From contig JACAEX010000020.1 in the NCBI GenBank assembly GCA_013388635.1, positions 69,826 to 133,825 of the forward strand: a stretch of 64,000 nt of DNA. Reading direction: 5' to 3'. Numbering within the stretch: the first letter of the stretch is position 1; each line of letters opens with the position of its first letter. Of the stretch, positions 1-64,000 are shown piece by piece. Source of the stretch: Syntrophaceae bacterium. Its GTDB lineage: Bacteria; Desulfobacterota; BSN033; UBA1163. The notes under the pieces were generated by a model, which was given only the letters and a program-made list of their open reading frames with translations, had not been told where the DNA came from and searched no databases. Made by a program: the position numbers and the translations under genes.

Positions 1-25
1 TTCCTAAAGGAAGAGGACAGACAGG

Positions 26-874
26 GTGGTGAGGGTTATGGGTCCATCCTTCTCAAGTCATACGTTTTTCAATCTCTCGATGGGGATCTACTTGGTCAGC
101 TTCCTGGGCTATCTCATCCTGTCGACCTCCCACCCAAAGAGGATCGGAATTCTCCCCACCTCCTTGTTGGCAGCCGGCTTCTTGCTCCATTCGGCAGGCC
201 TGGCGTTCCGTTGGGCAGAAACACACCGGACAGGCTATGGTTATGTCCCCCTATCCAACATGTATGAATCGCTGATCTTCTTCTCATGGACGATTGTCCT
301 GATCTACCTCATTCTCGAATTCAAGTACAAGCAGAGAATCATCGGTCTTTTCGTCACCCCTTTTGCTTTCCTTGCCATCGCCCTTACCTCTATCATCCCC
401 GGGGTGAGCCCAAGGATCACGCCCCTTGTCCCTGCCCTTCAGAGCAACTGGCTGACGATTCACGTGACGACCTGCTTCTTTGGATATGCCGCATTTGCCG
501 TCTCCTTTGGAATCAGTATCCTCTACCTGATTCGGGATAAGAACAGCGGCCTTTCAAGATGGTTGCCTTCATCCGAAATTCTCGATGAGATTAATTATAA
601 GTCGATTGTGATCGGATTTCCGATGTTGACCCTTGGGATTATAACGGGCGCGGCATGGGCAAATTACGCTTGGGGAAGCTATTGGAGCTGGGACCCGAAG
701 GAGACATGGTCGCTGATCACCTGGTTCGTCTACGCCGCCTTTCTTCATGCCCGATTCACCAGGGATTGGCGGGGAAGGAAGACAGCGATCCTCTCCGTTA
801 TTGGATTCTCCGCTGTCTTGTTCACCTATTTCGGGGTCAATTACCTGATCTCAGGACTTCACAGTTATCTATAG
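26..874 (+). CDS. ccsA: CcsA/ResC-type cytochrome c biogenesis protein
   Basis: Integral membrane protein of system II cytochrome c maturation, which handles heme for ligation to apocytochromes at the outer face of the inner membrane. The 282-residue product has about eight hydrophobic segments. Near residues 210-230 it carries the tryptophan-rich WWD signature (WGSYWSWDPKETW) that defines the CcsA/CcmC/CcmF heme-handling family. GTG codons at 26 and 29 and an ATG at 38 can all start it; the AAGGAAGAGG at 8-17 favours 26 or 29. An in-frame TAA could end an upstream gene at 5-7, so the partner (ResB-like or other) probably lies left of the window. Length is normal for the family. Family call is firm; the exact start is not. 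Confidence 0.9.
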   Translation: MVRVMGPSFSSHTFFNLSMGIYLVSFLGYLILSTSHPKRIGILPTSLLAAGFLLHSAGLAFRWAETHRTGYGYVPLSNMYESLIFFSWTIVLIYLILEFKYKQRIIGLFVTPFAFLAIALTSIIPGVSPRITPLVPALQSNWLTIHVTTCFFGYAAFAVSFGISILYLIRDKNSGLSRWLPSSEILDEINYKSIVIGFPMLTLGIITGAAWANYAWGSYWSWDPKETWSLITWFVYAAFLHARFTRDWRGRKTAILSVIGFSAVLFTYFGVNYLISGLHSYL

Positions 875-929
875 AGGTTACGTCAACCGTCCTAAACCTT
901 TACCCTCACCCTTTAACGTCAGACGATAC

Positions 930-943
930 GGGCTTCGCAGCCC
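930..943. terminator. GC hairpin between convergent ccsA and ACT gene
   Basis: GGGCT-TCGC-AGCCC forms a 5-bp stem with a stable UUCG-like tetraloop in the 85-bp space between two convergent stop codons. No T-run follows on either strand, so termination activity is only a suggestion from position. Confidence 0.25.
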
Positions 944-959
944 TAACTCCATCCGCCAT

Positions 960-1385
960 TCATAGGGTGTACAATTCCTCGCCATACATATGAACCCAAT
1001 TTTTTCTTAAAACCTCAGTGGCCTCTTCCATCTTGTCGACACCCATGATCAGGACGGTATTCTCCCCTCTTCCCAGGCAGGTGTAGAGGTAGTTCACATT
1101 GATCTTCATCTCTTTTAGAGGCCTTAAAACGGCATTGAGTCCACCCGGATGGTTTGGGGCTTCCACAGCCAATACCTCGGTCACCTTTACAGAGTAACCA
1201 TGGCTCCTCAGGACATTGACAGCCTTTTCAGGATCGCTGGCGACAAACCTCACAGCGCTGATATCAGCCGTATCCGCCACGCTCAAGGCAATGATATTGA
1301 TACCGTTATCGCCCAAATAATCACTCACCTCGGAAAGCTTTCCAGGTGCATTCTCCAGACTGACTGAAATCTGTTTGACAGACAT
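960..1385 (-). CDS. Tandem ACT-domain amino-acid-binding protein
   Basis: About 141 residues, consisting of two ACT domains (roughly residues 1-70 and 71-141). The first begins with the typical QISVSLENAPGKLSEV strand-helix pattern, the second around NAVLRPLKEMKINVNYLY. ACT domains bind amino acids and regulate metabolic enzymes; no catalytic domain is present. I chose ATG at 1385 (MSVKQ); seven more in-frame residues upstream are possible. The gene follows the oxidoreductase gamma subunit by 67 bp on the same strand and is probably the last gene of that operon. Known family context: such stand-alone ACT pairs accompany 2-oxoacid ferredoxin oxidoreductases in anaerobes. Inference: it senses the amino acid whose keto acid is oxidised. 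Confidence 0.85.
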   Translation of the reverse strand: MSVKQISVSLENAPGKLSEVSDYLGDNGINIIALSVADTADISAVRFVASDPEKAVNVLRSHGYSVKVTEVLAVEAPNHPGGLNAVLRPLKEMKINVNYLYTCLGRGENTVLIMGVDKMEEATEVLRKNWVHMYGEELYTL

Positions 1386-1452
1386 CGCGTCCCCAACCCC
1401 CTTCATTCAAATATGCCTTCTAATGTCTCAGGTCCAGAGCCTCCTGCCTTAA

Positions 1453-1992
1453 TCACGGTCCCAAAAAGTCATACCCCACCAATAAGGCCTGACGATTCAG
1501 CTTAACCATCGCCGGGTTTCGGTTTGTAAAGGTATCCTTCAATACTCGATGCATCGTATCCAGGCTGACCAGGGCAGATTTTTTTATAAACGCCCCCAGC
1601 ATCACCATATTGCCCACCCTCTCCTCACCGAGGGGTTTGACCAGGTCGTTCACAGGGATTTCATAGATTTCAATATCCCCGCGAACAGGCCTCGAATCGA
1701 TCATGCTCGAATTTAGAAAGAGGGTGCCTCCTGACTGGACCTGGTTCTGATAAAACAGGAGGGCGGGGTTATTCATCAATACTGCAAAGTCGGGTTCTGA
1801 AGCCACGGGAGAGGCGATCTCTTCTGTCGAGATGACCACTGTGCAATTTGCCGTCCCACCTCTGACCTCTGCCCCATAAGAAGGTAGGCAGGTCACATTC
1901 TTTTGCTCATACATCCCTGCAGTGGCCAGGAGGTATCCCATCATGATCACGCCCTGACCTCCAAATCCTGAGAAAATGGTCTTAATGAACAT
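1453..1992 (-). CDS. 2-oxoacid:ferredoxin oxidoreductase, gamma subunit
   Basis: 179 residues of the pyruvate/ketoisovalerate oxidoreductase gamma family. The N-terminal FSGFGGQGVIMMGYLLA glycine motif and the TCLPSYGAEVRGGTANC segment are diagnostic. The subunit helps bind CoA in the complex that converts a 2-oxoacid, CoA and oxidised ferredoxin to acyl-CoA, CO2 and reduced ferredoxin. It overlaps the beta-subunit gene by 11 bp, indicating translational coupling. Order in transcription is delta, alpha, beta, gamma, ACT. The sequence does not settle which 2-oxoacid is used. Confidence 0.92.
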   Translation of the reverse strand: MFIKTIFSGFGGQGVIMMGYLLATAGMYEQKNVTCLPSYGAEVRGGTANCTVVISTEEIASPVASEPDFAVLMNNPALLFYQNQVQSGGTLFLNSSMIDSRPVRGDIEIYEIPVNDLVKPLGEERVGNMVMLGAFIKKSALVSLDTMHRVLKDTFTNRNPAMVKLNRQALLVGYDFLGP

Positions 1993-2740
1993 CTTTTTTA
2001 TCTCCGGTGAAGTCCTTCAAGACCCCGAGGGGAAAGCTCGCGGTCATGACCTCATCGATCCACTTGCATGCCTCGACAGGACTCATCTTCCAGTTTGTCG
2101 GGCATGGAGATAGAACTTCCACCAGGGAGAAACCAGCCCCTTTGATTTGAACCTGGAAGGCCTTGGCAATCGCCCTCTTTGTTTTCAGAATATTTGAAGG
2201 GGAGTTGACAGCTGTCCTTTCGACATAGGCGCTGCCTTTGGCAATGGCCAGCATCTCGCTGAGGTTGATTGGAAACCCATCCCTCTTCTCCTTCCTTCCA
2301 CCAGGAGAAGTGGTGGTGTTCTGCCCGAGGATCGATGTCGGAGCCATCTGGCCCCCGGTCATCCCGTAGACCCCGTTGTTTACGAAGATCGTCGTGATAT
2401 TCTCCCCTCGTGCTGCGGCGTGGATGGTCTCGGCTGTTCCGATCGCAGCGATATCCCCGTCTCCTTGATAGGTGAAGACGATCCGGTCTGGCAGAGCCCT
2501 CTTGAGCCCGGTCGCCAGAGCAGCCGCCCTCCCATGGGAGGCCTCTCCCATATCGATATCGAAGTAATTGTAGGCCAGCACTGCACAGCCAGCAGGAGGG
2601 ACCCCGATGATCCGCTCTTGAAGCCCCATCTCATCGATCACCTCTCCGATAATTCGATGCAGCAGGCTATGGCCGCATCCCGGGCAGTAATGGAACGGTG
2701 CGCTCTTCAGTGACTTTGGTCTCGTAAAGACTTTTTTCAT
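1982..2740 (-). CDS. vorA: 2-oxoacid:ferredoxin oxidoreductase, TPP-binding beta subunit
   Basis: 252 residues from ATG at 2740; a TTG two codons upstream is possible. The protein has the CPGCGH motif near residue 20 and the TPP/Mg-binding stretch starting at GDGD (YQGDGDIAAIG) with NNGVYGMTGGQ following. It is therefore the thiamine-diphosphate catalytic subunit of the four-subunit oxidoreductase. It is 19 bp downstream of the alpha-subunit gene and overlaps gamma by 11 bp. The symbol follows the Vor naming suggested by the alpha subunit, but a KGOR-type (2-oxoglutarate) enzyme cannot be excluded from sequence alone. Confidence 0.92.
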   Translation of the reverse strand: MKKVFTRPKSLKSAPFHYCPGCGHSLLHRIIGEVIDEMGLQERIIGVPPAGCAVLAYNYFDIDMGEASHGRAAALATGLKRALPDRIVFTYQGDGDIAAIGTAETIHAAARGENITTIFVNNGVYGMTGGQMAPTSILGQNTTTSPGGRKEKRDGFPINLSEMLAIAKGSAYVERTAVNSPSNILKTKRAIAKAFQVQIKGAGFSLVEVLSPCPTNWKMSPVEACKWIDEVMTASFPLGVLKDFTGDKKDVH

Positions 2741-2759
2741 GGCCAAGATCCCAATCGAT

Positions 2760-3830
2760 TTAACCCAATCTCTTTTGATAGTATTGACTCGTGATCACTC
2801 TCGATACTTCTAGGGGCGTGGGAACGATTCCGCCGGGTCGCCCATAAAAGTGGACTTCACCACCCCCTTCGAGTGCCAACCTGACATCCTCGACCATCTG
2901 GCCCATGTTCATCTCGAAAACGATAAAATGCTTAACCTTTTTTGAAAAATCTCGCAGGGCTTTAAAAGGGAATGGCCAGAGAGAGATCGGACGGATGAGC
3001 CCGACTTTAAGCCCCTGCTCTCTCACCCGCTTGACCGCACCCTTTGCAATCCTTGCAGCCGTTCCAAAGGCGACGACCAGCATCTTTGCATCATCTGCGG
3101 CAAAGGCCTCCCATCTCAATTCTTCCCTTGCGATCTTCTCATATTTTCTCATCAACTTCCAGTTATGTTCTTCCTCTTCGCCGGGATCCAAGATAAGGGA
3201 TCGGATGAACCGACTGGGTCTTCCTTTGGCTCCTGTGAGCGCCCAATCCTTATGGGGAAGCTTTTTGATCGGAATTTCAGGACGGAATTCTACTGGTTCC
3301 ATCATCTGGCCAAGCATCCCATCTCCAAGAATGACAACCGGAGTTCGATACTTATCTGCGAGGTCGAATGCCTCAAAGGTCAAATCTGCCAGTTCTTGGC
3401 CTGAGTTTGGTGCAAGCACGATAGTGCGATAATCTCCGTGGCCTCCCCCACGTGTGGCCTGAAAATAGTCCGACTGGGCAGGGGCGATGTTACCCAGTCC
3501 GGGCCCTCCCCTGCTCATATTGACAATGACTGCAGGAAGTTCCAAACCCGACAAGAAAGAGATACCCTCCTGCTTCAGGCTGATTCCCGGGCCAGAAGAG
3601 GAGGTCATGACCCTTCCGCCTGCCATGCTCGCACCGATCACCATATGGATCGAAGCAATCTCGCTCTCCGCCTGGATAAAAACCCCTCCTTCGATCTTGG
3701 AGAGTCTCTCAGACATATATTCAGGGATCTCGTTTTGAGGCGTGATCGGATATCCGAAATAGAAGCGACATCCTGCGCGAACCGCAGCCTCTGCAACGAC
3801 ATGATTCCCACGCATCAGCACCTTAGGCAC
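2760..3830 (-). CDS. vorB: 2-oxoacid:ferredoxin oxidoreductase, alpha subunit (VorB-like)
   Basis: 356 residues from GTG at 3830, whose codon overlaps the delta-subunit stop and has GAGGT five bases upstream; ATG at 3815 is an alternative. Features are GCRFYFGYPITPQNE near residue 20, the QAESEIASIHMVIGASMAGGR cofactor-adjacent helix and the TSSSGPGISLKQEG segment. The wording of the middle region (ATRGGGHGDYRTIVLAPNSGQE) resembles subunits annotated as VorB, pointing to branched-chain 2-oxoacids. The open frame runs 140 bases further upstream, but that stretch overlaps the ferredoxin gene and is not protein-like for this family. Confident family call, moderate substrate call. Confidence 0.9.
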   Translation of the reverse strand: MPKVLMRGNHVVAEAAVRAGCRFYFGYPITPQNEIPEYMSERLSKIEGGVFIQAESEIASIHMVIGASMAGGRVMTSSSGPGISLKQEGISFLSGLELPAVIVNMSRGGPGLGNIAPAQSDYFQATRGGGHGDYRTIVLAPNSGQELADLTFEAFDLADKYRTPVVILGDGMLGQMMEPVEFRPEIPIKKLPHKDWALTGAKGRPSRFIRSLILDPGEEEEHNWKLMRKYEKIAREELRWEAFAADDAKMLVVAFGTAARIAKGAVKRVREQGLKVGLIRPISLWPFPFKALRDFSKKVKHFIVFEMNMGQMVEDVRLALEGGGEVHFYGRPGGIVPTPLEVSRVITSQYYQKRLG

Positions 3831-4053
3831 GGTAGACCTCGATTGCGATCTCCGGGCATGAAATGGCGCAAAGGCCACAGCCCGTGCATCTCCTCTCTTC
3901 CTTCTTAAGGTTTTTCTCTGTAAAATGGGCCGGGTAATATCCCTTTTGATTGAGCCGATCGGATGTCCCAATCAACTGATGAGGGCAGACGGACATGCAT
4001 AACTTACAGTCCTTGCACAACTCGACATCAATTTCAATGTAACCTGCTGGCAA
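3823..4053 (-). CDS. 2-oxoacid:ferredoxin oxidoreductase, delta subunit (2x4Fe-4S ferredoxin)
   Basis: 76 residues with two complete four-cysteine cluster motifs: CKDCKLCMSVCP near residues 13-24 and CTGCGLCAISCP near residues 56-67. It is the ferredoxin-like delta subunit that passes electrons from the TPP subunit to free ferredoxin. The start is TTG at 4053, preceded by GGAGAAGGG; no ATG fits. It is the first gene of the operon, with a consensus-like promoter 40-70 bp upstream, and its stop overlaps the alpha-subunit start. Confidence 0.92.
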   Translation of the reverse strand: MPAGYIEIDVELCKDCKLCMSVCPHQLIGTSDRLNQKGYYPAHFTEKNLKKEERRCTGCGLCAISCPEIAIEVYRA

Positions 4054-4091
4054 AACCCTTCTCCAGAATATCTTGACCTATTAGATTAATT

Positions 4092-4120
4092 ATTATAAAG
4101 TTTAATGCTATTAAAATCAA
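4092..4120 (-). promoter_or_regulatory. Sigma-70 promoter of the vor/kor operon
   Basis: On the minus strand TTGATT (4115-4120) is followed after exactly 17 bp by TATAAT (4092-4097), a near-perfect housekeeping promoter. Transcription should start near 4085, about 30 bp before the TTG start of the delta subunit. The 85-bp divergent space is very AT-rich and probably also serves the ArsA-like gene. Confidence 0.75.
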
Positions 4121-4138
4121 TTCCTATTGAGAGCAGAG

Positions 4139-5095
4139 ATGGAGACGTCTTTAAACCGCCTGGATAGGGAACCGAAGCGCCTGATCATGATCGGAGGAAA
4201 AGGAGGGGTTGGAAAAACAACCTGTGCCTCTGCTATTGCCCTTCATTTCTCACTTAAGGGAAAGAAGACACTCATCATTTCGAGCGACCCTACCCCCTCT
4301 CTCTCCGACATCTTTGAGATTGAGATCGGCGACCAAGAGAAGCCTATCAATTCTGTCAAGAACCTTTACGGAATTGAGATCAGTTCTGAAGTCGTCCTAA
4401 AGAAATGGAAGGAACGTTTCGGCCCGGAGATCTATGAGGTCGTCTCATCTTTTGCCTCAGTCGATTACGACTTCGTCGACTATATTGGAGGGGCCCCTGG
4501 AATTGAAGAAGAGTATATGCTTAATTACATTTTGGAGCTGGTCGAGGGCGGAAAGTATGACCTGGTCGTCTGGGATACAGCCCCTGCAGGCCATACCCTC
4601 AGGCTGCTCCATCTTCCCCAAATATTTCTGAAGCATCTGGAGGCGGCAACAAAATTCTATATGAATCTCTATAGTTACTTAGAAAAAATAAAGGAAACTG
4701 TGAAATTAAAAAAGGGGAAACGATCCCTTCTGGAGATAATCAGTGGATGGGAGGATCTTGCAGAGAAGGTTGTCAGCTTCATTCGAGACCCCCAAAAGTC
4801 TGAATTCATTGTGGTTACAATCCCCGAAGCCCTCGGTGTGAAACAGACCGAGAGGATCATCAAAGATTTCGACGAATACCAGCTGAAGGTGAACCATTTA
4901 ATTGTTAACTATGTGATTCAACAGGCAGATTGCGAATTTCACAAGGCTCGAAGCCAGATGCAGCAGAGTTATATCAAGATATTGAAGGAGCAGTATTCTC
5001 AGAGGATCAAATTGATCGAGACCCCTCTCTTTCCACATGAGATCAAAGGGGTGGAGAAGATAAAGAAGATTTCAGAGATCCTCTTTGAGTCCTAA
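4139..5095 (+). CDS. ArsA/Get3-family ATPase, single domain
   Basis: 318 residues from ATG at 4139 (TTG at 4127 also in frame). The deviant Walker A is MIGGKGGVGKTTCA near residue 20, switch I is SSDPTPSLSD, and switch II is WDTAPAGHTLRLL, together the signature of ArsA-type ATPases. Only one nucleotide domain is present. The conserved C-terminal CxxC of Get3-like proteins appears as DCEFHKARSQMQ, with His in place of the second Cys. No arsR, arsB or arsD is nearby. An arsenite pump role is unlikely; a membrane-protein targeting or metal-cofactor role is possible but unproven. The next gene follows closely and may be co-transcribed. Confidence 0.8.
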   Translation: METSLNRLDREPKRLIMIGGKGGVGKTTCASAIALHFSLKGKKTLIISSDPTPSLSDIFEIEIGDQEKPINSVKNLYGIEISSEVVLKKWKERFGPEIYEVVSSFASVDYDFVDYIGGAPGIEEEYMLNYILELVEGGKYDLVVWDTAPAGHTLRLLHLPQIFLKHLEAATKFYMNLYSYLEKIKETVKLKKGKRSLLEIISGWEDLAEKVVSFIRDPQKSEFIVVTIPEALGVKQTERIIKDFDEYQLKVNHLIVNYVIQQADCEFHKARSQMQQSYIKILKEQYSQRIKLIETPLFPHEIKGVEKIKKISEILFES

Positions 5096-5119
5096 TTGCG
5101 ATTAGAAAGGAGTAGAAAG

Positions 5120-6316
5120 ATGTCTCTTCTTTCAAACCGTGCAAAGAGCTTGAAACCCTCCCCTACCCTTGCGATTAATGCCAAGGCAAAGGCCATGCAG
5201 GCTCAGGGAATCCGGGTGATCAGTTTTGGGGCAGGGGAGCCCGATTTTGACACCCCGGAGAATATTAAAAAGGCTGCAATCAAGGCCATTGAAGAGGGTT
5301 TTACCAAATATACGGCCGTAGGAGGTATCGATGAGCTAAAGGATGCGATCATCCATAAATTTCAGCGGGATAACCAGTTGACCTATAAGCGTTCGCAGAT
5401 CCTGGTCTCCTGTGGCGGCAAGCACTCCTTCTATAATTTGGCTCAGGCCATCTTCGATCACGGAGACGAGGTGATCATCCCTGCTCCCTACTGGGTTTCG
5501 TATCCTCCGATGGTGTCGCTGGCCGGAGCCACCCCCGTCATTCTCAACACAAAGGAAGAGAACGGCTTTAAGATGACACCGGATGAACTGAAGAGGGCAG
5601 TGACTCCGAAGACCAAGGCCCTGGTTCTCAATAGTCCCTCCAACCCCACAGGGAGTGCTTATACGAGAAAAGAACTGGAATGGATTGCAGAGATTGCAAT
5701 CTCTCACAATTTCTTCGTTATCTCTGATGAGATTTACGAGAAGATCGTCTACGATGGGTTTGAATTCATAAGCATTGCCTCTCTCAGCGAGGAGATCAAG
5801 AAGCGGACGATCATCGTCCATGGAGTGGCGAAGACCTACTCCATGACAGGGTGGAGGATCGGTTATACCGCTGGACCTGAAGAGATCATCTCAGCCATGA
5901 GTAACATCCAGAGCCAGAGCACCTCTAACCCGACATCCATTTCGCAGAAGGCCTCTGTTGAGGCCCTCACCGGCCCCCAAGATGAGGTGGGTAGGATGGT
6001 CTCCGCTTTTGGCCAGAGGCGAAATTACATCGTTGACCGGCTAAATGAGATTCCTGGAGTCTCCTGTTACAAACCAGCCGGTGCCTTCTATGTCTTTCCT
6101 AACTTCTCCTCCTATTATGGAAGGTCTTATCAGGGAAGGAGGATTTCGAACTCGACAGAACTTGCCGATTTCTTCCTCGACGTGGCAAGAGTCGCAGTGG
6201 TGCCCGGCATCGAGTTCGGAGCAGACCCTTTTGAAAGGCTTTCCTATGCAACCTCTATGGAGGACATTAAGGAAGGGATCGATCGGATTGAGGACTCCCT
6301 CAATAAACTCGTCTGA
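5120..6316 (+). CDS. aspC: Class I pyridoxal-phosphate aspartate aminotransferase
   Basis: 398 residues of the aspartate/aromatic aminotransferase I-gamma type. It starts [16 protein letters not shown] and shows [38 protein letters not shown] and the PLP-lysine motif [16 protein letters not shown], in which K is the Schiff-base residue. The final Arg-containing [18 protein letters not shown] matches the substrate-carboxylate region. ATG at 5120 has AAAGGAGT seven bases upstream. It would exchange amino groups between aspartate (or other amino acids) and 2-oxoglutarate. Its last 17 bp overlap the convergent Nudix gene. Confidence 0.93.
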
Positions 6317-6743
6317 AGTAGTCTTTCAGAATGGAACGGTGGTCAAAGGCCATATCCTCGGGAAGGGTCGATTCATTAAACAACCCAATCCCCAAAGCGT
6401 CATCTCTGGCCTCGGGCTCCCCATTTGCTTTTGCGATATAAACGGTTGAAATCGTATGATGTCTTGGATCCCGGTCAGGAGCTGAATAGGTGTGAAATTG
6501 CCTGACCAGCTCCACATCGAGATTGGTCTCTTCTTTTGCCTCTCTGATTGCCGCCTCTTCTAAGGATTCTCCATAGTCTACGAAGCCTCCCGGGATAGCC
6601 CAACCGTAAGGACGATTCTTCCTCCTGATCAGGATGATCCCTTTTGACTCGATCTCAATAATGATATCGACTGTGGGAATGGGGTTCTTATAAACCTCAA
6701 TCTCCTTCCGACATCTGGGACATTGAATGATTTTATGTTCCAT
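6300..6743 (-). CDS. Nudix hydrolase
   Basis: 147 residues. The Nudix box is complete: G(x5)E(x7)REAKEETN around residues 52-74, the Mg-binding helix that hydrolyses nucleoside diphosphates linked to another moiety. The N-terminus has a single CPRC half zinc-ribbon followed by [10 protein letters not shown], a layout often seen in ADP-ribose/NADH pyrophosphatase-like members. The start at 6743 has AAGGAAAG just upstream. The substrate cannot be told from sequence. The gene converges on and slightly overlaps aspC. Confidence 0.88.
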
Positions 6744-6789
6744 TATCTTTCCTTCGCTTCAACCTTACGCTAACGCTGAGCGACATCGG

Positions 6790-8037
6790 CTATGCCCTTC
6801 GCCCTTTTTTAAGCAGAGACTTCCGCAGCATGTCAAGGGCAATGATAGAGGCCCTCTCACGAAGCGTAGGGATCTCACCGCCAAGCGGGTGAGACTCTCT
6901 CTCCATTCCAGAAGGAGTCTTCAAGGAATAGCAGGTTTCAACTCGGTATTCCTCCCTGCCCTGCTCCTCGACGATCTTGCCAAACATCCCAAGCACAAGG
7001 TCCGTTTCGAACTCTTCGCTGCCTCTTTCCGCCAGACGATCAGAGACAGCCTGCGGATCTGCCATAATCCCACTGAAGGTCCCGTCCTCGAGATCCAGAA
7101 ATCGTCTTAGAGAACTCTCAGAAAGCAGGACAAGGCCCTGGGCGACCGAGCGGCCCTCCGGGCTTCCCAATTTCTGTGAGATCAGTCCTGCGGTGAAGGT
7201 CTCCACCACGGATAGGGTGAGGCCAAGGTGCTCCAGTTCCTTTACAACATTTCCATGGAGGGTCTCGTCGTCTACCCCATAGATCAGGATGCCAAGGCGG
7301 CTTCGGATCTCCTGCTCCATCCTTTCTATCATGATCGAGGCCTCTTCTAAGGTATCAGCCTTGGCAGTGATCCTGATCTTAATATCTCCTGGCGAGGCAA
7401 GGGTTCCCACTGAAGGGTTTCGGCTTTCCTTCATAAGATCCTTGATCTGCAACCCGATGGCGCTTTCTCCCAGTCCGCAAACGCGCAACACCCTGTAACG
7501 AATCACCCGGCTTTTCAAGTTGAATCGTCTGCGAAGATAGGGAATGACCGTATGCTCCATCAGATATTTCATCTCAGAAGGAACACCAGGAATCGATAGG
7601 ATCACCCAATCTGAACCCTCGACAATGAACCCCGGAGCCGTCCCCTTGGGGTTTTCGATCGGGATCGCTCCCTCAGGGATGTAGGCCTGCCTCCGGTTGT
7701 TTTCTGCCATACGAAAACCCCGCCTCTTGAATATGGCTTCGATCTGCTCCATCAGATGAGATTGAAAGACGAGCGGGCGCCCGGTAACCTCGGCCACAGC
7801 CTCCCTTGTAAGATCATCCTCTGTAGGTCCGAGTCCGCCTGTGGTGATGACCACCTGGACTTGATCGATGGCAGACCGGATAACCTCATTCATTCGCTGA
7901 AGGTCATCCCCAACACTTGTCGTCTGGACCAGTTCGATCCCGTTGTCGGCAAGAGCCCGCGCAATATAAGAGGAATTGGTATCGACGATCTGACCGAGGA
8001 GAAGTTCTGATCCAATGGCAATAATCTGAGCGTTCAT
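6790..8037 (-). CDS. cinA: CinA-family protein with degenerate C-terminal amidohydrolase domain
   Basis: 415 residues from ATG at 8037, with GGTGA five bases upstream. Residues 1-170 are the MoCF-like domain (AIGSELLLGQIVDTNSSYIA, TTGGLGPTEDDLTREA, IPGVPSEM), intact and linked in the family to ADP-ribose pyrophosphatase activity. A KH-like linker follows. The C-terminal domain aligns with nicotinamide-nucleotide amidase PncC, whose hallmark is ESCTGG. Here the equivalent reads VETFTAGLIS, so the nucleophile region is changed and the rest of the domain is hard to align. Deamidase activity is probably lost. The gene reads away from the RHH/pentapeptide island. Confidence 0.85.
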   Translation of the reverse strand: MNAQIIAIGSELLLGQIVDTNSSYIARALADNGIELVQTTSVGDDLQRMNEVIRSAIDQVQVVITTGGLGPTEDDLTREAVAEVTGRPLVFQSHLMEQIEAIFKRRGFRMAENNRRQAYIPEGAIPIENPKGTAPGFIVEGSDWVILSIPGVPSEMKYLMEHTVIPYLRRRFNLKSRVIRYRVLRVCGLGESAIGLQIKDLMKESRNPSVGTLASPGDIKIRITAKADTLEEASIMIERMEQEIRSRLGILIYGVDDETLHGNVVKELEHLGLTLSVVETFTAGLISQKLGSPEGRSVAQGLVLLSESSLRRFLDLEDGTFSGIMADPQAVSDRLAERGSEEFETDLVLGMFGKIVEEQGREEYRVETCYSLKTPSGMERESHPLGGEIPTLRERASIIALDMLRKSLLKKGRRA

Positions 8038-8229
8038 TTTTGTCACCAAAATTCTTCTTCATTTAAATTTCTTAGACAACATTGATACTACATTCCGGAT
8101 AAAAAAACAATGTTCGGCCGAAAGGTCCTGAAAGGATGGCTTACCCCCTTAAATATTAATAATAAACTTCCCTTGTGGTTTCAATATATTAGCTATTAGA
8201 TTTCAACATAGACTTTAAATTTTCTTAAG

Positions 8230-8250
8230 CGGTTAATCTTTAATTAACCG
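8230..8250. promoter_or_regulatory. Inverted repeat, possible operator for the RHH protein
   Basis: CGGTTAAT (8230-8237) and ATTAACCG (8243-8250) form a perfect 8-bp inverted repeat around CTTTA. It lies about 35-55 bp upstream of the -24 element of the RHH gene. RHH proteins commonly bind short inverted repeats near their own promoter; binding here is inference. Confidence 0.4.
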
Positions 8251-8284
8251 GCAGGCTTCTGAAAAGCATAAAGAAAACATAAAT

Positions 8285-8301
8285 TCGGCACCCTATTTGC
8301 A
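8285..8301 (+). promoter_or_regulatory. Sigma-54-like promoter upstream of the RHH gene
   Basis: TCGGCAC...TTTGCAT has GG (8287-8288) and GC (8299-8300) separated by exactly 10 bp, and matches GGCAC/TTGCA of the -24/-12 consensus; only the T before GG differs. The predicted start near 8312 leaves a 12-nt leader to the ATG at 8324. Confidence 0.5.
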
Positions 8302-8323
8302 TACCGTTGCTTTCGCTCCAATT

Positions 8324-8542
8324 ATGCCAAGACTCGGTATCCACCTGACAACACCCGAAGTCAACCGACTCCGGGAGATTTCTACCCGAACCGGACTCGC
8401 AGTCTCGGAGCTTATCAGGAGGTCCCTGGATGATTGGCTTGAAAGATATGAGGAGAAAGAGAGAATCAAGAGGGAAGAGGATCCAGGCCGAGGAATTAAC
8501 TCAACTTCCGGGAGAACGTCCTACCGGGTCAAAACCATCTGA
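8324..8542 (+). CDS. Ribbon-helix-helix (CopG/Arc-type) DNA-binding protein
   Basis: 72 residues from ATG at 8324 (MPRLGIHLTTPEVNRL); the frame opens at TTG 8297 but that lies within the putative sigma-54 promoter. The beta strand RLGIHLTT is followed by EVNRLREISTRTG and then AVSELIRRSLDDWLERY, the classic RHH fold with Gly-x-x-x-Ser turn. The C-terminus is charged and probably disordered. No good Shine-Dalgarno is visible. It is followed after 27 bp by the pentapeptide/channel gene and may regulate it. Function as repressor is inferred from the fold. Not a recognisable antitoxin pair, because the downstream protein is not a toxin family I know. Confidence 0.7.
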   Translation: MPRLGIHLTTPEVNRLREISTRTGLAVSELIRRSLDDWLERYEEKERIKREEDPGRGINSTSGRTSYRVKTI

Positions 8543-8569
8543 AGAACGAAGAGGGCGGAGTCTATAAGA

Positions 8570-9688
8570 ATGAACGATTACGCAAAATCCTCATTATTCC
8601 GTTACCGGTGGACAGGACAGACCTTGAGTCTACGCGAGGTGGTGGCCATCATCAAACGCGAACCTAACTGGTATAGAACAGAGGCCTATAAGAGTCTGAT
8701 CAATGCATTACGTCCAATCCTTGTAAACCGAAAAGAGGTGGAGAAGGACCTTCGCGGAGCCCCTCTTTCTGGAGCTGATCTCTGGAAGGCCAACCTTTCA
8801 GGGGCGGATCTCTTAAAGGCCAATCTCTCGGGAGCATATCTGAGGGAGGCCGAGCTCTCAGGAGCCAATCTCTGGGGAGCTGACCTCTCAAGAGCTAAAC
8901 TGAAAGGAGCCAACCTGTCAAAGACCAACCTCTGGGAAGCCAATCTCTCAGAGGCTGATCTCACCGGAGCCAACTTATCAGGGGCAAATCTTAGCGAGGC
9001 CGATCTTTCAAAAGCCGATCTCTGGAAGGCCGACCTCTCTGATGCCGTATTAAGAGGTGCCAATCTTTCTGGAGCCAACCTGTGGGGAGTGAATCTCTCC
9101 GGAGCAGATTTAGAGGGAGTGGTCTGGACAACAAATCAAGTATTTAACCGGCTCGTCAGATGGACCTTGCCAAAAATCTTACATCTGCTCCCGCTCATAA
9201 GTCGATGGAAGCGTGTTCAGGATTGGAAGGAGGTGGGCATGACCAATTTTGGAGGTATCGACACCACGAGAATGAACGGCTCCAAGAACCCGGTCCTGAA
9301 GCGCTATATTGAGGATTATCAATTCATCGAAGGATTCAAAAAGAAAAGCTGGTTTCACCGCCGGCTGATCTACCCCCTCTGGAAGGCAACCTCTGATTGT
9401 GGCCGGAGCCTCACCCTATGGGTCCTATGGTCGCTGGGGTTTATTGGATTATTCACAGTCATCTACTATCACCACAGGAACGTTTGGTTCCAAGGGATGA
9501 ATTGGAACTGGTCCAACTCCTGGTACCTGAGTGTGGTCAGGTTCATGAGCTTAGGATTTGAGAATGTGACTCCAATCCCTCCTCATCCTGCTGCAAAGCT
9601 CTGGTCGATCGCAGAGCTCGTGATTGGATACATCATGCTCGCTGGTTTGATTTCAATCCTGGTGAACAAGCTTGCAAGAAGGGCTTAG
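8570..9688 (+). CDS. Pentapeptide-repeat protein with C-terminal two-TM ion-channel-like domain
   Basis: 372 residues. Residues 1-58 are a helical N-terminus; about 60-187 hold roughly 25 consecutive A(D/N)LSx-type pentapeptides, which should form a right-handed quadrilateral beta-helix. After a linker come two hydrophobic helices (about 280-300 and 345-365) flanking a pore-loop-like [18 protein letters not shown]. This resembles the KcsA-type Ion_trans_2 layout, but the selectivity filter T-V-G-Y-G reads S-L-G-F-E. It probably sits in the inner membrane with the beta-helix in the cytoplasm. The DNA of the repeat block is itself repetitive. Gene order suggests coupling with the RHH gene. Architecture is clear; transport activity is uncertain. 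Confidence 0.8.
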
Positions 9689-9699
9689 AACCGGAGAGA

Positions 9700-9776
9700 T
9701 GGCGCCCCTGGCCCGACTCGAACGGGCGGCACACGGATTAGGAATCCGTTGCTCTATCCACCTGAGCTACAGGGGC
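9700..9776 (-). tRNA. tRNA-Arg (anticodon CCT)
   Basis: The minus strand folds into a full cloverleaf: acceptor GCCCCTG/CAGGGGC, D-arm with AGCTCAGGTGGATAGAGC, anticodon stem ACGGA/TCCGT with loop TTCCTAA, and T-loop GTTCGAGTC. CCA is encoded at 9702-9700. CCT reads AGG arginine codons. A good promoter lies just upstream. Confidence 0.95.
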
Positions 9777-9786
9777 ATTGGACATA

Positions 9787-9815
9787 AATTTATGATTTTC
9801 TTCTTCTCTCGTCAA
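9787..9815 (-). promoter_or_regulatory. Sigma-70 promoter of tRNA-Arg
   Basis: TTGACG (9810-9815) and TAAATT (9787-9792) on the minus strand are spaced by 17 bp, with the tRNA 5' end 11 bp beyond the -10 box. Confidence 0.6.
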
Positions 9816-10012
9816 GGTTAATTTTCGAAGCACTCCCTCTTCCAAGTTAGTCGAAACGTTTAGTTTCTCCTTCCTTGACAACCGATGGGAAAAAGGCTAT
9901 CTCCACTCTGTCAGGAGGCTGTGTCGGAATTAATCAAAGGTTGCTTCTGTTCCAGCACAGGACAGGCGGTCGGGTGACCAAGCGACAACATGGTTTCCAG
10001 AGGAGAGAGGCA

Positions 10013-10708
10013 TTGGAAACCTTCTTTCAAGATATCATCGCAGATCTCAGATCTCATCTCGAATTCCTGAAAGGGATGGGAATTGATCAGCTTTTCCTCT
10101 CCGGCAGCGAGAGGGGAGATCGAAGCCCGACCTTAGAGGAGATTCGAGAATCACTGGGCAACTGCCGAAGATGCAAGCTCCATCGATCCCGGCGCACCCT
10201 CGTATTCGGAGAGGGCAGCTCCAAGGCGAGACTGATGATCATCGGAGAGGCTCCTGGGTATGATGAAGATGTCCAGGGAAGGCCTTTTGTTGGAAGGGCC
10301 GGACAGCTACTGACGAAAATCCTGCAGTCCATCCATCTTCAGCGAGAGGAGGTCTACATCACCAACATTATCAAGTGCCGCCCACCTCAGAACCGAAACC
10401 CTGAGCCCGATGAGATTCGGAGTTGTTATCCCTTCCTCGTTCAGCAAATTCAGGCGATCCGGCCTCAGATCCTATGCGCTTTGGGGACCTTTGCAGCTCA
10501 GACCCTTCTTAAGACAGATTCCAAGATCACAGCCCTTCGAGGAAGGCCCTACGAATTTGCTGGGATCAAGCTCATGCCTACCTACCACCCTGCCTATCTC
10601 CTGCGTAATCCCGACCGTAAGCGGGAGGTCTGGGAAGACATGAAACAGATCGCGCAGTGGTTGAGAGAAGTCGATCATTCTCAGGCCCCCGGCGAGGAGA
10701 GGCGGTAG
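10013..10708 (+). CDS. Family 4 uracil-DNA glycosylase
   Basis: 231 residues from TTG at 10013, preceded by AGGAGAGAGG; the frame is open upstream to 9875 but that stretch has no family resemblance. Motifs are GEAPGYDEDVQGRPFVGRAG (uracil-binding/catalytic loop), NIIKCRPPQNRNP and TYHPAYLLRN. Four cysteines (NCRRCK pair, IKCRPP, RSCYPF) fit the [4Fe-4S] ligands of the thermostable family 4 enzymes. It removes uracil from DNA. The final 28 bp overlap the end of the convergent sppA. Confidence 0.92.
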   Translation: METFFQDIIADLRSHLEFLKGMGIDQLFLSGSERGDRSPTLEEIRESLGNCRRCKLHRSRRTLVFGEGSSKARLMIIGEAPGYDEDVQGRPFVGRAGQLLTKILQSIHLQREEVYITNIIKCRPPQNRNPEPDEIRSCYPFLVQQIQAIRPQILCALGTFAAQTLLKTDSKITALRGRPYEFAGIKLMPTYHPAYLLRNPDRKREVWEDMKQIAQWLREVDHSQAPGEERR

Positions 10709-11568
10709 TTCAGTTCCAGCCCCTTTTCATTCAGGACTTCGAGAATGGTAGAGGTCGCCTCTCGCAGCAGAAGTTCCCATACAGAAAATCTCTTCCTCGG
10801 GTAGATGATATTCGGCCTCCCTTCTATGCCGACCAGCTTCGCAGTGGTGTCGATGGCGTCTTGAAGATTTCCAAGCTGATCGACCAGGCCGAGCTGTTTC
10901 GCCTGCTCGCCGGTCAGGATCCGACCGTCTGCGATCTCCATGACCTTCCCATGATCCATCCTTCTTCCCTCGACCACTGCCCGGACAAATTGCTGATGGA
11001 CATTGTCAATCACTCCTTGGATCACCCTCTTCTCTTCTGGCGTCATCTCACGGAAAGGGGAGCCTATGTCTTTATGCTGACCGCTCTTCACGACTATGCC
11101 CTTGACTCCAATCTTCTTGAGAAGCTCTTCAATATTGGTAAATTCCATGAGCACGCCGATCGAGCCTGTGATCGTTCCCGGGTTGGCAAAGATGAGATCA
11201 GAGGCGGAGGCGATGTAGTAGCCTCCTGATGCTGCCACAGACCCCATCGAGGTGACCACCTTCTTCTTTTCCTTGACCTTCAGGATCTCCCGGTATATCT
11301 CCTGGGCTGGCCCTACCCCTCCACCTGGCGAATCGATTCTCAGGACGATCGCCTTCACACTCTCATCTTCCTGGTACTGACTGATTTCTTCGAGAACGGC
11401 AGAGGATTGGGTGATCACGCCTTTGATTTCGACGACGGCAATCTTGTCCCCAAAGGCGAGGCGGCCGGGTCTGCCCACAAATTGTCCGATGAAGAAGAGA
11501 AGGGAGAAGAAGATGATGACCAGTCCAGCGATGACGATCAATCCCACCAGGATTCGACTGCGTTTCAT
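10681..11568 (-). CDS. sppA: Signal peptide peptidase SppA (S49 family)
   Basis: 295 residues: one N-terminal membrane anchor (about 7-30) followed by a single S49 domain facing the periplasm. RIDSPGGGVGPAQEIY forms the oxyanion/substrate region and MGSVAASGGYYIA carries the catalytic Ser. The downstream Lys general base is likely in the ITGSIGV...EELLKKIGVKG region. It degrades cleaved signal peptides in the membrane. The single-domain length matches the short SppA form. Same strand as scpA, 94 bp downstream of it. Confidence 0.92.
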   Translation of the reverse strand: MKRSRILVGLIVIAGLVIIFFSLLFFIGQFVGRPGRLAFGDKIAVVEIKGVITQSSAVLEEISQYQEDESVKAIVLRIDSPGGGVGPAQEIYREILKVKEKKKVVTSMGSVAASGGYYIASASDLIFANPGTITGSIGVLMEFTNIEELLKKIGVKGIVVKSGQHKDIGSPFREMTPEEKRVIQGVIDNVHQQFVRAVVEGRRMDHGKVMEIADGRILTGEQAKQLGLVDQLGNLQDAIDTTAKLVGIEGRPNIIYPRKRFSVWELLLREATSTILEVLNEKGLELNYRLSSPGA

Positions 11569-11588
11569 AAGGCCCTCCTATTTAGAGA

Positions 11589-11604
11589 CGCTAAGCGCTT
11601 AGCG
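11589..11604. repeat. Perfect 16-bp palindrome CGCTAAGCGCTTAGCG
   Basis: A fully self-complementary 16-mer 20 bp upstream of the sppA start, in the scpA-sppA gap. It could be a repressor site or RNA cruciform; no factor can be named. Confidence 0.4.
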
Positions 11605-11662
11605 ATAACTACCCTTACTATCCTCCATGATCCGTAGAAACAACCTTCCAGCCATCGAACGT

Positions 11663-12403
11663 TCAAATGAGCGAGACGCGAATCGTCTCGAAAGGGGCGG
11701 ATTGAAAGATCCGAATCAGTTTCATCTTGACCAGCTCGAGGATCGCTAAAAAGGTGACGATCATCACTCTGCGAGAAGTCCCTTCAGGAAAGAGAAGATG
11801 AAAGGCCATGCTCCGCTTCTCCCTCTGAAGGAGGGAGAGAATTTCTTGAATCCGTTCCTCGACACTGACTCGATCCAGGACCACTTCGTGAACGCCATCC
11901 GAGCTGGCACGTTCCAAGATCTTGCGAAAGGCCTCAACCAGTTCGAACAGGCTGACCTCTACCTTTTCTTCCTCCGCCGGTCCCTCTGACTCCGTAGGAC
12001 TGGGTCGGACGAAGACATCCCGCTCCAGCAAGGGTTTTTTTTCAAGCTCGGCCGCCGCTTCTTTATATTTTCGATATTCCAAAAGTCTTCGGACCAGTTC
12101 GGCCCTCGGGTCTTCTCCTTCTTCCTCCCCTTCCTCGGAAGACGTCGGCAGCAACATCTTCGATTTGATGTAGAGAAGGGTCGAAGCCATCAGGAGATAC
12201 TCGCCTGCAATATCCAGGTTGAGGACCTTCATCCATTTAAGGTAATCCAGGTACTGCTCCGTGATGACTGCGATCGGGATATCGGCGATGTCCAGCTGGT
12301 TCTTCTGGATGAGGTGAAGCAGGAGATCGAGAGGACCTTCGAAGATATCCAAGCGAACGGTATAGGGTGTGCTCCCTGTCGAAGAGATATCGTTCCCCAT
12401 CAT
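11663..12403 (-). CDS. scpA: Segregation and condensation protein A
   Basis: 246 residues. The kleisin N-terminus YTVRLDIFEGPLDLLLHLIQK is diagnostic, followed by ADIPIAVITEQYLDYL and a LLYIKSKMLLP helix. An acidic linker precedes the winged-helix C-terminus. ScpA bridges the SMC dimer heads in the bacterial condensin. Two ATGs (12403, 12400) overlap the stop of the upstream nucleotidyltransferase gene, so translation is coupled. scpB, which usually follows directly, is not next; sppA is. Confidence 0.93.
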   Translation of the reverse strand: MMGNDISSTGSTPYTVRLDIFEGPLDLLLHLIQKNQLDIADIPIAVITEQYLDYLKWMKVLNLDIAGEYLLMASTLLYIKSKMLLPTSSEEGEEEGEDPRAELVRRLLEYRKYKEAAAELEKKPLLERDVFVRPSPTESEGPAEEEKVEVSLFELVEAFRKILERASSDGVHEVVLDRVSVEERIQEILSLLQREKRSMAFHLLFPEGTSRRVMIVTFLAILELVKMKLIRIFQSAPFETIRVSLI

Positions 12404-15045
12404 CCTTCCTTCCTCAAGGTGTTCGAGACGTAATCCATTTCATCCTGTCGGGTGATCACCTGTTCATCCAATCTCGCTTTGAGAAGAGCGGCCAAGGCTT
12501 CCTTGATCGATGGGCCTGGTTTGACCCCCATCTCAATCAAATCCGTCCCTTTCAAGAGAGGTCTCGCATCCTTCAGTTGGGTGAAGTAGAGGGAGATGTA
12601 ACGTCGGGTTTCCGTCTGCGTGGTCTTGGCCATCATAAAGAGTTTCTCCTCGGTCGAAAGGGGATTGAGAATGGCATAGATCTCCGATCGTTTCGGTCGG
12701 ATCCCAGCGTTGATCCAGGAGAAGATCTGAAGCAGTCCTCGCTCTATGCGGCCTTTCCCTTCGATCACCCTCTTCCGAAGCTTCTCATTCATGGCCAGTC
12801 GCTGGCACAGCTCCTCGATCTCGGCCTCCTTTAGAAAATCGATCAGGCCGTAAAAGTAGATGAGCCAGCGTTCATATCGTTCGTCCAGGAAAAGGAGATC
12901 GAACCAGGAGACGACATGATGGATCTGCTCGAAAAGCGCCTCCACCTCCTCGTCAAATCTGATTCGGGGATGGAGCAGGGTGAGAAGGTGGAAATCCCTC
13001 ATCCGTTTTAAGGCCTGTGTGGGAACCTCCTCCTGAAGGATGAGGATGAGTTCTGAGAGAACTCGACCTCCAGAAAGGCGATCCATAAACCCCGTCTTGA
13101 CGGCGCTTTTCATCAGATTCTGAGTGTGTTTTGCGATTTGAAACCCCAGCCTCTGTTCAAACCGAATCGCCCGGAAGACCCGGGTCGGATCTTCAACAAA
13201 AGAGAGGTTATGGAGAACGCGGACCACTTTTTCCTTGATATCCTTGACACCTCCGAAGAAGTCGATCAGCTCTCCAAATCCCTTTGGATTGAGCTGGATG
13301 GCCAGGGTATTGATGGTGAAGTCCCTCCGATAGAGGTCCATTTTAATCGAGCCTCTTTCAACTGTCGGCAGGGCACCGGGTGAGTCGTAGACCTCCAGCC
13401 GAGCCGTAGCCACATCGACTTTCAGCCCATCCGGAAAGAGAATGATGGCTGTGCCAAACTTCTTATGAGTTCGAATCCGGCATGAAAACCTCTTCTCGAA
13501 CTCCTCAGCGAACCGGATCGCATCGCCCTCCACTACAATATCCACGTCGAAATTCTCCACCCTCATCAGCAGGTCTCTTACAAACCCTCCCACCGCATAG
13601 ACCGAATATCCCAACTCATCGCCCACCCTACCAAACTCTGTCAGAAGGTGTTGCAATCGTTCAGGAAATCTCTCTTTCATCAACTTGGCAATGACCTTCT
13701 TTCGAGCATAGAGGGGTTGGCCATCGAGAGCCGTGCTCTCCTTGATCGAACGGGTCATCTCGGTCTGGAGAACTCTGATCACATCTCTATCGGAGATCGC
13801 CCCGACCAGGCGTCCTTTTTCAATCACAGGGAGGAGATCCTGATTCTGCCCGATCATCAGTTCCCGCACCTGGGAAAACGGGGCTTCAGGAGATACGACT
13901 GAGAATTCGGTCGTCATGTACTCCTTCACCAGGGCACCCCTCAGGCCATGATGAATGGCCCTCTCCACCACCTGCTTGGAGATCAGGCCAACCACCCTCT
14001 CTTCAAAGAGAACGGGCAAAACGTTCAAATTGTATCGGCGGAGTACCTCGTCTGCCTCTTCAAGGGTCTGGTCCGGGGTGAGGGCTTTGACCGGATAGGT
14101 CATCACATCCTTTGCAGCCTTCTTGGGTTTGACCATCTCACCCAGCGTCTTCAGCAATCGATTGTGGACCTCGGTCAGAGGCATCCCTTTCACCGTTGCC
14201 GACGCTGCGGTGGGATGTCCTCCTCCTCCGAATTCCGAAGCGATCTCAGCCACGTTGACCTCGTCGATACGGCTTCTTCCGATCAGGTAGGTTCGATCCT
14301 CCATCTGCACGAGAACGAAGAGGACATCGAGATTTTCCATATCCTTAAGCTTATGAACGAGGATGGCAATATCCCCGATGTAACGATCGAGAGAGGCCTG
14401 AGCGATCACCACCTCGATCCCGTGAATCGTATATCGGGTGGCCGACCGGATCAAATCGTTGAGCAGAAAGACCTGTTCTGCGGTCAGCTCCTTGGTAATC
14501 ACATTGGAGAGGATGCTGAGATTAGCGCCCTTACGAAGCAGATACCCAGCCGCTTTAAAGTCCTCTTCCTTCGTTGAGGGGAAGGTAAGGTTTCCCGTAT
14601 CCTCGTAGATGCCGAGCATCATCACAGTCGCCTCATCTGGCGTGATCTCCACCTTCTTCTCCTGAAGAATATGGAGCAGAAGCGTAACCGTCGCTCCCAC
14701 TTCGGATACGATCTCCAGGGACCCATGGAGGTCATCCGAAGAGGCGGGGTGGTGGTCATAGATGTGAATCTCCAACCCTGGTCTGGATACGATTTCTGAA
14801 AATTTCCCGATGCGACTGATCTGACGGGTATCGACCAGTATCAGCCGCTTCACCTCCCGTAGGTCGATGTTCTTCATCCGCTCCACATCAAGGGCATAGA
14901 GCGTGGAATGGATGAAGAAATCCCGAAGGCTTCTCTCCTGCGAACCAGGGAAGACCAGGGTCGCATTCGGATAGAGCTTCTTAGCAGCGATCATCGAGGC
15001 CAGAGAGTCGAAGTCCGCATTGGTATGGGTGGTGATGACATCCAT
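12400..15045 (-). CDS. DHH-DHHA1-CBS-tRNA nucleotidyltransferase fusion (CCA/A-adding type)
   Basis: 881 residues from ATG at 15045. Domain order: DHH phosphoesterase (THTNADFDSL, DTRQISRIG, YDHHPAS), DHHA1 (GGGGHPTAA near 300), two CBS motifs (about 315-440), then a class II nucleotidyltransferase head with GGFVRDLL and NFDVDIVVEGD metal ligands, and the helical tRNA-binding body. It adds all or part of the 3' CCA to tRNA. This long form is a recognised arrangement in deep-branching and delta-proteobacterial lineages, where it may be the A-adding partner of a separate enzyme. Both tRNAs in this window encode CCA, so it may mainly repair ends. The first 14 residues of the open frame upstream lie in an intergenic repeat and are excluded. 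Confidence 0.9.
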   Translation of the reverse strand: MDVITTHTNADFDSLASMIAAKKLYPNATLVFPGSQERSLRDFFIHSTLYALDVERMKNIDLREVKRLILVDTRQISRIGKFSEIVSRPGLEIHIYDHHPASSDDLHGSLEIVSEVGATVTLLLHILQEKKVEITPDEATVMMLGIYEDTGNLTFPSTKEEDFKAAGYLLRKGANLSILSNVITKELTAEQVFLLNDLIRSATRYTIHGIEVVIAQASLDRYIGDIAILVHKLKDMENLDVLFVLVQMEDRTYLIGRSRIDEVNVAEIASEFGGGGHPTAASATVKGMPLTEVHNRLLKTLGEMVKPKKAAKDVMTYPVKALTPDQTLEEADEVLRRYNLNVLPVLFEERVVGLISKQVVERAIHHGLRGALVKEYMTTEFSVVSPEAPFSQVRELMIGQNQDLLPVIEKGRLVGAISDRDVIRVLQTEMTRSIKESTALDGQPLYARKKVIAKLMKERFPERLQHLLTEFGRVGDELGYSVYAVGGFVRDLLMRVENFDVDIVVEGDAIRFAEEFEKRFSCRIRTHKKFGTAIILFPDGLKVDVATARLEVYDSPGALPTVERGSIKMDLYRRDFTINTLAIQLNPKGFGELIDFFGGVKDIKEKVVRVLHNLSFVEDPTRVFRAIRFEQRLGFQIAKHTQNLMKSAVKTGFMDRLSGGRVLSELILILQEEVPTQALKRMRDFHLLTLLHPRIRFDEEVEALFEQIHHVVSWFDLLFLDERYERWLIYFYGLIDFLKEAEIEELCQRLAMNEKLRKRVIEGKGRIERGLLQIFSWINAGIRPKRSEIYAILNPLSTEEKLFMMAKTTQTETRRYISLYFTQLKDARPLLKGTDLIEMGVKPGPSIKEALAALLKARLDEQVITRQDEMDYVSNTLRKEG

Positions 15046-15200
15046 AACTTCGAAAACTCGAAATTCGAATACCGAAACTCGAAACAATTTCTAAATCCGA
15101 ATTGTCAAGCCATTTTATAATTCAGCAAATTCATTTTGAATTTAGGTAATTTGAGTTTCTTTCGAATTTCGAATTGCGCGCTTCGGATTTAGAATTTTCA
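15046..15200. repeat. Intergenic repeat of the TTCGAATTTCG/CTTCGGATTTAG family
   Basis: This AT-rich spacer is built of short variants of CGAAATTCGAA and contains CTTTCGAATTTCGAATTG followed by CGCTTCGGATTTAG. Similar strings occur at 51030-51060, 56765-56815, 57812-57950 and 60040-60075, always between genes. Confidence 0.55.
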
Positions 15201-16112
15201 TTAACCTCTCGGGTGATAACGTTGGTGTATCTTCTTGAGCCTCTCCCCTGTGACGTGCGTGTAGATCTGGGTGGTGGAGATATCCGCATGGCCGAGCATC
15301 ATCTGGACAGACCGAAGGTCAGCACCTCTCTCGAGAAGATGGCTTGCGAAAGAGTGTCGCAGGAGGTGAGGGGTGATCCTCTTTCGGATACCTGCGCTCC
15401 GACCGTAGGATTTGATATTCTTCCAGAACTGCTGACGGCTCATCCCTCTGCCAGAGCGATTGAGAAAAAGCAGGGGGCACTCGTTGCCCAGTTTTCCACG
15501 CACTGTCCTCAAATAGAGAGCGACCCATTTCATCGCTTCGCTCCCGAGTGGCACAATCCTCTCCTTTGACCCCTTTCCAAAAACCAGGACATATCCACCC
15601 TCGAGGTTGATCTGATTGAGCGGAAGTCGAGTGAGCTCAGAAACTCTCATCCCTGTGGCATAGAGCAACTCCAGCATGGCCCGGTCCCTGATCCCCCTCG
15701 GGGTTCGGAGATCAGGTTGCTCAAGCAACTGCTCCACCTCTCTCAAGCTCAGAATCTCGGGCAATGTTTTTGCTATTCTGGGAGATTCTATTTCCTCCGC
15801 AGGATTGGCCTCCACGATTCCCTCCCGTCCGAGGAACCGGAAGAAGGTTCGAATGGCCACAAGATTCCTTACCACTGTCTTAGTTGAAAGCCCCTGTCTT
15901 TTTAGAGAAAGAAGAAAAGATCTGACGTCGAGCTTAGCCACTCTTGAAATCTCTTGAACTCCTCTCTTCTTCAAATGGCACAGGAATCGATTGAGACCGT
16001 GACCATAGGCGTCGATCGTGTTCTTGGAGAGTCCCCTCTCCACAATGAGGTAATGGAGGAAGTTATCCAGGAGATGTTCCACGGTGTAAACCGAGAAAAG
16101 ATCAATGGACAA
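15201..16112 (-). CDS. xerD: Tyrosine recombinase XerC/XerD-like
   Basis: 303 residues from TTG at 16112; GTG at 16082 would give 293. The SAM-like N-terminal domain is followed by the catalytic domain with the full set: R in ATGMRVSELTRLP, K in the GKGSKERIVPL hairpin, HLLRHSFASHLL, the LGHADISTTQIYTHV box and its nucleophile Tyr. It would resolve chromosome dimers at dif with a partner recombinase. It is the last gene of the rimP-pnp-dut run. Whether it is XerC or XerD cannot be fixed here, and no dif-like site was recognised. Confidence 0.88.
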   Translation of the reverse strand: MSIDLFSVYTVEHLLDNFLHYLIVERGLSKNTIDAYGHGLNRFLCHLKKRGVQEISRVAKLDVRSFLLSLKRQGLSTKTVVRNLVAIRTFFRFLGREGIVEANPAEEIESPRIAKTLPEILSLREVEQLLEQPDLRTPRGIRDRAMLELLYATGMRVSELTRLPLNQINLEGGYVLVFGKGSKERIVPLGSEAMKWVALYLRTVRGKLGNECPLLFLNRSGRGMSRQQFWKNIKSYGRSAGIRKRITPHLLRHSFASHLLERGADLRSVQMMLGHADISTTQIYTHVTGERLKKIHQRYHPRG

Positions 16113-16136
16113 TGGTCACAATTAACTCTGACCAAT

Positions 16137-16586
16137 TTAGATGCCAGTATGGCCGAATCCGCCGCCTTGTCTTGGCGTGGACGGGAGATCGTCCACCTCT
16201 TCAAGAACGGCCCGGAAGACCGGTGTGATGACCATCTGGGCAATGCGGTCCCCATGACGGACAGTGAATGGCGATTCTCCAAAATTGATGACCAGCACCG
16301 AGACCTCCCCCCGGTAATCAGAATCGATCGTCCCCGGAGCGTTGACCAGACCAATTCCGTTTCGAATGGCCAGGCCACTTCGGGGTCTGATCTGGCCTTC
16401 GAATCCCTCCGGGATGGCCACAGCAATCCCGGTGGGGATGAGCCTCCTCTCTCCCGGAGCCAGGGTGACCTCTTCTTCGAGAGAAGCAAAGAGATCCATT
16501 CCCGATGAACCTGCTGTCATGTACCGGGGGAGGGAGATGGCCTGATCCCTCTTCAGACGTTTAATAAGAATCCTCACCTCTTTCAC
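16137..16586 (-). CDS. dut: Deoxyuridine 5'-triphosphate nucleotidohydrolase
   Basis: 149 residues, the standard dUTPase length, from GTG at 16586 with CAGG eight bases upstream; GTG at 16592 is possible. All five trimeric dUTPase motifs are visible: AGSSGMDLFA, PRSGLA, GTIDSDYRGEV, GDRIAQMVI and the C-terminal GGFGHTG loop. It hydrolyses dUTP to dUMP and PPi, which keeps uracil out of DNA and complements the uracil-DNA glycosylase at 10 kb. Its start region lies just upstream of the M16 peptidase stop. Confidence 0.95.
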   Translation of the reverse strand: MKEVRILIKRLKRDQAISLPRYMTAGSSGMDLFASLEEEVTLAPGERRLIPTGIAVAIPEGFEGQIRPRSGLAIRNGIGLVNAPGTIDSDYRGEVSVLVINFGESPFTVRHGDRIAQMVITPVFRAVLEEVDDLPSTPRQGGGFGHTGI

Positions 16587-16602
16587 GAACACAGCCTGCC
16601 GC

Positions 16603-17931
16603 TCAAGGTCGGACCTCTGTGAGGAAATCACTTTCCAAACCACTGCCATCCACAGGCCCCAGAACCGTCAGGCAGAAGAATCGCTCGTCAAATATATTCC
16701 TGGCCAGCTCGCGTACCACCTCTTCCTCCACCTCGTCGATCCCTCTCAGAACCTGCTCGACCGGAAGGTAGGATTGAAAATAGATCTCGTTCTTAGCCAG
16801 CCGCGTCATCAGATTGTCAGAGCTCTCAAGACTGAGCAGAAGATTTCCCTTCAACTGCTCTTTGGCGACCTCCAGCTCCCCGCTCTTAAACGGCTCCTTC
16901 TTAAGGCGCTGAAATTCACTGAGGATAAGCTTGATCGTTTCCTGAAAAGAGGTGCCACTGGTCCCCGCATAGACGACGACCAGGCCCGTGTCGATGTAAG
17001 TCGGAAGATAGGAATAAACCGAATAGGCGAGCCCCCGATTTTCCCGGATCTCTTGGAAAAGCCTGGAGCTCATCCCACCCCCTAAGATGGAGTTTAGGAC
17101 ATAGGAGGCAAAACGCAAGGAATGGTTGTACTGGAGCCCTCGGGTTCCCAGACAGAAATGGACCTGCTCCAGATCCCGTGTCCAGATATTCGTCGTCGAA
17201 ATCGAATCCGGCCTCACCCTTTCCCTCACCCTCTTCGAATTCAGAAGCTGACCAAAGGTCGCCCGGATGGAATCGACGACCTCCTGATGGTGAAGATTTC
17301 CCGCGGCACAGATGATGATCCGGTTAGGCTGATAATTCTCCTTAAAGTACTGGTAGATCTGGTCTCTCTTAAACGATTGCACAAGCTCGGTGGTTCCGAA
17401 GATCGGAAAACCCAGGGGGTGATCGCCCCAGCAGACCCGGTTGAAGAGATCGTGGATATAGTCGTCAGGGGTATCCTCCACCATCTTAATCTCCTGAAGG
17501 ATCACCATTCTCTCCTTCTCCACGTCTTTGACGTCCATAAGGGAATTTAGGAAGATATCCGAGAGAAGATCAATCGCCAGAGGCAGATTTTTGTCGATCA
17601 CCTTGGCATAGAAACAGGTGTACTCCCTGCCTGTGAACGCATTCAAGGTCCCGCCGACGGAATCGATCTCCCTCGCGATGTCGAAGGCCGTTCTTCTTTC
17701 TGTCCCTTTGAAGAGAAGATGCTCGATAAAATGGGAAATGCCGTTTTCGTGAGGTTGCTCATCTCTGGATCCGGTCGTCACCCACACTCCGATGGAGACC
17801 GATTTCAGATAGGGGATCTCTTCTGTAATCACCCTGATCCCATTTTCCAGAACGGTCTTCTGGTAACCCTGACCTGAGATGATCCACGAAGAATCCAGAG
17901 AATGACGATATCCTCTCAAGTCTCTGCCCAA
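16603..17931 (-). CDS. M16 family zinc peptidase (processing-peptidase-like)
   Basis: 442 residues, one inverzincin unit of two lobes. The inverted zinc motif HFIEH is at 67-71, with the distal Glu in the ILQEIKMVEDTPDD helix about 75 residues later. The C-terminal lobe contains the RGLAYSVYSYL segment typical of M16B. The only fitting start is TTG at 17931, 16 bp after the pnp stop. Known pairing: a soluble M16 peptidase directly after pnp is common in bacteria. It lacks a signal peptide and is probably cytoplasmic. Substrate unknown. Confidence 0.9.
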   Translation of the reverse strand: MGRDLRGYRHSLDSSWIISGQGYQKTVLENGIRVITEEIPYLKSVSIGVWVTTGSRDEQPHENGISHFIEHLLFKGTERRTAFDIAREIDSVGGTLNAFTGREYTCFYAKVIDKNLPLAIDLLSDIFLNSLMDVKDVEKERMVILQEIKMVEDTPDDYIHDLFNRVCWGDHPLGFPIFGTTELVQSFKRDQIYQYFKENYQPNRIIICAAGNLHHQEVVDSIRATFGQLLNSKRVRERVRPDSISTTNIWTRDLEQVHFCLGTRGLQYNHSLRFASYVLNSILGGGMSSRLFQEIRENRGLAYSVYSYLPTYIDTGLVVVYAGTSGTSFQETIKLILSEFQRLKKEPFKSGELEVAKEQLKGNLLLSLESSDNLMTRLAKNEIYFQSYLPVEQVLRGIDEVEEEVVRELARNIFDERFFCLTVLGPVDGSGLESDFLTEVRP

Positions 17932-17947
17932 AGGAGAACCCCCGTCG

Positions 17948-20071
17948 CTAAGATTCCAAGTGCCTCTTGGCCCTACCCTCCCCGGCCTCTTTCATCTCTC
18001 TCAAGGCCGCCTTTCGACTCAACCGGATACGGCCCTGGGGATCGATATCGATCACCTTCACCATGACCTCATCGCCCTCTTTCAGAACATCAGAGACTTC
18101 CTTGACACGGGTCTCTGCTAACTGGGAGATATGGATCAGACCATCCGTCCCCGGAAAGATTTCAACGATCGCCCCGAACCCTAAGATCCGCCTCACCTTG
18201 CCCATATAGAGGCCGCCCACCTCCACCTCCTGGGTGAGCCGTTTGATCATATAGATCGCCTTCTCAATGGCATCGTAATTGGGGGAGGCGAGCTTTACCA
18301 GACCTGAATCCTCCACATCGACCTTCACCCCTGTCTGGTCAATGATGCTCCGAATGTTCTTTCCCCCTGGACCGATGATATCCCGAATCTTCTCTTGTTT
18401 GACTTGAAGCGTGACAATCCTCGGGGCGTGCCGGGGAAGGTCCTTCCGCGGCTCAGAGATCGTCTCCTTCATCTTCTCCAGGATGTAGCGCCTGCCCTCC
18501 CTGGCTTGGGCGAGGACTCTTTCCATCACTTCCCTGGATACGCCTCCGATCTTAATGTCCATCTGAATCGCTGTCACGCCTTCGGCTGTGCCTGCAACCT
18601 TGAAATCCATGTCCCCGAAGTGATCCTCATCGCCTAAGATATCGGAGAGGACAGCAGATTCGCTGTCTTCGAGGATCAAACCCATAGCGATCCCAGCCAC
18701 CGGTGCTTTAATGGGAACCCCTGCATCCATGAGAGAGAGGCTTGCCCCGCAAACCGTGGCCATGGAGGAGGATCCATTCGATTCCAAAACCTCCGAGACA
18801 ACACGGATCGTATAAGGGAATTTATCACTGGAAGGAAGAACAGGAAGAATAGCTCGTTCGGCTAAGGCCCCGTGCCCGATCTCCCTTCTACCCGGTGCCC
18901 TTAAGGGTGAGACCTCTCCGACGCAGAAGGGAGGAAAGTTATAGTGGAGCATAAAAGATTTATAGGTCTCGCCCGTCAAGGAGTCGATCTTCTGCTCATC
19001 TTCAGAGGTGCCAAATGTCACCACGGCCAGGACTTGAGTCTCTCCTCTTGTAAAGAGAGCAGAGCCGTGGGTCCTCGGAAGAATGCCCACCTCACAGGTG
19101 ATGGGGCGGATCTCGGAAAGGCCTCTTCCGTCGATCCTCCTCTTCTCTTTCAAAATCAGTTGCCTGACCAGTTTACGATAAATCTCTTCAAAAGCGACCT
19201 TTACCAGCCTCTGAGAGTTCTCATCCTCTGCGCCGGAGGCCTGGATCGTCTCTTGGAGGATCTGATCGAGGCGCTCGCGTCTCTCTGTCTTCTCTGCGAT
19301 ATAGAAGGTCTCCCTCAATCTCTCCTCAGCCAGGGCCCTCACCTTTTCATAGAGAGATTCCTCAGGCCTTTGAAGATCGACCTCCCTCTTCCCCACAGGA
19401 ACCATTGACATCAGTCTCTTCTGGAGTTCGATGACCGGCTTCAGAGACTGGTGACCGAAGAGAATCGCTTCCAAGATCTCTTCCTCCTTCACCTCCCTGG
19501 CGCTTCCCTCCACCATGATGATCGCATCTTCGCTTCCCGCGACGACCAGGTCGATGTCACTGAGATCCAGTTCCTCGAGCGTCGGGTTGAGCACATATTC
19601 GCCGTCAATCCGACCCACCTTAGCCCCGGCAATCGGTCCATTGAAAGGGATATCAGAGAGGGAGAGAGCGCTGGAGGCTCCGATCATTCCTAAGATAGAA
19701 GGGTCATTCTCCTGGTCAGCCGAAAGTACGGTTGCGATGATCTGGACCTCGTTCTGTATCCCTTTTGGCAGAAGAGGCCTGAGCGGTCGGTCGATAAACC
19801 GAGAGATCAGGGTTTCCCGGTCGCTGGGCCTCCCCTCCCTCTTAAAAAAGCCTCCCGGAATCTTTCCGGCGGCATAGGTCATCTCCAAATAATTGACGGT
19901 GAGGGGGATGAAGTCAATCCCTTCCCGTCTCTTTTCTGACATGACAGCGGTGACCAGTACCACTGTCTCCCCATACTGAACCAGAACAGAGCCATTTGCC
20001 TGTTTGGCCACTTTCCCCGTCTCAATTGAGAGGGGTCTTCCGCCTAAGTCGATCTGTAACTTCTGGATCAT
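17948..20071 (-). CDS. pnp: Polynucleotide phosphorylase
   Basis: 707 residues, normal length. Two RNase PH domains (for example [16 protein letters not shown] and the second-core GEISPL-like [17 protein letters not shown]), an all-alpha linker, then KH ([12 protein letters not shown]) and S1 ([20 protein letters not shown]) RNA-binding domains. It degrades RNA 3'-5' by phosphorolysis and can add 3' tails. It follows rpsO by 171 bp, the conserved bacterial order; that gap holds GC-rich hairpins on the minus strand. Confidence 0.97.
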
Positions 20072-20196
20072 ACGATTCTATTCACTCCTTTTCAGTTTGG
20101 CCTTCCAAGATCGCCAGGTCTCGGACTGGCCTCCTTTCGACAAACCGATATGAATGAGTTTATCGAATGAAGGGTTAAACCCGCACACAGGAGACC

Positions 20197-20214
20197 GGGC
20201 CCACCCTGCGGGCC
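20197..20214 (-). other. GC hairpin in the rpsO-pnp spacer
   Basis: GGCCC-GCAGGGT-GGGCC on the transcribed strand lies in the 171-bp spacer, close to a second small inverted repeat (GGGTTTAACCC, 20172-20182). In enterobacteria this spacer carries a processing hairpin for pnp autoregulation. A similar role here is inference from position only. Confidence 0.35.
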
Positions 20215-20242
20215 ACAGAGCCCGAGGTTCGCCCCACCGGAG

Positions 20243-20512
20243 TTATTTCCGGAGGCCTAATTTGTCGATGACCATTCGGTATTGATCTATCTTATGGTCC
20301 TTAAGGTAGTTGAGAAGTCTTCGCCTCTGTCCCACCAATTTGAGCAACCCTCTCCGTGAGTGATGATCGCGTTTGTGGACCTTAAAATGTTCTGTGAGGT
20401 AACGTATCCTCTCACTGAGAAGTGCGATCTGAACCTCGGGCGAACCTGTGTCTTTGTCATGGACTCTAAACTGTTCAATAATCTCCTTCTTCTTCTCCTG
20501 AACCAATACCAT
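20243..20512 (-). CDS. rpsO: 30S ribosomal protein S15
   Basis: 89 residues, exactly the usual S15 length, from ATG at 20512 with AAAGGAGGG upstream. Contains the conserved [19 protein letters not shown] and [21 protein letters not shown] helices that contact 16S rRNA helices 20-22. Sits between truB and pnp on the same strand. Confidence 0.97.
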
Positions 20513-20542
20513 CAAATCCCTCCTTTGAACCTCCTGAAATAC

Positions 20543-21511
20543 TTAGCTCCTCACGGTCGTCTGCTGATGAAACAGTCTCACCGGTCGAAAGGCGACCAAC
20601 CCTCCGTTGCCTCCCTCCTCTATATCCGAGGCATTGACCTCCGACCTCAGGATTGCTACCAGGCCATCCTCTGGGGAGGTCATCTTGAAGCATTGCCCTT
20701 TTTCGAAGACTGGCAGATCCCGGAACGAAAGATCCCTCACCGCCATCCCCTGGCCGAAACGAAGCCTTTTCACCAGACGATCATCCCCGATGATCTCCGG
20801 CAGGCCGGATAAGGCCTCCCTCAAGGAGATCAGCCAGGGCTCAAGATCCTCTGCCTTGGAAAGTTCCCTTAACCTCTCCCATGGAATAGCCTGTTTGAGA
20901 TCAAAAGGACCACTTCGGAGCCTTCTCAGATAGAGGAGATGGCCGCCACATCCTAACCTTCTTCCGATATCCCTTCCCAGGCTCCGGATGTAAGTTCCTT
21001 TTGAGCAGGAGACTCTGAAACGAATGCGCGGAAGGTCGATCTCCTCAATCTGAATATTGAAGATCTCAACCTCCCTTTGCTTTCGCTCTACCTCCACCCC
21101 TCTTCTGGCTAGCCGATAGAGGCGTCTTCCGTCGACCTTCACGGCTGAGAACATCGGTGGGATCTGCTGAATTCTCCCGAGAAAATTTTGAAATACGGCA
21201 TGCATCGATTCCGGTCTGAGGTTTTCCCATGGTCTCCTAAGGGTGACCTCTCCACTCAGGTCGTCCGTCGTCGTCTCCTCGCCCAATTTCAAGACGGCCT
21301 CGTACTCCTTTGGTTCCTGCTCCAGGAACGGAACCAATTTCGTCCCCTCATGGATGGCAATCGGCAGGACGCCCGTGGCAAAGGGATCGAGCGTTCCAAT
21401 GTGGCCTGCCTTCCTCACCTGAAATCGGTGTTTGATCTCCCTCACCACGTCGAGGGAGGTCTTTCCTTCGGGCTTGTCCACGATCAGCAGGCCGTCAATC
21501 CGCGTCCTCAT
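20543..21511 (-). CDS. truB: tRNA pseudouridine-55 synthase
   Basis: 322 residues. Opens with GLLIVDKPEGKTSLDVV and the catalytic-Asp motif HIGTLDPFATGVLPI; the RRLYRLARRG and CSKGTYIRSLGRDIG segments follow, then a PUA-like C-terminus. It isomerises U55 in the tRNA T-loop. Overlaps the rbfA end by 17 bp. Confidence 0.96.
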   Translation of the reverse strand: MRTRIDGLLIVDKPEGKTSLDVVREIKHRFQVRKAGHIGTLDPFATGVLPIAIHEGTKLVPFLEQEPKEYEAVLKLGEETTTDDLSGEVTLRRPWENLRPESMHAVFQNFLGRIQQIPPMFSAVKVDGRRLYRLARRGVEVERKQREVEIFNIQIEEIDLPRIRFRVSCSKGTYIRSLGRDIGRRLGCGGHLLYLRRLRSGPFDLKQAIPWERLRELSKAEDLEPWLISLREALSGLPEIIGDDRLVKRLRFGQGMAVRDLSFRDLPVFEKGQCFKMTSPEDGLVAILRSEVNASDIEEGGNGGLVAFRPVRLFHQQTTVRS

Positions 21512-21863
21512 CGTTTTCTCTTTCCTTTTTCAGCTGTCGAATCACCTCTCCGATACGAACCGCGTATTCAATCGAAGGGTCGAATTTGAAGATGATCTCA
21601 GGGGTGTATCTCAGCCGAATCCGTCGGCCTAGCTCTCTTCTGACATATCCTCTTGCACTCGTCAGGCCTTCCATCGATCTCTCCCTTTCCTCTGCCGTCC
21701 CTGCTACACTGAAATAGACCTTGGCCGAGCGATAGTCTTCAGAGACCGCTACCCTTGTGATGGTCACCAGGCCGATGCGGGGGTCTTTGACCGATCTCAG
21801 AAGCATTTCCGATATCTCCTTCTGGATCAAATCAGCGACTTTTTCTGACCGCCTTCCTTCCAT
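21495..21863 (-). CDS. rbfA: 30S ribosome-binding factor A
   Basis: 122 residues with a KH-like fold: RSEKVADLIQKEISEMLL, DPRIGLVTITRVAVSEDYRSAKVYFSV and the IRLRYTPEIIFKFDPSIEYAVRI tail region. It assists late 16S rRNA maturation and cold adaptation. Located in the canonical infB-rbfA-truB-rpsO order, interrupted only by the DUF503 gene. Confidence 0.95.
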   Translation of the reverse strand: MEGRRSEKVADLIQKEISEMLLRSVKDPRIGLVTITRVAVSEDYRSAKVYFSVAGTAEERERSMEGLTSARGYVRRELGRRIRLRYTPEIIFKFDPSIEYAVRIGEVIRQLKKERENDEDAD

Positions 21864-21943
21864 CCTTCTTCACCATTCCATCCAATAGCTCGGTAAGGAA
21901 CAAAAGGGTCAAACCGTAACCGCCCAGTGGGGTCCGCCTCGCC

Positions 21944-22231
21944 CTATACCGAGAGAATCTCCATCTCTGTATGAACCATTTCGACCAGATGCATCTTTTC
22001 GATGAAGTCGATCACTTTATCCAAACTGGAGTTGATATGTCTGCGGTCATTGCCCACGGCACAGATCCCGATCTGGGCGCGTTGCCACAGGTCATTATCC
22101 CCAACCTCTGAGATGGCCACATTGAAGCGATGCCTCACCCGGTCGATCATCTTACGAAGCACATGCCGTTTTCCCTTCAGGGAATGATTCTCCGGGATCC
22201 GAAGATCGAGCTGACAGATTCCGATCACCAT
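21944..22231 (-). CDS. DUF503 (YlxP-like) protein
   Basis: 95 residues matching the DUF503 pattern: VIGICQLDLRIPENHSLKGKR, DRVRHRFNVAISEVG and a C-terminal amphipathic helix ending in MEILSV. A small ferredoxin-like fold of unclear function that is found next to infB and rbfA in many bacteria, so a ribosome-assembly link is plausible. Confidence 0.88.
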   Translation of the reverse strand: MVIGICQLDLRIPENHSLKGKRHVLRKMIDRVRHRFNVAISEVGDNDLWQRAQIGICAVGNDRRHINSSLDKVIDFIEKMHLVEMVHTEMEILSV

Positions 22232-22278
22232 TTCCTTACCCCGAACAATGGACGAACAGACCGTTCATTGTACCGCCG

Positions 22279-24849
22279 TTAAGTTAAACGAGGCTGAACC
22301 TCTTCAATCTCATACGACTCGATGATATCCCCGACCTTCACATCGTTAAAATTCTCGATCTTGATCCCACACTCCAGGCCCTGGGGACAATCCTTCGCAT
22401 CCTCCTTGAATCGCTTCAGAGAGGAGATCCGACCATCATAGACGACGACGTTATCTCTGAGAAGTCTGGCATGAGATCCTCTCACCACCTTCCCATCCAG
22501 GACCAGACCGCCTGCGATCTGCCCCACCTTATGAATATTAAAGAGGGCGATCACCTCCGCCCTTCCGAGGATCCGTTCCTTGTATGTCGGTTCTAACAGT
22601 CCCTCGAGAGCATTTTTAATATCGTCGATCGCATCGTAAATAACCGAATAGGTCCGGATGTCGACGTGCTCCTGCTCTGCCAGCAGTTGCGCCTTAGACC
22701 CCGGTCTCACGTTGAAACCGATGATAATCGCATTCGAAGCCGAGGCCAGGTTTACATCGGTCTCTGTAATTCCGCCGACACCGTCGTGGAGGATGTTGAG
22801 CTTTACGCTACCGGTGGAGACTTTTTTAAAGGCCTCCTTGACCGCCTCAATCGATCCCTGAACGTCTGCCTTGACGATCACATTGAGCTCCTTGACTTCG
22901 CCCTTCTTAATCCTCTCGTAAAGGTCTTCCAAAGAGACCTTGCTCAACTTCGAAAGCTCCTTCTCCCGTATCTTCTCCTGCCGGTAGAGGCTGATCTGTT
23001 TGGCTATCCTCTCCTCCGATACGACGATGAAGGTCTCCCCTGCCTCCGGCACATCGGTGAAACCCACGACCTCAACAGGGATCGAGGGTCCCGCCTCCTC
23101 CATTCTCTGTCCCCTGTCATTCAACATGGCCCTCACCCTTCCATATTGAGAGCCTGCGATAAAGACATCTCCTGTCCTCAGAGTCCCTTCCCGGACGAGA
23201 ACCGTGGCCACCGGCCCCCTGCCCTTGTCGAGTTTCGCCTCGATGATCACCCCCCGGGCAGGCTTATCCGGATTGGCCCTCAATTCGAGAACCTCTGCCT
23301 GAAGGAGGATCAGCTCCAGCAGCTCTTTAATGCCGATCTTCTGTTTGGCTGACACCTCGGCGAAGAGGGTGTTTCCTCCCCATTGCTCTGGGACGAGGCC
23401 ATACTCCGAAAGGTCTTTCTTTACCTTCTCCACATTGGCTGTGGGTTTATCGATCTTGTTAATCGCCACCACGATCGGCACCTTCGCTGCACGGGCATGA
23501 TCGATCGCCTCCTTGGTCTGGGGCATGACCCCATCATCTGCTGCAACGACCAGGACCACGACGTCTGTCACCTGGGCACCTCTGGCCCGCATGGCGGTGA
23601 ATGCTTCATGGCCTGGAGTGTCAATAAAGACCACATGGCTGCCGCTTTCCAGCTGGACATCGTAAGCTCCGATATGCTGGGTAATACCCCCTGCCTCACC
23701 CTCGGCCACATTGGTCTTTCGGATGGCATCCAGAAGCAGGGTCTTCCCGTGATCGACATGGCCCATGATCGTGACCACCGGTGGCCTCGGTTTTAACTGC
23801 TCCGGAAGGTCCTCTTTTCTCTCCAAGAGGTCTTCCCGCTCCAATGAAACCCTTTCCACTTCATAGCCGAACTCGCCTGCCACCAGTGAGGCCACGTCTG
23901 CATCGATAACCTGGTTGATATTGACCAGCACCCCCATCTCCATCAGTTTCTTGATCAGCTCTCCTCCTTTGACCCCCATCCTCTTTGCGAGATCTCCAAC
24001 CGCTATGACTTCCGCGATTCGGATGATCCTTTTGATCGGTTTGGGAACCGTGACCTCAGTCTTCTTGGCAGTTTTCAAAACCGCCTTCTTCTTCATAGGT
24101 CTGAACGGCCGGGAAGGGACCTCGATCTCTTTCTCCGATGGTTCCTCCAAATCCAGCCGGTCTTCGGTCAGCATCCTCTCTTCGATGATCCTCCTTCTCT
24201 TCCCAAATCCCTTCTTCTTACCTGGGAAGGCAAGCACTTTCTCCTTCTCCTCCGGTTCGAAACCGGCTGGCAATTCAACGCCCACTTTTTTCGGAGCGAT
24301 CTCCTTTGGTAAAGGCTCCTCAGCCTCTTTCTTTGCCTCCGGTCTCTTGACGGGCTCGATGGCCACGACCTGAGATTCCTTCACCTCTTCAGCCGGTTTT
24401 GGAAGAACTGCCTCTTTCTCCTCTCGGCCTATCTCGGCAGGAGTAACAGCGGGCTCTGCGGCCTGGAGGGGCTCTCCCCCCTTCTTCTTCCTGCGGGTCA
24501 CCTTCGTTTCAGGCCTGGCCTTGGCTACGGCCTTTTCCTCGGCCGGTTCACGAGGCTTCTCTTCAATGACGGCAGGTTCCAGGATCACCGCTGGAGGCGC
24601 CGGGACCTCGACTTTAACCTCCAGGCTTCTTGTCCTCCTCCGGATCACAGTGGGGTTGACCCGCTTTTCGACAACCTCTTTTTCAGAATCTCTCTCGATG
24701 ATCTTCTCACCTGAGGGGGAGACTGCTTTTTCAGGTTCAACAGGCTTCTTGTCCTTAACCTTGACGCCCATGCGCCTGAGTTTTAGAAGAAGCTTATCAT
24801 CCTCCATTCCCACTTCTCGGGCGAGATCGAGGACTTTGATCTTGGTCAT
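22279..24849 (-). CDS. infB: Translation initiation factor IF-2
   Basis: 856 residues. IF2_N helix ([20 protein letters not shown]) at the start, a long low-complexity Lys/Glu/Pro-rich linker to about residue 260, a second IF2_N repeat ([20 protein letters not shown]), then the GTPase with [16 protein letters not shown] and NKID, and domains II-IV. It places initiator tRNA on the 30S subunit. The linker is typical of high-charge N-terminal extensions and is the only poorly conserved part. Confidence 0.97.
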
Positions 24850-24862
24850 TCCCTAACCTCCC

Positions 24863-25135
24863 TTACTGCAGACCTTTCACAAAAGGATAGAGGAGCGCCT
24901 CTGATTGTAAGAGATCGATCCCCCTGTTTCTCTTCCGTGCCGCATTCAAGCAAGAGATATCCGGGCAAAGGTAGAGCCCCCTTCCATGGACAGCCTTCCT
25001 GCCGTGGACAAAAACGATCCCTTCTTCGCTACGGACAAACCGAAGCATCTCTTCCTTCTTCCTCCTCCTCCGGCAACCGATGCACATACGCATCGGAGAG
25101 TGCTCTCTTTCACCCACTTCCTTTCCCTTCGGCAT
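24863..25135 (-). CDS. ylxR: YlxR/DUF448 RNA-binding protein
   Basis: 90 residues with PMRMCIGCRRRRKKEEMLRFVR and GRGLYLCPDISCLNAARKR, the signature of the YlxR family. Encoded between nusA and infB, as in most bacteria. Members bind RNA or influence gene expression broadly. Its start overlaps the end of nusA by 26 bp. Confidence 0.9.
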   Translation of the reverse strand: MPKGKEVGEREHSPMRMCIGCRRRRKKEEMLRFVRSEEGIVFVHGRKAVHGRGLYLCPDISCLNAARKRNRGIDLLQSEALLYPFVKGLQ

Positions 25136-26591
25136 AGCGCTGGGCAGCCTGGATCAAATTGGCGGCCTTCTTCGGCCCGATACCAGGAAGTTCTGAAAGC
25201 CTCTCCACGGTCGTTCCCAGGATGTCCGCCACCTTCTTGAATCCGTGGGCCTCCAATATCCCGGCAGTCTTCTCTCCCACCCCTTCAATCTGATCTAATC
25301 GATCGAAGGCGGGATCTCCTGCAGGCAGAGCTTCCTCAGGAGAGGGTTCAGCCTCCCCCTCTTTTCGACCCATTTGAAGGGCCCGCTCCACAATCTCAGA
25401 TGCCTTCTCCTTTTCGATCTCCAAAAGCTTTGCCAACTCCTCAGGGTCCATCTCTGCCAATTCCTCAACCGATCGGAACCCCTCGTTATAAAGGATACGG
25501 CCTTGGACCTCGCCAATATAGGGCAGGTTCTTAAACTTCTCCAGGATCTCGCTTGAAATCTTCTCCATCTTCGATTCGCTCTTGATATCGATCTTCCAGC
25601 CTGTCAGTTTGGAGGCCAACCGGACATTCTGGCCTTTCTTTCCGATCGCCAATGAAAGCTGATCGTCTGCGACAACCATCTCCATATGGCGATTCTCTTC
25701 ATCGATAAAGACCCGCGAGATTTTTGCCGGCGCCAGAGCGTTACAAACATACTTCGCCTGATCCTGGGACCAGGGGATGATGTCAATCCTCTCTCCACGA
25801 AGTTCCTGGACAACATTCTGCACCCTGGAACCCTTCATCCCTACACAGGCACCCACCGGATCCACGTCCCGGTTCGAACTATAGACCGAGATCTTTGCCC
25901 TTTCTCCGGGCTCCCTTGCGGCGCTGATAATCTTGATCACCCCTTCAGAGATCTCTGGCACCTCCATTTCGAAAAGTTTGATCAGGAACCCGGGATGGGT
26001 TCTTGAAAGAAAAATCTGAGGCCCTTTTGAATTTTTCTGAACGTCGAGAATATAGGCCCGGATCCTTTCTCCCTGGCGATAAACTTCTCCGGGAATCTGT
26101 TCTTTTGAGAGAAGCACAGCTTCTGCCTTTCCAATATTGATATAGAGATTCCCCTTCTCCATCCGCTGAACTGTGCCGCTGATCAGGTCTCCCTTTCTAT
26201 CCTTGAATTCATTGTAGATATTCTCACGTTCGGCATCTCGTACCTTTTGAATGATCACCTGTTTTGCTGTCTGCGCCCCGATGCGGCCAAAGTCAGTATC
26301 CAGCTTAACGCCCAGACTATCTCCGACCTGGGCCTCGCTGTCCAGCTTCCTTGCCTCTTCAAGGGAGATTTCAGAGGACGGGTTGGCCACCTCTTCAACC
26401 ACTTGCTTGAATTGGAACAGCTCGACCTCGCCAGCCTCCTCATTATAGCGGACTTCGATTTCGCCCTGATGTCCGTACTTCTTCCTCGAGGCGGTCAGCA
26501 CGGCTTGTTCCAGCGCCTCAATAATAACCTTCCGGTCGATCCCTTTGTCCTTTCCGACCTGTTCAATCACATAATTGAGATTGGATGGCAT
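25110..26591 (-). CDS. nusA: Transcription termination/antitermination factor NusA
   Basis: 493 residues. N-terminal RNAP-binding domain, S1 domain ([27 protein letters not shown]), two KH domains ([21 protein letters not shown] and [20 protein letters not shown]), then C-terminal helix-hairpin-helix segments ([32 protein letters not shown]). It modulates pausing and intrinsic termination. This matters because a terminator hairpin lies in the leader of its own operon. Confidence 0.97.
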
Positions 26592-26692
26592 AAATGGTCT
26601 CTTCCTTTCTGAGAAAAAATCCCCTCACCCTCGCGGCGGGTTGACCCTCTTCATCAAAGTAGTGTCTCAGATCACCGGCTACCCTTCAAGGT

Positions 26693-27154
26693 CTACTTCC
26701 ATTCCAATTCCAGATTGGCCTTTGCCACGTTGGCCATCGGGATCTGCAAGATCCGGCCTTGAACTTCGATCTCAATGCGGTTATCAGAAAGTCCGAGGAG
26801 TCTCCCTTTGAATTGCCTTTGGTTCTCTATCGGGTCAAACGTCCTCACTCTGATCAAGCGGTTCCGATATCTTACAAAGTCCTTTTCGTTCTTCAGAGGC
26901 CGTGTCAGACCCGGAGACGAGACCTCCAGGGTGTAAGGGGTTGATATGAAGTCCTCCACATCTAAGCTTCTTCCCAGTTCCTGACTGATTCTGCTGCAAT
27001 CCTCCACGGTGACCCCTGCTTCTTTATCGATATAGAGGCGAAGGACCCATCCCCTCGATTCCCTTCGGTACTCAATCTCCACCAGATCCATCCCTTCGCT
27101 CGCAAGGATGGGATCGGCCATCTGGCGGACACGTTCCACGATCTCCTTTGTCAT
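26693..27154 (-). CDS. rimP: Ribosome maturation factor RimP
   Basis: 153 residues: LASEGMDLVEIEYRRESRGWVLRLYIDKEAGVT-like N-terminal domain, EVSSPGLTRPLK and a C-terminal SH3-like domain. It is needed for 30S assembly. The ATG at 27154 has GGGGG directly upstream. First gene of the nusA operon, as in most bacteria. Confidence 0.94.
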   Translation of the reverse strand: MTKEIVERVRQMADPILASEGMDLVEIEYRRESRGWVLRLYIDKEAGVTVEDCSRISQELGRSLDVEDFISTPYTLEVSSPGLTRPLKNEKDFVRYRNRLIRVRTFDPIENQRQFKGRLLGLSDNRIEIEVQGRILQIPMANVAKANLELEWK

Positions 27155-27182
27155 CCCCCATGCCTACCCAAACAGGAGTTTT

Positions 27183-27211
27183 AAAAAAAAAGCGGGCAGA
27201 CAGCCCGCTTT
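27183..27211 (-). terminator. Intrinsic terminator in the rimP-nusA leader (possible attenuator)
   Basis: On the minus strand AGCGGGC-TGTCT-GCCCGCT is followed by a run of nine or more T. It sits 29 bp upstream of the rimP ATG and downstream of a good promoter, so it lies inside the predicted leader rather than at the end of lapA. Confidence 0.75.
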
Positions 27212-27236
27212 TCCAGCAGACCTTAATAATTTATTA

Positions 27237-27267
27237 ATTATATACTACAAATCGCAAAGAAATGCAA
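27237..27267 (-). promoter_or_regulatory. Sigma-70 promoter of the rimP-nusA-infB operon
   Basis: Minus strand TTGCAT (27262-27267) is followed 17 bp later by TATATA (27239-27244), overlapping TATAAT (27237-27242). Start is expected near 27231, giving a leader of about 75 nt that includes the terminator hairpin. Confidence 0.65.
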
Positions 27268-27339
27268 GAGAAATTTTTGCCCATATCATAACTTCTTCCT
27301 TTAAGGTGTAGCGACCTGACAGGGGTATCCGAGAAGATC

Positions 27340-27645
27340 TTATGGCCGCTCCGTTCCAGGCCCGCGAAGAGATTGAAGCTCTTTTTCTAACTTTTCAAGC
27401 GACTTTTGATTCTCTCGGAGTCTCCTTTTGAGCTGAAAGCGACTATAGAGATCGCCAATGCCGCCGATCAAGACCCCTAAAAAGACAGAACAGAGGATGA
27501 CCAAGAAGAGAGGGATTCCTGCGATCTCAAAAAATCTATAGGCTTGAACGGAGTAGCGGAGGCTGACCTCCTCTCTGTTCTGGATTGCAAAATCGATGAC
27601 GAAGAGGACTAGAACCATCCACAGGAGTGTCTTCAGCCATCTCAC
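27340..27645 (-). CDS. LapA-domain (DUF1049) small inner-membrane protein
   Basis: 101 residues with two membrane helices (about 5-22 and 43-65) separated by NREEVSLRYSVQAYRFF, then a charged coiled-coil-like tail. This is the layout of lipopolysaccharide assembly protein LapA. Its start overlaps the HIT gene stop by 4 bp, so the two are co-translated. Confidence 0.82.
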   Translation of the reverse strand: MRWLKTLLWMVLVLFVIDFAIQNREEVSLRYSVQAYRFFEIAGIPLFLVILCSVFLGVLIGGIGDLYSRFQLKRRLRENQKSLEKLEKELQSLRGPGTERP

Positions 27646-28160
27646 CGTTTTCTCCCTCCTTTTACAGCCTTCTTTTTTTGAAGAAGCTCAAGAAAGGCAG
27701 AATGAAGCCGTTCGTACGTTTTCTCCAGATACTCCGGGATGATCTTTGTCTCGGCCAGGACGGGCATAAAATTGGTGTCTCCTGCCCATCGAGGAACAAT
27801 ATGGAAGTGGAGGTGTTCTTCTCCGGCACCACTGACCTTTCCCACATTCATGCCGATATTAAATCCTTGGGGATGGAAACATTGTCTCAGGACCTTCGTC
27901 GAGGCCCTCAAGAGGTGAGAAAGATCCTGAAATTCCTCTTCTCCCAATTGATCCAAATCGATACAGTGTCGTTTGGGAACAACCATGAGGTGACCGTTGT
28001 TGTACGGAAATTTATTCATGATCACAAATCCGTATTCACTCTGGTGGAGGATGAGATTTTCCTTATCCTTTTTCTCCTTCGGCTTTCTGCAGAAGATACA
28101 GCCGTTGCCCTTCTCTTCCAGGATATAAGCCATCCTCCATGGAGCCCAAAGACATCTCAT
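27642..28160 (-). CDS. HIT-domain nucleotide hydrolase (Ap4A-type)
   Basis: 172 residues. The catalytic histidine triad is EEHLHFHIVPRW near residue 115; an N-terminal CIFCRK pair and NLILHQSEYGFVIMNKFPYNNGHLMVVPKRH match the bacterial Ap4A phosphorylase/hydrolase-like branch. Likely acts on dinucleoside polyphosphates or adenylylated species. Confidence 0.88.
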   Translation of the reverse strand: MRCLWAPWRMAYILEEKGNGCIFCRKPKEKKDKENLILHQSEYGFVIMNKFPYNNGHLMVVPKRHCIDLDQLGEEEFQDLSHLLRASTKVLRQCFHPQGFNIGMNVGKVSGAGEEHLHFHIVPRWAGDTNFMPVLAETKIIPEYLEKTYERLHSAFLELLQKKKAVKGGRKR

Positions 28161-28281
28161 CGCTTTCCCTCTGTCCAGATCTCTCCGGACAAACTTCGAC
28201 TCCAGGAGACCCGGCGGTCTGCGTTAATACCCCGGGCCTCTGTCTTGGTCGCCCACAGGAACGACCTTTTCGTCACAGAAA

Positions 28282-28806
28282 TCAAGAGGTCATATCCAGG
28301 TTAAGATAGAGGTAGCTCTTCCAAGGATCTGGAGGCTCCTCGATCCCAAGGCTCATGGTCAAAAGAGGTATCCACACGGGGACCCTGGGCTTGCGGATTA
28401 AGGACATCCCTGCTTCTTCTGGCGTCCTTCCTCCCTTCTTAAGATTGCAGGCCGTGCAGCAGGTGACCACGTTCATCCATTCGGTCTGGCCACCCCGAGA
28501 CCGGGGGATGACGTGATCATATGTCAAATCCTTGGGCTCGAAAGGGGTCCCACAGTACTGGCACCTTCCCTTATCCCGCACATAGAGGTTCTGCCGTGAG
28601 AATTTGACCACGGGAGCCCTCCTTCTAATGAAATGATTTAAGCGGATGACCGCTGGAAGGCGCAGGGCAAGGCTCACTCCTCGGATGATACGTTCGTACT
28701 CCTCCAGAACCTCAACCTTTCCAAGCATCACCATGGTCACGGCCTTCTTCCAGCTGACCACTTTCAAAGGCTCAAATGTGGAGTTAAGAAGCAATGTCCA
28801 TTCCAT
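28282..28806 (-). CDS. HNH endonuclease family protein
   Basis: 174 residues. N-terminal domain (LLLNSTFEPLKVVSWKKAVTM) followed by the HNH nuclease: RCQYCG zinc pair, LTYDHVIPRSRGG with the catalytic DH, and VTCCTACNLKKGGRTPEEA with the second CxxC and N. Such stand-alone proteins are widespread and their target is unknown. They are not usually part of restriction systems. The gene is monocistronic with its own promoter. Confidence 0.88.
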   Translation of the reverse strand: MEWTLLLNSTFEPLKVVSWKKAVTMVMLGKVEVLEEYERIIRGVSLALRLPAVIRLNHFIRRRAPVVKFSRQNLYVRDKGRCQYCGTPFEPKDLTYDHVIPRSRGGQTEWMNVVTCCTACNLKKGGRTPEEAGMSLIRKPRVPVWIPLLTMSLGIEEPPDPWKSYLYLNLDMTS

Positions 28807-28846
28807 AGGAAACAGAAATCTAAAAAATCCCTTTGAATTTTAAGGA

Positions 28847-28875
28847 TGTATAGCTACTTTTCAACGAATTGTCAA
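28847..28875 (-). promoter_or_regulatory. Sigma-70 promoter of the HNH gene
   Basis: Minus strand TTGACA (28870-28875), a 17-bp spacer and TATACA (28847-28852). Predicted start about 28840, 34 bp before the ATG. Confidence 0.7.
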
Positions 28876-29087
28876 GTGTTTTTTCACCTGAAAAGTCATG
28901 TCAAATGGAAATAGCACTCCACTAAACCGGCTCAGAATCTATCCACTACAATTATGACAATTTTTTCATTCTAATAACAAAGAATGTCATTGAGCGACCA
29001 GCGATCGGAAAAAAATCCTGCTCAGCATTCCGAGCCTTACTCTTAAAATTCCAATCAATTAGGTATCATCCAGGCAAATCCACAATC
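28876..29087. other. AT-rich non-coding stretch
   Basis: About 210 bp between the HNH promoter and the sigma-54 element. No open frame with a ribosome site, tRNA or terminator was seen. It could hold enhancer sites for the downstream sigma-54 promoter, but none is identifiable. Confidence 0.3.
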
Positions 29088-29104
29088 TTGGCAATAAAAT
29101 TGCT
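29088..29104 (+). promoter_or_regulatory. Sigma-54 (-24/-12) promoter
   Basis: TTGGCAATAAAATTGCT has GG at 29090-29091 and GC at 29102-29103, exactly 10 bp apart, matching TTGGCA/TTGCT. Predicted start about 29115. It would drive the small ORF at 29146 and the envelope protein at 29342. Confidence 0.6.
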
Positions 29105-29145
29105 TCGCTTATTGATGATCGATACCCCATTGGGATCATGACCTG

Positions 29146-29277
29146 ATGAGCTGGAAAAAAGATGGCATGCTGGCCAATCTACGCCTGATGAAGATCTATT
29201 TTTTGATGATCAGGCTGCTCGTTATTAAAGAGATTTGGTCCTGGCTGGTAAGGTCTTTTCGCAGGTTGACAAGTTAA
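29146..29277 (+). CDS. Possible small hydrophobic/basic protein, 43 aa
   Basis: An ATG-to-TAA frame of 43 codons beginning MSWKKDGMLANLRLMKIY, with one stretch of Leu/Ile/Met/Phe and a basic, Trp-containing C-terminus. It lies 31 nt after the predicted sigma-54 start. No clear Shine-Dalgarno is visible, so translation is doubtful. It might instead be an untranslated leader of the next gene. Confidence 0.25.
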   Translation: MSWKKDGMLANLRLMKIYFLMIRLLVIKEIWSWLVRSFRRLTS

Positions 29278-29341
29278 TTCAAATGGAATAAAGTCGTGCT
29301 AAATCATAAACTTCGAGCAGGATCGAAGAAAGGAGGGGCGA

Positions 29342-29653
29342 ATGACCAAACGACCGAAAAAGGTAGGGATCACCGCTCTAATCTTTGTACTTGTCGCCAC
29401 ATTTCTCTGCCCGGCAGCATGGGGAGAGGGAAGCTGGGACAAGGATAACCCTACCCGTGACGAATTGAACATGATCGATCTCCTCGTGGCAAGGCCTGTG
29501 GGCGTTGCGGCTGGGATCATCGGTACGGCCATTTTTATCGTTTCCCTGCCCTTTACCATCCCCACGGGGAGCGTCCGTGAGGCAGGTAGGATGTTTGTCG
29601 TTGAGCCTTTCAAATTCTCTTTCGTTCGCGAATTTCCGGATGAGAGTATTTAG
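29342..29653 (+). CDS. Small exported/membrane protein of unknown function
   Basis: 103 residues. A cleavable-looking signal sequence (about 9-28, ending PAAWG) precedes a short polar stretch and a second hydrophobic segment with repeated Gly/Val (RPVGVAAGIIGTAIFIVSLP), then GSVREAGRMFVVEPFKFSF. GAAAGGAGGGG lies at ideal distance before the ATG. I recognise the pattern as a conserved delta-proteobacterial small protein but no function is known. Sometimes labelled a transporter without evidence. Probably expressed from the sigma-54 promoter 250 bp upstream. Confidence 0.75.
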   Translation: MTKRPKKVGITALIFVLVATFLCPAAWGEGSWDKDNPTRDELNMIDLLVARPVGVAAGIIGTAIFIVSLPFTIPTGSVREAGRMFVVEPFKFSFVREFPDESI

Positions 29654-29742
29654 AAAGTATCTTTAAAGGCCAACTGACTCTTTTTAAAAGGGAGTCTTCC
29701 GAAGGCCAGCCTGCTGCGGGAACTGCCTCTTGCACGGATGGT

Positions 29743-29931
29743 TCACCAGATCTCCCTTGCCTTTGGCTCTCCTTTCAATTTTCGATGACAAAAGGGGCAC
29801 GGTTTCCCCTCCTGGATCAGGAACTCTTTCATCATCTCGACCAGCTCACTGTCCTCCAAAATCTGCTTCACAATATGAGGATGGGGCTTCCGATCGTACT
29901 TCCGGTAAGGAAAGCTGCTTTTTCCGCTCAT
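29743..29931 (-). CDS. Small zinc-finger-like hypothetical protein
   Basis: 62 residues from ATG at 29931, which has AAAGGAG five bases upstream; GTG at 29937 is also in frame. Contains a C-terminal PCPFCHRKLKG knuckle and a helical LEDSELVEMMKEFLIQEG segment. Only one CxxC is present, so a metal site would need dimerisation or the nearby His. No function can be assigned. Confidence 0.5.
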   Translation of the reverse strand: MSGKSSFPYRKYDRKPHPHIVKQILEDSELVEMMKEFLIQEGKPCPFCHRKLKGEPKAREIW

Positions 29932-29961
29932 CTCCACTCCTTTACCCCGTCCCGCAGAAAG

Positions 29962-29981
29962 CCCCGTGATTGATCACGGGG
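29962..29981. repeat. Hairpin CCCCGTGA-TTGA-TCACGGGG
   Basis: A perfect 8-bp stem with a 4-nt loop (9 bp counting the loop-closing A-T), preceded by GAAAG and followed by ATGAATGCTG. The shape GAAGCCCC-stem-GGGG resembles right ends of IS200/IS605 elements, but no transposase or TnpB remnant is adjacent. Confidence 0.45.
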
Positions 29982-30140
29982 ATGAATGCTGTAAATGCGT
30001 GTGTTTCAGAAGGCTCGCGTCTTGACGTGGGATCGGGGTTTAAAACCTTTTCTTATTATAAAGGGTCATCGTCGCCTCTCGCAAGAACTTAAGCACCCAG
30101 CCTTTTAAGACCCTTAGCAAACCAGATGGGATGACAAGGT

Positions 30141-30524
30141 TTACTTTGCGAGGCTCCTTAAAAAATCCTTAAGCCTGTTCAAATCATCCGGGGCGATCTC
30201 GACAAATCTCACCCCAAATCGATAATACCCCCAGTCTCTTTCCAGACAAATATCCTCCCAGACCACTTCCGTCACCAGTTCCACGGCATCCAGATCACGG
30301 CCAGAGGTAAAAAAGAGTCTCATCTTTAGATGTTGGCCAATGGGAAGACGTTCCGGAAAGTATACCAGAAGACCTCCCTCGCTGACATTGACCAGTCGGC
30401 CAGCAAGCCCGGGGGAAGCATCAATGGGGAAATATTCAATTGGCAGATCAACCGTAAATCTGGGATGCTTTCTCTTTTCGAGGTTGGCAATCGCCATACG
30501 GGGTTTCACGCCCTTTTCTTCCAT
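30141..30524 (-). CDS. PilZ-domain protein, copy 1
   Basis: About 127 residues from ATG at 30524 (frame open to 30548, and an internal Met precedes AIANLEKRKHPRF). Both c-di-GMP-binding motifs are complete: RKHPR (RxxxR) and NVSEGG ((D/N)xSxxG). The remainder is the PilZ beta barrel ending in a short helix. A stand-alone PilZ adaptor probably responds to c-di-GMP. A paralogue of the same size lies 350 bp upstream on the same strand. Confidence 0.85.
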   Translation of the reverse strand: MEEKGVKPRMAIANLEKRKHPRFTVDLPIEYFPIDASPGLAGRLVNVSEGGLLVYFPERLPIGQHLKMRLFFTSGRDLDAVELVTEVVWEDICLERDWGYYRFGVRFVEIAPDDLNRLKDFLRSLAK

Positions 30525-30880
30525 ATCCGGCACCCGGCTTCGTGTCACTTTAATGGCAAGGCCCTGTCCTAACTTGCCGGTCAGGAGCCTTTCGATCTGA
30601 AACGATCGCCTCCCGCGATAGGGTCAACCGACCCTTTCCCTATTTTTAATTAAATCCTATAAGAAATTCAATAAAATTTTTATGCCTGCAGGACAGCCTT
30701 TTGCGGCGGATGGCATGGGAAACGTCAGAGACCGAGTGCGCCTCCTGTATCTTCTACATTTACATTGTGACCGAATGAAGGGAGGTCAAATGGAGTCCCG
30801 CGGGCAGAACCCGTTGTCTTTGGCGTAGGTAGATAAGTCCGGGGGAGGGTGTTCAGTCTTTATCTAATTTGGCATCTGGG
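30525..30880. other. Spacer between the two PilZ genes
   Basis: Contains a hairpin GGCAAG/CTTGCC (30555-30578) just before PilZ copy 1, a hairpin AGGGTC-AACC-GACCCT (30620-30635) and an AT-rich tract. A plus-strand 12-codon frame at 30790-30828 has a good GGGAGGT site. No known riboswitch pattern, including c-di-GMP types, was recognised. Confidence 0.35.
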
Positions 30881-31288
30881 TTAGAGATCCCCAGGTTCTT
30901 TCAGGAGGGTCAGGAGTTTCTGAAAGTCCTTCTCCTCAATGTATTGGAACTCTAATCCATATCGGTGCTCTCCAAGATTACCTCGGGTGGCCAGATCGCT
31001 CCAGACCACTTTTGCAATCGCTTTGATCGTATCCAGCTGGAACCCCATTGCATAGAAGATTTCAATCCTCAGCGCCGCTCCAATTTCCATTCTCTCAGGT
31101 AGATAGACAAGAATCCCGCCCTCACCCGCGTTTGCAACGATCCCGCCGTACAGGTCCTTCTCATCGACCCGGCAATAGTCTAATGGAAGCTCAATGCTGA
31201 ACCTCGGATGTCTTCTCCTCTCAACGGCGAGGACGCCCTTCTTCGGCGTATGCGAAGGGGATTCGGGATCTCGTTTAAAGTTGGCCAT
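30881..31288 (-). CDS. PilZ-domain protein, copy 2
   Basis: 135 residues. RRHPR supplies the RxxxR motif, but the second motif reads NAGEGG, with Gly in place of the conserved Ser. The rest follows copy 1 closely (ILVYLPERMEIGAALRIEIFY against LLVYFPERLPIG). Binding of c-di-GMP may be weakened or altered. The two genes look like a tandem duplication that has diverged. Confidence 0.85.
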   Translation of the reverse strand: MANFKRDPESPSHTPKKGVLAVERRRHPRFSIELPLDYCRVDEKDLYGGIVANAGEGGILVYLPERMEIGAALRIEIFYAMGFQLDTIKAIAKVVWSDLATRGNLGEHRYGLEFQYIEEKDFQKLLTLLKEPGDL

Positions 31289-31361
31289 AGGGGTTGGGCC
31301 GCCCCATTTTTAATGCCAGTCCTGATCAGTGGGTAGATTTTTTAGAATCTATGAAATTTTT

Positions 31362-31892
31362 TCACTCCTTGAGCCACTCTGGTTTTGCACCGAAGATTTC
31401 GGCCTCCTCCGGGATCTTCTTTTCCAGCATCTGTTTCGCTTCATCGATCTGACTCTTGCATGTCTCCATCTGACTCTTCACTTCGTCTCTTTCCCTCCGG
31501 AGACTCGCTCTCTCCGAGGTGCTCTTCGAATTATTAAACCTCTCGGTCAACTCATTATACTTGATTCTCAGGTTAATTTCCCTCTCCTGATATTCTTTCA
31601 ATCTCTTTTTCCACTCTTCAATCCGGCCTTTCCAGTAGTCCTGCCCCCTGCCCAGTCGATCCTTCCCGTTATCCCCTTTCTTCGCCGGGGCCGATCCAGT
31701 TTCCAACTTTCGATTGGAGCTCTCCTCTGGTGTCTCCAACTTCTCTATTTGAGGCCGGTATCTTTCAGGAACCTGGGTGATGTCGTCTGTAAAATGCACC
31801 CCCCCTTTTTCATCAACCCACTTGTAAACTTGTGCGAAAGAGGGCTGTGAAAGGAGGATGACCAGAATGATGGGTAGGGTATACTTCATCAT
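31362..31892 (-). CDS. DUF4124-domain periplasmic protein with coiled coil
   Basis: 176 residues. Signal peptide (about 1-20, cleavage after SFA), then the DUF4124 motif QVYKWVDEKGGVHFTDD, a linker, and a long charged coiled coil (about 85-160). The domain is a beta-propeller-like or WW-like fold of unknown role, exported to the periplasm. Two Met codons (31892, 31889) can start it. A near-perfect sigma-54 element lies only 14 bp upstream, so the mRNA would be almost leaderless if that promoter is used. Confidence 0.82.
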   Translation of the reverse strand: MMKYTLPIILVILLSQPSFAQVYKWVDEKGGVHFTDDITQVPERYRPQIEKLETPEESSNRKLETGSAPAKKGDNGKDRLGRGQDYWKGRIEEWKKRLKEYQEREINLRIKYNELTERFNNSKSTSERASLRRERDEVKSQMETCKSQIDEAKQMLEKKIPEEAEIFGAKPEWLKE

Positions 31893-31904
31893 AATGATGA
31901 TCTA

Positions 31905-31921
31905 AGCAAATCTTGTGCCAA
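31905..31921 (-). promoter_or_regulatory. Sigma-54 (-24/-12) promoter before DUF4124 gene
   Basis: Minus strand TTGGCACAAGATTTGCT is an almost exact match to the consensus, with 10 bp between GG and GC. Predicted start about 31894, at most a few bases before the ATG. Confidence 0.6.
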
Positions 31922-31936
31922 GAAAAGACTTATTTC

Positions 31937-31965
31937 TTGATTTTTTTATCTTTTTGCATTAATAT
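31937..31965 (+). promoter_or_regulatory. Sigma-70 promoter of candidate sRNA
   Basis: TTGATT (31937-31942), 17-bp spacer, TAATAT (31960-31965) on the plus strand. No plus-strand protein gene follows; the next plus-strand signal is the terminator at 32029-32066. Confidence 0.6.
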
Positions 31966-31971
31966 CTATAT

Positions 31972-32066
31972 GGTCGGTACACCGAATCCTATCACCTCCT
32001 TGTTTCACCCCCACTCGGTGTCCCGACTGGGATCAGTTATGACCCTCCTCTAACTGATCCCTTTTT
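31972..32066 (+). ncRNA. Candidate small RNA with C-rich anti-Shine-Dalgarno loops
   Basis: About 95 nt between the promoter above and an intrinsic terminator. Stem 1 pairs GTCGG (31973-31977) with CCGAC (32023-32027) and ACACCGA (31979-31985) with TCGGTGT (32015-32021), one mismatch. It encloses a 29-nt loop containing CACCTCCTT (31993-32001) and CACCCCC. Stem 2 is the terminator, whose loop also contains ACCCTCCTC. Loops complementary to GGAGG are typical of trans-acting translational repressor RNAs. There is no overlapping plus-strand ORF. It is not the 16S 3' end. Confidence 0.55.
32029..32066 (+). terminator. Intrinsic terminator of the candidate sRNA
   Basis: GGGATCAGTTA (32029-32039) and TAACTGATCCC (32051-32061) form a perfect 11-bp stem followed directly by TTTTT. 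On the opposite strand no T-run follows, so it acts on plus-strand transcripts only. Confidence 0.8.
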
Positions 32067-32109
32067 CAATTTGGACCTATCGATCCAACCCCATCATGGA
32101 GGTCCTATC

Positions 32110-32799
32110 CTAATCCGATATCTTAAATCCTCGAACCACCTCCGAGGGGAATCCCAGCTGCGAAACAAATTCCCGTTCAATCTCTTTGAACCCAATCTTT
32201 TCAAGGAATGGCTGCACGAAGACGCCTCTGCATCCTGCGAGAAGGGGTGGTTTTAGCTTATAAATCTCCTCGTAGATCTGATTCAGCCACTTCTCACCTT
32301 TCGTCATGTTAACCAGCACGATCCTTCCGCCACGCTTCAACACCCTTTTGAATTCCTCCAGGATCGGCACGAAATCTTCAACGGGTAAAATATCAAACAT
32401 ATATTGATTCATCAAAACATCGAAGGTCCCGTCTTCGAAGGGCAGGTGACGGCAATCACAAAGATAGAGCGTGTAGTTCTCTTTCCCCGTCCTTTGAATC
32501 CTTTTCTTAGCCCTTCTCAACATCTTCATGGAGATATCAATTCCGTCCACCCACCCGCACGAATTCCTCTTTAAGATCTCGACGAAATTGAGCCCTGTGC
32601 CAAGAGCGACTTCGAGGACCCTCTCGCCCTCATGAATGGAAGCCAGATTGAGAGCCCGTTGACGGGCTTTCCACTCCATCAGGATTCCAAAGAGATCGTA
32701 GATTGAAGCGATCCGATCATACTTTCGAATGATCTCGTCATGGGTCAACCTCGCTTCTAAGATATGTGAGTTCATCAGATCGATCTCCTTTTCATCCAT
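32110..32799 (-). CDS. Class I SAM-dependent methyltransferase
   Basis: 229 residues. Motif I is VLEVALGTGLNFVEIL, followed by DGIDISMKMLRRAKKR and FEDGTFDVLMNQYMFDILP, similar to UbiE/MenG-type small-molecule methyltransferases. The acidic loop (LYLCDCRHLPFEDGTFD) completes the Rossmann fold. It is the last gene after the MoxR/GXGXG/VWA module, 58 bp behind VWA, so it may be part of it. The substrate is unknown. Confidence 0.85.
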   Translation of the reverse strand: MDEKEIDLMNSHILEARLTHDEIIRKYDRIASIYDLFGILMEWKARQRALNLASIHEGERVLEVALGTGLNFVEILKRNSCGWVDGIDISMKMLRRAKKRIQRTGKENYTLYLCDCRHLPFEDGTFDVLMNQYMFDILPVEDFVPILEEFKRVLKRGGRIVLVNMTKGEKWLNQIYEEIYKLKPPLLAGCRGVFVQPFLEKIGFKEIEREFVSQLGFPSEVVRGFKISD

Positions 32800-32857
32800 T
32801 GCGCAGAGGAGGGACGAGGATAGATTACAGGATCTGGCGGAGAAGAGTCAAGGGTCT

Positions 32858-34480
32858 TTATGTGGGGTTGAAGTACTCCCGTATTTTCCCCAGAACAATG
32901 TGGGGAATGTCTTCTTTGCGTTTGACCGTAAAGATATTGATATTTCTCTTCTTCTCAACCGCTTTCTCAAACCTGCTCGCGTACGGGTTCTCTCCGATGT
33001 GAACCGCTGTGATTCGATTCTCTATCTCTCCAAAAAAGCTGATCAACGTCTCCAGGTTGGTTATCTTCATGTCGGTGATGATAAAAAGGTCGAGGTTCTT
33101 CCTCCCTCTGATCAGCGGGATCAGATCGTCAAGGTCCAGCGCTGTTCCACCTCCAAAGTATCTGCACAGCACCCGGTAGATATCCTCTCGTCTGTTCGTG
33201 TAGTCCAGAATATCCTTTCCACCCATGGGCGCATCACTAAAATTATAGACCGCCACATTGGCATCATTTTGCAGATAGGCATTGGCTGCACAAGCCGCAC
33301 CGAGGACCGCGTAGGAGAGGGATTTTCGGGGGTTGATCATGCTCCCAGAAGAATCGATAGCGATCAAGCAGTCCGGCGTCCCCTCCATCTTCCCCCTCCC
33401 TTTCCCCTCTCTCTTCTTCCAGATTTGGGTGATTCCGGGCATGACTTTACCGAAGCTCGTCCAGATGTCCACATCCTGAAAAGGCGATCCGACTTCCCAC
33501 GGGGAGTGGGAGTGTGGATGAAGAACGCCCTTCTTCTCAAGAGGCAACTTCTTCAAGGGGATGGAGTAGTTCTCCGCCAGCTTCATGTAGAAAAGGACAT
33601 CGCTGTCAATCGGAGTGCTGAGACCGCGGCCCATTCCCCCTTCCATTCCGTAGCCTGCTTCCTTCAGCTCTTCCGAGAAGTCCTCAATCACCTCTTTGAA
33701 TTCTGACAGGGCCATCGTCCTCTTGACATAATCCCTTAACCCTTGATCGATTTCGTCCCGGGAGTAGTGGGTCAGATCGTGTTCTCCTTGAGGATTGGAG
33801 GCCCCTTTGCCCCCCCTGTTCTCTTGCTCCTCCTGTTCTTCATAAAGGAGGGGCTTCAGAGAGCGCGCAAACTTCTGAATGCTCTCCGGCCATCGGGAGC
33901 GATCGAGGTAGGGGATTCGCGCGAGTCTACGAACAATCGCCTCGTTTTTCTTGGCGCTGGCACCGAATGCAGGGATACCCAGATCGATCCCCCAGATCTT
34001 CTGGCAGAGCGAGGCGATCACCTCCTCCACGGGCCCCTTTTTGAGACACCGGTGCAATTCCGGGATCTCTGTAGACCTCTTTTTCACGCAGTGAGTATCT
34101 GCAATAAGATCGATGAAGCAGTCGGCCACCCGTTTGGCCAGGCCCTTGTCCGGGACGACCTTCTTAGCCTCGGCATAGAGCATGAGATGGGTATGAAAGT
34201 CCCATGGGCAGAACGTATAATGAGTGATCCCGTGATCGAGGAGCGCTTCGATGACCTGCCTGTCCGACATCCGCTCCCTCATTTTGTGGACAAAAGCAGA
34301 GTTGATCCTCATCTGCTTCTGTTTCATCTCGAGCCCGACCCCTTCGCTCCGCTCCTCGCCATCCTGGTTGGGCTCAGGCAGCTCTCCTACCGTTGGCATC
34401 GGAAGCTCCGGGTAGAAGTGTTTTCTCTTCAGTCGGGGCCAGATCTCTTCAATGATCGCTTGTAAGCTTTGTTCTTCCAT
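32858..34480 (-). CDS. VWA-domain protein partnered with a MoxR ATPase
   Basis: 540 residues. The C-terminal third is a von Willebrand A domain with MIDAS motif DSSGS at 376-380 and a second metal ligand in LFIITDMK. The N-terminal half is helical; around 84-130 it has HYTFCPWDFHTHLM and RVADCFIDLIADTH, which faintly resembles the metallopeptidase-like N-terminus of DUF2201/VWA proteins, without a clear HExxH. A low-complexity EEQEEQENRGGKG linker separates the parts. MoxR-VWA pairs act as chaperone-like machines that insert metals or assemble complexes. Here a GXGXG protein sits between the two. Confidence 0.82.
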   Translation of the reverse strand: MEEQSLQAIIEEIWPRLKRKHFYPELPMPTVGELPEPNQDGEERSEGVGLEMKQKQMRINSAFVHKMRERMSDRQVIEALLDHGITHYTFCPWDFHTHLMLYAEAKKVVPDKGLAKRVADCFIDLIADTHCVKKRSTEIPELHRCLKKGPVEEVIASLCQKIWGIDLGIPAFGASAKKNEAIVRRLARIPYLDRSRWPESIQKFARSLKPLLYEEQEEQENRGGKGASNPQGEHDLTHYSRDEIDQGLRDYVKRTMALSEFKEVIEDFSEELKEAGYGMEGGMGRGLSTPIDSDVLFYMKLAENYSIPLKKLPLEKKGVLHPHSHSPWEVGSPFQDVDIWTSFGKVMPGITQIWKKREGKGRGKMEGTPDCLIAIDSSGSMINPRKSLSYAVLGAACAANAYLQNDANVAVYNFSDAPMGGKDILDYTNRREDIYRVLCRYFGGGTALDLDDLIPLIRGRKNLDLFIITDMKITNLETLISFFGEIENRITAVHIGENPYASRFEKAVEKKRNINIFTVKRKEDIPHIVLGKIREYFNPT

Positions 34481-34536
34481 CTTCCTTAATACGCCCCTGT
34501 TCCCCTTTCATTAGGCGGATGAAGGCGGGTTAGGGG

Positions 34537-35301
34537 TTAATAATAGAGATTGGGGATCCTGGCCTTCCCCGGATAGACCAGCTTATCCCTTTCAAAGACT
34601 TTGCCTTCAACGATATTTCCCAAACTTCTTATCCTCCCTCCCACCCGGATCTCCCCACCCATCATCCATTCGCCCGTGTGGAGGCCGATGTTCTTCTTGA
34701 CCCAAATCACTCCACCCCTCATACCTGCTCCGGTCCAGTTCTTTGCGTTGCCTTCGACGACCAGCTCTCCTCCCTCGAGACCGATGCCGGTGAAGTCTCC
34801 CGTATCTCCCTCAATCGCCAACCGTTTTCCGCTTGGAAGTCGAAAGCCGATCAGGTTGATCTCTGTTTTCAGCTCGGAAAGCTTCAGGACGATCTCTTCC
34901 TCCTTTGCATAATTGCACAAGGCAGAGATGTAGATCCCCGCTGGCCCAGGAATCAGGTATGGAACCCTCTGTGTGTTTTCGAGGGCGAAGCAAAAATCTT
35001 CAATGTCCTCTGCTGAATAATCGATCTCCTTGATGTACTTCTCGGCCACTTCATAAGCCTTGATGATGGTGTTATACTGTACCATCCAAACCAGTTCCTT
35101 CGCCTCCTCCTCTAAAAGCTTCTCGTACCCCTTCCGGATCCGGTCCATCACCTCCTCGGTGGACTGAACAATCCTGTCCAGGGGTAGATCACGCTTCTCG
35201 CCGGTGAAGGTCTTAAATTCCTCGAAGGGATTTCTTATTTTAGGGTTGAGCCGTTCGGCCGCGGGCTCTGCTTTTCTCCTCTCTGACGTCGAGTTCCTCA
35301 T
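34537..35301 (-). CDS. GXGXG beta-helix protein (glutamate-synthase/FwdC-like C-terminal domain)
   Basis: 254 residues. The first 120 are helical and unlike anything I recognise. From about 165 to 240 a repeat of the form G-x-G(D/N)-x-(T)G-x-G-(x)GG occurs (GDTGDFTGIGLEGGELVVEG, then GNAKNWTGAGMRGGVIWV and GLHTGEWMMGGEIRVGG). This is the right-handed beta-helix found at the C-terminus of glutamate synthase and in formylmethanofuran dehydrogenase subunit C. No glutamate synthase or Fwd genes are nearby. Position between MoxR and VWA genes suggests it is a scaffold or client of that ATPase. Confidence 0.75.
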   Translation of the reverse strand: MRNSTSERRKAEPAAERLNPKIRNPFEEFKTFTGEKRDLPLDRIVQSTEEVMDRIRKGYEKLLEEEAKELVWMVQYNTIIKAYEVAEKYIKEIDYSAEDIEDFCFALENTQRVPYLIPGPAGIYISALCNYAKEEEIVLKLSELKTEINLIGFRLPSGKRLAIEGDTGDFTGIGLEGGELVVEGNAKNWTGAGMRGGVIWVKKNIGLHTGEWMMGGEIRVGGRIRSLGNIVEGKVFERDKLVYPGKARIPNLYY

Positions 35302-35342
35302 TTTAAGATCGCTCCGGTAAAGGAAAGAGTTGGGCCGAACCT

Positions 35343-36719
35343 TCAGATCCGCCGGGAATGGACGTCTTTCTTAATCTCCACATAGAGCGGGTGGTCACCT
35401 TCCAGAGGTTCCAACGATTCGCCCTGAAAGATCTTCGACCCAACAGCCAAAGCATCTTTCAGGTGTTCACTCTGTTCTCGATACCTCTGGGCCACCGCCC
35501 TCACCGCTTCCTTTGAAAGGAAGATGGGGAAGGGATCATCCCTTTTCGCCCTCTCCTTCTGCGAAAGGATCTCTTCTCTCCATTGGATACGATGAGACAG
35601 GGTATAAGGAAGAACGGACTGGACATGTTCGATATCAATTTCCGAATCCTCTAACAGCCAGGCCAGGCCTTGGGCGTACTGTTTGATAGAGACCGGCAGG
35701 CGATTCGAAGCGCAATTCTTAATATCGTGGCAGAGGTAGCCTGTATAGTGGCATCCCTCCTCGCACCGTTCCACAACCCGTTTCTGGCCGTAGCGCTCAC
35801 AGAAAGAGCATTCCGCAAGGAGCATTCGCGTAAAGGCGCTCGCATCCAGATCCATGTCCAAGCTTGCCATCTCGGCCCGGATCCGCCCCCGTTCTGCTCT
35901 TTGAAGTGGCTTCACGCCCAAGGTCTCTTGAACATACGCCCCAAATGCATTGCAGACCTCCTCCATCTTTGAAATCTTCTTCAGATAGGGGATCTTCGAT
36001 TTGAGGATACGGTGGAGATCTCGTTCATACTTGGGGTGCCTCAGGATCCGGTCCTTACCCCGCCCCTTTCCGATCAGAAAGGATAGGTTGGCTCCCGGGT
36101 ACCGCGACTCCACCATCAGGTCAAACCGATCCATGAGAGGAGCGATAATCGTACTGGTTCCCCCGTCCTGATAGTTGGAGGTGGCGAAGAGACAATATTC
36201 CTCGTTGATGATCATCTCATTGAGGTATTCCCAATTTCCGCGGTCCACTCCATCGAGGATCATGCTCTGCTTGGTCTCCGGAAGGCGGTTGATCTCATCC
36301 ACAATCTTCACCGGGATCTGGGAAAAATTGGTCCAGACCACGTCCTCTTCCCCTCGGTTCAATTTCCCCAGGTCCGGCCTGCCGATGATCTTCTCCTCGG
36401 TTTGCTCTGGATGGCCCGATACTTCACTCCCCCAGATAACCCCTAACGGAAATTGGTAGACCAACGAGCAGACAAATTCCGCGGAGGTGGTCTTTCCTAA
36501 TCCCGGCTCTCCAATGATCAACTCCTTCCCTTCTTGAAGCCCGGTTAAGAGGCTGAAGAGGATCGCTGAGTTGAATCGCTCCCCTTTCACTTCCAAATCC
36601 GGGCGGTTGAAGTAGAGGTGATCGCTGATAAACTGGTAAATCTCCATCACCTGTTTCTGATATCCATCTCTTGCCACGCCTTCTACCCTTTCTATTGAGC
36701 TAACAGAAAATGATAACAT
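35343..36719 (-). CDS. MoxR-type AAA+ ATPase with cysteine-rich lid insertion
   Basis: 458 residues. Walker A GEPGLGKTT (70-78), Walker B VKIVDEIN with D141/E142, sensor-1 ATSNY (179-183) and an Arg finger candidate in LMDRFD. After the core, in the lid region, cysteines and histidines cluster: C304, C307, C319, C323, H324, C330, H331, C336, suggesting one or two metal sites. Such a cluster is not usual in MoxR proteins. Co-directional with rpoZ (150 bp gap) and followed by the GXGXG and VWA genes with gaps of about 40-60 bp. Likely works with the VWA protein to remodel a target. Confidence 0.88.
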   Translation of the reverse strand: MLSFSVSSIERVEGVARDGYQKQVMEIYQFISDHLYFNRPDLEVKGERFNSAILFSLLTGLQEGKELIIGEPGLGKTTSAEFVCSLVYQFPLGVIWGSEVSGHPEQTEEKIIGRPDLGKLNRGEEDVVWTNFSQIPVKIVDEINRLPETKQSMILDGVDRGNWEYLNEMIINEEYCLFATSNYQDGGTSTIIAPLMDRFDLMVESRYPGANLSFLIGKGRGKDRILRHPKYERDLHRILKSKIPYLKKISKMEEVCNAFGAYVQETLGVKPLQRAERGRIRAEMASLDMDLDASAFTRMLLAECSFCERYGQKRVVERCEEGCHYTGYLCHDIKNCASNRLPVSIKQYAQGLAWLLEDSEIDIEHVQSVLPYTLSHRIQWREEILSQKERAKRDDPFPIFLSKEAVRAVAQRYREQSEHLKDALAVGSKIFQGESLEPLEGDHPLYVEIKKDVHSRRI

Positions 36720-36870
36720 GGCCCCTCTCTCAAGACAAGGTTTTCATCCCTTACTCCTCCCTGGAAACTTCCCACCATCGGCCGGGGATGTTCCACCCGA
36801 TGGCAGCCTTTCTCCACGCTTCAGTGACGCATCACCCTTCCACTCCGGAGTCCGGCGCTCGCCCCCCTTT

Positions 36871-37101
36871 TCAGGATGGATTCTGAGAAGGTTCGACCTT
36901 CTTCTCTCTTTCCTTGGGATCGATGAACTTCACCTTTCCCGCAGCCACCTCCCGAAGGGCCGTTACAATGAATCGATTATCTGTCTCGACCAATGGTTTC
37001 GCCCCTTTCATCAGCATCTTCGCCCTTCTCGCAGCTAACATGACCAGTTCGAACCGGCTCTCCACCTTTCTCAGACAGTCTTCAACCGTTATCCTTGCCA
37101 T
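36871..37101 (-). CDS. rpoZ: RNA polymerase omega subunit
   Basis: 76 residues beginning [27 protein letters not shown], the conserved omega fold that clamps beta-prime. The C-terminal tail is charged. It overlaps the end of gmk by 13 bp, the usual gmk-rpoZ order. Confidence 0.94.
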
Positions 37102-37715
37102 GATGAACCTCCTGATCTATTCTTTTTCCCCAAGATTAAGGCCTTATCCTTTCGACACCGTTCCGCAATGATGATCGCCTTGAGCTTTTCAACGGCCTCC
37201 TCAATCCGTTCATTGACAATCAGATAGTGATACCACCGGGCCTCTTCCATATCTTTTTTGGCACTCGCCAGGCGCATCTCGACCATCTCGGTCGAATCGA
37301 GACCTCTCCTCACCAGTCTTTCCCGAAGGGAATCCAGGGAAGGAGGAAGGATGTAGATCAGGACCGCCTGGTTAAGCTTCTCCAACACCTTTTTCGCTCC
37401 CTGGGTGTCGATGTCTAAGATCAGATCGATCCCTTTTGCCGCCAGGTGATCGACGTTGACCAGAGGTGTCCCATAACGATTTCCCAAGACCTCGGCCCAT
37501 TCCAAGAACTCCCCTCTTTCGATCATCTTCTGAAAGAGAGCAGGAGTGACGAAGTGATAATCCTCACCCTCCTGTTCATTTGCCCTCGGCGGACGCGTCG
37601 TATAGGAGACGGAAAAATCGAGGCCTGGGAGTTCCGCCAGAACCGCGCGCACGAGGGTCGTCTTGCCCGTGCCCGAAGGAGCTGAGATAACGAAAATGAG
37701 CCCTCTTCCCTTCAT
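37089..37715 (-). CDS. gmk: Guanylate kinase
   Basis: 208 residues. P-loop [12 protein letters not shown] at the N-terminus, [23 protein letters not shown]-binding region and [26 protein letters not shown]. Phosphorylates GMP to GDP. Follows yicC on the same strand after a 124-bp gap holding an intergenic repeat. Confidence 0.96.
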
Positions 37716-37734
37716 CTGTTCACCAACAAGGGAA

Positions 37735-37843
37735 AATGGAATGTTGGAATACTGGGATATTGGAATATTGGGTTCGAATGCGAATAGAAATTTTTTTCAC
37801 CCATCATTTCGTTATTCCTCCATTCCATTATTCCATCTCTCAC
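37735..37843. repeat. Intergenic repeat of the TGGAATACTGG/ATTATTCCATTC family
   Basis: A run of related 9-10 bp units (TGGAATGTTGGAATACTGG, GATATTGGAATATTGGG) followed by the opposing CCTCCATTCCATTATTCC. A second copy lies at 55410-55490. It separates yicC and gmk without disturbing either frame. Confidence 0.5.
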
Positions 37844-38718
37844 TCGATATTCTGCACCTGTTCCCTGATCTTTTCCAGTTCGCTTTTGATCTCCACCACC
37901 CCTTGGGAGATCTCAGCATCGTTCGCTTTTGCACTGATCGTGTTGACCTCGCGATGGATCTCCTGAATCAGAAAGTCCATCTTGCGGCCCACAGGCTCTT
38001 CGCCTTTGAGAAGAAGGCCGAATTGGGCAAGGTGACTTTCCACACGAACGATCTCCTCCGTGATGTCACTTCGTTCGGCCAGAAAAGCTACCTCCTGTTG
38101 AAAACGAGCCGCATCAACTTCGACGCCATTCAAAAGGGAACGAATCCTCTCATGGAGTCGATTTTGATAGGACTGAAGGCGTAAGGGGAAGAGGTGTTTG
38201 ATGTCTGCCACCCGTTGGGCGATCTTCTTCAATCGATGGTGGAGGTCTCTTGCAAGGGCCTCTCCCTCAGATCGCTTCATCTGATCCATCTCCTGAGCGG
38301 ACCGTCTCAGAATCGGCATGATCTCATGCCAATAGGGTTCGATATCCCCAGCCTCCTCTTTTGCTGTGATCAGATCCTTTGCTCCCATCAGCAACGTCAG
38401 GGTGATGGGGTCTCTGAGTTTAAAACTCTTCTTCAGCGACTGAAGGGCCTGATAGTACTGTTTCGCCAGGGGGAGGTCCACCTCGAATTGAAGCTTTTCT
38501 CCCTCCCCGCTATCTACCTTTAGCGAGACATCGATCCTTCCTCTCGAGACATCGGATCGAATCAGATCCCTGATACGGCTTTCAAAGGGGGCGAACCGCC
38601 TGGGAACCTTGACGTTGATATCGCAATAGCGATGATTCATGGACCGGGTTTCCACCGCAACCCTGCCCAGACTCGTCTCCCCTTCCGCCCTTCCATAGCC
38701 TGTCATCGATTTCAGCAT
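37840..38718 (-). CDS. YicC/YloC family endoribonuclease
   Basis: 292 residues from ATG at 38718 (MLKSMTGYGRAEGE), the conserved YicC start; the frame is open upstream but overlaps DUF4416. C-terminal hallmark EIHREVNTISAKANDAEISQ and VEIKSELEKIREQVQNIE are complete. Members are reported to be RNases that act on structured or sRNA-targeted transcripts. It is adjacent to gmk, its usual neighbour. Confidence 0.9.
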   Translation of the reverse strand: MLKSMTGYGRAEGETSLGRVAVETRSMNHRYCDINVKVPRRFAPFESRIRDLIRSDVSRGRIDVSLKVDSGEGEKLQFEVDLPLAKQYYQALQSLKKSFKLRDPITLTLLMGAKDLITAKEEAGDIEPYWHEIMPILRRSAQEMDQMKRSEGEALARDLHHRLKKIAQRVADIKHLFPLRLQSYQNRLHERIRSLLNGVEVDAARFQQEVAFLAERSDITEEIVRVESHLAQFGLLLKGEEPVGRKMDFLIQEIHREVNTISAKANDAEISQGVVEIKSELEKIREQVQNIE

Positions 38719-39257
38719 AGATCGACTGACCTCTCTCTCAACTCCTCCAGATATCTCTTTCGCAACTGATTGAAGAGTCCGATGACCTTCTCCTGACGGT
38801 AATCGGGATAGGTCCACTCCAAGGGCTGAAAGGACTTATTCCGGTAGATCAACGTCAGGTCAGCGTAGATCCCATCTCTGAGGTAAGGCCGGTGGGAATA
38901 GGCCTTGGTGGTAGCTAAGACGACATGCTCCAAACAGAGATATCCCGGGTCGATGTTCAGTCTCCGGTTTCCAGAGGGATGGGCATATCTCTCCTCAAGA
39001 CGGTTCGTGGCCTGTTTGATGTCAGGGAGATGGGCCATTGAAATCAACTTTTTAAAGGTAATAAAATGGCGAAAGAGATCTCCCCCCATCTCCTTGCTGT
39101 AGTAGTCCGTGAGGTCAAAAGGCAATCTCTCACCGATGAAGTCGATCTCGCCAAAGGTCAAACTCAGGTCATCAAGACCTTGTCGAACGATCCCATCCTC
39201 TGAGCTGATCAGGCTCATAAAGAGTTTAGCCGGCCTGGGCTCTTTTGTCCTGCCCAT
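38712..39257 (-). CDS. DUF4416 family protein
   Basis: 181 residues with the family pattern PAKLFMSLISSEDG, EMGGDLFRHFITFKKLI, NIDPGYLCLEHVVLATTKAYSHRPYL and YPDYR. Found in delta-proteobacteria, Nitrospira and similar lineages, commonly beside tlyA and yicC. Function unknown; no catalytic motif is obvious beyond conserved His and Tyr. Overlaps tlyA by 32 bp and yicC by 7 bp. Confidence 0.85.
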   Translation of the reverse strand: MGRTKEPRPAKLFMSLISSEDGIVRQGLDDLSLTFGEIDFIGERLPFDLTDYYSKEMGGDLFRHFITFKKLISMAHLPDIKQATNRLEERYAHPSGNRRLNIDPGYLCLEHVVLATTKAYSHRPYLRDGIYADLTLIYRNKSFQPLEWTYPDYRQEKVIGLFNQLRKRYLEELRERSVDLC

Positions 39258-40041
39258 CCCCTTCTATCCTCCCTCTGTCCTCTCCAGTCAACGGGAGAAT
39301 AACAGGTTCCTCCTTCCTCAAATAGATGAAGAATTCCCGGTTCCCTTTTGGTCCGAGGATCGGGGATTCGGTCACTCCGAGGACTTTCAGTCCAAGCCCT
39401 CTGCTGAACTGGGAGATTCGTTCGATCACCCTCTGGTGGAGGGCACGATCTCTCACCACCCCTCCCTTCCCCACTTCCCCCTTTCCAACCTCGAACTGGG
39501 GTTTCAGCAGGCCGACGATCGACCCCCCCTTTTTCAGAAAGTGAAGAAGATGGGGAAGGAATTTCTCAATGGAGATAAAAGAGGTGTCAACGAGGATGAG
39601 GTCCATCTCCTCCTCCACCTCTTCCCTTTTGAGATAGCGGATGTTTCTCCTCTCGAGGTTGACCACCCTCGGATCTCTCCGAAGCTTCCATGCGAGCTGG
39701 CCATACCCCACATCGACGGCATAGACCCTCTTTGCGCCTCTCTGAAGGATGCAGTCCGTAAAACCACCGGTCGAGGCACCTACATCCATCACGACCCAGC
39801 CTTTCGGATCGATCCCGAACCGATCCAGCGCGCCTTCCAGTTTGATCCCTCCCCGGCTCACATAAGGCTGATCCTCCCCTCGAAGCCGGACCTCGGCCTC
39901 CATCTCTATCCTCGTCCCGGGCTTGTCAACGGTCCGATCTCCGACCACCACCTTTCCTTCCAGGATCAAGGCCCTGGCCCTTTCCCGGCTCTGCACGATT
40001 CTCTTCTCAATGAGAAGCTTGTCAAGGCGTTCCTTAGTCAT
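39226..40041 (-). CDS. tlyA: TlyA family rRNA (ribose-2'-O)-methyltransferase
   Basis: 271 residues: N-terminal S4 RNA-binding domain (LDKLLIEKRIVQSRERARALI) and an FtsJ-like Rossmann domain with VMDVGASTGGFTDCIL and LVDTSFISIEKFLP. Methylates C1409 (16S) or C1920 (23S) in known members; often labelled hemolysin. Downstream of dxs, a standard pairing. Confidence 0.92.
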   Translation of the reverse strand: MTKERLDKLLIEKRIVQSRERARALILEGKVVVGDRTVDKPGTRIEMEAEVRLRGEDQPYVSRGGIKLEGALDRFGIDPKGWVVMDVGASTGGFTDCILQRGAKRVYAVDVGYGQLAWKLRRDPRVVNLERRNIRYLKREEVEEEMDLILVDTSFISIEKFLPHLLHFLKKGGSIVGLLKPQFEVGKGEVGKGGVVRDRALHQRVIERISQFSRGLGLKVLGVTESPILGPKGNREFFIYLRKEEPVILPLTGEDRGRIEGDGQDKRAQAG

Positions 40042-40094
40042 TCTGTCATTCAGTGGATGTCTGAATCAAAGAGGCATGCCCCTTCCATTCTGGA

Positions 40095-42035
40095 TCAGGA
40101 GATGGTCTTCCTTGCCAAGGCACTGTTCTGATTCGGACGGAGGGAGGGGGAACGTCTTTTCCCAACCATCTGCCTCGCCTCCCTGAAAATTCCATCCTCA
40201 TCGATCCCGTATTTCGCCCTTAAGAGAGATTGGGGACCATGTTCCACGAAGAGGTCGGGGATGCCCAGGCGTCTCACTTCAACCAATGACAGCCCCTTCT
40301 CTTGAAGAAGCTCCAGAACTGCGCTTCCAAATCCTCCTTGAAGCACATTCTCCTCAACCGTGAGAACCTTCCCTGTCCGTTTGGCCCAGTAACAGATCAG
40401 ATCTTCGTCCAGGGGTTTTAGAAAACGGCTGTTGATGACCGTTGGCCGAATCTCCTCACCTTGGAGCCTCTCTCCTGCACGGAGGGCTGGATGGACAGTA
40501 GAACCGATCCCCAGGATCATCAAATCCTTCCCTTCCCTTAAGACCTCAGCCTTCCCAATCTCAATCTTCTTGAGCGACTCCTCCCTTTTCACACCCACCC
40601 CCTTGGCCCTGGGATATCGAAATGCCACTGGCGTCGTGCACTCGACAGCGGTCTTGATCATGTGCTGGAATTCATCTTCATCCTTTGGCACCATGATCAC
40701 CAAGTTCGGGATGTGGCGGAGGTAAGAAAAGTCGAACAGTCCATGATGGGTCGGACCATCCTCTCCCACAATTCCACCCCGATCCAGGGCGAAGACCACC
40801 GGAAGGTTCTGGAGGCAGACATCCTGAAGGATCTGGTCATAAGCCCTTTGAAGGAACGTGGAGTAAATAGCGACGACCGGCTTCATCCCTTCAATGGCAA
40901 GACCTGCTGCGAAAGTGACCGCATGCTGCTCGGCGATCCCGATGTCATAGAATCGATCTGGAAACTCCCTTGAAAACTGTTCTAACCCGGTTCCGCTCTG
41001 CATCGCGGCTGTAATGGCGACCAGGCGAGGATTCTCCCTTGCGATGCGGCAGAGCGTCTCTCCGAAGACCTGGGTATAGGTAGGAGGGTTGAATGGCGGA
41101 GGGGCGAGCGGCTCTCCGGTCTCTATCACAAAGGGAGCCACGCTGTGAAAGATCGAAGGGTTCATCTCAGCGGGTGGATACCCTTTCCCCTTCTTGGTGA
41201 TGACATGGACGAGGATCGGCCCCCTCAATTTCTTCACATTATAGAAGGTGTCGATCAGATGGTCCATGCGATGGCCGTCGATCGGTCCGATATACTTCAA
41301 CCCCAATTCTTCAAAGAGGAGGCCGGGCATCAGAAGGCCTTTTAACGACTCCTCTGCCTGTTTTGCAAAGCGGAGCACCGATTTCCCGACACCTGGAAGG
41401 GTTTCAAGAAAGTTCTTGATCTCATCTCGAAACCGGTTGACGAACTGCCCGGTCATCAATCGGTTGAGATAGGAGGAGAGGGCCCCGACATTAGGGGAGA
41501 TCGACATCTCATTGTCATTCAGAACAACGATGAGGTTCCGGTCGATGTGCCCTGTCTGATTCAGGCCTTCAAAGGCCTCTCCAGAGGTCATCGACCCGTC
41601 GCCGATCACGGCAATGACCTTTCCCTCTTCAGCTTTCTGCCTTCTGGCCTCAGCCATTCCCAAAGCAGAAGAGATGGAGGTGCCGCTATGGCCGGAATCG
41701 AAGACATCGTAAAGGCTCTCCTCCCTTTTCGGAAAACCGCTAAGCCCTCCGTACTGTCTCAGGGTATGAAAACGATCCCTTCGGCCTGTCAAAAGTTTGT
41801 GCGTATAAGTCTGATGACCAACATCCCACACCAGTTTGTCCCTTGGAAGGTCAAAGACGTGGTGCAGGGCAACAGTCAGTTCCACCACACCGAGGTTTGA
41901 GGCGAGATGTCCTCCGTTTTTGGCAACGGTGGCGATGATCTCCTTTCTGATCTCGCCGCAGAGTTGCTCCAGTTGCTCGAGGTCCAATTTTTTAACATCC
42001 TGAGGGGAATCAATCTGATCCAGCAACTTTTTCAT
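40095..42035 (-). CDS. dxs: 1-deoxy-D-xylulose-5-phosphate synthase
   Basis: 646 residues, full length. TPP motif VIGDGSMTSGEAFEGLNQTG and NDNEMSISPNVGALS; transketolase-like pyrimidine domain with DIGIAEQHAVTFAAGLA (catalytic Glu), then DRGGIVGEDGPTHHG. It condenses pyruvate and glyceraldehyde-3-phosphate in the first MEP isoprenoid step. Operon with ispA, xseA/B and tlyA. Confidence 0.97.
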   Translation of the reverse strand: MKKLLDQIDSPQDVKKLDLEQLEQLCGEIRKEIIATVAKNGGHLASNLGVVELTVALHHVFDLPRDKLVWDVGHQTYTHKLLTGRRDRFHTLRQYGGLSGFPKREESLYDVFDSGHSGTSISSALGMAEARRQKAEEGKVIAVIGDGSMTSGEAFEGLNQTGHIDRNLIVVLNDNEMSISPNVGALSSYLNRLMTGQFVNRFRDEIKNFLETLPGVGKSVLRFAKQAEESLKGLLMPGLLFEELGLKYIGPIDGHRMDHLIDTFYNVKKLRGPILVHVITKKGKGYPPAEMNPSIFHSVAPFVIETGEPLAPPPFNPPTYTQVFGETLCRIARENPRLVAITAAMQSGTGLEQFSREFPDRFYDIGIAEQHAVTFAAGLAIEGMKPVVAIYSTFLQRAYDQILQDVCLQNLPVVFALDRGGIVGEDGPTHHGLFDFSYLRHIPNLVIMVPKDEDEFQHMIKTAVECTTPVAFRYPRAKGVGVKREESLKKIEIGKAEVLREGKDLMILGIGSTVHPALRAGERLQGEEIRPTVINSRFLKPLDEDLICYWAKRTGKVLTVEENVLQGGFGSAVLELLQEKGLSLVEVRRLGIPDLFVEHGPQSLLRAKYGIDEDGIFREARQMVGKRRSPSLRPNQNSALARKTIS

Positions 42036-42166
42036 AAGCCAACCCTAAGTTAGATAACCATGTAAACTGGAAAATTAATCCCGCCGTGGCAGGACAAAAC
42101 TATCGGTCGGTTGAATGGATAATTGATCATGGCTCATTGACCCATTTTATAATGATCTTTTACAGG

Positions 42167-43063
42167 TCAATACTCCCTTGCCGTGACGAACCTGGCGATC
42201 TCCCTGAGGGGATCAGCCTCTGGCCCAAATTGAGCTAATGCCTCAACGGCTGAATTCACCAACTCCTCAGCACTTCTCCTCGATTGCTCAAGACCGAGCA
42301 AAGAGGGATAGGTCGCCTTTCCCTTAGAGAGATCGCTTCCTGTCCTCTTCCCCAGCAGGGCGGCTTTTCCCTCGACGTTTAAGATATCATCAGCGATCTG
42401 GAAGGCGAGCCCGATCCTCTCGCCGTAACAGGTAACCGCCTTTAAGCTCTCTTCGTCGGCCAGGGCCAACTTTGCCCCAACTCGAACGGAGGCTACAATT
42501 AAGGCTCCGGTCTTATGGGTGTGGATATACTGAAGGGTCGAAAAATCGACCTCCTTCCCCTCGGATTCGATATCGATCACCTGGCCTCCAATCATACCCT
42601 CGAGGCCGGCAGCCTTTGACACCTCGTGGATGATGTCAACGACCAATCGCTGGTCATGGCAGAGCATCTCATGGAGATGGCTGCTTGTCATCAGCTTGAA
42701 GGCCTCTGTCAAAAGGCCGTCCCCGGCCAGGATCCCGATCGCCTCTCCAAATACCTTATGACAGGTCGGTTTGCCTCTGCGGTAGTCGTCATTATCGATG
42801 GCCGGAAGATCATCATGAATGAGGGAGTAGGTGTGGATCATCTCCAGGGCACACGCAAAGGGTAAAATGCCATCGCCTTTGCCTCCAAATGCCTCGAAGC
42901 TCGCAATGGACAGGATGGGCCGGATGCGCTTCCCACCATTGAACAGGCTATGACGAATCGCCCTGTGGAGGGTAGCAGGAAATTCCCTCTCCCTTGGGAG
43001 ATATCTTTCAAGGGCTGCATCCACCGCCTCTTTTTTTTCGCGAAGATATCTCTTAATATCCAT
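42167..43063 (-). CDS. ispA: Short-chain polyprenyl (geranylgeranyl/farnesyl) diphosphate synthase
   Basis: 298 residues. First Asp-rich motif HDDLPAIDNDD and second FQIADDILN, with GGKRIRPIL at the N-terminus. The chain-length region before the first motif (FACALEMIHTYSLIHDD) fits a C15/C20 product. Part of xseA-xseB-ispA-dxs, the common arrangement. Confidence 0.94.
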   Translation of the reverse strand: MDIKRYLREKKEAVDAALERYLPREREFPATLHRAIRHSLFNGGKRIRPILSIASFEAFGGKGDGILPFACALEMIHTYSLIHDDLPAIDNDDYRRGKPTCHKVFGEAIGILAGDGLLTEAFKLMTSSHLHEMLCHDQRLVVDIIHEVSKAAGLEGMIGGQVIDIESEGKEVDFSTLQYIHTHKTGALIVASVRVGAKLALADEESLKAVTCYGERIGLAFQIADDILNVEGKAALLGKRTGSDLSKGKATYPSLLGLEQSRRSAEELVNSAVEALAQFGPEADPLREIARFVTAREY

Positions 43064-43113
43064 AGAAATGCCTTGGAATCCTGATTGAGAGCACCGCGCT
43101 GAAATATACTGGA

Positions 43114-43401
43114 TTATGAATCCTCTTCTTCGGAGAGCGTCTCTCGCGAATTGGCGGAAGGAACTTGTCCCGAGTTTATTGAAGGGGTAAAAGGTTCTGC
43201 CCTCAGAGTTCCATCCTCTGCCTTTAGGAGGATCTCCACCCGCTTCTCTGCCTCGTCCAGTTTTTCGTTACAGAGACGTGAGAGTCGAACGCCTTCCTCA
43301 AAGAGTTTCAGTGACTCTTCCAGCGAGGTATCCCCTTGCTCCAGTTGAGAGACGATCCTCTCCAGCTTATTCAGGGCGTCTTCGAATCTTTCCTTTGGCA
43401 T
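43114..43401 (-). CDS. xseB: Exodeoxyribonuclease VII small subunit
   Basis: 95 residues. RFEDALNKLERIVSQLEQGDTSLEESLKLFEEG is the conserved XseB helix. The last 25 or so residues (TPSINSGQVPSANSRETL) are extra and look like translation of a short interspersed repeat whose core reads GTCCCGAGTTTATTGAAGG. The core family domain ends before this tail, so function should be intact. Confidence 0.92.
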   Translation of the reverse strand: MPKERFEDALNKLERIVSQLEQGDTSLEESLKLFEEGVRLSRLCNEKLDEAEKRVEILLKAEDGTLRAEPFTPSINSGQVPSANSRETLSEEEDS

Positions 43402-43459
43402 ATTCCTCCATATGAAATCTTACTATAAAAAAAATTTTATCCTGTAACTGCCTTAATCG

Positions 43460-44800
43460 TCAAGGGGTTTTCGTCTTGTCCACGCCGCAGAGCAGGGTTC
43501 CTTTGTAAAGCCTAATCTCCACTTTATCCCCTTCTTTGACATGGATGGCCTCCCTTAAAATCTCGAAGCCGGGGAGTTTTCGAGTAATGCTGTAACCCCT
43601 TTGAAGAACGGAAAGGGGGCTTAAGGAATCCAATTTTCCAGTAACTCCAGCGAGCCTCTGCCTTCTGATCTCTACCGAGTGTCTGAAGGCCTGGCTGAGA
43701 CGTCTCTTCTTATCCGCCAGGACCGATCGGAGATTTTTCACCTTTTGAATAGGGGATTGGAGATGAAGCCTCTCAGCAAGGTGTGAGGTCCCCTCTCTTT
43801 CTCTGCTCAATACCCAGGAGATTACAACGCGAAATCTGTTGAAGAGCTCATCCGCTCGCAAGAGATACTCCTCCACCTTCCTCCTTGGGTCTTTCAACCT
43901 CATTTTGAGATTAAGGAGATGGGTTCGATTCTCTTGAAAAATTTGAAAAATTCGGTTCCTCAGTTTCTCCTTTAGATTATGAACAATCCTCTTCACCTCG
44001 TGCTTATCCTTCACCACCAGCTCTGCAGCTGCAGAGGGCGTCGGAGCCCTCAAATCCGCAACAAAGTCTGAGATCGTATAGTCGGTCTCGTGGCCCACCG
44101 CGGAGATCACAGGGACCTTTGAATTGTAAATCGCCCTGGCCACGACCTCCTCATTAAAAGGCCACAGATCCTCCAGCGACCCTCCTCCCCTGCCAACGAT
44201 GATCACATCGACATTTGTTCTTTTATTGAGATACTCAATAGCACTGGATATCTCCGCTGAGGCACCTTCGCCCTGCACGCGGACGGGATAGAGGAGGATG
44301 TGAACGTTTTCAAATCGCCTGTGTATGATATGGAGCATATCTCTTATGACAGCACCCGTGGGAGAGGTGACGATTCCAATGGTTTGAGGAATAAGGGGAA
44401 GGGGTTTCTTGTGAGCCACGTCGAAAAGCCCTTCTCTTTCAAGCCTCTCCTTCAGTTGGAGAAAGGCAAGCTGAAGCGCTCCAATTCCTCTCGGCTCCAC
44501 CTCCTCTAAGATCAGTTGATATTCTCCCCTCTTCTCATAGAGGCTCACCCGACCGCGGGAGATGATGTGAAGGCCGTCTTCGAGTAGGAAACGGAGTGTA
44601 CGGGCCTGGTTTTTAAAAAGGACGGCTCGGATCTGACTGAGATCGTCTTTCAAAGTAAAATAGACGTGACCTGAGGGAGGTGTGCGAAGATTTGAAACCT
44701 CCCCCTCAATCCAGATATCGGGAAATCTTAGCTCGAGAAGGTCCTTGATCTCGCGGGTGAGTTCCGAAACGGTCAGGATATATCGGAAGGGGAGTTCCAT
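43460..44800 (-). CDS. xseA: Exodeoxyribonuclease VII large subunit
   Basis: 446 residues from ATG at 44800 (MELPFRYILTVSELTREIK). OB-fold (WIEGEVSNLRTPPSGHVYFTLKDD), then the nuclease domain with TSPTGAVIRDMLHI, IVGRGGGSLEDLWPFNEE and SAVGHETDYTISDFVADLRAPTPSAAAE, and coiled coils. Degrades single-stranded DNA from both ends. The frame is open far upstream, but that part is the antisense of the glycerate kinase gene. Confidence 0.95.
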   Translation of the reverse strand: MELPFRYILTVSELTREIKDLLELRFPDIWIEGEVSNLRTPPSGHVYFTLKDDLSQIRAVLFKNQARTLRFLLEDGLHIISRGRVSLYEKRGEYQLILEEVEPRGIGALQLAFLQLKERLEREGLFDVAHKKPLPLIPQTIGIVTSPTGAVIRDMLHIIHRRFENVHILLYPVRVQGEGASAEISSAIEYLNKRTNVDVIIVGRGGGSLEDLWPFNEEVVARAIYNSKVPVISAVGHETDYTISDFVADLRAPTPSAAAELVVKDKHEVKRIVHNLKEKLRNRIFQIFQENRTHLLNLKMRLKDPRRKVEEYLLRADELFNRFRVVISWVLSREREGTSHLAERLHLQSPIQKVKNLRSVLADKKRRLSQAFRHSVEIRRQRLAGVTGKLDSLSPLSVLQRGYSITRKLPGFEILREAIHVKEGDKVEIRLYKGTLLCGVDKTKTP

Positions 44801-44851
44801 CGTTCCAGCGTTTAATATAACAGAAAAGCCGGAAAGAGTAAAATTCAACAA

Positions 44852-44880
44852 TTGACTAATGGGTGAATTGATCTTAAAAT
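44852..44880 (+). promoter_or_regulatory. Sigma-70 promoter of glycerate kinase-queD-folE2
   Basis: TTGACT (44852-44857), 17-bp spacer, TAAAAT (44875-44880). Predicted start about 44887, some 20 bp before the TTG start codon. Confidence 0.65.
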
Positions 44881-44906
44881 TCTTTCGATTCGATGGGGTG
44901 TGAAGA

Positions 44907-46259
44907 TTGAAAGACTTCTCTCTGAACGAGATGAGGCAGATCGCAAAGACGATCTTTTTGAAGGCGGTCGAGGCTGTTGATCCCTCGAAAAAGCTGAAAG
45001 AATTGGTTCGGATCGAAAAGAATGCCTTCTTCGTCTCGACGGATGGAGGTCCTGAGAGGAGATTCGATTTAGATGCCTTCAAGAGGATATTGATCATCGG
45101 AACAGGAAAGGCCTCAGCGTCCATGGCCCAAGCCCTGGAGGAGATCCTGGGAGATCGGGTGACGAAGGGAGTGATTACGACCAAGTATGGCCATCTCCTC
45201 CCTCTGAAAAAGACCGAAATCATCGAAGCTGGCCACCCGGTCCCTGACCGGAAAGGCTTGGAAGGCGCGAAAAAGGTACAAATCCTGCTAAAAGAGTCTG
45301 GGCCTGAGGATCTGATCATCTTTCTCCTCTCAGGCGGTGGTTCAGCCCTTCTTCCACTCCCTGTCGACGGGATTACTCTCGAAGAAAAACAGAGGGTTAC
45401 CCAGCTTCTTCTCGATTGTGGTGCAGATATCAAAGAGATCAATACCATCCGCAAGCATATCTCCCAGATCAAAGGAGGATGGCTCGCCAGGTGGGCCTAT
45501 CCCTCGACGGTTCTGAGCTTCATTCTCTCTGACGTGGTTGGAGATCCCCTCGATGTCATCGCCTCTGGACCCACGGTCCCCGATTCCTCGACATTTGAAG
45601 AGGCCTGCGAAATATTGGAAAAATATGATTTGACCAGGAAGATCCCTCCTTCCGTTCGAAAACGTCTCCTGCAAGGAAAAGCAGGAGAGATTGAAGAGAC
45701 ACCCAAGCCGGGTGATGCGACCTTTGAGAAAGTCTATCATGTCCTCGTCGGATCGAACCTCATTGCCCTCAGGGCCGCTCAGAGAGAAGCCTCCTCTTTC
45801 GGATTTAACACGCTGATCCTCTCGTCATCCGTCGTGGGGGAGACGAGGGAGGCGGCTCGATTTCATGCCTCTATCGCCAGAGAGATCGTTTCAAGCGGGA
45901 ACCCAATTCCAAAACCCGCCTGTATCATCTCTGGGGGTGAGACCACCGTGACCATTAAAGGGAAAGGCCTGGGTGGCAGGAACCAGGAGTTCGTTCTGGC
46001 TGGCGCCTTAGAGATCGCCGGAATTGAGAAGGTGGTTCTGCTGAGCGGCGGAACCGACGGAACCGATGGACCCACCGATGCCTCTGGAGCGATTGCCGAC
46101 CATGGCACGATCACTCGGGCACGATCCGTCGGTCTGGATCCCAAGAGCCATCTCGAGAACAATGATGCATACCCGTTCTTCAAAAAGTTGGGAGACCTCT
46201 TAATCACCGGGCCAACCCAGACCAATGTAATGGATGTGAGAATCCTGCTCGTAGATTGA
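44907..46259 (+). CDS. Type II glycerate kinase (DUF4147-MOFRL)
   Basis: 450 residues from TTG at 44907 with GGGGTG upstream. N-terminal DUF4147 (GTGKASASMAQALEEIL, GHPVPDRKGLEGA, FLLSGGGSALL) and C-terminal MOFRL domain (ISGGETTVTIKGKGLGGRNQEF, LSGGTDGTDGPTDASGA). Produces 2-phosphoglycerate from D-glycerate. A D-2-hydroxyacid dehydrogenase able to reduce hydroxypyruvate or glyoxylate lies 3 kb away, so a glycerate/serine route is plausible. Short gap to queD suggests one transcript. Confidence 0.92.
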   Translation: MKDFSLNEMRQIAKTIFLKAVEAVDPSKKLKELVRIEKNAFFVSTDGGPERRFDLDAFKRILIIGTGKASASMAQALEEILGDRVTKGVITTKYGHLLPLKKTEIIEAGHPVPDRKGLEGAKKVQILLKESGPEDLIIFLLSGGGSALLPLPVDGITLEEKQRVTQLLLDCGADIKEINTIRKHISQIKGGWLARWAYPSTVLSFILSDVVGDPLDVIASGPTVPDSSTFEEACEILEKYDLTRKIPPSVRKRLLQGKAGEIEETPKPGDATFEKVYHVLVGSNLIALRAAQREASSFGFNTLILSSSVVGETREAARFHASIAREIVSSGNPIPKPACIISGGETTVTIKGKGLGGRNQEFVLAGALEIAGIEKVVLLSGGTDGTDGPTDASGAIADHGTITRARSVGLDPKSHLENNDAYPFFKKLGDLLITGPTQTNVMDVRILLVD

Positions 46260-46331
46260 GCATGAGAGAAGGTGATCAGGTAACAAGGAAATCACGAAGC
46301 AGGACAGCCTCATCGAGAAGGGGAAACAACG

Positions 46332-46703
46332 GTGTATGAGATAACGGTCGTCTCACATTTTTCCGGGGCTCACCGGCTACGCCACCTTCACGGAAGGTGT
46401 GAAGAACTCCATGGCCACAACTGGAAGGTTGAGGTTTCTGTCGTCTCGGCCCGGCTGAATAAACAGGGGGTCGTCATCGACTTCCAGGTCTTGAAGCATA
46501 GATTAGAAAAGGTTTTGAAACCCCTCGATCACACCTACCTCAATGACCTGCCCCACTTTTCCAAACACGAGCCTTCATCTGAAAATATTGCAAAATACAT
46601 ATTCGACAGATTGGAGAGAGAGTTGAAGGGTTCTAACGCGAGTCTAAAAAGCGTGACCGCATGGGAATCGGAGACCACCTCAGCCACCTACTTCCGGAGG
46701 TGA
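46332..46703 (+). CDS. queD: 6-carboxy-5,6,7,8-tetrahydropterin synthase
   Basis: 123 residues from GTG at 46332. Zinc-binding histidines in SGAHRLRHL and GRCEELHGHNWKVEV, the catalytic Cys in RCEELHGH, and the SSENIAKYIFDRL plus AWESETTSATY tail fit QueD/PTPS. It makes carboxytetrahydropterin for preQ0/queuosine. Its stop is 2 bp before the folE2 start. Confidence 0.93.
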   Translation: MYEITVVSHFSGAHRLRHLHGRCEELHGHNWKVEVSVVSARLNKQGVVIDFQVLKHRLEKVLKPLDHTYLNDLPHFSKHEPSSENIAKYIFDRLERELKGSNASLKSVTAWESETTSATYFRR

Positions 46704-46705
46704 AA

Positions 46706-47473
46706 ATGCACGACATCCAGAACAAACGAGATCACCGGAAAATTGAGATCAACAAGGTCGGAGTGAAGAATATCCGCTACCCGATCACCGTGCTGGACAA
46801 GGCCAAGGGTGTGCAGCACACGGTGGCCAGTGTCAATATGTACGTGGATCTTCCCCATCGGTTCAAAGGCACTCACATGAGTCGTTTTGTGGAGATCCTT
46901 AATAAATACAAGGGTGATATTGCTATCAAAACCTTTTCAAAAATTCTGACAGAGGTGAAGAAGAAATTGAAGGCGAAGACAGCCCATCTCGAGGTGGAGT
47001 TTCCTTACTTCATAGAGAAGGAGGCTCCTGTGACAAAGTCCAAGAGTTTGATGGAGTATATCTGCCGTTTCTGCGGCTCCAGTAATGAAGAGGAAGACTT
47101 CTACGTCGGGATTGTCGTTCCGATCACCACAGTATGTCCCTGTTCAAAGGAGATCAGTCAGTTCGGGGCACATAATCAAAGGTCGCTGGTTACCGTCAAC
47201 CTACGATTCAAGAAGTTCATCTGGATTGAGGACATCATCCAGCTGGTGGAGGAATGCGCCTCTTGCGATCTCTACTCCATCCTGAAGAGACCGGATGAGA
47301 AATTTGTGACGGAGAAGGCCTATCAGAACCCGATGTTCGTCGAAGACGTGGTCAGGGAGATCGCCAAAAGGTTGCAGGCCGATCCGAATATCACCTGGTT
47401 TACCGTCGAGTCAGAGAACTTCGAGTCGATCCACAACCACAGTGCTTACGCCTATGTGGAGAGAGGGGGATGA
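46706..47473 (+). CDS. folE2: GTP cyclohydrolase I, type IB
   Basis: 255 residues from ATG at 46706, preceded by GGAGGTGAAA. Conserved VPITTVCPCSKEISQFGAHNQRS holds the active-site Cys/His region of FolE2, followed by ENFESIHNHSAYAYVER. It converts GTP to dihydroneopterin triphosphate, the substrate of QueD, so the two genes supply queuosine and perhaps folate. FolE2 is metal-flexible and often used where zinc is limited. Confidence 0.93.
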   Translation: MHDIQNKRDHRKIEINKVGVKNIRYPITVLDKAKGVQHTVASVNMYVDLPHRFKGTHMSRFVEILNKYKGDIAIKTFSKILTEVKKKLKAKTAHLEVEFPYFIEKEAPVTKSKSLMEYICRFCGSSNEEEDFYVGIVVPITTVCPCSKEISQFGAHNQRSLVTVNLRFKKFIWIEDIIQLVEECASCDLYSILKRPDEKFVTEKAYQNPMFVEDVVREIAKRLQADPNITWFTVESENFESIHNHSAYAYVERGG

Positions 47474-47510
47474 GGGACGAGTGGTTAAGATCAGCTGCCC
47501 CTGAAAACTC

Positions 47511-47539
47511 TGGACATCCCCGCCCAAATCTTGTATCCT
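47511..47539 (+). promoter_or_regulatory. Sigma-70-like promoter of tRNA-Pro
   Basis: TGGACA (47511-47516), 17-bp spacer, TATCCT (47534-47539), placing the start about 35 bp before the mature tRNA. Confidence 0.5.
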
Positions 47540-47581
47540 AAGAGTGCTTTGGATCGAGGCTCTTTGCGGCGATCTCCAGTT

Positions 47582-47658
47582 CGGGGAGTAGCGCAGCCTG
47601 GTAGCGCGCTTGGTTCGGGACCAAGAGGTCGGGAGTTCAAATCTCCTCTCCCCGACCA
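47582..47658 (+). tRNA. tRNA-Pro (anticodon CGG)
   Basis: Acceptor CGGGGAG/CTCCCCG, D-arm GCGCAGCCTGGTAGCGC, anticodon stem CTTGG/CCAAG with loop TTCGGGA, and T-loop GTTCAAATC. CCA is encoded at 47656-47658. The 3' end is 5 bp from the end of the convergent thioesterase gene. Confidence 0.95.
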
Positions 47659-47662
47659 TCCT

Positions 47663-48088
47663 TCATTTATCGAGAAAAGGCAAGGGCTTTCCGGTTCTGT
47701 AGACAAGGCCCTGGCAGGAGGCGATCAGCTTACCCCCCTCATCAAAAACCTTTATCTCGTAACCTGCTGTCTTGGTGGTCAAGCTGAACTCCTTTGCCTC
47801 GGCGATGAGCTTGCAGCCGCTCGATGGAGTTGAAACGTAAGTGATATTCATACTCAATGCCAGGGCTACGGTGCCGTGGGAATTTGACGCAATCTCAAAG
47901 GCCTCGTCGATGATGGCGAAGATCGTCCCGCCATGTGCGATGCCAAACATGTTTTCCGTATCCCGGGTGAAGCTCATCTCAACCCTGGAGTACCCCTCGT
48001 CCAGAGCTGTCAGTTTCATGCCAAATTTCTGAGCGAAGGGTTCCTTCGCGACCTCTTTGAAGATCGCCTCTCTTATCCTGCTGTCCAT
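47663..48088 (-). CDS. Hotdog-fold PaaI-type thioesterase
   Basis: 141 residues. [21 protein letters not shown] is the helix with the HGG and acidic catalytic residues of PaaI/YbgC-like acyl-CoA thioesterases. Ends in the usual beta strand [12 protein letters not shown]. Substrate unknown, probably an aryl- or acyl-CoA. 45 bp downstream of the aldo/keto reductase gene. Confidence 0.87.
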
Positions 48089-48133
48089 TTTCTTTTTCCT
48101 TCCCTTGCTTCGAAGCCCTCATGAACGGCCGGT

Positions 48134-49165
48134 CTACTCACGGCCAGGCCGAGCAACCTCCCGATCAAACCAGGCCAGGTTCTCTTTGATCAGATCCGGG
48201 ATGGGCAATTGGTAGGGACAACGCGGCAGGCACTCTCCACATTCTGAACAGTTTCTTGCCCTCTCGATCAGGCTCTTTACCCACCCGAACTCCTGAGCTT
48301 GAGATCCAAACCGCTTAAAGATCGACCTCAGTCCCAGTACGAATTGGATGCTTATCTTTTCGGTGCAGGGTTGGCAATAATCGCAGCGCCTGCAGAAATG
48401 ATGGTGAAACTGCTTCCTCAAAGCTTCGATTCGTTCTCGATCTTCTTCGCTCAGCGGTTTGCCTGCGCTGAAGATCTTCCAGTTCTCTGAAGCCTTTTCA
48501 AGGGTCTCTGAGCCAGGGATGGTCACAATGTCCGGCGTGGATAAGACAAACCTCAGGGCCGGACCAACCTCTTCAATCACGCCGCCTGAAAACGGCTTCA
48601 TGGCCAAGACCCCGATATCTCTGGCCTTAGCCAGAGGGAAAATCTTTTCAGATGCCTCTGGTTCAAGAAAACTGTAACAGGCCATGACCACATCGAAATA
48701 CCCATCCTCCAACGCCTTTACCAAGACATTGAGGTTATGACTGGTGATGCCGATATGATCGATCAGCCCCTCCCTCTGGGCGCGTCTCAAACCATAGAGG
48801 GCCCCTTCTGGAGACGTCACTTTTTTGTAATCCTCAAAACTCAGGATGTTGTGCAGGTGGTAGATATCTATTTTTTTCACCTTTAACTGCCGAAGGCTCT
48901 CATGGACTTCTTCATAGATCTTCTCCGTTTTCACATGGGACTTTGTGGAAAGGACCACAGGTTTGCTCAGCTTCTCAATGGCCAATCCGATCCTGTGTTC
49001 ACTATTGGTATAGCCGCGGGCAGTATCTAAGAGATCCACTCCCATCTCCACCACAGCCCGTATGACAGAAATGGCTTCTCGCTCTCCTACCCTCTGAATC
49101 GGGATCCCACCCCATCCCATCTTGTTGACGACCAAATTTGTCCTGCCAAGCCTGACCTTCTCCAT
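48134..49165 (-). CDS. Aldo/keto reductase with C-terminal ferredoxin-like domain
   Basis: 343 residues. TIM-barrel with Asp and Tyr of the tetrad in LLDTARGYTNSE, Lys in LSTKSHV and His in DIYHLHNI. The C-terminus carries CRRCDYCQPC and CSECGECLPRCPYQLPI, enough cysteines for one or two [4Fe-4S] clusters. This fused class is common in strict anaerobes, where reduction may be linked to ferredoxin. Substrate unknown. Confidence 0.9.
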   Translation of the reverse strand: MEKVRLGRTNLVVNKMGWGGIPIQRVGEREAISVIRAVVEMGVDLLDTARGYTNSEHRIGLAIEKLSKPVVLSTKSHVKTEKIYEEVHESLRQLKVKKIDIYHLHNILSFEDYKKVTSPEGALYGLRRAQREGLIDHIGITSHNLNVLVKALEDGYFDVVMACYSFLEPEASEKIFPLAKARDIGVLAMKPFSGGVIEEVGPALRFVLSTPDIVTIPGSETLEKASENWKIFSAGKPLSEEDRERIEALRKQFHHHFCRRCDYCQPCTEKISIQFVLGLRSIFKRFGSQAQEFGWVKSLIERARNCSECGECLPRCPYQLPIPDLIKENLAWFDREVARPGRE

Positions 49166-49257
49166 CCTCTTCTCCTGACCGATATTTTCTGAGCTGCGCT
49201 GAACGATTGCGCATTCCTGAGGTTATGAAAATCGCCTCATCGGGGTCTGAATGACTC

Positions 49258-50232
49258 CTAGAGGACTTCAGGGTTCACCAAATTCGGAGGTCGCTTTCCA
49301 CTGAGGCCCGCGACCAGATTCTCAGCAGCCATGGTTGCCATCCGGAGCCTTGTCTCGCGAGAGGCGCTTGCCATATGAGGTGCCAAAACCACATTTTTCA
49401 TCCCTATCAGTTCAGGTTCAATCTCTGGCTCGTTCTCGTACACATCGAGCCCTGCGGCCGCGATCCTGCCCTCCTTCAAGGCCTGAACCAACGCCTTTTC
49501 ATCAACCACAGGACCCCGGGAAGCATTGATCAGAATGGATGTGGGTTTCATCAGCGAAAGCTCAACCATGGAGATATAGTGCGTTGTTTCGGGAAGCAAC
49601 GGGACGTGGAGGGTTACAAAATCTGAGTTTTTTAACAAGGTCTCTTTATCAACGAAACGAGCTCCCAGATCCTTTTCGATCGAAGAAGGAGCTCGGAAGA
49701 CATCGGTATAGAGGATCTCCATCTCAAACCCCCTGGCTCGCCGAGCCACACATTGCCCGATCCTTCCAAGGCCACAGATACCCAGAACTTTATGGTGAAC
49801 GTCATACCCCAGGAAGTCCATCAGCCCCCATCCTTTCCATCGGGAGGAACGCAGATACTGGTCTGCATCCACCACCCTTCTCGCAGTAGCGAGAAGCAAC
49901 GTCCACGTAAAGTCAGCGGTCGTATCGTCTAAAACCCCTGGGGTATTCGTAACCATAATTTTGCGGCGGCTGCATGCAGCCACGTCGATGTTATTGTAGC
50001 CCACCGCTACGTTCGAGACGATCCTCAGATCAGGGCATTGAGAGACAACGTCCTCGTCTATTTTATCGGTAAGTAAAACGATCGCGCCGACTTTATCCTT
50101 GAGCCTCTGGGCCAAGATATTCGGTGGCAGAGGAGCAGCTCCTCTATTCTCTTCCACCTCGAAATCACGTTTCACCATGGCCACGGCCTCCTCGAAGATC
50201 TTCTGGCTGATCAACACCTTGGGTCTTGCCAT
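49258..50232 (-). CDS. D-2-hydroxyacid dehydrogenase (glyoxylate/hydroxypyruvate reductase type)
   Basis: 324 residues. NAD-binding GICGLGRIGQCVARRARG, then NASRGPVVDEKALVQAL, AGLDVYENEP and LAPHMASASRETR, with catalytic Arg, Glu and His in the usual places. VAVGYNNIDVAACSRR is typical of the GyaR branch. Likely reduces glyoxylate or hydroxypyruvate to glycolate or D-glycerate, which would feed the glycerate kinase. Confidence 0.88.
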   Translation of the reverse strand: MARPKVLISQKIFEEAVAMVKRDFEVEENRGAAPLPPNILAQRLKDKVGAIVLLTDKIDEDVVSQCPDLRIVSNVAVGYNNIDVAACSRRKIMVTNTPGVLDDTTADFTWTLLLATARRVVDADQYLRSSRWKGWGLMDFLGYDVHHKVLGICGLGRIGQCVARRARGFEMEILYTDVFRAPSSIEKDLGARFVDKETLLKNSDFVTLHVPLLPETTHYISMVELSLMKPTSILINASRGPVVDEKALVQALKEGRIAAAGLDVYENEPEIEPELIGMKNVVLAPHMASASRETRLRMATMAAENLVAGLSGKRPPNLVNPEVL

Positions 50233-50434
50233 AGGCTACTCCTCTGATCGGAAGGTCGAATTGACCCGGGCCAATTCGATCACTCGTTGAATCGATTTCA
50301 TACTTATAAGATCGCTAAAAAGGTTTTTCAACCTCTCTACACTCTTTTCCCGGCGCAAAGCTATTCTCCATTTTCTCCTTGATTTTACCCTTCAAATATT
50401 ATATTTTGATTCCGGTTCTGATGAAGTGGCTGTC

Positions 50435-51025
50435 ATGCCGACTGGAATTTTTATCGCCCTTTTCGGTTATCTCTTAGGTTCGGTTCCGTTCGGACTCATC
50501 CTTGCCAAGCTCTTCTCCAGCGTCGACCCCAGAAGAGAGGGGAGCCGAAATATTGGGGCGACGAATATCTTCCGCACAGCCGGGAAAACGCTGGGCATCC
50601 TGACGCTGGTGGCGGACGCCCTCAAAGGAGCCATCCCCATATGGATTGCTACGCAGTGGAACCTTGCCCCCCACTGGATCGCCCTCGCGGGGCTTGGTCC
50701 CTGTCTCGGTCATGTCTTCCCTATATTCCTCGGATTTAAAGGCGGCAAAGGCGTGGCCACCGCCCTCGGTGTCTACCTTGTGATCTCACCCGTGGCTGTT
50801 CTGATCGAATTCTTTCTGTTTTCAGCCCTGGTGTGGAAGTGGAGGTTCATCTCCGTGGGATCGATGGTCAGTGCGATGACCATGCCGATTCTCATCGCTT
50901 TTTTCAGATCCGACTCCCTGGCCTATATCGTCCTGAGCCTCCTCATCGCTGCCTTAATCCTCTACCGCCACCAGTCGAATCTCTCCAGACTTCTTGAAGG
51001 CACGGAACACAGGTGGAAAGCGTAA
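50435..51025 (+). CDS. plsY: Glycerol-3-phosphate acyltransferase PlsY
   Basis: 196 residues from ATG at 50435 (GTG at 50426 possible). Five to six membrane helices; the motifs GSVPFGLILAKLF, DPRREGSRNIGATNIFRTAGK and GHVFPIFLGFKGGKGVATALG are the three PlsY signatures. It acylates glycerol-3-phosphate with the acyl-phosphate made by PlsX, encoded at the right edge of the window. Confidence 0.94.
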   Translation: MPTGIFIALFGYLLGSVPFGLILAKLFSSVDPRREGSRNIGATNIFRTAGKTLGILTLVADALKGAIPIWIATQWNLAPHWIALAGLGPCLGHVFPIFLGFKGGKGVATALGVYLVISPVAVLIEFFLFSALVWKWRFISVGSMVSAMTMPILIAFFRSDSLAYIVLSLLIAALILYRHQSNLSRLLEGTEHRWKA

Positions 51026-51135
51026 TCCGTTTCGGATTGGTGATCGCGGATTTCGGAATCAAGAGAGGCAGGATATCGGAATCACAGCATAAGAAACCGG
51101 ATCGTCAAGTCCGATTCCCGATGACTCAGATCTCG
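51026..51135. repeat. Spacer with TTCGGATT-type repeat fragments
   Basis: Between convergent plsY and NYN genes. Contains CCGTTTCGGATTGG, GCGGATTTCGGAATC and ATATCGGAATC, members of the same family as at 15.1 and 60.0 kb. No T-rich terminator is visible. Confidence 0.4.
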
Positions 51136-51642
51136 TCAAAGTCTCTTCAAGGTCGCGCGAAGTCTTCTCTCTCTTTTTGAAAGGCGTCTCGAAGGTCCCT
51201 TCCCCTTGGAGATTCTTTCTTCTTCCATCGCTCCCGCGAAGTCTTTTTCATCGGATGCCGCCCTCTCCACCTTTTCCATGAATCGGTTCGACGGGACGAC
51301 TGCTACGGCCAGTTTGTCGGCATATCTTGAGATCTCACGATCGGAAGTGACGACGACCGCTCCTGCCCCTTTCTCTTTGATCAGCCGCTTGATCACCTCG
51401 TCTGCCCTTTCTCCGATCCTTGAAAAAATCACTTCGACCCCTCTTTTCCTCTCCCTCATCTCTCTGTTCCAGCCCCCTTGCCAACCATCAAAGACAAGGG
51501 TGATTTCGCAGGGCCTGAGCTGTCGGTAAACGGAAAGTCGATCCACAAGACGCTCCCTTTCCCATCGAAGCTCGGCCGAATTGAGCTGGACGGCAGACCG
51601 ATCCGAATAGAGGAGATTGTAGCCGTCAACGATCAGATGCAT
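51136..51642 (-). CDS. NYN-domain (YacP-like) nuclease
   Basis: 168 residues from ATG at 51642 (MHLIVDGYNLLY); a longer frame upstream runs over the neighbouring gene. Conserved acidic residues appear in LIVDGYNLL, ITLVFDGW, RADEVIKRLI and VVTSDREI, the PIN-like metal site of NYN/YacP proteins. The C-terminus is very basic, suggesting RNA contact. Probably a ribonuclease in RNA processing. Confidence 0.85.
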   Translation of the reverse strand: MHLIVDGYNLLYSDRSAVQLNSAELRWERERLVDRLSVYRQLRPCEITLVFDGWQGGWNREMRERKRGVEVIFSRIGERADEVIKRLIKEKGAGAVVVTSDREISRYADKLAVAVVPSNRFMEKVERAASDEKDFAGAMEEERISKGKGPSRRLSKRERRLRATLKRL

Positions 51643-51691
51643 TGGGTGACGAACTGGTCCCTCTCCGCTGACGGAGAGAATTCCCTTTAGG

Positions 51692-52297
51692 TTATCTCTG
51701 GGAAAGGATGGTTTGCTCTCTTCTTTCCGAGGGGGCAAAGACCCTGATCTTGAGTCTCTCTTTCAGAATCGATTGGGCGGTCTGAACCCCCAGGAGGACT
51801 TCAGAGAATTGTTCCTCTCCCTCTGAAAAAAAGACGCGGAGCCCCCTGATCCATTCCTCATCGAAAGAGTATTGATTGAGATCGAGGCAGTCCCCGATTC
51901 CCTCAAGCACGACCCCTGCCAATTTACCACAATCCACGTGGTAACTCTCTTGAAACGGAAAAGAGAGACAGACGTTCGAAGTGTTCAGTTTCTTAATTGT
52001 ATCAAGGAGGAAAGGAAGAAGTTCTCTCAGTCGAAGGTAACTATATTCCCTCACAGCTCCCAAACCCACAAGGAGAAGCATTCGTGGGACCACTCTCCCC
52101 TGGGAGGGAATGAGTGTTGTCTCCTGCCAATCACCGGTCAGCCTCCCCTCCATCAGGAAGCGGGATAGCATCCCATTGAGTCTCCAGTCAACCCATCCCG
52201 CCGATCCTTTGAGCGGTCTCTCATCCCTGAAAAATCCGACCACAAGGAGATCGCACTCCAGAAGATCGACTCCCTCTGTGGAGAGGATGATGTCCAT
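51692..52297 (-). CDS. Stand-alone leucyl-aminopeptidase N-terminal (M17_N) domain protein
   Basis: 201 residues from ATG at 52297. LLVVGFFRDERPLKGSAGWVDWRLNGMLSRFLMEGRLTGDWQETTLIPS and VPRMLLLVGLGAV match the macro-domain-like N-terminal domain of M17 leucyl aminopeptidases. The catalytic C-terminal domain with its two metal-binding motifs is absent, so it cannot be a peptidase by that mechanism. Lies between nusB and the NYN gene on the same strand. A ligand-binding or regulatory role is possible. Confidence 0.75.
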   Translation of the reverse strand: MDIILSTEGVDLLECDLLVVGFFRDERPLKGSAGWVDWRLNGMLSRFLMEGRLTGDWQETTLIPSQGRVVPRMLLLVGLGAVREYSYLRLRELLPFLLDTIKKLNTSNVCLSFPFQESYHVDCGKLAGVVLEGIGDCLDLNQYSFDEEWIRGLRVFFSEGEEQFSEVLLGVQTAQSILKERLKIRVFAPSERREQTILSQR

Positions 52298-52424
52298 AGG
52301 ATTAAGTTCCAATCACGAAATTCCAAATCCCATACAATTTCCAAATTCCAATGACCAAAATAATCTGTCTGGAGTTTGGGAACCTGGATATTGGAGTTGG
52401 TTTGCCACTCGAGCTGCCTCTGCG

Positions 52425-52457
52425 AAGCCCCGCCTTTGGGGGCGAAGGCAGGGGCTT
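52425..52457. repeat. AAGCCCC...GGGGCTT imperfect hairpin
   Basis: AAGCCCC-GCCTT and AAGGC-A-GGGGCTT form a 12-bp stem with one bulge. It sits between nusB and the M17_N gene, and resembles the hairpin starts at 53422 and 29958. Confidence 0.4.
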
Positions 52458-52482
52458 GGGATTTGGTGCTTATCCCTGCCCA

Positions 52483-52902
52483 TTATGGTATCGATTTACG
52501 AACAGCCTCATTCTGGATTCGATCAAGGATGCCGTTGATGAAACCCGCGGAATCCTCCGATCCAAATCGTTTCCCCAGTTCAACCGCCTCGTTCAGCGTC
52601 ACCTTCGGAGGGATCTCGGGGCAGTAAAGAAGTTCGTAGATCGCCATCCTGAGGATGCCTCGATCGATGATGTTCATCCGATCCAAGCGCCAGTTTTCTG
52701 AATATCTCTCGATCAGACGATCAATTTCTTCCCGGTGCTCGAGAACGCCAAGGACGAGCTGCTCCCTAAAATCGTCTCTCTCACTGCCCCCTGCAAAATG
52801 GTCCTGAAACTGCGCGAGGGCCCCGATGGGATCCCGCCTGGTAATGTCTAATTCGTAAAGAACCTGGAGGGCGGACTCCCTCGATTTTCTTCTCTTCGCC
52901 AA
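52483..52902 (-). CDS. nusB: Transcription antitermination factor NusB
   Basis: 139 residues, all helical. RESALQVLYELDIT and IIDRGILRMAIYELLY..IPPKVTLNEAVELGKRFGSEDSAGFINGILD are the family signatures. With NusE it supports rRNA antitermination. Follows ribH by 8 bp, a widespread pairing. Confidence 0.95.
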   Translation of the reverse strand: MAKRRKSRESALQVLYELDITRRDPIGALAQFQDHFAGGSERDDFREQLVLGVLEHREEIDRLIERYSENWRLDRMNIIDRGILRMAIYELLYCPEIPPKVTLNEAVELGKRFGSEDSAGFINGILDRIQNEAVRKSIP

Positions 52903-52910
52903 GACGGTGA

Positions 52911-53384
52911 TTATCCCTTTCCAATCTCCCTCAAGAGGTTGACCATTTCGATCGCTGAAATCGCAGCATCGAAACCTTTGTTCCCGATCTTGGTCCCTGC
53001 CCGTTCGATCGCCTGCTCTATCGTATCGGTCGTCAAAACCCCGAAGGCAACTGGGATCTCGCTTTCCAAGGTCACGCTCGCAATTCCTTTGGTCACTTCG
53101 GTTGCGATATAGGAAAAATGCGGCGTCGCCCCTCGAATCACAGAGCCCAGGCAGATGACCGCATCATATCGGCCGCTCTTGGCCATCTTCTTTGCAGCCA
53201 AAGGAATCTCAAAGGCGCCCGGAACCCGAACCACGACGCAATCGGACTCCTCTGCTCCATTCCGTTTCAGGGCATCCATGGCACCCTCGAGAAGGCGGTC
53301 GCTGATGAAGTGGTTGAACCGGCTCACTACGATGCCAAACCGGAGTCCTTTCGCCGTCAATTTGCCTTCAAGGGTTTTCACCAT
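52911..53384 (-). CDS. ribH: 6,7-dimethyl-8-ribityllumazine synthase
   Basis: 157 residues. [64 protein letters not shown] and [27 protein letters not shown]. Catalyses the penultimate riboflavin step, joining the ribBA and ribD products. Confidence 0.96.
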
Positions 53385-53416
53385 CTTCTTCTCCTTTCAT
53401 GGTCCGTGACCGGAAT

Positions 53417-53479
53417 GTGCCCCCCAAGCCCCGCCTTGTAGGCAGGGTCAAGTCGATTAGACCCTACCACGGGAGGCAC
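53417..53479. repeat. 63-bp imperfect palindrome between ribBA and ribH
   Basis: Bounded by GTGCCCCCC and GGGAGGCAC and containing GCCTTGTAGGC and GGGTC/GACCC hairpins. It occupies half of the spacer and interrupts an otherwise tight rib operon; it could be a miniature inserted element or a folded mRNA segment. Confidence 0.45.
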
Positions 53480-53518
53480 TATATAAAATTGATATTACCT
53501 TTCACCAGCACGAACTAT

Positions 53519-54730
53519 TTATTCTCCTGTTTTAATCGAAAGCAAATGCCCCATCTTCTTCACCTTGGCTTTCAGGTATTCGATATTCTCCTGATGAGGT
53601 TTGGTCTCGATGGGAACCCTCTCCACCACCTCGATCCCGTACCCCTCCAGGCCAATAATCTTTCTGGGGTTGTTCGTCATCAGCCGGATCTTATGGAGAC
53701 CCAAATCGACAAGAATCTGAGCACCGATGCCGTAGTCTCTCATGTCGGCCTTGAATCCCAACGCCTCGTTTGCCTCCACGGTGTCCTTGCCCTGGTCCTG
53801 GAGACAGTAGGCCTTCAGCTTATTAACCAACCCAATCCCTCTTCCCTCCTGCCTCATGTAGACGATGACACCCTTACCCTCTCTCTCCACCATGGCCATG
53901 GCAGTATGGAGCTGCTCCTCGCAGTCGCATCGTTTCGATCCGAAGACATCCCCTGTTAAACACTGGGAGTGGACTCTTACCAAAACCCTGTCATCCGGAC
54001 CGATCTCCCCTTTGATCAGAGCAATATGGTGATAGGAGTCGATATCGTTCTCATAGGCAATGGCTGTGAAAACCCCTCCATATTTTGTCGGAAGTTTGGC
54101 TGTCGCAACCCTTCGGACCAGACACTCCTTGCTGAGCCGGTATTTGATGAGGTCGGCAATCGTAACGATCTTCAGGCCATGCTCCCTGGCAAAGATCTGT
54201 AGATCCGGCATCCTTGCCATCGTACCATCATCCTTCATGATCTCACAGATCACCCCGGCCGGTTTTAGCCCGGCTAACCTCGCCAGATCGACTGAACCTT
54301 CAGTCTGACCGGTCCGCACCAACACCCCACCCTTTCTCGCCTTCAGCGGAAAGACATGACCCGGGGAAACCAGATCGTCTGCCGTGGTGCGGTCATCAAT
54401 CGCCGCTAAAATGGTCGTCGCCCGATCGGCCGCGGAGATACCTGTCGTCACTCCCCGACGGGCATCGATCGAGACCGTGAAGGCGGTCTGAAAGCGTGAT
54501 GTATTCTCAGAGACCATCATGGGAAGGCGGAGCTCGTTAAGCCTCTCCTCAGTCAGCGAAAGGCAGATCAGCCCCCTCCCATATTTGGCCATAAAATTGA
54601 TGGCTTCAGGCGTCACCTTCTCTGCCGCCATGGTAAGGTCGCCTTCATTCTCCCGATCCTCATCATCGACCAGGATCACCATCTTCCCCTGGCGGATCTC
54701 TTCCAGTGCCTCCTCAATCCGGTTGACCAT
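53519..54730 (-). CDS. ribBA: Bifunctional 3,4-DHBP synthase / GTP cyclohydrolase II
   Basis: 403 residues from ATG at 54730 with AAGGGG upstream. N-terminal Rib[31 protein letters not shown] and [24 protein letters not shown]-terminal Rib[22 protein letters not shown] (zinc Cys), [20 protein letters not shown]. Makes both precursors of lumazine. Overlap with ribE is avoided by this start. Confidence 0.95.
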
Positions 54731-54740
54731 AGGAAACCCC

Positions 54741-55394
54741 TTACTCACCTCCGATAAAGCCATGCTCTTTCAGGAATGAGAGGTCGAGGCCTCTCGGTTT
54801 CTCCCCTCCTCGATTCATCATCCTCTCCACGTACTTGCCCAGAATATCGGCTTCGACATTGACACGGTCACCGATCTTCTTGTTGATCAGGGTCGTCTTT
54901 TTGATGGTGTAGGGGATGAGGGTGATCTCTACCTCCTCGCCCCTGCACTCATTGGCAGTCAAACTGATGCCGTCGATAGCGATCGATCCCTTTTGCACCA
55001 CATATTTTACCACAGCTCCTGGAACTCGTATGCTCAGGCGAAGAAAATCTCCCTCCTCTCTCCTCTCTGTGATCACGCCGATCCCGTCGACATGTCCGGT
55101 CACGATATGACCTCCGAGACGATCGCCCACTCTTAAGGCCCTCTCCAGATTGACTTGATCTCCTTCCCTAAGCTCGCCGAGGACTGTCTTTTGGAGAGTC
55201 TCCGATGATAAATCGACCGCAAGGGTCTGTCCTTTTTTCTCCACCACCGTCAGACATACTCCATTTATGTTAATACTATCACCCACTTGCACGTCTGTCA
55301 AATCGATGGGTACTTCCAGCAATAGCCTCCTCCCCTGGCCCCGACTTTCGGCTCTCAACACCTTTCCTCTACCTTCAACGATTCCCGTGAACAT
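54741..55394 (-). CDS. ribE: Riboflavin synthase, alpha chain
   Basis: 217 residues from ATG at 55394 ([12 protein letters not shown]), with GAGGGAAAG upstream. Two lumazine-binding repeats, marked by NINGVCLTV and [10 protein letters not shown]. It dismutates two lumazines to riboflavin. The upstream extension of the frame is intergenic repeat. Confidence 0.95.
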
Positions 55395-55404
55395 CTTTCC
55401 CTCA

Positions 55405-55490
55405 AACTTAGAATAATGGAATGCTGGGAAACTGGGGTATTGGTTCATAAAAGAAAAACCCCCTCATTATTCCATCATTCCAACAAACCG
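55405..55490. repeat. Second copy of the TGGAAT/ATTCCA intergenic repeat
   Basis: AATAATGGAATGCTGGGAAACTGGGGTATTGG and the opposing TCATTATTCCATCATTCC, related to 37735-37843. Found between ribD and ribE. Confidence 0.45.
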
Positions 55491-55511
55491 CCACTTCTTC
55501 GACAGATGAGC

Positions 55512-56600
55512 TCACGCTAAATAACCCTCGATGAGGATATCCTCTCCCATCCTCCTCGCTTCCATCTCCTTCAGAACGATCGCCTCATCCAGGTCTTTTT
55601 TCCCCATCCCGCCAAAGATCCCGGGTGCCTCCCTGTCGCCGATCAATTTAGGAGAGAGAAAGAGTAACACTTTATCGATCAGGCCTTCATCCAGAAAGGC
55701 GCCATTGACCCGGCTTCCTCCTTCCACCAAGAGGCTCATCATTCCCATCTCTCCAAGCCTTGTGAGAAAGGCATTCAGATCGACCCTTCCCTCCTTCGAA
55801 TCGAAGATCAAGATTTGAACGCCTCTCTTTTCCAGGCTCTCGATCCGCTCTCTGGGTGCCATCTCGGTGGTGGCAATGATCACCTTCGAAGACGAGTTCT
55901 CAAGCACCTTGGCCTCTTCCGGGATCCTTAGCCTGCTGTCAAGAACGATGCGATAGGGATCCCTTCCCTTCCTCAACCTAACCGTCAGGAGCGGATCGTC
56001 CTTCAGCACCGTACCAATGCCGACCACGACTCCATCCACCTGGTCCCTGATCCGGTGAACGAAGCGCCTCGATCTCTCACCCGATATCCATCTGGACTCG
56101 CCCATCCTGGTCGCAATCTTTCCATCAAGTGTGGCAGCGGCTTTAAGGATTACGAATGGCCTCTTTTCGACGATATATTTGGAGAAGGCTTCGTTCAGCC
56201 TGCGGCACTCCTTCTCCAAAACCCCAACTTCCACATTGATCCCGCTGTTTCTCAGAGCTTCTATCCCCTTACCCTTGACCAGTGGATTGGGATCCTCCAT
56301 GCCTATCACCACCCGTCTCACTCCTGCCTGAATCACGGCAGGGGTACAAGGGGGCGTCTTTCCGTGATGGACGCAGGGCTCCAGATTGAGATAAAGGGTC
56401 GCTCCTCTGGCCTCTTCGCCAGCCTCTTTGAGAGCAACGATCTCGGCATGATCTGCGCCAGCTCTCAGATGGTACCCCTTCCCCACCACTTTATCGTTCT
56501 TAACGAGGAGAGCTCCGACCATGGGGTTAGGCGAGGTTCTCCCCCTGCCTTTTTTCGCAAGACCGAGCACCCTTTTCATCCAATGCTCATCTTCTCTCAT
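55512..56600 (-). CDS. ribD: Bifunctional riboflavin deaminase/reductase
   Basis: 362 residues. Deaminase zinc motifs DHAEIVAL and LEPCVHHGKTPPCTPAVI, then a reductase with ILKAAATLDGKIAT and LLVEGGSRVNGAFLDEGLIDKV. It carries out steps two and three of riboflavin synthesis. No FMN riboswitch was recognised upstream. Confidence 0.95.
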   Translation of the reverse strand: MREDEHWMKRVLGLAKKGRGRTSPNPMVGALLVKNDKVVGKGYHLRAGADHAEIVALKEAGEEARGATLYLNLEPCVHHGKTPPCTPAVIQAGVRRVVIGMEDPNPLVKGKGIEALRNSGINVEVGVLEKECRRLNEAFSKYIVEKRPFVILKAAATLDGKIATRMGESRWISGERSRRFVHRIRDQVDGVVVGIGTVLKDDPLLTVRLRKGRDPYRIVLDSRLRIPEEAKVLENSSSKVIIATTEMAPRERIESLEKRGVQILIFDSKEGRVDLNAFLTRLGEMGMMSLLVEGGSRVNGAFLDEGLIDKVLLFLSPKLIGDREAPGIFGGMGKKDLDEAIVLKEMEARRMGEDILIEGYLA

Positions 56601-56805
56601 AGTAAATTATCTTGCGTTATGAAAATTCATATCAATTTGGCGCTTTGAAAAATCATAAAAAAGAAGGCCGAGTTCACATGTCGCCTGTTTTCGCTTCGCC
56701 TCAAGGCGAGGGGTTTCCACCATCCCCGATGGTGACACTAACACTAGTATTGCGTTTGTATTAGTTTTGGATTTTGCGCTTCGGTCATTTGAAATTGTTT
56801 CGAAT
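56601..56805. other. Spacer between nrdR and ribD
   Basis: 205 bp with a hairpin TTCGCCTCAAGGCGA near 56695, a run of CTAACACTAGTATT-like short repeats, and TTTTGGATTTTGCGCTTCGGTCATTTG of the 15.1-kb repeat family. I looked for an FMN riboswitch on the minus strand and saw none. Confidence 0.35.
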
Positions 56806-57279
56806 TCATTTCTTTTTGACCTCTTCTCTATTCCCGAGGAGCTCCTTAAGTTCATCCATGAATTCCTGAATATCCTTGAACTGACGGTAGACCGAGGCGA
56901 AACGGACATAGGCCACACCATCCAGACGGTGAAGTTCCTCCATTACCTTCTCTCCGATCTCGGAACTCTTCACCTCCCTCTCCGCCTTCTCCTGGAAATA
57001 GAGTTCGATCCGGTTGACGATCTTCTCAAGCAGGTCGATGCTGATCGGTCGTTTCTCACATGCCTTTTTCAGGCCGTTGAAGATCTTGAGGCGATTGAAA
57101 GGTTCCCTCCTTCCGTCCTTCTTGATCACCGAAGGAAGCGCATCCTCTGCCCTCTCCGATGTGGTAAATCGCTTCTTGCAGCTGAGGCATTCCCTCCTCC
57201 GCCGAATCGTATCCTTATCCTTTCCGAGACGGGAGTCCACCACCTTGCTTTCCAGGTGGTTACAAAAGGGACATCTCAT
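56806..57279 (-). CDS. nrdR: Transcriptional repressor NrdR
   Basis: 157 residues. Zinc ribbon [17 protein letters not shown] and [13 protein letters not shown], then an ATP-cone domain ([21 protein letters not shown]). Senses ATP/dATP and controls ribonucleotide reductase genes. No RNR genes are in the window. Confidence 0.95.
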
Positions 57280-57294
57280 AGGCCCTCGGTACCT

Positions 57295-57795
57295 TTAACG
57301 TTTAACCTTCGCCTTCTTGCCTCTGTTAAATCTTTCGATTGTAATCCCTGATTCCTTGAGCATCTCTCTGGCCAGGGCATCCGCATAGCCCTCCTCATAG
57401 ACCACCCTTTCGATCCCGGCATTGATGACCATCTTTGAGCAGATAATACACGGATGGTTCGTACAGTAAAGCGTGGCCCCCCGGATCTCAACTCCGTGGT
57501 AGGCCGCCTGGATAATCGCATTCTGTTCAGCGTGAAGACCACGGCAGAGTTCGTGGCGCTCTCCAGAGGGGATGCCCTGTTTCTGACGGAGGCAACCAAT
57601 ATCCAGGCAGTGTTCTAATCTCGAGGGGGCTCCATTATAACCGGTGGCCAGGATCTTCTTATCTTTGACAAGAAGGGCACCCACCTGCCTTCGAATGCAG
57701 GTGGAGCGCTTGGCGACGAGATGGGTGATGTCCATGAAGTATTCTTCCCAGGAGGGACGACGGGAACCAATCTTTTTTCTCTCTTTTGCTTTCAA
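57295..57795 (-). CDS. dCMP deaminase
   Basis: About 166 residues. [21 protein letters not shown] opens the family; zinc ligands are in [14 protein letters not shown] and [12 protein letters not shown], and [13 protein letters not shown] binds substrate. Supplies dUMP for thymidylate. The start is unsure: TTG at 57795 is chosen because further upstream residues come from a repeat; some extra N-terminal residues may be real. Often called ComEB. Confidence 0.9.
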
Positions 57796-57811
57796 GGACG
57801 AGCCATTAAGA

Positions 57812-57939
57812 GGTGGAGAAAATTCAAAATTCAAATATCGAAATCCGAAACGATTCCAAATTCAAATTTTCAAACCCCGAACCAGAAAAGTTTTGTATTC
57901 CGGTCATTCGGATTTGTTTGTGATTTTGTGCTTCGGATT
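57812..57939. repeat. Intergenic repeat of the TTCGGATTT family
   Basis: Strings such as AAATTCAAATATCGAAATCCG and ATTCGGATTTGTTTGTG then TTTTGTGCTTCGGATTTC, closely similar to 60040-60075. Lies between rpiB and the dCMP deaminase. Confidence 0.5.
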
Positions 57940-58392
57940 TCATCCTTTAAAATTCTTCTTTTCGATGGCCTCGATCTTCTCAAGACGCCTCTTGTGTCTC
58001 CCGGCTGAAAAAGGGGTCTCCAGCCATACCCTGACGATCTCTTTGGCCAGATCCTTTGCCACAATCCGGCCGCCGATCACCAGGATGTTGGAATCGTTGT
58101 GCTCGCGACTCAATCGAGCGGAGTAAAGGTCGTTGGCCAGGGCCGCCCTCACTCCCGGGAATTTATTCGCCAGGATCGACATCCCGATTCCAGTTCCGCA
58201 GATCAGGATCCCCCTTTCCAGTTCTCCTCTCGATACCTTCTCAGCCACCAACATCCCAAAATCAGGATAATCGACCGAATCCTCAGCAAAGGTCCCCATA
58301 TCAGCGGGTTCGATATTGACCGATCTCAAAAAGCTCTTCAATTCCTCTTTGAGCTCGAAGCCGCCGTGGTCGCAGGCCAGACCGATCTGCAT
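57940..58392 (-). CDS. rpiB: Ribose-5-phosphate isomerase B
   Basis: 150 residues from ATG at 58392 (ATG 58395 adjacent). IGLACDHGGFELKEEL, DYPDFGMLVAEKV, GILICGTGIGMSILANKFPGVRAAL and REHNDSNILVIGGRIV are the RpiB core with the active Cys. Interconverts ribose-5-P and ribulose-5-P. Starts 4 bp after the fabF stop. Confidence 0.95.
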   Translation of the reverse strand: MQIGLACDHGGFELKEELKSFLRSVNIEPADMGTFAEDSVDYPDFGMLVAEKVSRGELERGILICGTGIGMSILANKFPGVRAALANDLYSARLSREHNDSNILVIGGRIVAKDLAKEIVRVWLETPFSAGRHKRRLEKIEAIEKKNFKG

Positions 58393-58396
58393 CATC

Positions 58397-59638
58397 CTAT
58401 CCTGAGAATTTTCGGAAGATAAGCGTGGCATTGGTTCCGCCGAATCCGAAGGCGTTCGACATCCCAACCGTCACAGGTTGGCGTCTGGCCACATTGGGGA
58501 CATAATCGAGATCGCACTCCGGGTCCGGAACCTCATAGTTGATCGTGGGAGGAATGACGCCATCCCGAATGGCCAACAGGGTGAAGATGGCTTCTGTGCT
58601 ACCTGCTGCACCTAAGAGATGGCCGGTCATCGATTTCGTCGAGCTGATGGCCACCTTCCTGGCGTGTTCGCCAAACACCGACTTAATGGCCTGGGTCTCG
58701 GTAAGGTCATTGAGGGGTGTGGAGGTCCCATGAGCGTTGATATAGTCGATCTCCTCCGGCCGCAGCCCTGCGTCTTGGAGTGCCATCCGCATGCACCTTG
58801 CAGCCCCTTCCCCTTCGGGAGGGGGTGCCGTGATGTGATAGGCGTCACCTGTATATCCGTAGCCGATCACTTCCCCATAGATATCGGCCCCCCTCTTCAA
58901 GGCAAATCCAAGTTCCTCCATGATGACGATTCCTGCACCCTCGGCGATCACAAATCCATCCCGGTTCTTCTCGAAGGGTCGAGAGGCCTTTTCCGGCTGA
59001 TCGTTTCGGGTGGAAAGGGCTTTCATCGCATTGAAACCGGCGATCGTCAGAGGCGTGATATTGGCCTCTGTCCCACCCGCAATGATCACCTCTGCATCGC
59101 CATAGACAATGGCCCGAAAGGCATCTCCGATGCAATGCGCTCCTGTGGCACAAGCGGTCACCAAACAGGTGTTCGGTCCCTTGGCGCCGAACTGGATGGC
59201 GATCTGGCCGGAGGCCAGGTTCGCGATGAGCATGGGGATAAAGAAAGGTGTGATACGGCCCGGCCCTTTCTCCAGAAGGATCTGGTGATACTTCTCGATG
59301 GTTGGCAAGCCGCCCAACCCCGTGCCCACAATCACACCGATCCGCTCACAGTTCTCCGGCGTGATCCTCAACCGGGCATCTTCGATGGCCTCCTTTGTTG
59401 CGGCCAGTGCGTACTGAATGAAGAGATCCATCTTTTTGATCTCTCTCTTCTCGATGTACGCCTCCGGATTGAACCCCCTGACCTCTGCTGCAATCTTCGT
59501 CTCATGTCCGTTCGGATCGAAGCGGGTCAGGGGACCAATGGCCGATCTGCCTTCGCAGATGTTCTTCCAGGCCGTTTCGGTTCCGATCCCGTTGGGGATC
59601 ACCAGCCCCACACCTGTGACCACGACCCTTCTTTTCAA
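58397..59638 (-). CDS. fabF: Beta-ketoacyl-ACP synthase II
   Basis: 413 residues from TTG at 59638 with GGAGGAGGG seven bases upstream. Catalytic Cys in [15 protein letters not shown], His residues in [15 protein letters not shown] and [14 protein letters not shown], and the [11 protein letters not shown] end. Elongates acyl-ACP with malonyl-ACP. Directly follows acpP. Confidence 0.96.
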
Positions 59639-59674
59639 AAGGCAACCCTCCTCCAAAAAGATTGAGCCTGTGGC

Positions 59675-59917
59675 TCACTGAGCGATATGGCTCTGGATAT
59701 ATTCGATGGCATCCCCAACAGTCAGGATCTTCTCCGCATCCTCGTCAGAGATCTCCATGTTGTATTCCTCCTCCAGAGCCATGACAAGTTCAACCAAGTC
59801 GAGGGAATCAGCTCCCAGGTCATCGACGAACTTGGCCTCGGGCGTGACCTCGCTCTCATTCACGCCTAACTGCTCTACAATGATCTCCTTGACCCTCTTG
59901 GCAACGTCATTGGACAT
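59675..59917 (-). CDS. acpP: Acyl carrier protein
   Basis: 80 residues. The phosphopantetheine Ser is in [18 protein letters not shown]. The ATG has an ideal AAAGGAGGTGATTTC Shine-Dalgarno, consistent with a highly expressed gene. Confidence 0.97.
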
Positions 59918-59956
59918 GAAATCACCTCCTTTAGTAGTACAGGATCCAAGACCCCC

Positions 59957-60078
59957 ATATCAAAACTCAAAATAAATTCAGAATCCTAATTGCAAAAACA
60001 GGAATTTTTTATTTACAACCTCTTTGCCCTTGAAAATTCGGGTTTGTTTCGAATTTCGTGCCTCGGATTTAGCAGTTT
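59957..60078. repeat. Intergenic repeat of the TTCGAATTTCGTGC/TCGGATTTAG family
   Basis: GTTTCGAATTTCGTGCCTCGGATTTAGCAGTTTTC ends the spacer between fabG and acpP, nearly the same as the 15.17-kb copy. It does not interrupt the operon frame order. Confidence 0.5.
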
Positions 60079-60088
60079 TCCTTTACAT

Positions 60089-60829
60089 CTACATGTAAAT
60101 GCCGCCGTTGACGTTCAAGACCTGACCGGTGATGTAGCTCGAAGCCTCTGAGACGAGAAAGAGAACAGCCTGGGCCACGTCCTCCGGTTTGCCGAGACGT
60201 TCCATCGGGATCATCCGCTTCAGTTCCTCTTTAACCTTTTCAGGAAGGGCATCGGTCATAGCCGTTTCAATATAACCGGGTGCGATGGCATTGACATTGA
60301 TACCTCTCTGGGCGAACTCTCGAGCGACCGTTTTGGTAAGGCCGATCACCCCTGCCTTTGAGGCCGCATAATTAGCCTGACCTATGTTTCCCATCTCGCC
60401 GACCACCGAGGCGATGTTGACGATCTTTCCGCTTCGTTGTTTTGACATATATCGGATGACCGCTTTCGTACAGTTGAACGTCCCTTTCAGATTGACATCG
60501 ATCACGGCGTCCCAGTCCTCCTCTGTCATTCTCAGGATCAGCCTGTCCCGGGCAATACCGGCGTTGTTCACCAGTATATCGATCTGGCCAAACCTTCTTA
60601 GGATGGTCTCCACCGTACGCTCCACATCCCTTGCATCGGCCACATCGGTCTTGATCGCCATGGCCCTTCGCCCCATGGCTTCAATCTCCTTTGCCGTCTC
60701 TTCTGCCTTTTCCAAATTGATATCCGAGACCGCGATGTCTGCGCCATTCTGAGCAAGAAGGAGTGCAACCGTCCTTCCGATCCCCTGGGCCGCACCGGTC
60801 ACCCAAGCCACCTTCGCTTCAAGTTTCAA
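60089..60829 (-). CDS. fabG: 3-oxoacyl-ACP reductase
   Basis: 246 residues. NADPH motif VTGAAQGIGRTVALLLAQNG, then NNAGIARD, the Ser/Tyr/Lys active site (NIASVVGEMGNIGQANYAASKAGV) and PGYIETAMTD. Reduces the keto group during elongation. Confidence 0.96.
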   Translation of the reverse strand: MKLEAKVAWVTGAAQGIGRTVALLLAQNGADIAVSDINLEKAEETAKEIEAMGRRAMAIKTDVADARDVERTVETILRRFGQIDILVNNAGIARDRLILRMTEEDWDAVIDVNLKGTFNCTKAVIRYMSKQRSGKIVNIASVVGEMGNIGQANYAASKAGVIGLTKTVAREFAQRGINVNAIAPGYIETAMTDALPEKVKEELKRMIPMERLGKPEDVAQAVLFLVSEASSYITGQVLNVNGGIYM

Positions 60830-60841
60830 TGTCGATCTCCT

Positions 60842-61768
60842 TTAGGCTGAATCGATCTTCCTTAGACTCTGCAGGTCTTCTACATTGCGAGTCTCCACGG
60901 CTGGATCGATCCGTTTCATCAACCCGGAGAGGACCCTTCCAGGACCTATCTCCAGAACCTTCTCAATGCCCTCCCTGATCATCCTCCGCATCGACTCCTC
61001 CCACAGGACAGGTTTTGATACCTGAGCCACCAATAACGGCTTCACCCTATCCTTGGAGGTATTGATCTCCGCCTCCACATTGGTCACCACAGGAATGTTC
61101 AGGTCGCTCACCTGGATTTCCTCCAGAACCTTTTCGAGGCGATCGGCTGCGGGCCTCATCAAGGGAGAATGAAAAGGGGCGCTCACAGGGAGCAGGATCG
61201 CCTTCTTCCCGTTCTGCTTCACCCTCTCGATCGCCCGTTGAACCGCGCTGGCATGGCCCGCGATGACGATCTGGCCTGGGCAGTTAAAATTTGCAGGAGA
61301 AAGAACCTCTCCGTTTGCGACATCCCTGCAGAGCTTCTCCACCTCTCCTCGCTCCACACCCAGGACAGCAGCCATTGCCCCCTCTCCGACCGGGACAGCC
61401 TCCTGCATAAACCTTCCCCGCAGTCGGACTGTCTTCACTGCGTCAGCAAAAGGGATGGCTCCAGAAGCAACCAGTGCGCTGTACTCACCCAGGCTGTGTC
61501 CTGCAGCCAATCGGGGATTGGTCCCCTTCTCTGTCTGGAGCACTCTCAGGGCCGCTATGCTCGTCGTCAGAATCGCAGGCTGGGTATTCTCTGTCAGCTT
61601 CAACTCCTCTTCAGGCCCCTGAAGACAGAGGTTCGATATGGAGAAGCCAAGGGCATCATCCGCCTCCTCAAAAACCTCTCTCGCAACCTTGAAGTGATCG
61701 CAGAGCTCCTTGCCCATCCCCACATACTGCGACCCCTGTCCAGGAAAAATAAAGGCTATCGTGCTCAT
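60842..61768 (-). CDS. fabD: Malonyl-CoA:ACP transacylase
   Basis: 308 residues from ATG at 61768. FPGQGSQYVGMG at the N-terminus, nucleophile Ser in LAAGHSLGEYSALVASGA, His in PVSAPFHSPLM, and RVLSGLMKRI. Loads malonyl onto ACP. Gap to fabG is 12 bp. Confidence 0.96.
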   Translation of the reverse strand: MSTIAFIFPGQGSQYVGMGKELCDHFKVAREVFEEADDALGFSISNLCLQGPEEELKLTENTQPAILTTSIAALRVLQTEKGTNPRLAAGHSLGEYSALVASGAIPFADAVKTVRLRGRFMQEAVPVGEGAMAAVLGVERGEVEKLCRDVANGEVLSPANFNCPGQIVIAGHASAVQRAIERVKQNGKKAILLPVSAPFHSPLMRPAADRLEKVLEEIQVSDLNIPVVTNVEAEINTSKDRVKPLLVAQVSKPVLWEESMRRMIREGIEKVLEIGPGRVLSGLMKRIDPAVETRNVEDLQSLRKIDSA

Positions 61769-61784
61769 CGAAGACCCGCTCCTC

Positions 61785-62948
61785 TCATTTCTTTCCGGCA
61801 TACTCTTTGATCAATTCCTGGCCGATCACGTTCCTTTGAATCTGGTTGGTACCCTCATAGATCTGGAGGATTTTGGCATCCCGCATCATCTTCTCCACAG
61901 GATACTCTCTCATGTATCCATAACCACCGAAGATCTGGACCGCATCGGTCGTCACCCTCATGGCGACGTCGCTGGCGAATAATTTCGTCATACCCGAAAC
62001 CTTCGAGATCTCCTTGGGATTCTCCGACTGGTCGATGTATCGGGCAACCGAATAGACCAGCGCCCGCGCGGCCTCAACCTGGGTCGCCATGTCCGCCAGG
62101 ATGTGCTGGACCGCTTGGAAGGAGATGATCTTCTTGCCGAACTGCTCCCGTTCCCGGGCGTAGCGGACCGCTTCATCAAGAGCGCCCTGTGCCAACCCGA
62201 CACCCTGGGCTCCCACCCCGGGCCGGGTCCGGTCAAAGGTCCTCATGGTGATGATGAACCCCATCCCCTCTTTTCCGATCAAGTTCTCCTTCGGGATCAG
62301 GCAATCTTGAAAGATGAGCTCCCGGGTCGCAGAGGCCCGGATCCCCATCTTCTTCTCCTTTTTACCAAAGCTGAAGCCGGGGGTTCCCTTCTCCACGATA
62401 AAAGCACTTGCTCCCCTTGGTCCCTTTGAACGATCGGTCATCGCGATGATGGAGTAGATCTCCGCCTCCCCTCCGTTGGTGATCCACTGTTTTGTTCCGT
62501 TCAGAAGGTAGCCCTTTTCGGTCCGTGTGGCGGTCGTTCGTATGGCGCCTGCATCACTTCCGGCATCGGCCTCGGTCAATCCGAACGCAGCCAATCTCTT
62601 TCCCTTGGCAATATCCGGGAGGTACTTCCTCTTCTGCTCCGGAGTCCCATAGAGCATGATCGGGTGGGCGCCTAACCCACTTCCTGCATAGCTGACAGAG
62701 ACACCCATGCAGACCCGGCTCAACTCCTCCACAGCCAGGCAGTTCTCCAAGACACCTCCTCCAAAGCCTCCGTACTCTTCCGGGATGGAGACGCCAAAGA
62801 GGCCTGCCTCTCCGCAGATCCTCATGATCTCCCAGGGAAACTCCTCCTTCTCATCCAGTTCTGCACGGACGGACATCACCTTCTCGACCGCAATCTTTCG
62901 GGCCAGATCCTGAATCATCCTCTGTTCTGGTGTCAAAAAGTAGTCCAA
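61785..62948 (-). CDS. Acyl-CoA dehydrogenase
   Basis: 387 residues. FAD and substrate motifs FGLTEADAGSDAGAI and MGIRASATRELIFQDC; the catalytic Glu is expected in QIYEGTNQIQRNVIGQELIKEYAGKK. The N-terminal AVEELSRVCMGVSVSYAGSGLG is typical of short/medium-chain enzymes. It lies between plsX and fabD, where fabH is usually found. It may oxidise butyryl/acyl-CoA or be a different enzyme recruited into fatty-acid supply. Confidence 0.9.
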   Translation of the reverse strand: MDYFLTPEQRMIQDLARKIAVEKVMSVRAELDEKEEFPWEIMRICGEAGLFGVSIPEEYGGFGGGVLENCLAVEELSRVCMGVSVSYAGSGLGAHPIMLYGTPEQKRKYLPDIAKGKRLAAFGLTEADAGSDAGAIRTTATRTEKGYLLNGTKQWITNGGEAEIYSIIAMTDRSKGPRGASAFIVEKGTPGFSFGKKEKKMGIRASATRELIFQDCLIPKENLIGKEGMGFIITMRTFDRTRPGVGAQGVGLAQGALDEAVRYAREREQFGKKIISFQAVQHILADMATQVEAARALVYSVARYIDQSENPKEISKVSGMTKLFASDVAMRVTTDAVQIFGGYGYMREYPVEKMMRDAKILQIYEGTNQIQRNVIGQELIKEYAGKK

Positions 62949-62980
62949 GCCAGCTCCCTCCTATCCATCCAGTATGAGAA

Positions 62981-64000
62981 TCACTGAACCACTCCGACCG
63001 GCTCTTTCGTCTTATCCTGCTTCTTCTGCCCCGGACGGAGCAGATGCTGCTTCTCCTCAAGTTCCCGGGTCAGATGCTCATTCAGTCTGCTCTTCGCCAG
63101 ATTTGAGGCCAGGAGGATGGCGTTCATAATCGCCTTTGCATTCGAGGCCCCGTGGCAGATCACACAGTTCCCGTTGATCCCTAAGAGGGGCGCTCCTCCG
63201 TATTCCGAATAATCCAACCTCTTTTCGAGACGCCGGATCGCCCGCTTCATCAGAAAATAGGCCACCCGAGCCCTTATATTATCCTTTGCCTCTCCTTTGA
63301 GAATGGCGTGGATGGTCTCCCAAAGCCCCTCGCTGATCTTCAAGGCAACATTTCCCACAAAGCCATCACACACGATCACATCGACTTCCCCACTGTTCAG
63401 GTCCCGGCCCTCCACATAACCGATGTAGTTCATGTCGGTATTCGAGAGGAGCTCGTGGGCCTCTCGGGTCAGATCGTTCCCTTTCCCTTCCTCCTCTCCA
63501 TTGCTCAGGACGCCAATTCTCGGCTGATCCTTTCCAAGGATGTACCTCGCATAGGCATCGCCCATGATCGCGAACTGGAGGAGGTGAATGGGCTTACAAT
63601 CCACATTGCCACCGGAGTCGATCAGAACCGTCGACCCTTTGGTCGAGGGGTGGATCGTGGCAATGGCGGGTCGGTCCACACCCTCCAGTTTCTTAAATAT
63701 GTACATGGCCAGGGCCATGGCAGCACCCGAATTGCCCGCCGAGACGACGCCGCTGACCTCTCCTCCTTTCGCCAGATCCAGGGCGACCTTAATGGAAGTC
63801 TCTTTCATTCTGCGGAGGACAACAGAAGGAGAGTCGTGCATGGCCACCACATGTGGCGCATGATGAATGTAGATCGGCAGTTTGGAGGTCGGGTATTTCG
63901 ACAGTTCTTTGCTCACCTGGTCTTCGTCTCCGACCAGAACGACCTTCATATTATGCTCTTTTGAGGCCCAAAAAGCGCCCTCGACAGTGGTCTGAGGTGC
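62981..64000 (-). CDS. plsX: Phosphate acyltransferase PlsX (5' end cut by window edge)
   Basis: At least 339 residues; the frame enters the right edge at APQTTVEGAFWA, which normally follows the start DAMGGDHAP, so about 10-15 residues are missing. SAGNSGAAMALAMYIFKKLEGV and VCDGFVGNVALKISEG are family motifs. Converts acyl-ACP to acyl-phosphate for PlsY. First visible gene of the fab operon. Confidence 0.94.
   Translation of the reverse strand, partial: APQTTVEGAFWASKEHNMKVVLVGDEDQVSKELSKYPTSKLPIYIHHAPHVVAMHDSPSVVLRRMKETSIKVALDLAKGGEVSGVVSAGNSGAAMALAMYIFKKLEGVDRPAIATIHPSTKGSTVLIDSGGNVDCKPIHLLQFAIMGDAYARYILGKDQPRIGVLSNGEEEGKGNDLTREAHELLSNTDMNYIGYVEGRDLNSGEVDVIVCDGFVGNVALKISEGLWETIHAILKGEAKDNIRARVAYFLMKRAIRRLEKRLDYSEYGGAPLLGINGNCVICHGASNAKAIMNAILLASNLAKSRLNEHLTRELEEKQHLLRPGQKKQDKTKEPVGVVQ

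What the first reader, a model, noticed from the sequence alone, without database searches (positions are those of the whole stretch)
31937..32066. Candidate anti-Shine-Dalgarno small RNA
Directly visible: TTGATT-17 bp-TAATAT on the plus strand, a 12-bp stem with one mismatch enclosing a 29-nt loop with CACCTCCTT and CACCCCC, and a perfect 11-bp terminator stem followed by TTTTT whose loop also contains ACCCTCCTC. No plus-strand protein lies between promoter and terminator. C-rich loops that can pair with GGAGG are known from several bacterial sRNAs, such as the cuckoo family. I do not recognise this particular sequence. Inference: a trans-acting translational regulator, possibly linked to the nearby sigma-54 and PilZ region.
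Basis: partly seen in the sequence, partly recalled or inferred. Interest (0 to 1): 0.8.

Follow-up and report, generated by a model that had tools for sequence, protein, structure and literature searches.

The report
Small RNA pairing with ribosome-binding sites
This is very probably a real small regulatory RNA, found only in one lineage of uncultured Desulfobacterota-type bacteria, that exposes a copy of the ribosome's mRNA-binding tail and most likely switches off a cell-wall-cutting enzyme (an M23 peptidase) by pairing over the start region of its mRNA.

Summary
Window 31972-32066 (+) carries a sigma-70-type promoter, a 14-pair stem with a 29-nt C-rich loop, and an 11-bp terminator stem with a CCCTCCTC loop and T-tail. 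Folding is far below shuffles (z -7.4). A covariance model finds it in 16 of 17 genomes of the host family, in 2 of 4 of a sister family, and nowhere else among 395 phylum genomes except one marginal class-level hit. Stem 1 has compensatory changes in 9 of 14 pairs. G-U pairs fit only the + strand. In the sister family stem 2 changes by compensated UU/AA to CC/GG while its CCCTCCT loop is kept.

Loop 1 is conserved as AUCACCUCCUUGUUUCACCCCC: the usual 16S rRNA tail plus an extension. It is the best non-self site in sampled DNA of four genomes. In G001 loop and leader changed together, including an indel. Best reading: a trans-acting sRNA that blocks translation. Not a tested member of alpha-r14/cuckoo (24.4 bits, cut-off 58.8). 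The sigma-54/PilZ link is unproven. No expression data exist.

The parts
31937..31965 (+). sigma-70-type promoter TTGATT-17-TAATAT of the sRNA
   Evidence: read; TTGAT(T/A) and TATAAT-like hexamers about 6 nt before the RNA in most relatives
31972..32066 (+). sRNA, about 95 nt
   Evidence: fold z -7.4; CM hits in 16 of 17 family genomes and 2 of 4 sister-family genomes; start and end inferred from promoter and T-tail
31972..31985 (+). stem 1, 5' arm
   Evidence: 9 of 14 pairs with compensatory change in 17 sequences, 0 of 500 shuffles as good
31986..32014 (+). loop 1: ATCACCTCCTT (31991-32001) plus GTTTCACCCCC; proposed seed for target pairing
   Evidence: conserved in most family members; complementary to M23 peptidase leaders
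32015..32028 (+). stem 1, 3' arm
32029..32061 (+). terminator hairpin, 11-bp stem, loop TGACCCTCCTC
   Evidence: nearly invariant in the family; two compensated pairs (UA to CG) in the sister family with CCCTCCT kept
32062..32066 (+). T-tail of the intrinsic terminator
   Evidence: conserved
31905..31921 (-). sigma-54-type -24/-12 site TTGGCAC-N5-TTGCT facing the DUF4124 gene; probably not part of the sRNA
   Evidence: single match in the window, 0.03 expected; conserved in the host-family main copies, L008 with one change
31362..31892 (-). DUF4124 protein gene, conserved divergent neighbour
   Evidence: Pfam PF13511; next to the sRNA in nearly all host-family loci and in both sister-family loci

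Best explanation
A trans-acting base-pairing small RNA of about 95 nt. It is transcribed from its own promoter and ends at the 3' hairpin. Stem 1 holds loop 1 open. Loop 1 pairs with mRNA ribosome-binding sites, and its extended sequence UUGUUUCACCC gives specificity for the leader of an M23 (murein endopeptidase-like) gene next to secA, covering that gene's Shine-Dalgarno and so blocking ribosome entry (translational repression, inferred). Hfq is encoded in these genomes and may help (inferred). Shown computationally: structure, strand, conservation, complementarity and one coordinated change. Not shown: transcription, and direction and strength of regulation.
For: Covariation of stem 1 and + strand G-U pairs, about 19 cells against 2 A-C cells when the outermost pairs are left out. 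Compensated stem 2 with unchanged loop in the sister family. CM hits in 16 of 17 family genomes. Target is an M23 peptidase (PF01551, E 7.6e-32). M23 leaders carry TGAAACAAGG(R)G or close variants in most of the 13 genomes that have both sRNA and gene. It is the highest-scoring contiguous non-self site in 1.74 million strand positions of G004 (41 against 33 for the next), and top in samples of G001, G010 and G011; in the window's own genome it is eighth among all sites and one of the best at a gene start, 13 pairs with one G-U. Swap test: the G001 leader scores 35 with its own sRNA and at most 26 with the other 12. In 6 genomes (G011, G000, G003, G010, G004, G001) none of 2000 shuffled leaders reaches the own score. 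Hfq in 17 of 17 genomes.
Against: No transcript data. The target was noticed through a weak covariance-model hit in G011, so G011 itself is not independent evidence, and orthologous leaders are related to one another. G012 has a normal sRNA but no complementary M23 leader; G006 and G014 pair poorly (in G014 both loop and leader are degraded). Only G001 shows a clear coordinated change, and there the predicted full hybrid gains just 1.8 kcal/mol over the separate folds, against 10-13.5 in the others tested. Only parts of the genomes were scanned for competing sites. Sister-family M23 leaders could not be tested.
Confidence: 0.68

Rival explanations
1. A general anti-Shine-Dalgarno RNA: both C-rich loops mimic the 16S tail and dampen many mRNAs with strong ribosome-binding sites; the M23 match is only one of many.
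For: Loop 1 contains ATCACCTCCTT and loop 2 CCCTCCTC; loop 2 is the most conserved part. AAGGAGGTGAT occurs 33 times in the own genome against 1 for the reversed control.
Against: Loop 1 is conserved beyond the anti-SD core (GTTTCACCCCC), and the M23 leader matches that extension; many of the listed AAGGAGGTGAT sites do not lie just before an ORF.
Confidence: 0.2
2. A cis-acting element of the divergent DUF4124 gene: the region holds regulator-binding sites for its sigma-54-type promoter, and the hairpins are DNA inverted repeats or a bidirectional terminator.
For: Conserved TTGGCAY-N5-TTGC site close to the sRNA promoter in the host family; DUF4124 synteny.
Against: G-U pairs and stem covariation mean selection on a plus-strand RNA; in G013 the DUF4124 gene is gone but the RNA remains; the second copy in G003 has no such neighbour.
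Confidence: 0.06
3. A protein-binding RNA (sponge) whose C-rich loops bind an RNA-binding protein rather than mRNAs.
For: Two C-rich loops on stable stems; loop 2 and stem 2 nearly invariant in the family.
Against: Coordinated change of loop 1 and the M23 leader in G001 is not expected for a pure protein sponge.
Confidence: 0.06

Closest known systems
NfeR1 / alpha-r14 sRNAs (Rfam RF02344 ar14; Rhizobiales)
   Same: Intergenic sRNA with successive hairpins whose unpaired parts expose anti-Shine-Dalgarno motifs while the stems vary in sequence (PMC10746234); best Rfam match to this region.
   Different: alpha-r14 has three hairpins each with CCUCCUCCC; here two hairpins, CACCUCCUUG...CACCCCC and CCCUCCUC; 24.4 bits against gathering 58.8, and no relative of the window RNA matched.
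Cuckoo RNA family (Reinkensmeier and Giegerich 2015, cited in PMC10746234; the paper itself is not held)
   Same: Anti-SD loops on stable hairpins.
   Different: Described in other bacteria; no covariance-model link found here beyond the weak ar14 match.
PmaR of Agrobacterium tumefaciens (PMC6234868)
   Same: Long-stem RNA with a C-rich loop that contacts cell-wall gene mRNAs.
   Different: PmaR activates most of its targets, and its pairing region is stated not to be an anti-SD region; sequence relation not tested.

Membership tests
alpha-r14 / ar14 (RF02344) | covariance-model score at or above the gathering cut-off | tested here: not met
   24.4 bits against 58.8; no match in 16 relatives at E up to 1
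alpha-r14 / ar14 (RF02344) | three hairpins each with CCUCCUCCC in the unpaired part (PMC10746234) | tested here: not met
   two hairpins; loops CACCUCCUUG...CACCCCC and CCCUCCUC
alpha-r14 / ar14 (RF02344) | Hfq-independent | not testable with these tools
   Hfq gene present, binding unknown
trans-acting anti-Shine-Dalgarno sRNA (functional kind) | own promoter and intrinsic terminator in an intergenic region | tested here: met
trans-acting anti-Shine-Dalgarno sRNA (functional kind) | conserved structure with exposed C-rich loop complementary to SD regions | tested here: met
trans-acting anti-Shine-Dalgarno sRNA (functional kind) | conserved complementarity to a distant mRNA leader, with co-change | tested here: met
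   co-change clear only in G001; exceptions G012, G014, G006
trans-acting anti-Shine-Dalgarno sRNA (functional kind) | transcribed and alters target translation | not testable with these tools
   no RNA-seq or bench data

The most novel reading that the evidence does not exclude
A lineage-specific sRNA that doubles as a 16S-tail mimic for many strong ribosome-binding sites and as a dedicated, co-evolving repressor of one murein endopeptidase gene next to secA, coupling cell-wall cleavage to translation or secretion capacity.
Probability: 0.15. Interest if true: 0.65.

Novelty: new member of a known kind. Interest (0 to 1): 0.52.

Why it matters
It appears to be an undescribed sRNA family (no Rfam match above any cut-off) in uncultured Desulfobacterota-type bacteria, where few sRNAs with targets are known to me. 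Its structure is supported by covariation, and it comes with a specific, testable target in cell-wall remodelling. If true, it is a further independent case of anti-SD loops on hairpins evolving as a regulatory device, with a natural pair of matching changes in G001 that predicts the outcome of a compensatory-mutation test.

Tried and rejected
Rfam at gathering threshold: only two tRNAs. Low-threshold ar14 match judged convergence. Genome-wide exact pattern in named genomes gave zero because I wrote four N where the spacer is three; not evidence of absence. The pattern TGGCAYRNNNTTGCW for the sigma-54 site had the wrong spacing, corrected. CM hits L123 (a terminator-like hairpin beside tRNA genes) and L122 (an mRNA leader, which became the target lead) are not sRNAs. 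Free duplex-energy ranking proved too permissive for a C-rich loop, since purine-rich stretches score anywhere; replaced by contiguous-helix scores. Paralogous proteins similar to the M23 N-terminus lack the leader motif. Replication origin near the sRNA rejected: no GC-skew switch in G001. Literature searches found no earlier description.

Full report
Observation. The RNA lies in a 217-nt gap between two minus-strand genes, a DUF4124 protein (31362-31892) and a UbiE-like methyltransferase (32110-32799). The plus strand folds into two hairpins at -36.8 kcal/mol; none of 200 dinucleotide shuffles does as well, z -7.4.

Distribution. The region is single copy in the own genome. BLASTN finds it in 15 of the 16 other genomes of the family, and a covariance model in 16 of 17 including the own one; G003 has a second copy (L019). 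In the sister family G021 and G022 score 56-59 bits with R1 and 72-74 with R2, which was built with them; in G020 only a decayed remnant seems to be left beside the DUF4124 gene. One marginal hit in a third family, G019, 26-29 bits, keeps C-rich loops but not the neighbours. Among 395 phylum genomes nothing else matched (stricter filters). Named records of the host family are MAGs labelled Syntrophaceae, Deltaproteobacteria or Thermodesulfobacteriota.

Structure and strand. In 17 sequences 96.9% of paired cells are standard pairs; 9 of 14 pairs of stem 1 have changes on both sides, 0 of 500 shuffles as good, and slid controls collapse. Related sequences weaken the shuffle control, which is why the slid control matters. 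Leaving out the outermost pairs, stem cells with G-U number about 19 against 2 with A-C; on the other strand these G-U pairs would be A-C mismatches, so the RNA is the plus strand. The promoter hexamers and T-tail agree. Stem 2 is nearly invariant inside the family, but in the sister family two pairs change from U-A to C-G with the CCCTCCT loop kept.

Loops. Loop 1 reads TATCACCTCCTTGTTTCACCCCC in most members; ATCACCTCCTT is the usual end of bacterial 16S rRNA (established knowledge; the 16S of this genome was not seen among held loci). The sister family has TGTTTCACCTCCCA. Loop 2 is CCCTCCTC. No ORF of useful length lies in the RNA, and loop indels are not multiples of three.

Target. A weak model hit in G011 (L122) is not an sRNA but the leader of a gene with GGGGTGAAACAAGGAGGTAATTTTG. 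The gene encodes an M23 peptidase (PF01551), and in L122 a SecA-like ORF follows it (by eye). Orthologues in 13 other family genomes gave leaders: GGGTGAAACAAGGAGG in G004, GGGTGAAACAAGG in G010, TGAAACGAGGAGG in the own genome, and variants elsewhere. Scored by contiguous helix, the M23 leader is the top non-self site in the sampled DNA of G004 (1.74 million strand positions, 41 against 33), G001 (787,400; 35 against 34), G010 and G011; in the own genome it is eighth among all sites and one of the best at a gene start. G011 led me to the gene, so the other genomes are the test.

Co-change. G001's sRNA loop differs by a lost base and a G-to-A change (CCTCC-TATTTCACCC); its M23 leader reads GGGTGAAATAGGAG, complementary over 14 nt. 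In the swap table that leader scores 35 with its own sRNA and at most 26 with 12 others. In G014 both loop and leader have lost the motif; G002, without the sRNA, has GGTGAGCAAGGAGG. Against: G012 has a normal sRNA and no motif, G006 pairs poorly, and for G001 the predicted full hybrid is only 1.8 kcal/mol better than the separate folds.

Mechanism. Pairing ends at about -5 to -9 from the start codon in most genomes and covers the Shine-Dalgarno, so repression of initiation is the simplest inference. Hfq is encoded in all 17 genomes. A general dampening role through the anti-SD motifs remains possible.

Context. A sigma-54-type site faces the DUF4124 gene close to the sRNA promoter in the host family. 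It was not found in the sister family or at L019, so control of the sRNA by sigma-54 is not supported. In G013 the DUF4124 gene is gone while site and sRNA stay, which leaves a link open.

Comparison with the known. The only Rfam lead is ar14 at 24.4 bits against a cut-off of 58.8. The RNA works like alpha-r14 (anti-SD loops on variable stems, PMC10746234) but is not shown to be a member. Verdict: a real, lineage-restricted, apparently undescribed sRNA family of a known functional kind, with a specific predicted target.

Noticed in passing
L049 (own genome C21) and L249 (G004 C11): A conserved 29-aa signal-peptide-like small ORF (MKRIAIELLIIAITVMAYVLPVLAEGGGY) with a perfect AAGGAGGTGATCC ribosome-binding site; possibly another target.
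   Followed up: partly
about 50-200 nt downstream of the sRNA in L002-L016; absent in the window: A second conserved intergenic block with DnaA-box-like motifs (TTCCCACATTTTTTGT...CCTGTTGATAAC) and more conserved sequence; no GC-skew switch in G001.
   Followed up: partly
L019 (G003 C56) 1483-1571 and 2027-2101: Second sRNA copy about 450 nt from a c-di-GMP-I-GGC riboswitch, without the DUF4124 neighbour.
   Followed up: no
window 31905-31921 (-): Sigma-54-type site whose expected start point lies within a few bases of the DUF4124 start codon, which would make a nearly leaderless mRNA.
   Followed up: no
L123 (own genome C64) about 1501-1557: A terminator-like hairpin next to tRNA genes uses the same GGGATCAG/CTGATCCC stem as the sRNA.
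   Followed up: no
L102 (G020): Apparent decayed remnant of the sRNA terminator next to the DUF4124 gene, suggesting loss in that genome.
   Followed up: partly

Follow-up and report, generated by a model that had tools for sequence, protein, structure and literature searches.

A conserved MoxR, GXGXG beta-helix, and VWA gene trio as a possible ternary machine related to archaeal loci with retroelement-diversified partners

The window, i.e., the whole 64,000-nucleotide stretch of DNA that was analyzed, carries three intact, adjacent, and co-directional open reading frames (ORFs) on its minus strand, in the order MoxR-type ATPase (P0001), GXGXG beta-helix protein (P0002), and VWA protein (P0003) (Table 1). 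Their neighbors in the window are housekeeping genes.

Table 1. Features of the three-gene locus and their positions in the window
Feature	Residues	Positions	Strand	Basis
MoxR-type AAA+ ATPase (P0001)	458 aa	35343-36719	minus	AAA_5/AAA profile matches over cut-off
Walker A, GEPGLGKTT	70-78	36486-36512	minus	almost all columns invariant, 17 orthologues
Walker B, KIVDE	138-142	36294-36308	minus	D141/E142 invariant
MoxR Cys/His site, C307-x11-C319-x3-C323-H324-x6-C330		35730-35801	minus	invariant, 17 bacterial orthologues
GXGXG beta-helix protein (P0002)	254 aa	34537-35301	minus	FwdC-like profile match; AF2 model; fold match
N-terminal tag, NPFEEF	24-29	35215-35232	minus	NPFxxF pattern kept in family
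Helical domain of P0002	40-131	34909-35184	minus	AF2 helices 40-66, 76-90, 97-108, 118-131
GXGXG beta-helix	136-243	34573-34896	minus	AF2 strands 136-243; FwdC and GltS folds
Zincin-like and VWA protein (P0003)	540 aa	32858-34480	minus	AF2 model; VWA-part fold matches
Degenerate HExxH, HGITH	83-87	34220-34234	minus	H[G/A]xxH in bacterial proteins
Putative third metal ligand, D124 (FxDxxx[DN])	124	34109-34111	minus	kept in members inspected
VWA domain	366-533	32882-33385	minus	structural matches Rpn10, NorD, Rea1
MIDAS motif, DSSGS	376-380	33341-33355	minus	conserved; T446 and D470 complete MIDAS

P0001 barely exceeded the Pfam cut-offs (AAA_5, 22.7 bits; AAA, 22.3 bits), and a PDB sequence search with it returned no close relative. 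The protein satisfies what is asked of a MoxR AAA+ ATPase, namely, an AAA core with Walker A and Walker B motifs and genomic pairing with a VWA protein (63/70 loci and the archaeal pairs described below). Both Walker motifs are kept throughout the bacterial MoxR proteins and in most of the archaeal ones. By analogy with the family, a hexameric ring with ATPase activity would be expected. The Cys/His site of P0001, judged from sequence alone, is likely a metal site; it is present in L109, L111, L141, L147, and L148 and absent from the other archaeal members.

Against Pfam, P0002 gave a subthreshold GXGXG score (25.3 bits versus a cut-off of 32.5) plus one chance-level second match, with no VMAP or iSTAND. 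It clearly matched the FwdC profile TIGR03122 (E = 1.5e-21), though at 76.8 bits it stayed below the cut-off of 130.65, and its one match in the PADLOC library was weak and without description (PDC-S31, E = 2.8e-4). In the AF2 model (pLDDT 82), the beta-helix resembled FwdC (5t61_C; Z 12.9, 116 residues, 2.7 Å) and the glutamate synthase (GltS) fold (7mfm_G; Z 11.9). A structural search with the whole model gave no convincing PDB match for the helical domain. An N-terminal NPFxxF tag was found in all 66 of 66 bacterial GXGXG proteins, compared with 2 of 821 control ORFs; it is followed by a flexible spacer and is doubled in six Latescibacterota-type proteins. While the tag itself is shown, its use as a docking motif is an inference that we regard as possible. 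Some 40 of the 89 pattern matches in the window's genome were inspected, and none of these was another protein with an N-terminal NPFxxF.

The VWA domain of P0003 is nearly invisible to Pfam (VWA_2, E = 0.24), and a PDB sequence search with the protein returned chance matches only. Using the AF2 model (pLDDT 80), we matched the VWA fold to Rpn10 (Z 12.7, 163 residues, 3.2 Å) and the C-terminal part to NorD (9qh8_G; Z 11.4, 180 residues, 3.9 Å). The MIDAS residues are complete (D376, S378, S380, T446, and D470), as a VWA (MIDAS) co-chaperone requires.

At its N-terminus, P0003 carries in addition a zincin-like region (HxxxH...D) that lacks the catalytic Glu. H83 and H87 are invariant and D124 is conserved, so that two His and a third ligand are present in the sequence; the position of D124 is Asp in every member inspected but Glu in L142 and L145. 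All 68 of 68 bacterial VWA proteins have H[G/A]xxH without the catalytic Glu, whereas all 20 of 20 archaeal and Muiribacteriota relatives have HExxH. That this pseudo-zincin region retains presumed metal ligands is inferred from the sequence, without metal-binding data. Because the catalytic Glu is lost though these ligands are kept, P0003 is likely to bind and no longer to cut, again in the absence of cleavage or binding data. No zincin was listed among the structural matches for P0003, the list being filled by the VWA domain, and the archaeal relative L143 gave a weak Peptidase_M48 match (E = 0.071). In the unrooted VWA tree, one branch (SH-aLRT 97) separates off the bacterial clade, and L142 and L145 lie next to that clade. 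We consider it likely that the Glu was lost rather than gained; with the tree unrooted, this judgment draws on how the outgroup is spread and on the function that HExxH normally has.

The identical adjacent, co-directional trio was found in 63 of the 70 GTDB loci with sufficient contig, all of them metagenome assembled and drawn from Desulfobacterota, Latescibacterota, and Tectomicrobia. This arrangement far exceeds chance. A sequence-only reading of the window had claimed a compact, co-directional MoxR/GXGXG/VWA unit, and this claim held, with the ORFs confirmed by position and supported by profile and fold evidence. It had named two results that would refute its interpretation, namely, a neighborhood not conserved elsewhere or a central protein that is a plain subunit of a known enzyme with distant genes; neither occurred, as the trio is kept across phyla and P0002 was rejected as a subunit of Fwd and as the end of a glutamate synthase. 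In five of five genomes where MoxR is located elsewhere, the GXGXG-VWA pair has stayed together. Pairwise tree distances of the three proteins are correlated (r = 0.88 to 0.90), which would equally be expected under shared descent. When the trio loci were compared, no conserved fourth gene was found beyond close kin: a downstream methyltransferase co-occurs only in close kin plus L064, and an AOR-type oxidoreductase, found no farther than 10 kb away in four loci, likely reflects loose linkage. Searches for MoxR and GXGXG, the only two genes searched in this way, gave no second copy above threshold in the same genome. Phages and plasmids gave no tblastn match to the trio, nor did viral contigs, and a phage or plasmid origin was rejected on these grounds.

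In the archaeal loci, MoxR and an HExxH-VWA protein lie beside arrays of proteins with a common, locus-specific N-terminal tag. Strong N-terminal matches were found in 52 of 407 same-locus pairs, compared with 31 of 7,096 cross-locus pairs. In L154, L140, and L111, some pairs have a common tag although their bodies do not align. One such tag is confined to the MoxR locus in two genomes, and tagged proteins in archaeal loci vary in length. The archaeal pairs L141 and L152 and the Muiribacteriota pair have no recognizable tagged partner. In L143, L144, and L145, tagged proteins bear variable repeats, a matching template repeat lies next to a reverse transcriptase, and 53 of 55 core variable-repeat changes fall at template adenines. 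The reverse transcriptases were identified by RVT_1 profile matches, or in L145 by 57% identity to that of L143. With reverse transcriptase, template repeat, variable repeat, and adenine-directed changes all present, these three loci qualify as carrying diversity-generating retroelements. The identical scan showed none in the remaining archaeal loci, and none was seen in the window beside the bacterial trio. None of the hypermutated archaeal proteins is a beta-helix.

Several known systems share parts of this design. NorQ-NorD of nitric oxide reductase (NOR) likewise joins a MoxR ATPase to a large VWA protein (PMC13036017, PMC9976466), with a NorD finger entering the NorQ pore (PMC13036017). 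However, P0003 adds the zincin-like region, the third gene of the trio is a GXGXG beta-helix, and conserved NOR genes are absent from its neighborhood. Group 2.2 jumbo phages likewise pair MoxR with a vWA protein that has an N-terminal metallopeptidase domain (PMC7824862), but the catalytic Glu is missing from the bacterial trio, no GXGXG partner is described for the phage pair, and no phage relative was found by tblastn. A dedicated third protein and strict gene order also mark MoxR-vWA-VMAP and other ternary conflict systems (PMC7159879); in the trio, a GXGXG beta-helix takes the place of VMAP, iSTAND, FtsH, or a beta-propeller, and there are no effector domains. The MoxR-linked sensor systems of multicellular bacteria have a diversifying retroelement beside MoxR, as in L143 to L145 (PMC10907252). 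They differ from the archaeal loci, whose VWA protein is of the zincin type and whose targets are tagged at the N-terminus, and from the bacterial trio, with no retroelement in the window. Finally, FwdC/FhcC and the end of glutamate synthase have the GXGXG beta-helix in common with P0002, where it is preceded by the NPFxxF tag and helical domain and has no Fwd or GltS partner.

The open-access PMC literature that we searched, subscription journals being outside its scope, holds no description of joined MoxR, VWA, and GXGXG proteins. The sequence-only reading had suggested that this may be an undescribed remodeling system; within this scope its being undescribed held, while remodeling itself remains an inference. 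It also held that P0002 has an FwdC- or glutamate-synthase-like beta-helix with an unknown helical N-terminus and that those enzymes are not encoded beside it. The choice that it offered between scaffold, adaptor, and client is undecided in bacteria; the archaeal relatives favor an adaptor or recognition subunit. To that description we add the N-terminal zincin-like region without catalytic Glu in the VWA protein. New here, besides this region, are the NPFxxF tag and the archaeal tagged arrays with retroelement targets.

Our best explanation is that the trio is an undescribed, dedicated ternary MoxR-VWA machine, derived from a chaperone-protease, with the beta-helix protein as a tag-docked recognition subunit. 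We would give this, taken whole, slightly less than even odds of being right. The predictions were of single chains, and complex formation, docking, remodeling, ATPase activity, metal, and cleavage are all inferred. A MoxR hexamer would work on the VWA protein in the way that NorQ works on NorD, and the latter, with its MIDAS and its zincin-like region of presumed ligands, would probably bind without cutting. The GXGXG protein would be the machine's own adaptor or sensor, docking through its flexible N-terminal NPFxxF tag and offering its helical domain and beta-helix to a target. The parent design may have looked like the archaeal relatives, where one MoxR and one HExxH-VWA protein would serve exchangeable recognition proteins with a common locus-specific tag, and where a diversity-generating retroelement hypermutates these proteins in some loci. 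Of this archaeal-type chaperone-protease, the bacterial trio would then be a fixed, one-adaptor, noncutting descendant.

The alternative that we consider possible but less likely is that the beta-helix protein is the client, which the machine folds, assembles, or activates while gripping its N-terminal tag. GXGXG is the sole gene conserved beside the MoxR-VWA pair, and a flexible spacer follows the tag. Described MoxR-VWA pairs often have clients encoded adjacently, which supports this reading. However, hypermutated, length-variable tagged proteins in archaea are easier to reconcile with recognition than with an unvarying assembly job. We prefer the adaptor reading because of the retroelements in three archaeal loci, but genomics alone cannot distinguish the two. 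Because a beta-helix is lacking from the proteins that are hypermutated in archaea, assigning the adaptor role to the bacterial GXGXG protein is an argument by analogy of locus and tag.

The remaining explanations fared worse. An active conflict (defense) system of the MoxR-vWA ternary kind would fit the strict order of MoxR, vWA, and third protein seen in VMAP systems (PMC7159879) and the retroelement-diversified archaeal partners, which recall other bacterial MoxR-linked retroelements (PMC10907252). We find it unlikely, as searches with the bacterial trio returned neither VMAP nor iSTAND, no effector, and nothing convincing from PADLOC, no retroelement was seen in the window, the neighbors are housekeeping genes, and MoxR and GXGXG are single copy in the genome. 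Metal handling, where the pseudo-zincin site would hold a metal that MoxR-VWA action delivers, draws on the presumed ligands kept without the catalytic residue, the Cys/His site in MoxR, and the precedent of NorQD, which inserts iron into nitric oxide reductase (PMC13036017). The trio has no linked metalloenzyme, and we doubt this reading as well. Least credible is the view of P0002 as an ordinary subunit, either FwdC or part of glutamate synthase, with the rest of the enzyme encoded at a distance. Its likeness in fold and profile favors this, but it scores under the FwdC cut-off, none of the 22 trio genomes had FwdA above cut-off, and P0002 stands alone, with a tag and a helical N-terminus of its own and a gene tied to VWA. 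We therefore rejected this identity.

A bolder form of the adaptor reading, which we think falls somewhat on the improbable side, is a programmable archaeal AAA+ chaperone-protease built from a MoxR ring and a zincin-VWA protein, with swappable, tag-docked, and sometimes retroelement-hypermutated recognition proteins. In bacteria the protease would have been disarmed once and the set cut to one NPFxxF beta-helix adaptor, leaving a pseudo-protease machine.

MoxR-VWA machines are widespread, yet a substrate or adaptor is known for only a few of them. In the trio, machine and partner genes lie side by side, and the short invariant motif of the partner can be mutated directly. One should not infer C1 metabolism from stand-alone FwdC-like matches in these uncultured bacteria. 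Taken together, one family spans disarmed zincin domains in bacteria and apparently armed ones in archaea; with archaeal tagged partners that are retroelement targets, it offers natural material for testing if machines of this kind act as programmable systems for recognition and processing.

The MoxR ATPase, GXGXG beta-helix, and VWA protein genes form a unit that recurs well beyond the window, and we regard their linkage as shown. A sample of 297 genomes from the phylum of the window yielded GXGXG orthologues (E of 1e-43 or better) in 33, counting the window's own genome, and MoxR and VWA genes flank the GXGXG gene in unchanged order in all 29 cases fetched with flanks. Scanning GTDB with an alignment of MoxR proteins yielded 141 relatives, of which the best 80 were kept; the trio was adjacent and co-directional in 63 of the 70 loci having enough contig. 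These records, all metagenome-assembled, are Desulfobacterota-type, Latescibacterota, Tectomicrobia, and a few otherwise labelled. One of the last, Gemmatimonadetes RS821, is assigned to the phylum of a Latescibacteria genome, and a strong orthologue occurs in 18 of that phylum's 64 genomes. No further gene was kept beside the trio except among close kin when neighbours were compared across trio loci. In five genomes, the detected MoxR is separate from a GXGXG-VWA pair located elsewhere. Tree distances among the three proteins correlate at 0.88 to 0.90, which common descent alone could also explain. In one genome (G303, loci L106 and L158), MoxR is apparently split between two chromosomal places, with residues about 21-291 at one and about 280-453 next to a distant GXGXG-VWA pair; this may be a genuine rearrangement or a misassembly.

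Within the window, rpoZ-, gmk-, and yicC-like genes lie upstream of the trio. The UbiE-like gene that follows it does so elsewhere only in some close relatives and locus L064, and a 477-aa gene just upstream of MoxR in fourteen close relatives is absent between the window's rpoZ and MoxR (36720-36900). Single-protein profile support was modest for each member and consistent once alignments and structure were added. No second copy of MoxR or GXGXG in the window's genome passed search thresholds. The same genome carries (contig C90, L210:324-7910) a single 2528-aa ORF in which an FAD-linked oxidase and Fe-S domains are fused to glutamate synthase, to a region resembling glutamine amidotransferase, and to a GXGXG domain.

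Coordinates of the trio, archaeal tags, and retroelements
Feature	Location	Strand	Remarks
MoxR	35343-36719	minus	intact ORF, co-directional with other two
GXGXG	34537-35301	minus	intact ORF, co-directional with other two
VWA	32858-34480	minus	intact ORF, co-directional with other two
UbiE-like methyltransferase	32110-32799		immediate downstream neighbour of trio
Shared N-terminal tag	L153		GIEKRE
Shared N-terminal tag	L154		MPIDDALGNIE
Shared N-terminal tag	L140		GKPEEKK
Diversity-generating retroelement	L143:5342-7090		complete (RT, template repeat); beside archaeal MoxR-VWA genes
Diversity-generating retroelement	L144:5652-7412		complete (RT, template repeat); beside archaeal MoxR-VWA genes
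Diversity-generating retroelement	L145:5743-6911		complete (RT, template repeat); beside archaeal MoxR-VWA genes

An AlphaFold2 model of the GXGXG protein (pLDDT 82) predicts a low-confidence N-terminal tail, four helices (residues 40-131), and a beta-helix (136-243). The structure search matched this beta-helix to FwdC with Z 12.9 over 116 residues at 2.7 A, and to glutamate synthase with Z about 11.9. The tail carries NPFxxF in 66/66 bacterial GXGXG proteins, twice in six, even in members with about 29-34% identity to the window's protein; among 821 control ORFs from these loci, two have it in their first 60 residues. The motif is shown and its pattern is that of a short docking motif; docking itself is inferred, with no receptor identified.

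In the VWA protein, residues 366-533 form a VWA domain with a complete MIDAS, and the structure match to NorD covers 254-535. Its N-terminal region is zincin-like (H83xxxH87 and a conserved D124), a fold that the structure search did not confirm. The absence of the catalytic Glu is plain: every one of the 68 bacterial proteins examined has Gly or Ala at this position, and HExxH is present in 20/20 relatives from Muiribacteriota and archaea. Since a branch with SH-aLRT 97 sets the bacterial proteins apart inside the archaeal spread of the unrooted VWA tree, with L142 and L145 as archaeal neighbours, one change suffices to separate the two states.

The VWA protein occurs in 17 of 194 genomes of the phylum holding the Woesearchaeota genome of L111. 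Archaeal loci combine MoxR and HExxH-VWA with arrays of further proteins, laid out like the window's GXGXG protein or with different bodies, that share an N-terminal tag within a locus. This sharing is shown: strong N-terminal matches link 52 of 407 same-locus pairs versus 31 of 7096 cross-locus pairs, and several same-locus pairs are alike in the tag alone. The GI(K/E)(K/E)RE tag was confined to the MoxR locus in both genomes tested. At L149:3914-6989, three tandem beta-helix paralogues have nearly identical N-termini and widely different repeat-tract lengths. At L111:13249-16060, three proteins with no recognised domain adjoin the GXGXG gene, and all have its N-terminal tag region.

At L143 and L144, which share a genome, and at L145 in a different genome, variable repeats at the C-termini of tagged MoxR-VWA neighbours match the template repeat adjoining the reverse transcriptase. 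This enzyme was identified by RVT_1 profile matches and, at L145, by 57% identity to that of L143. Across 70-80 bp repeat cores, 53 of 55 changes fall at template adenines; such adenine-specific variation is the hallmark of diversity-generating retroelements. Such elements have been proposed to diversify sensors in bacterial MoxR-linked conflict systems (PMC10907252).

Kindred systems are published: conflict systems likewise join a MoxR-vWA pair to a third protein (PMC7159879), jumbo phages likewise hold MoxR with a metallopeptidase-vWA (PMC7824862), and multicellular bacteria likewise link retroelements to MoxR (PMC10907252). We found no description of GXGXG as third component, or of archaeal tagged protein sets, in the open-access literature searched. 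In the NorQD pair, the VWA protein extends a finger into the MoxR pore, and ATP is spent on remodelling a linker (PMC13036017). Analogy with NorQD suggests that MoxR in the window would work on its VWA partner; complex formation and ATP-driven remodelling are inferred. The GXGXG protein, a putative adaptor, would dock on the VWA protein through its tag and deliver a target. In archaea, a chaperone with a working peptidase would receive targets picked by exchangeable and at times hypermutated tagged proteins, and the bacterial trio would have retained a single fixed adaptor and lost cleavage.
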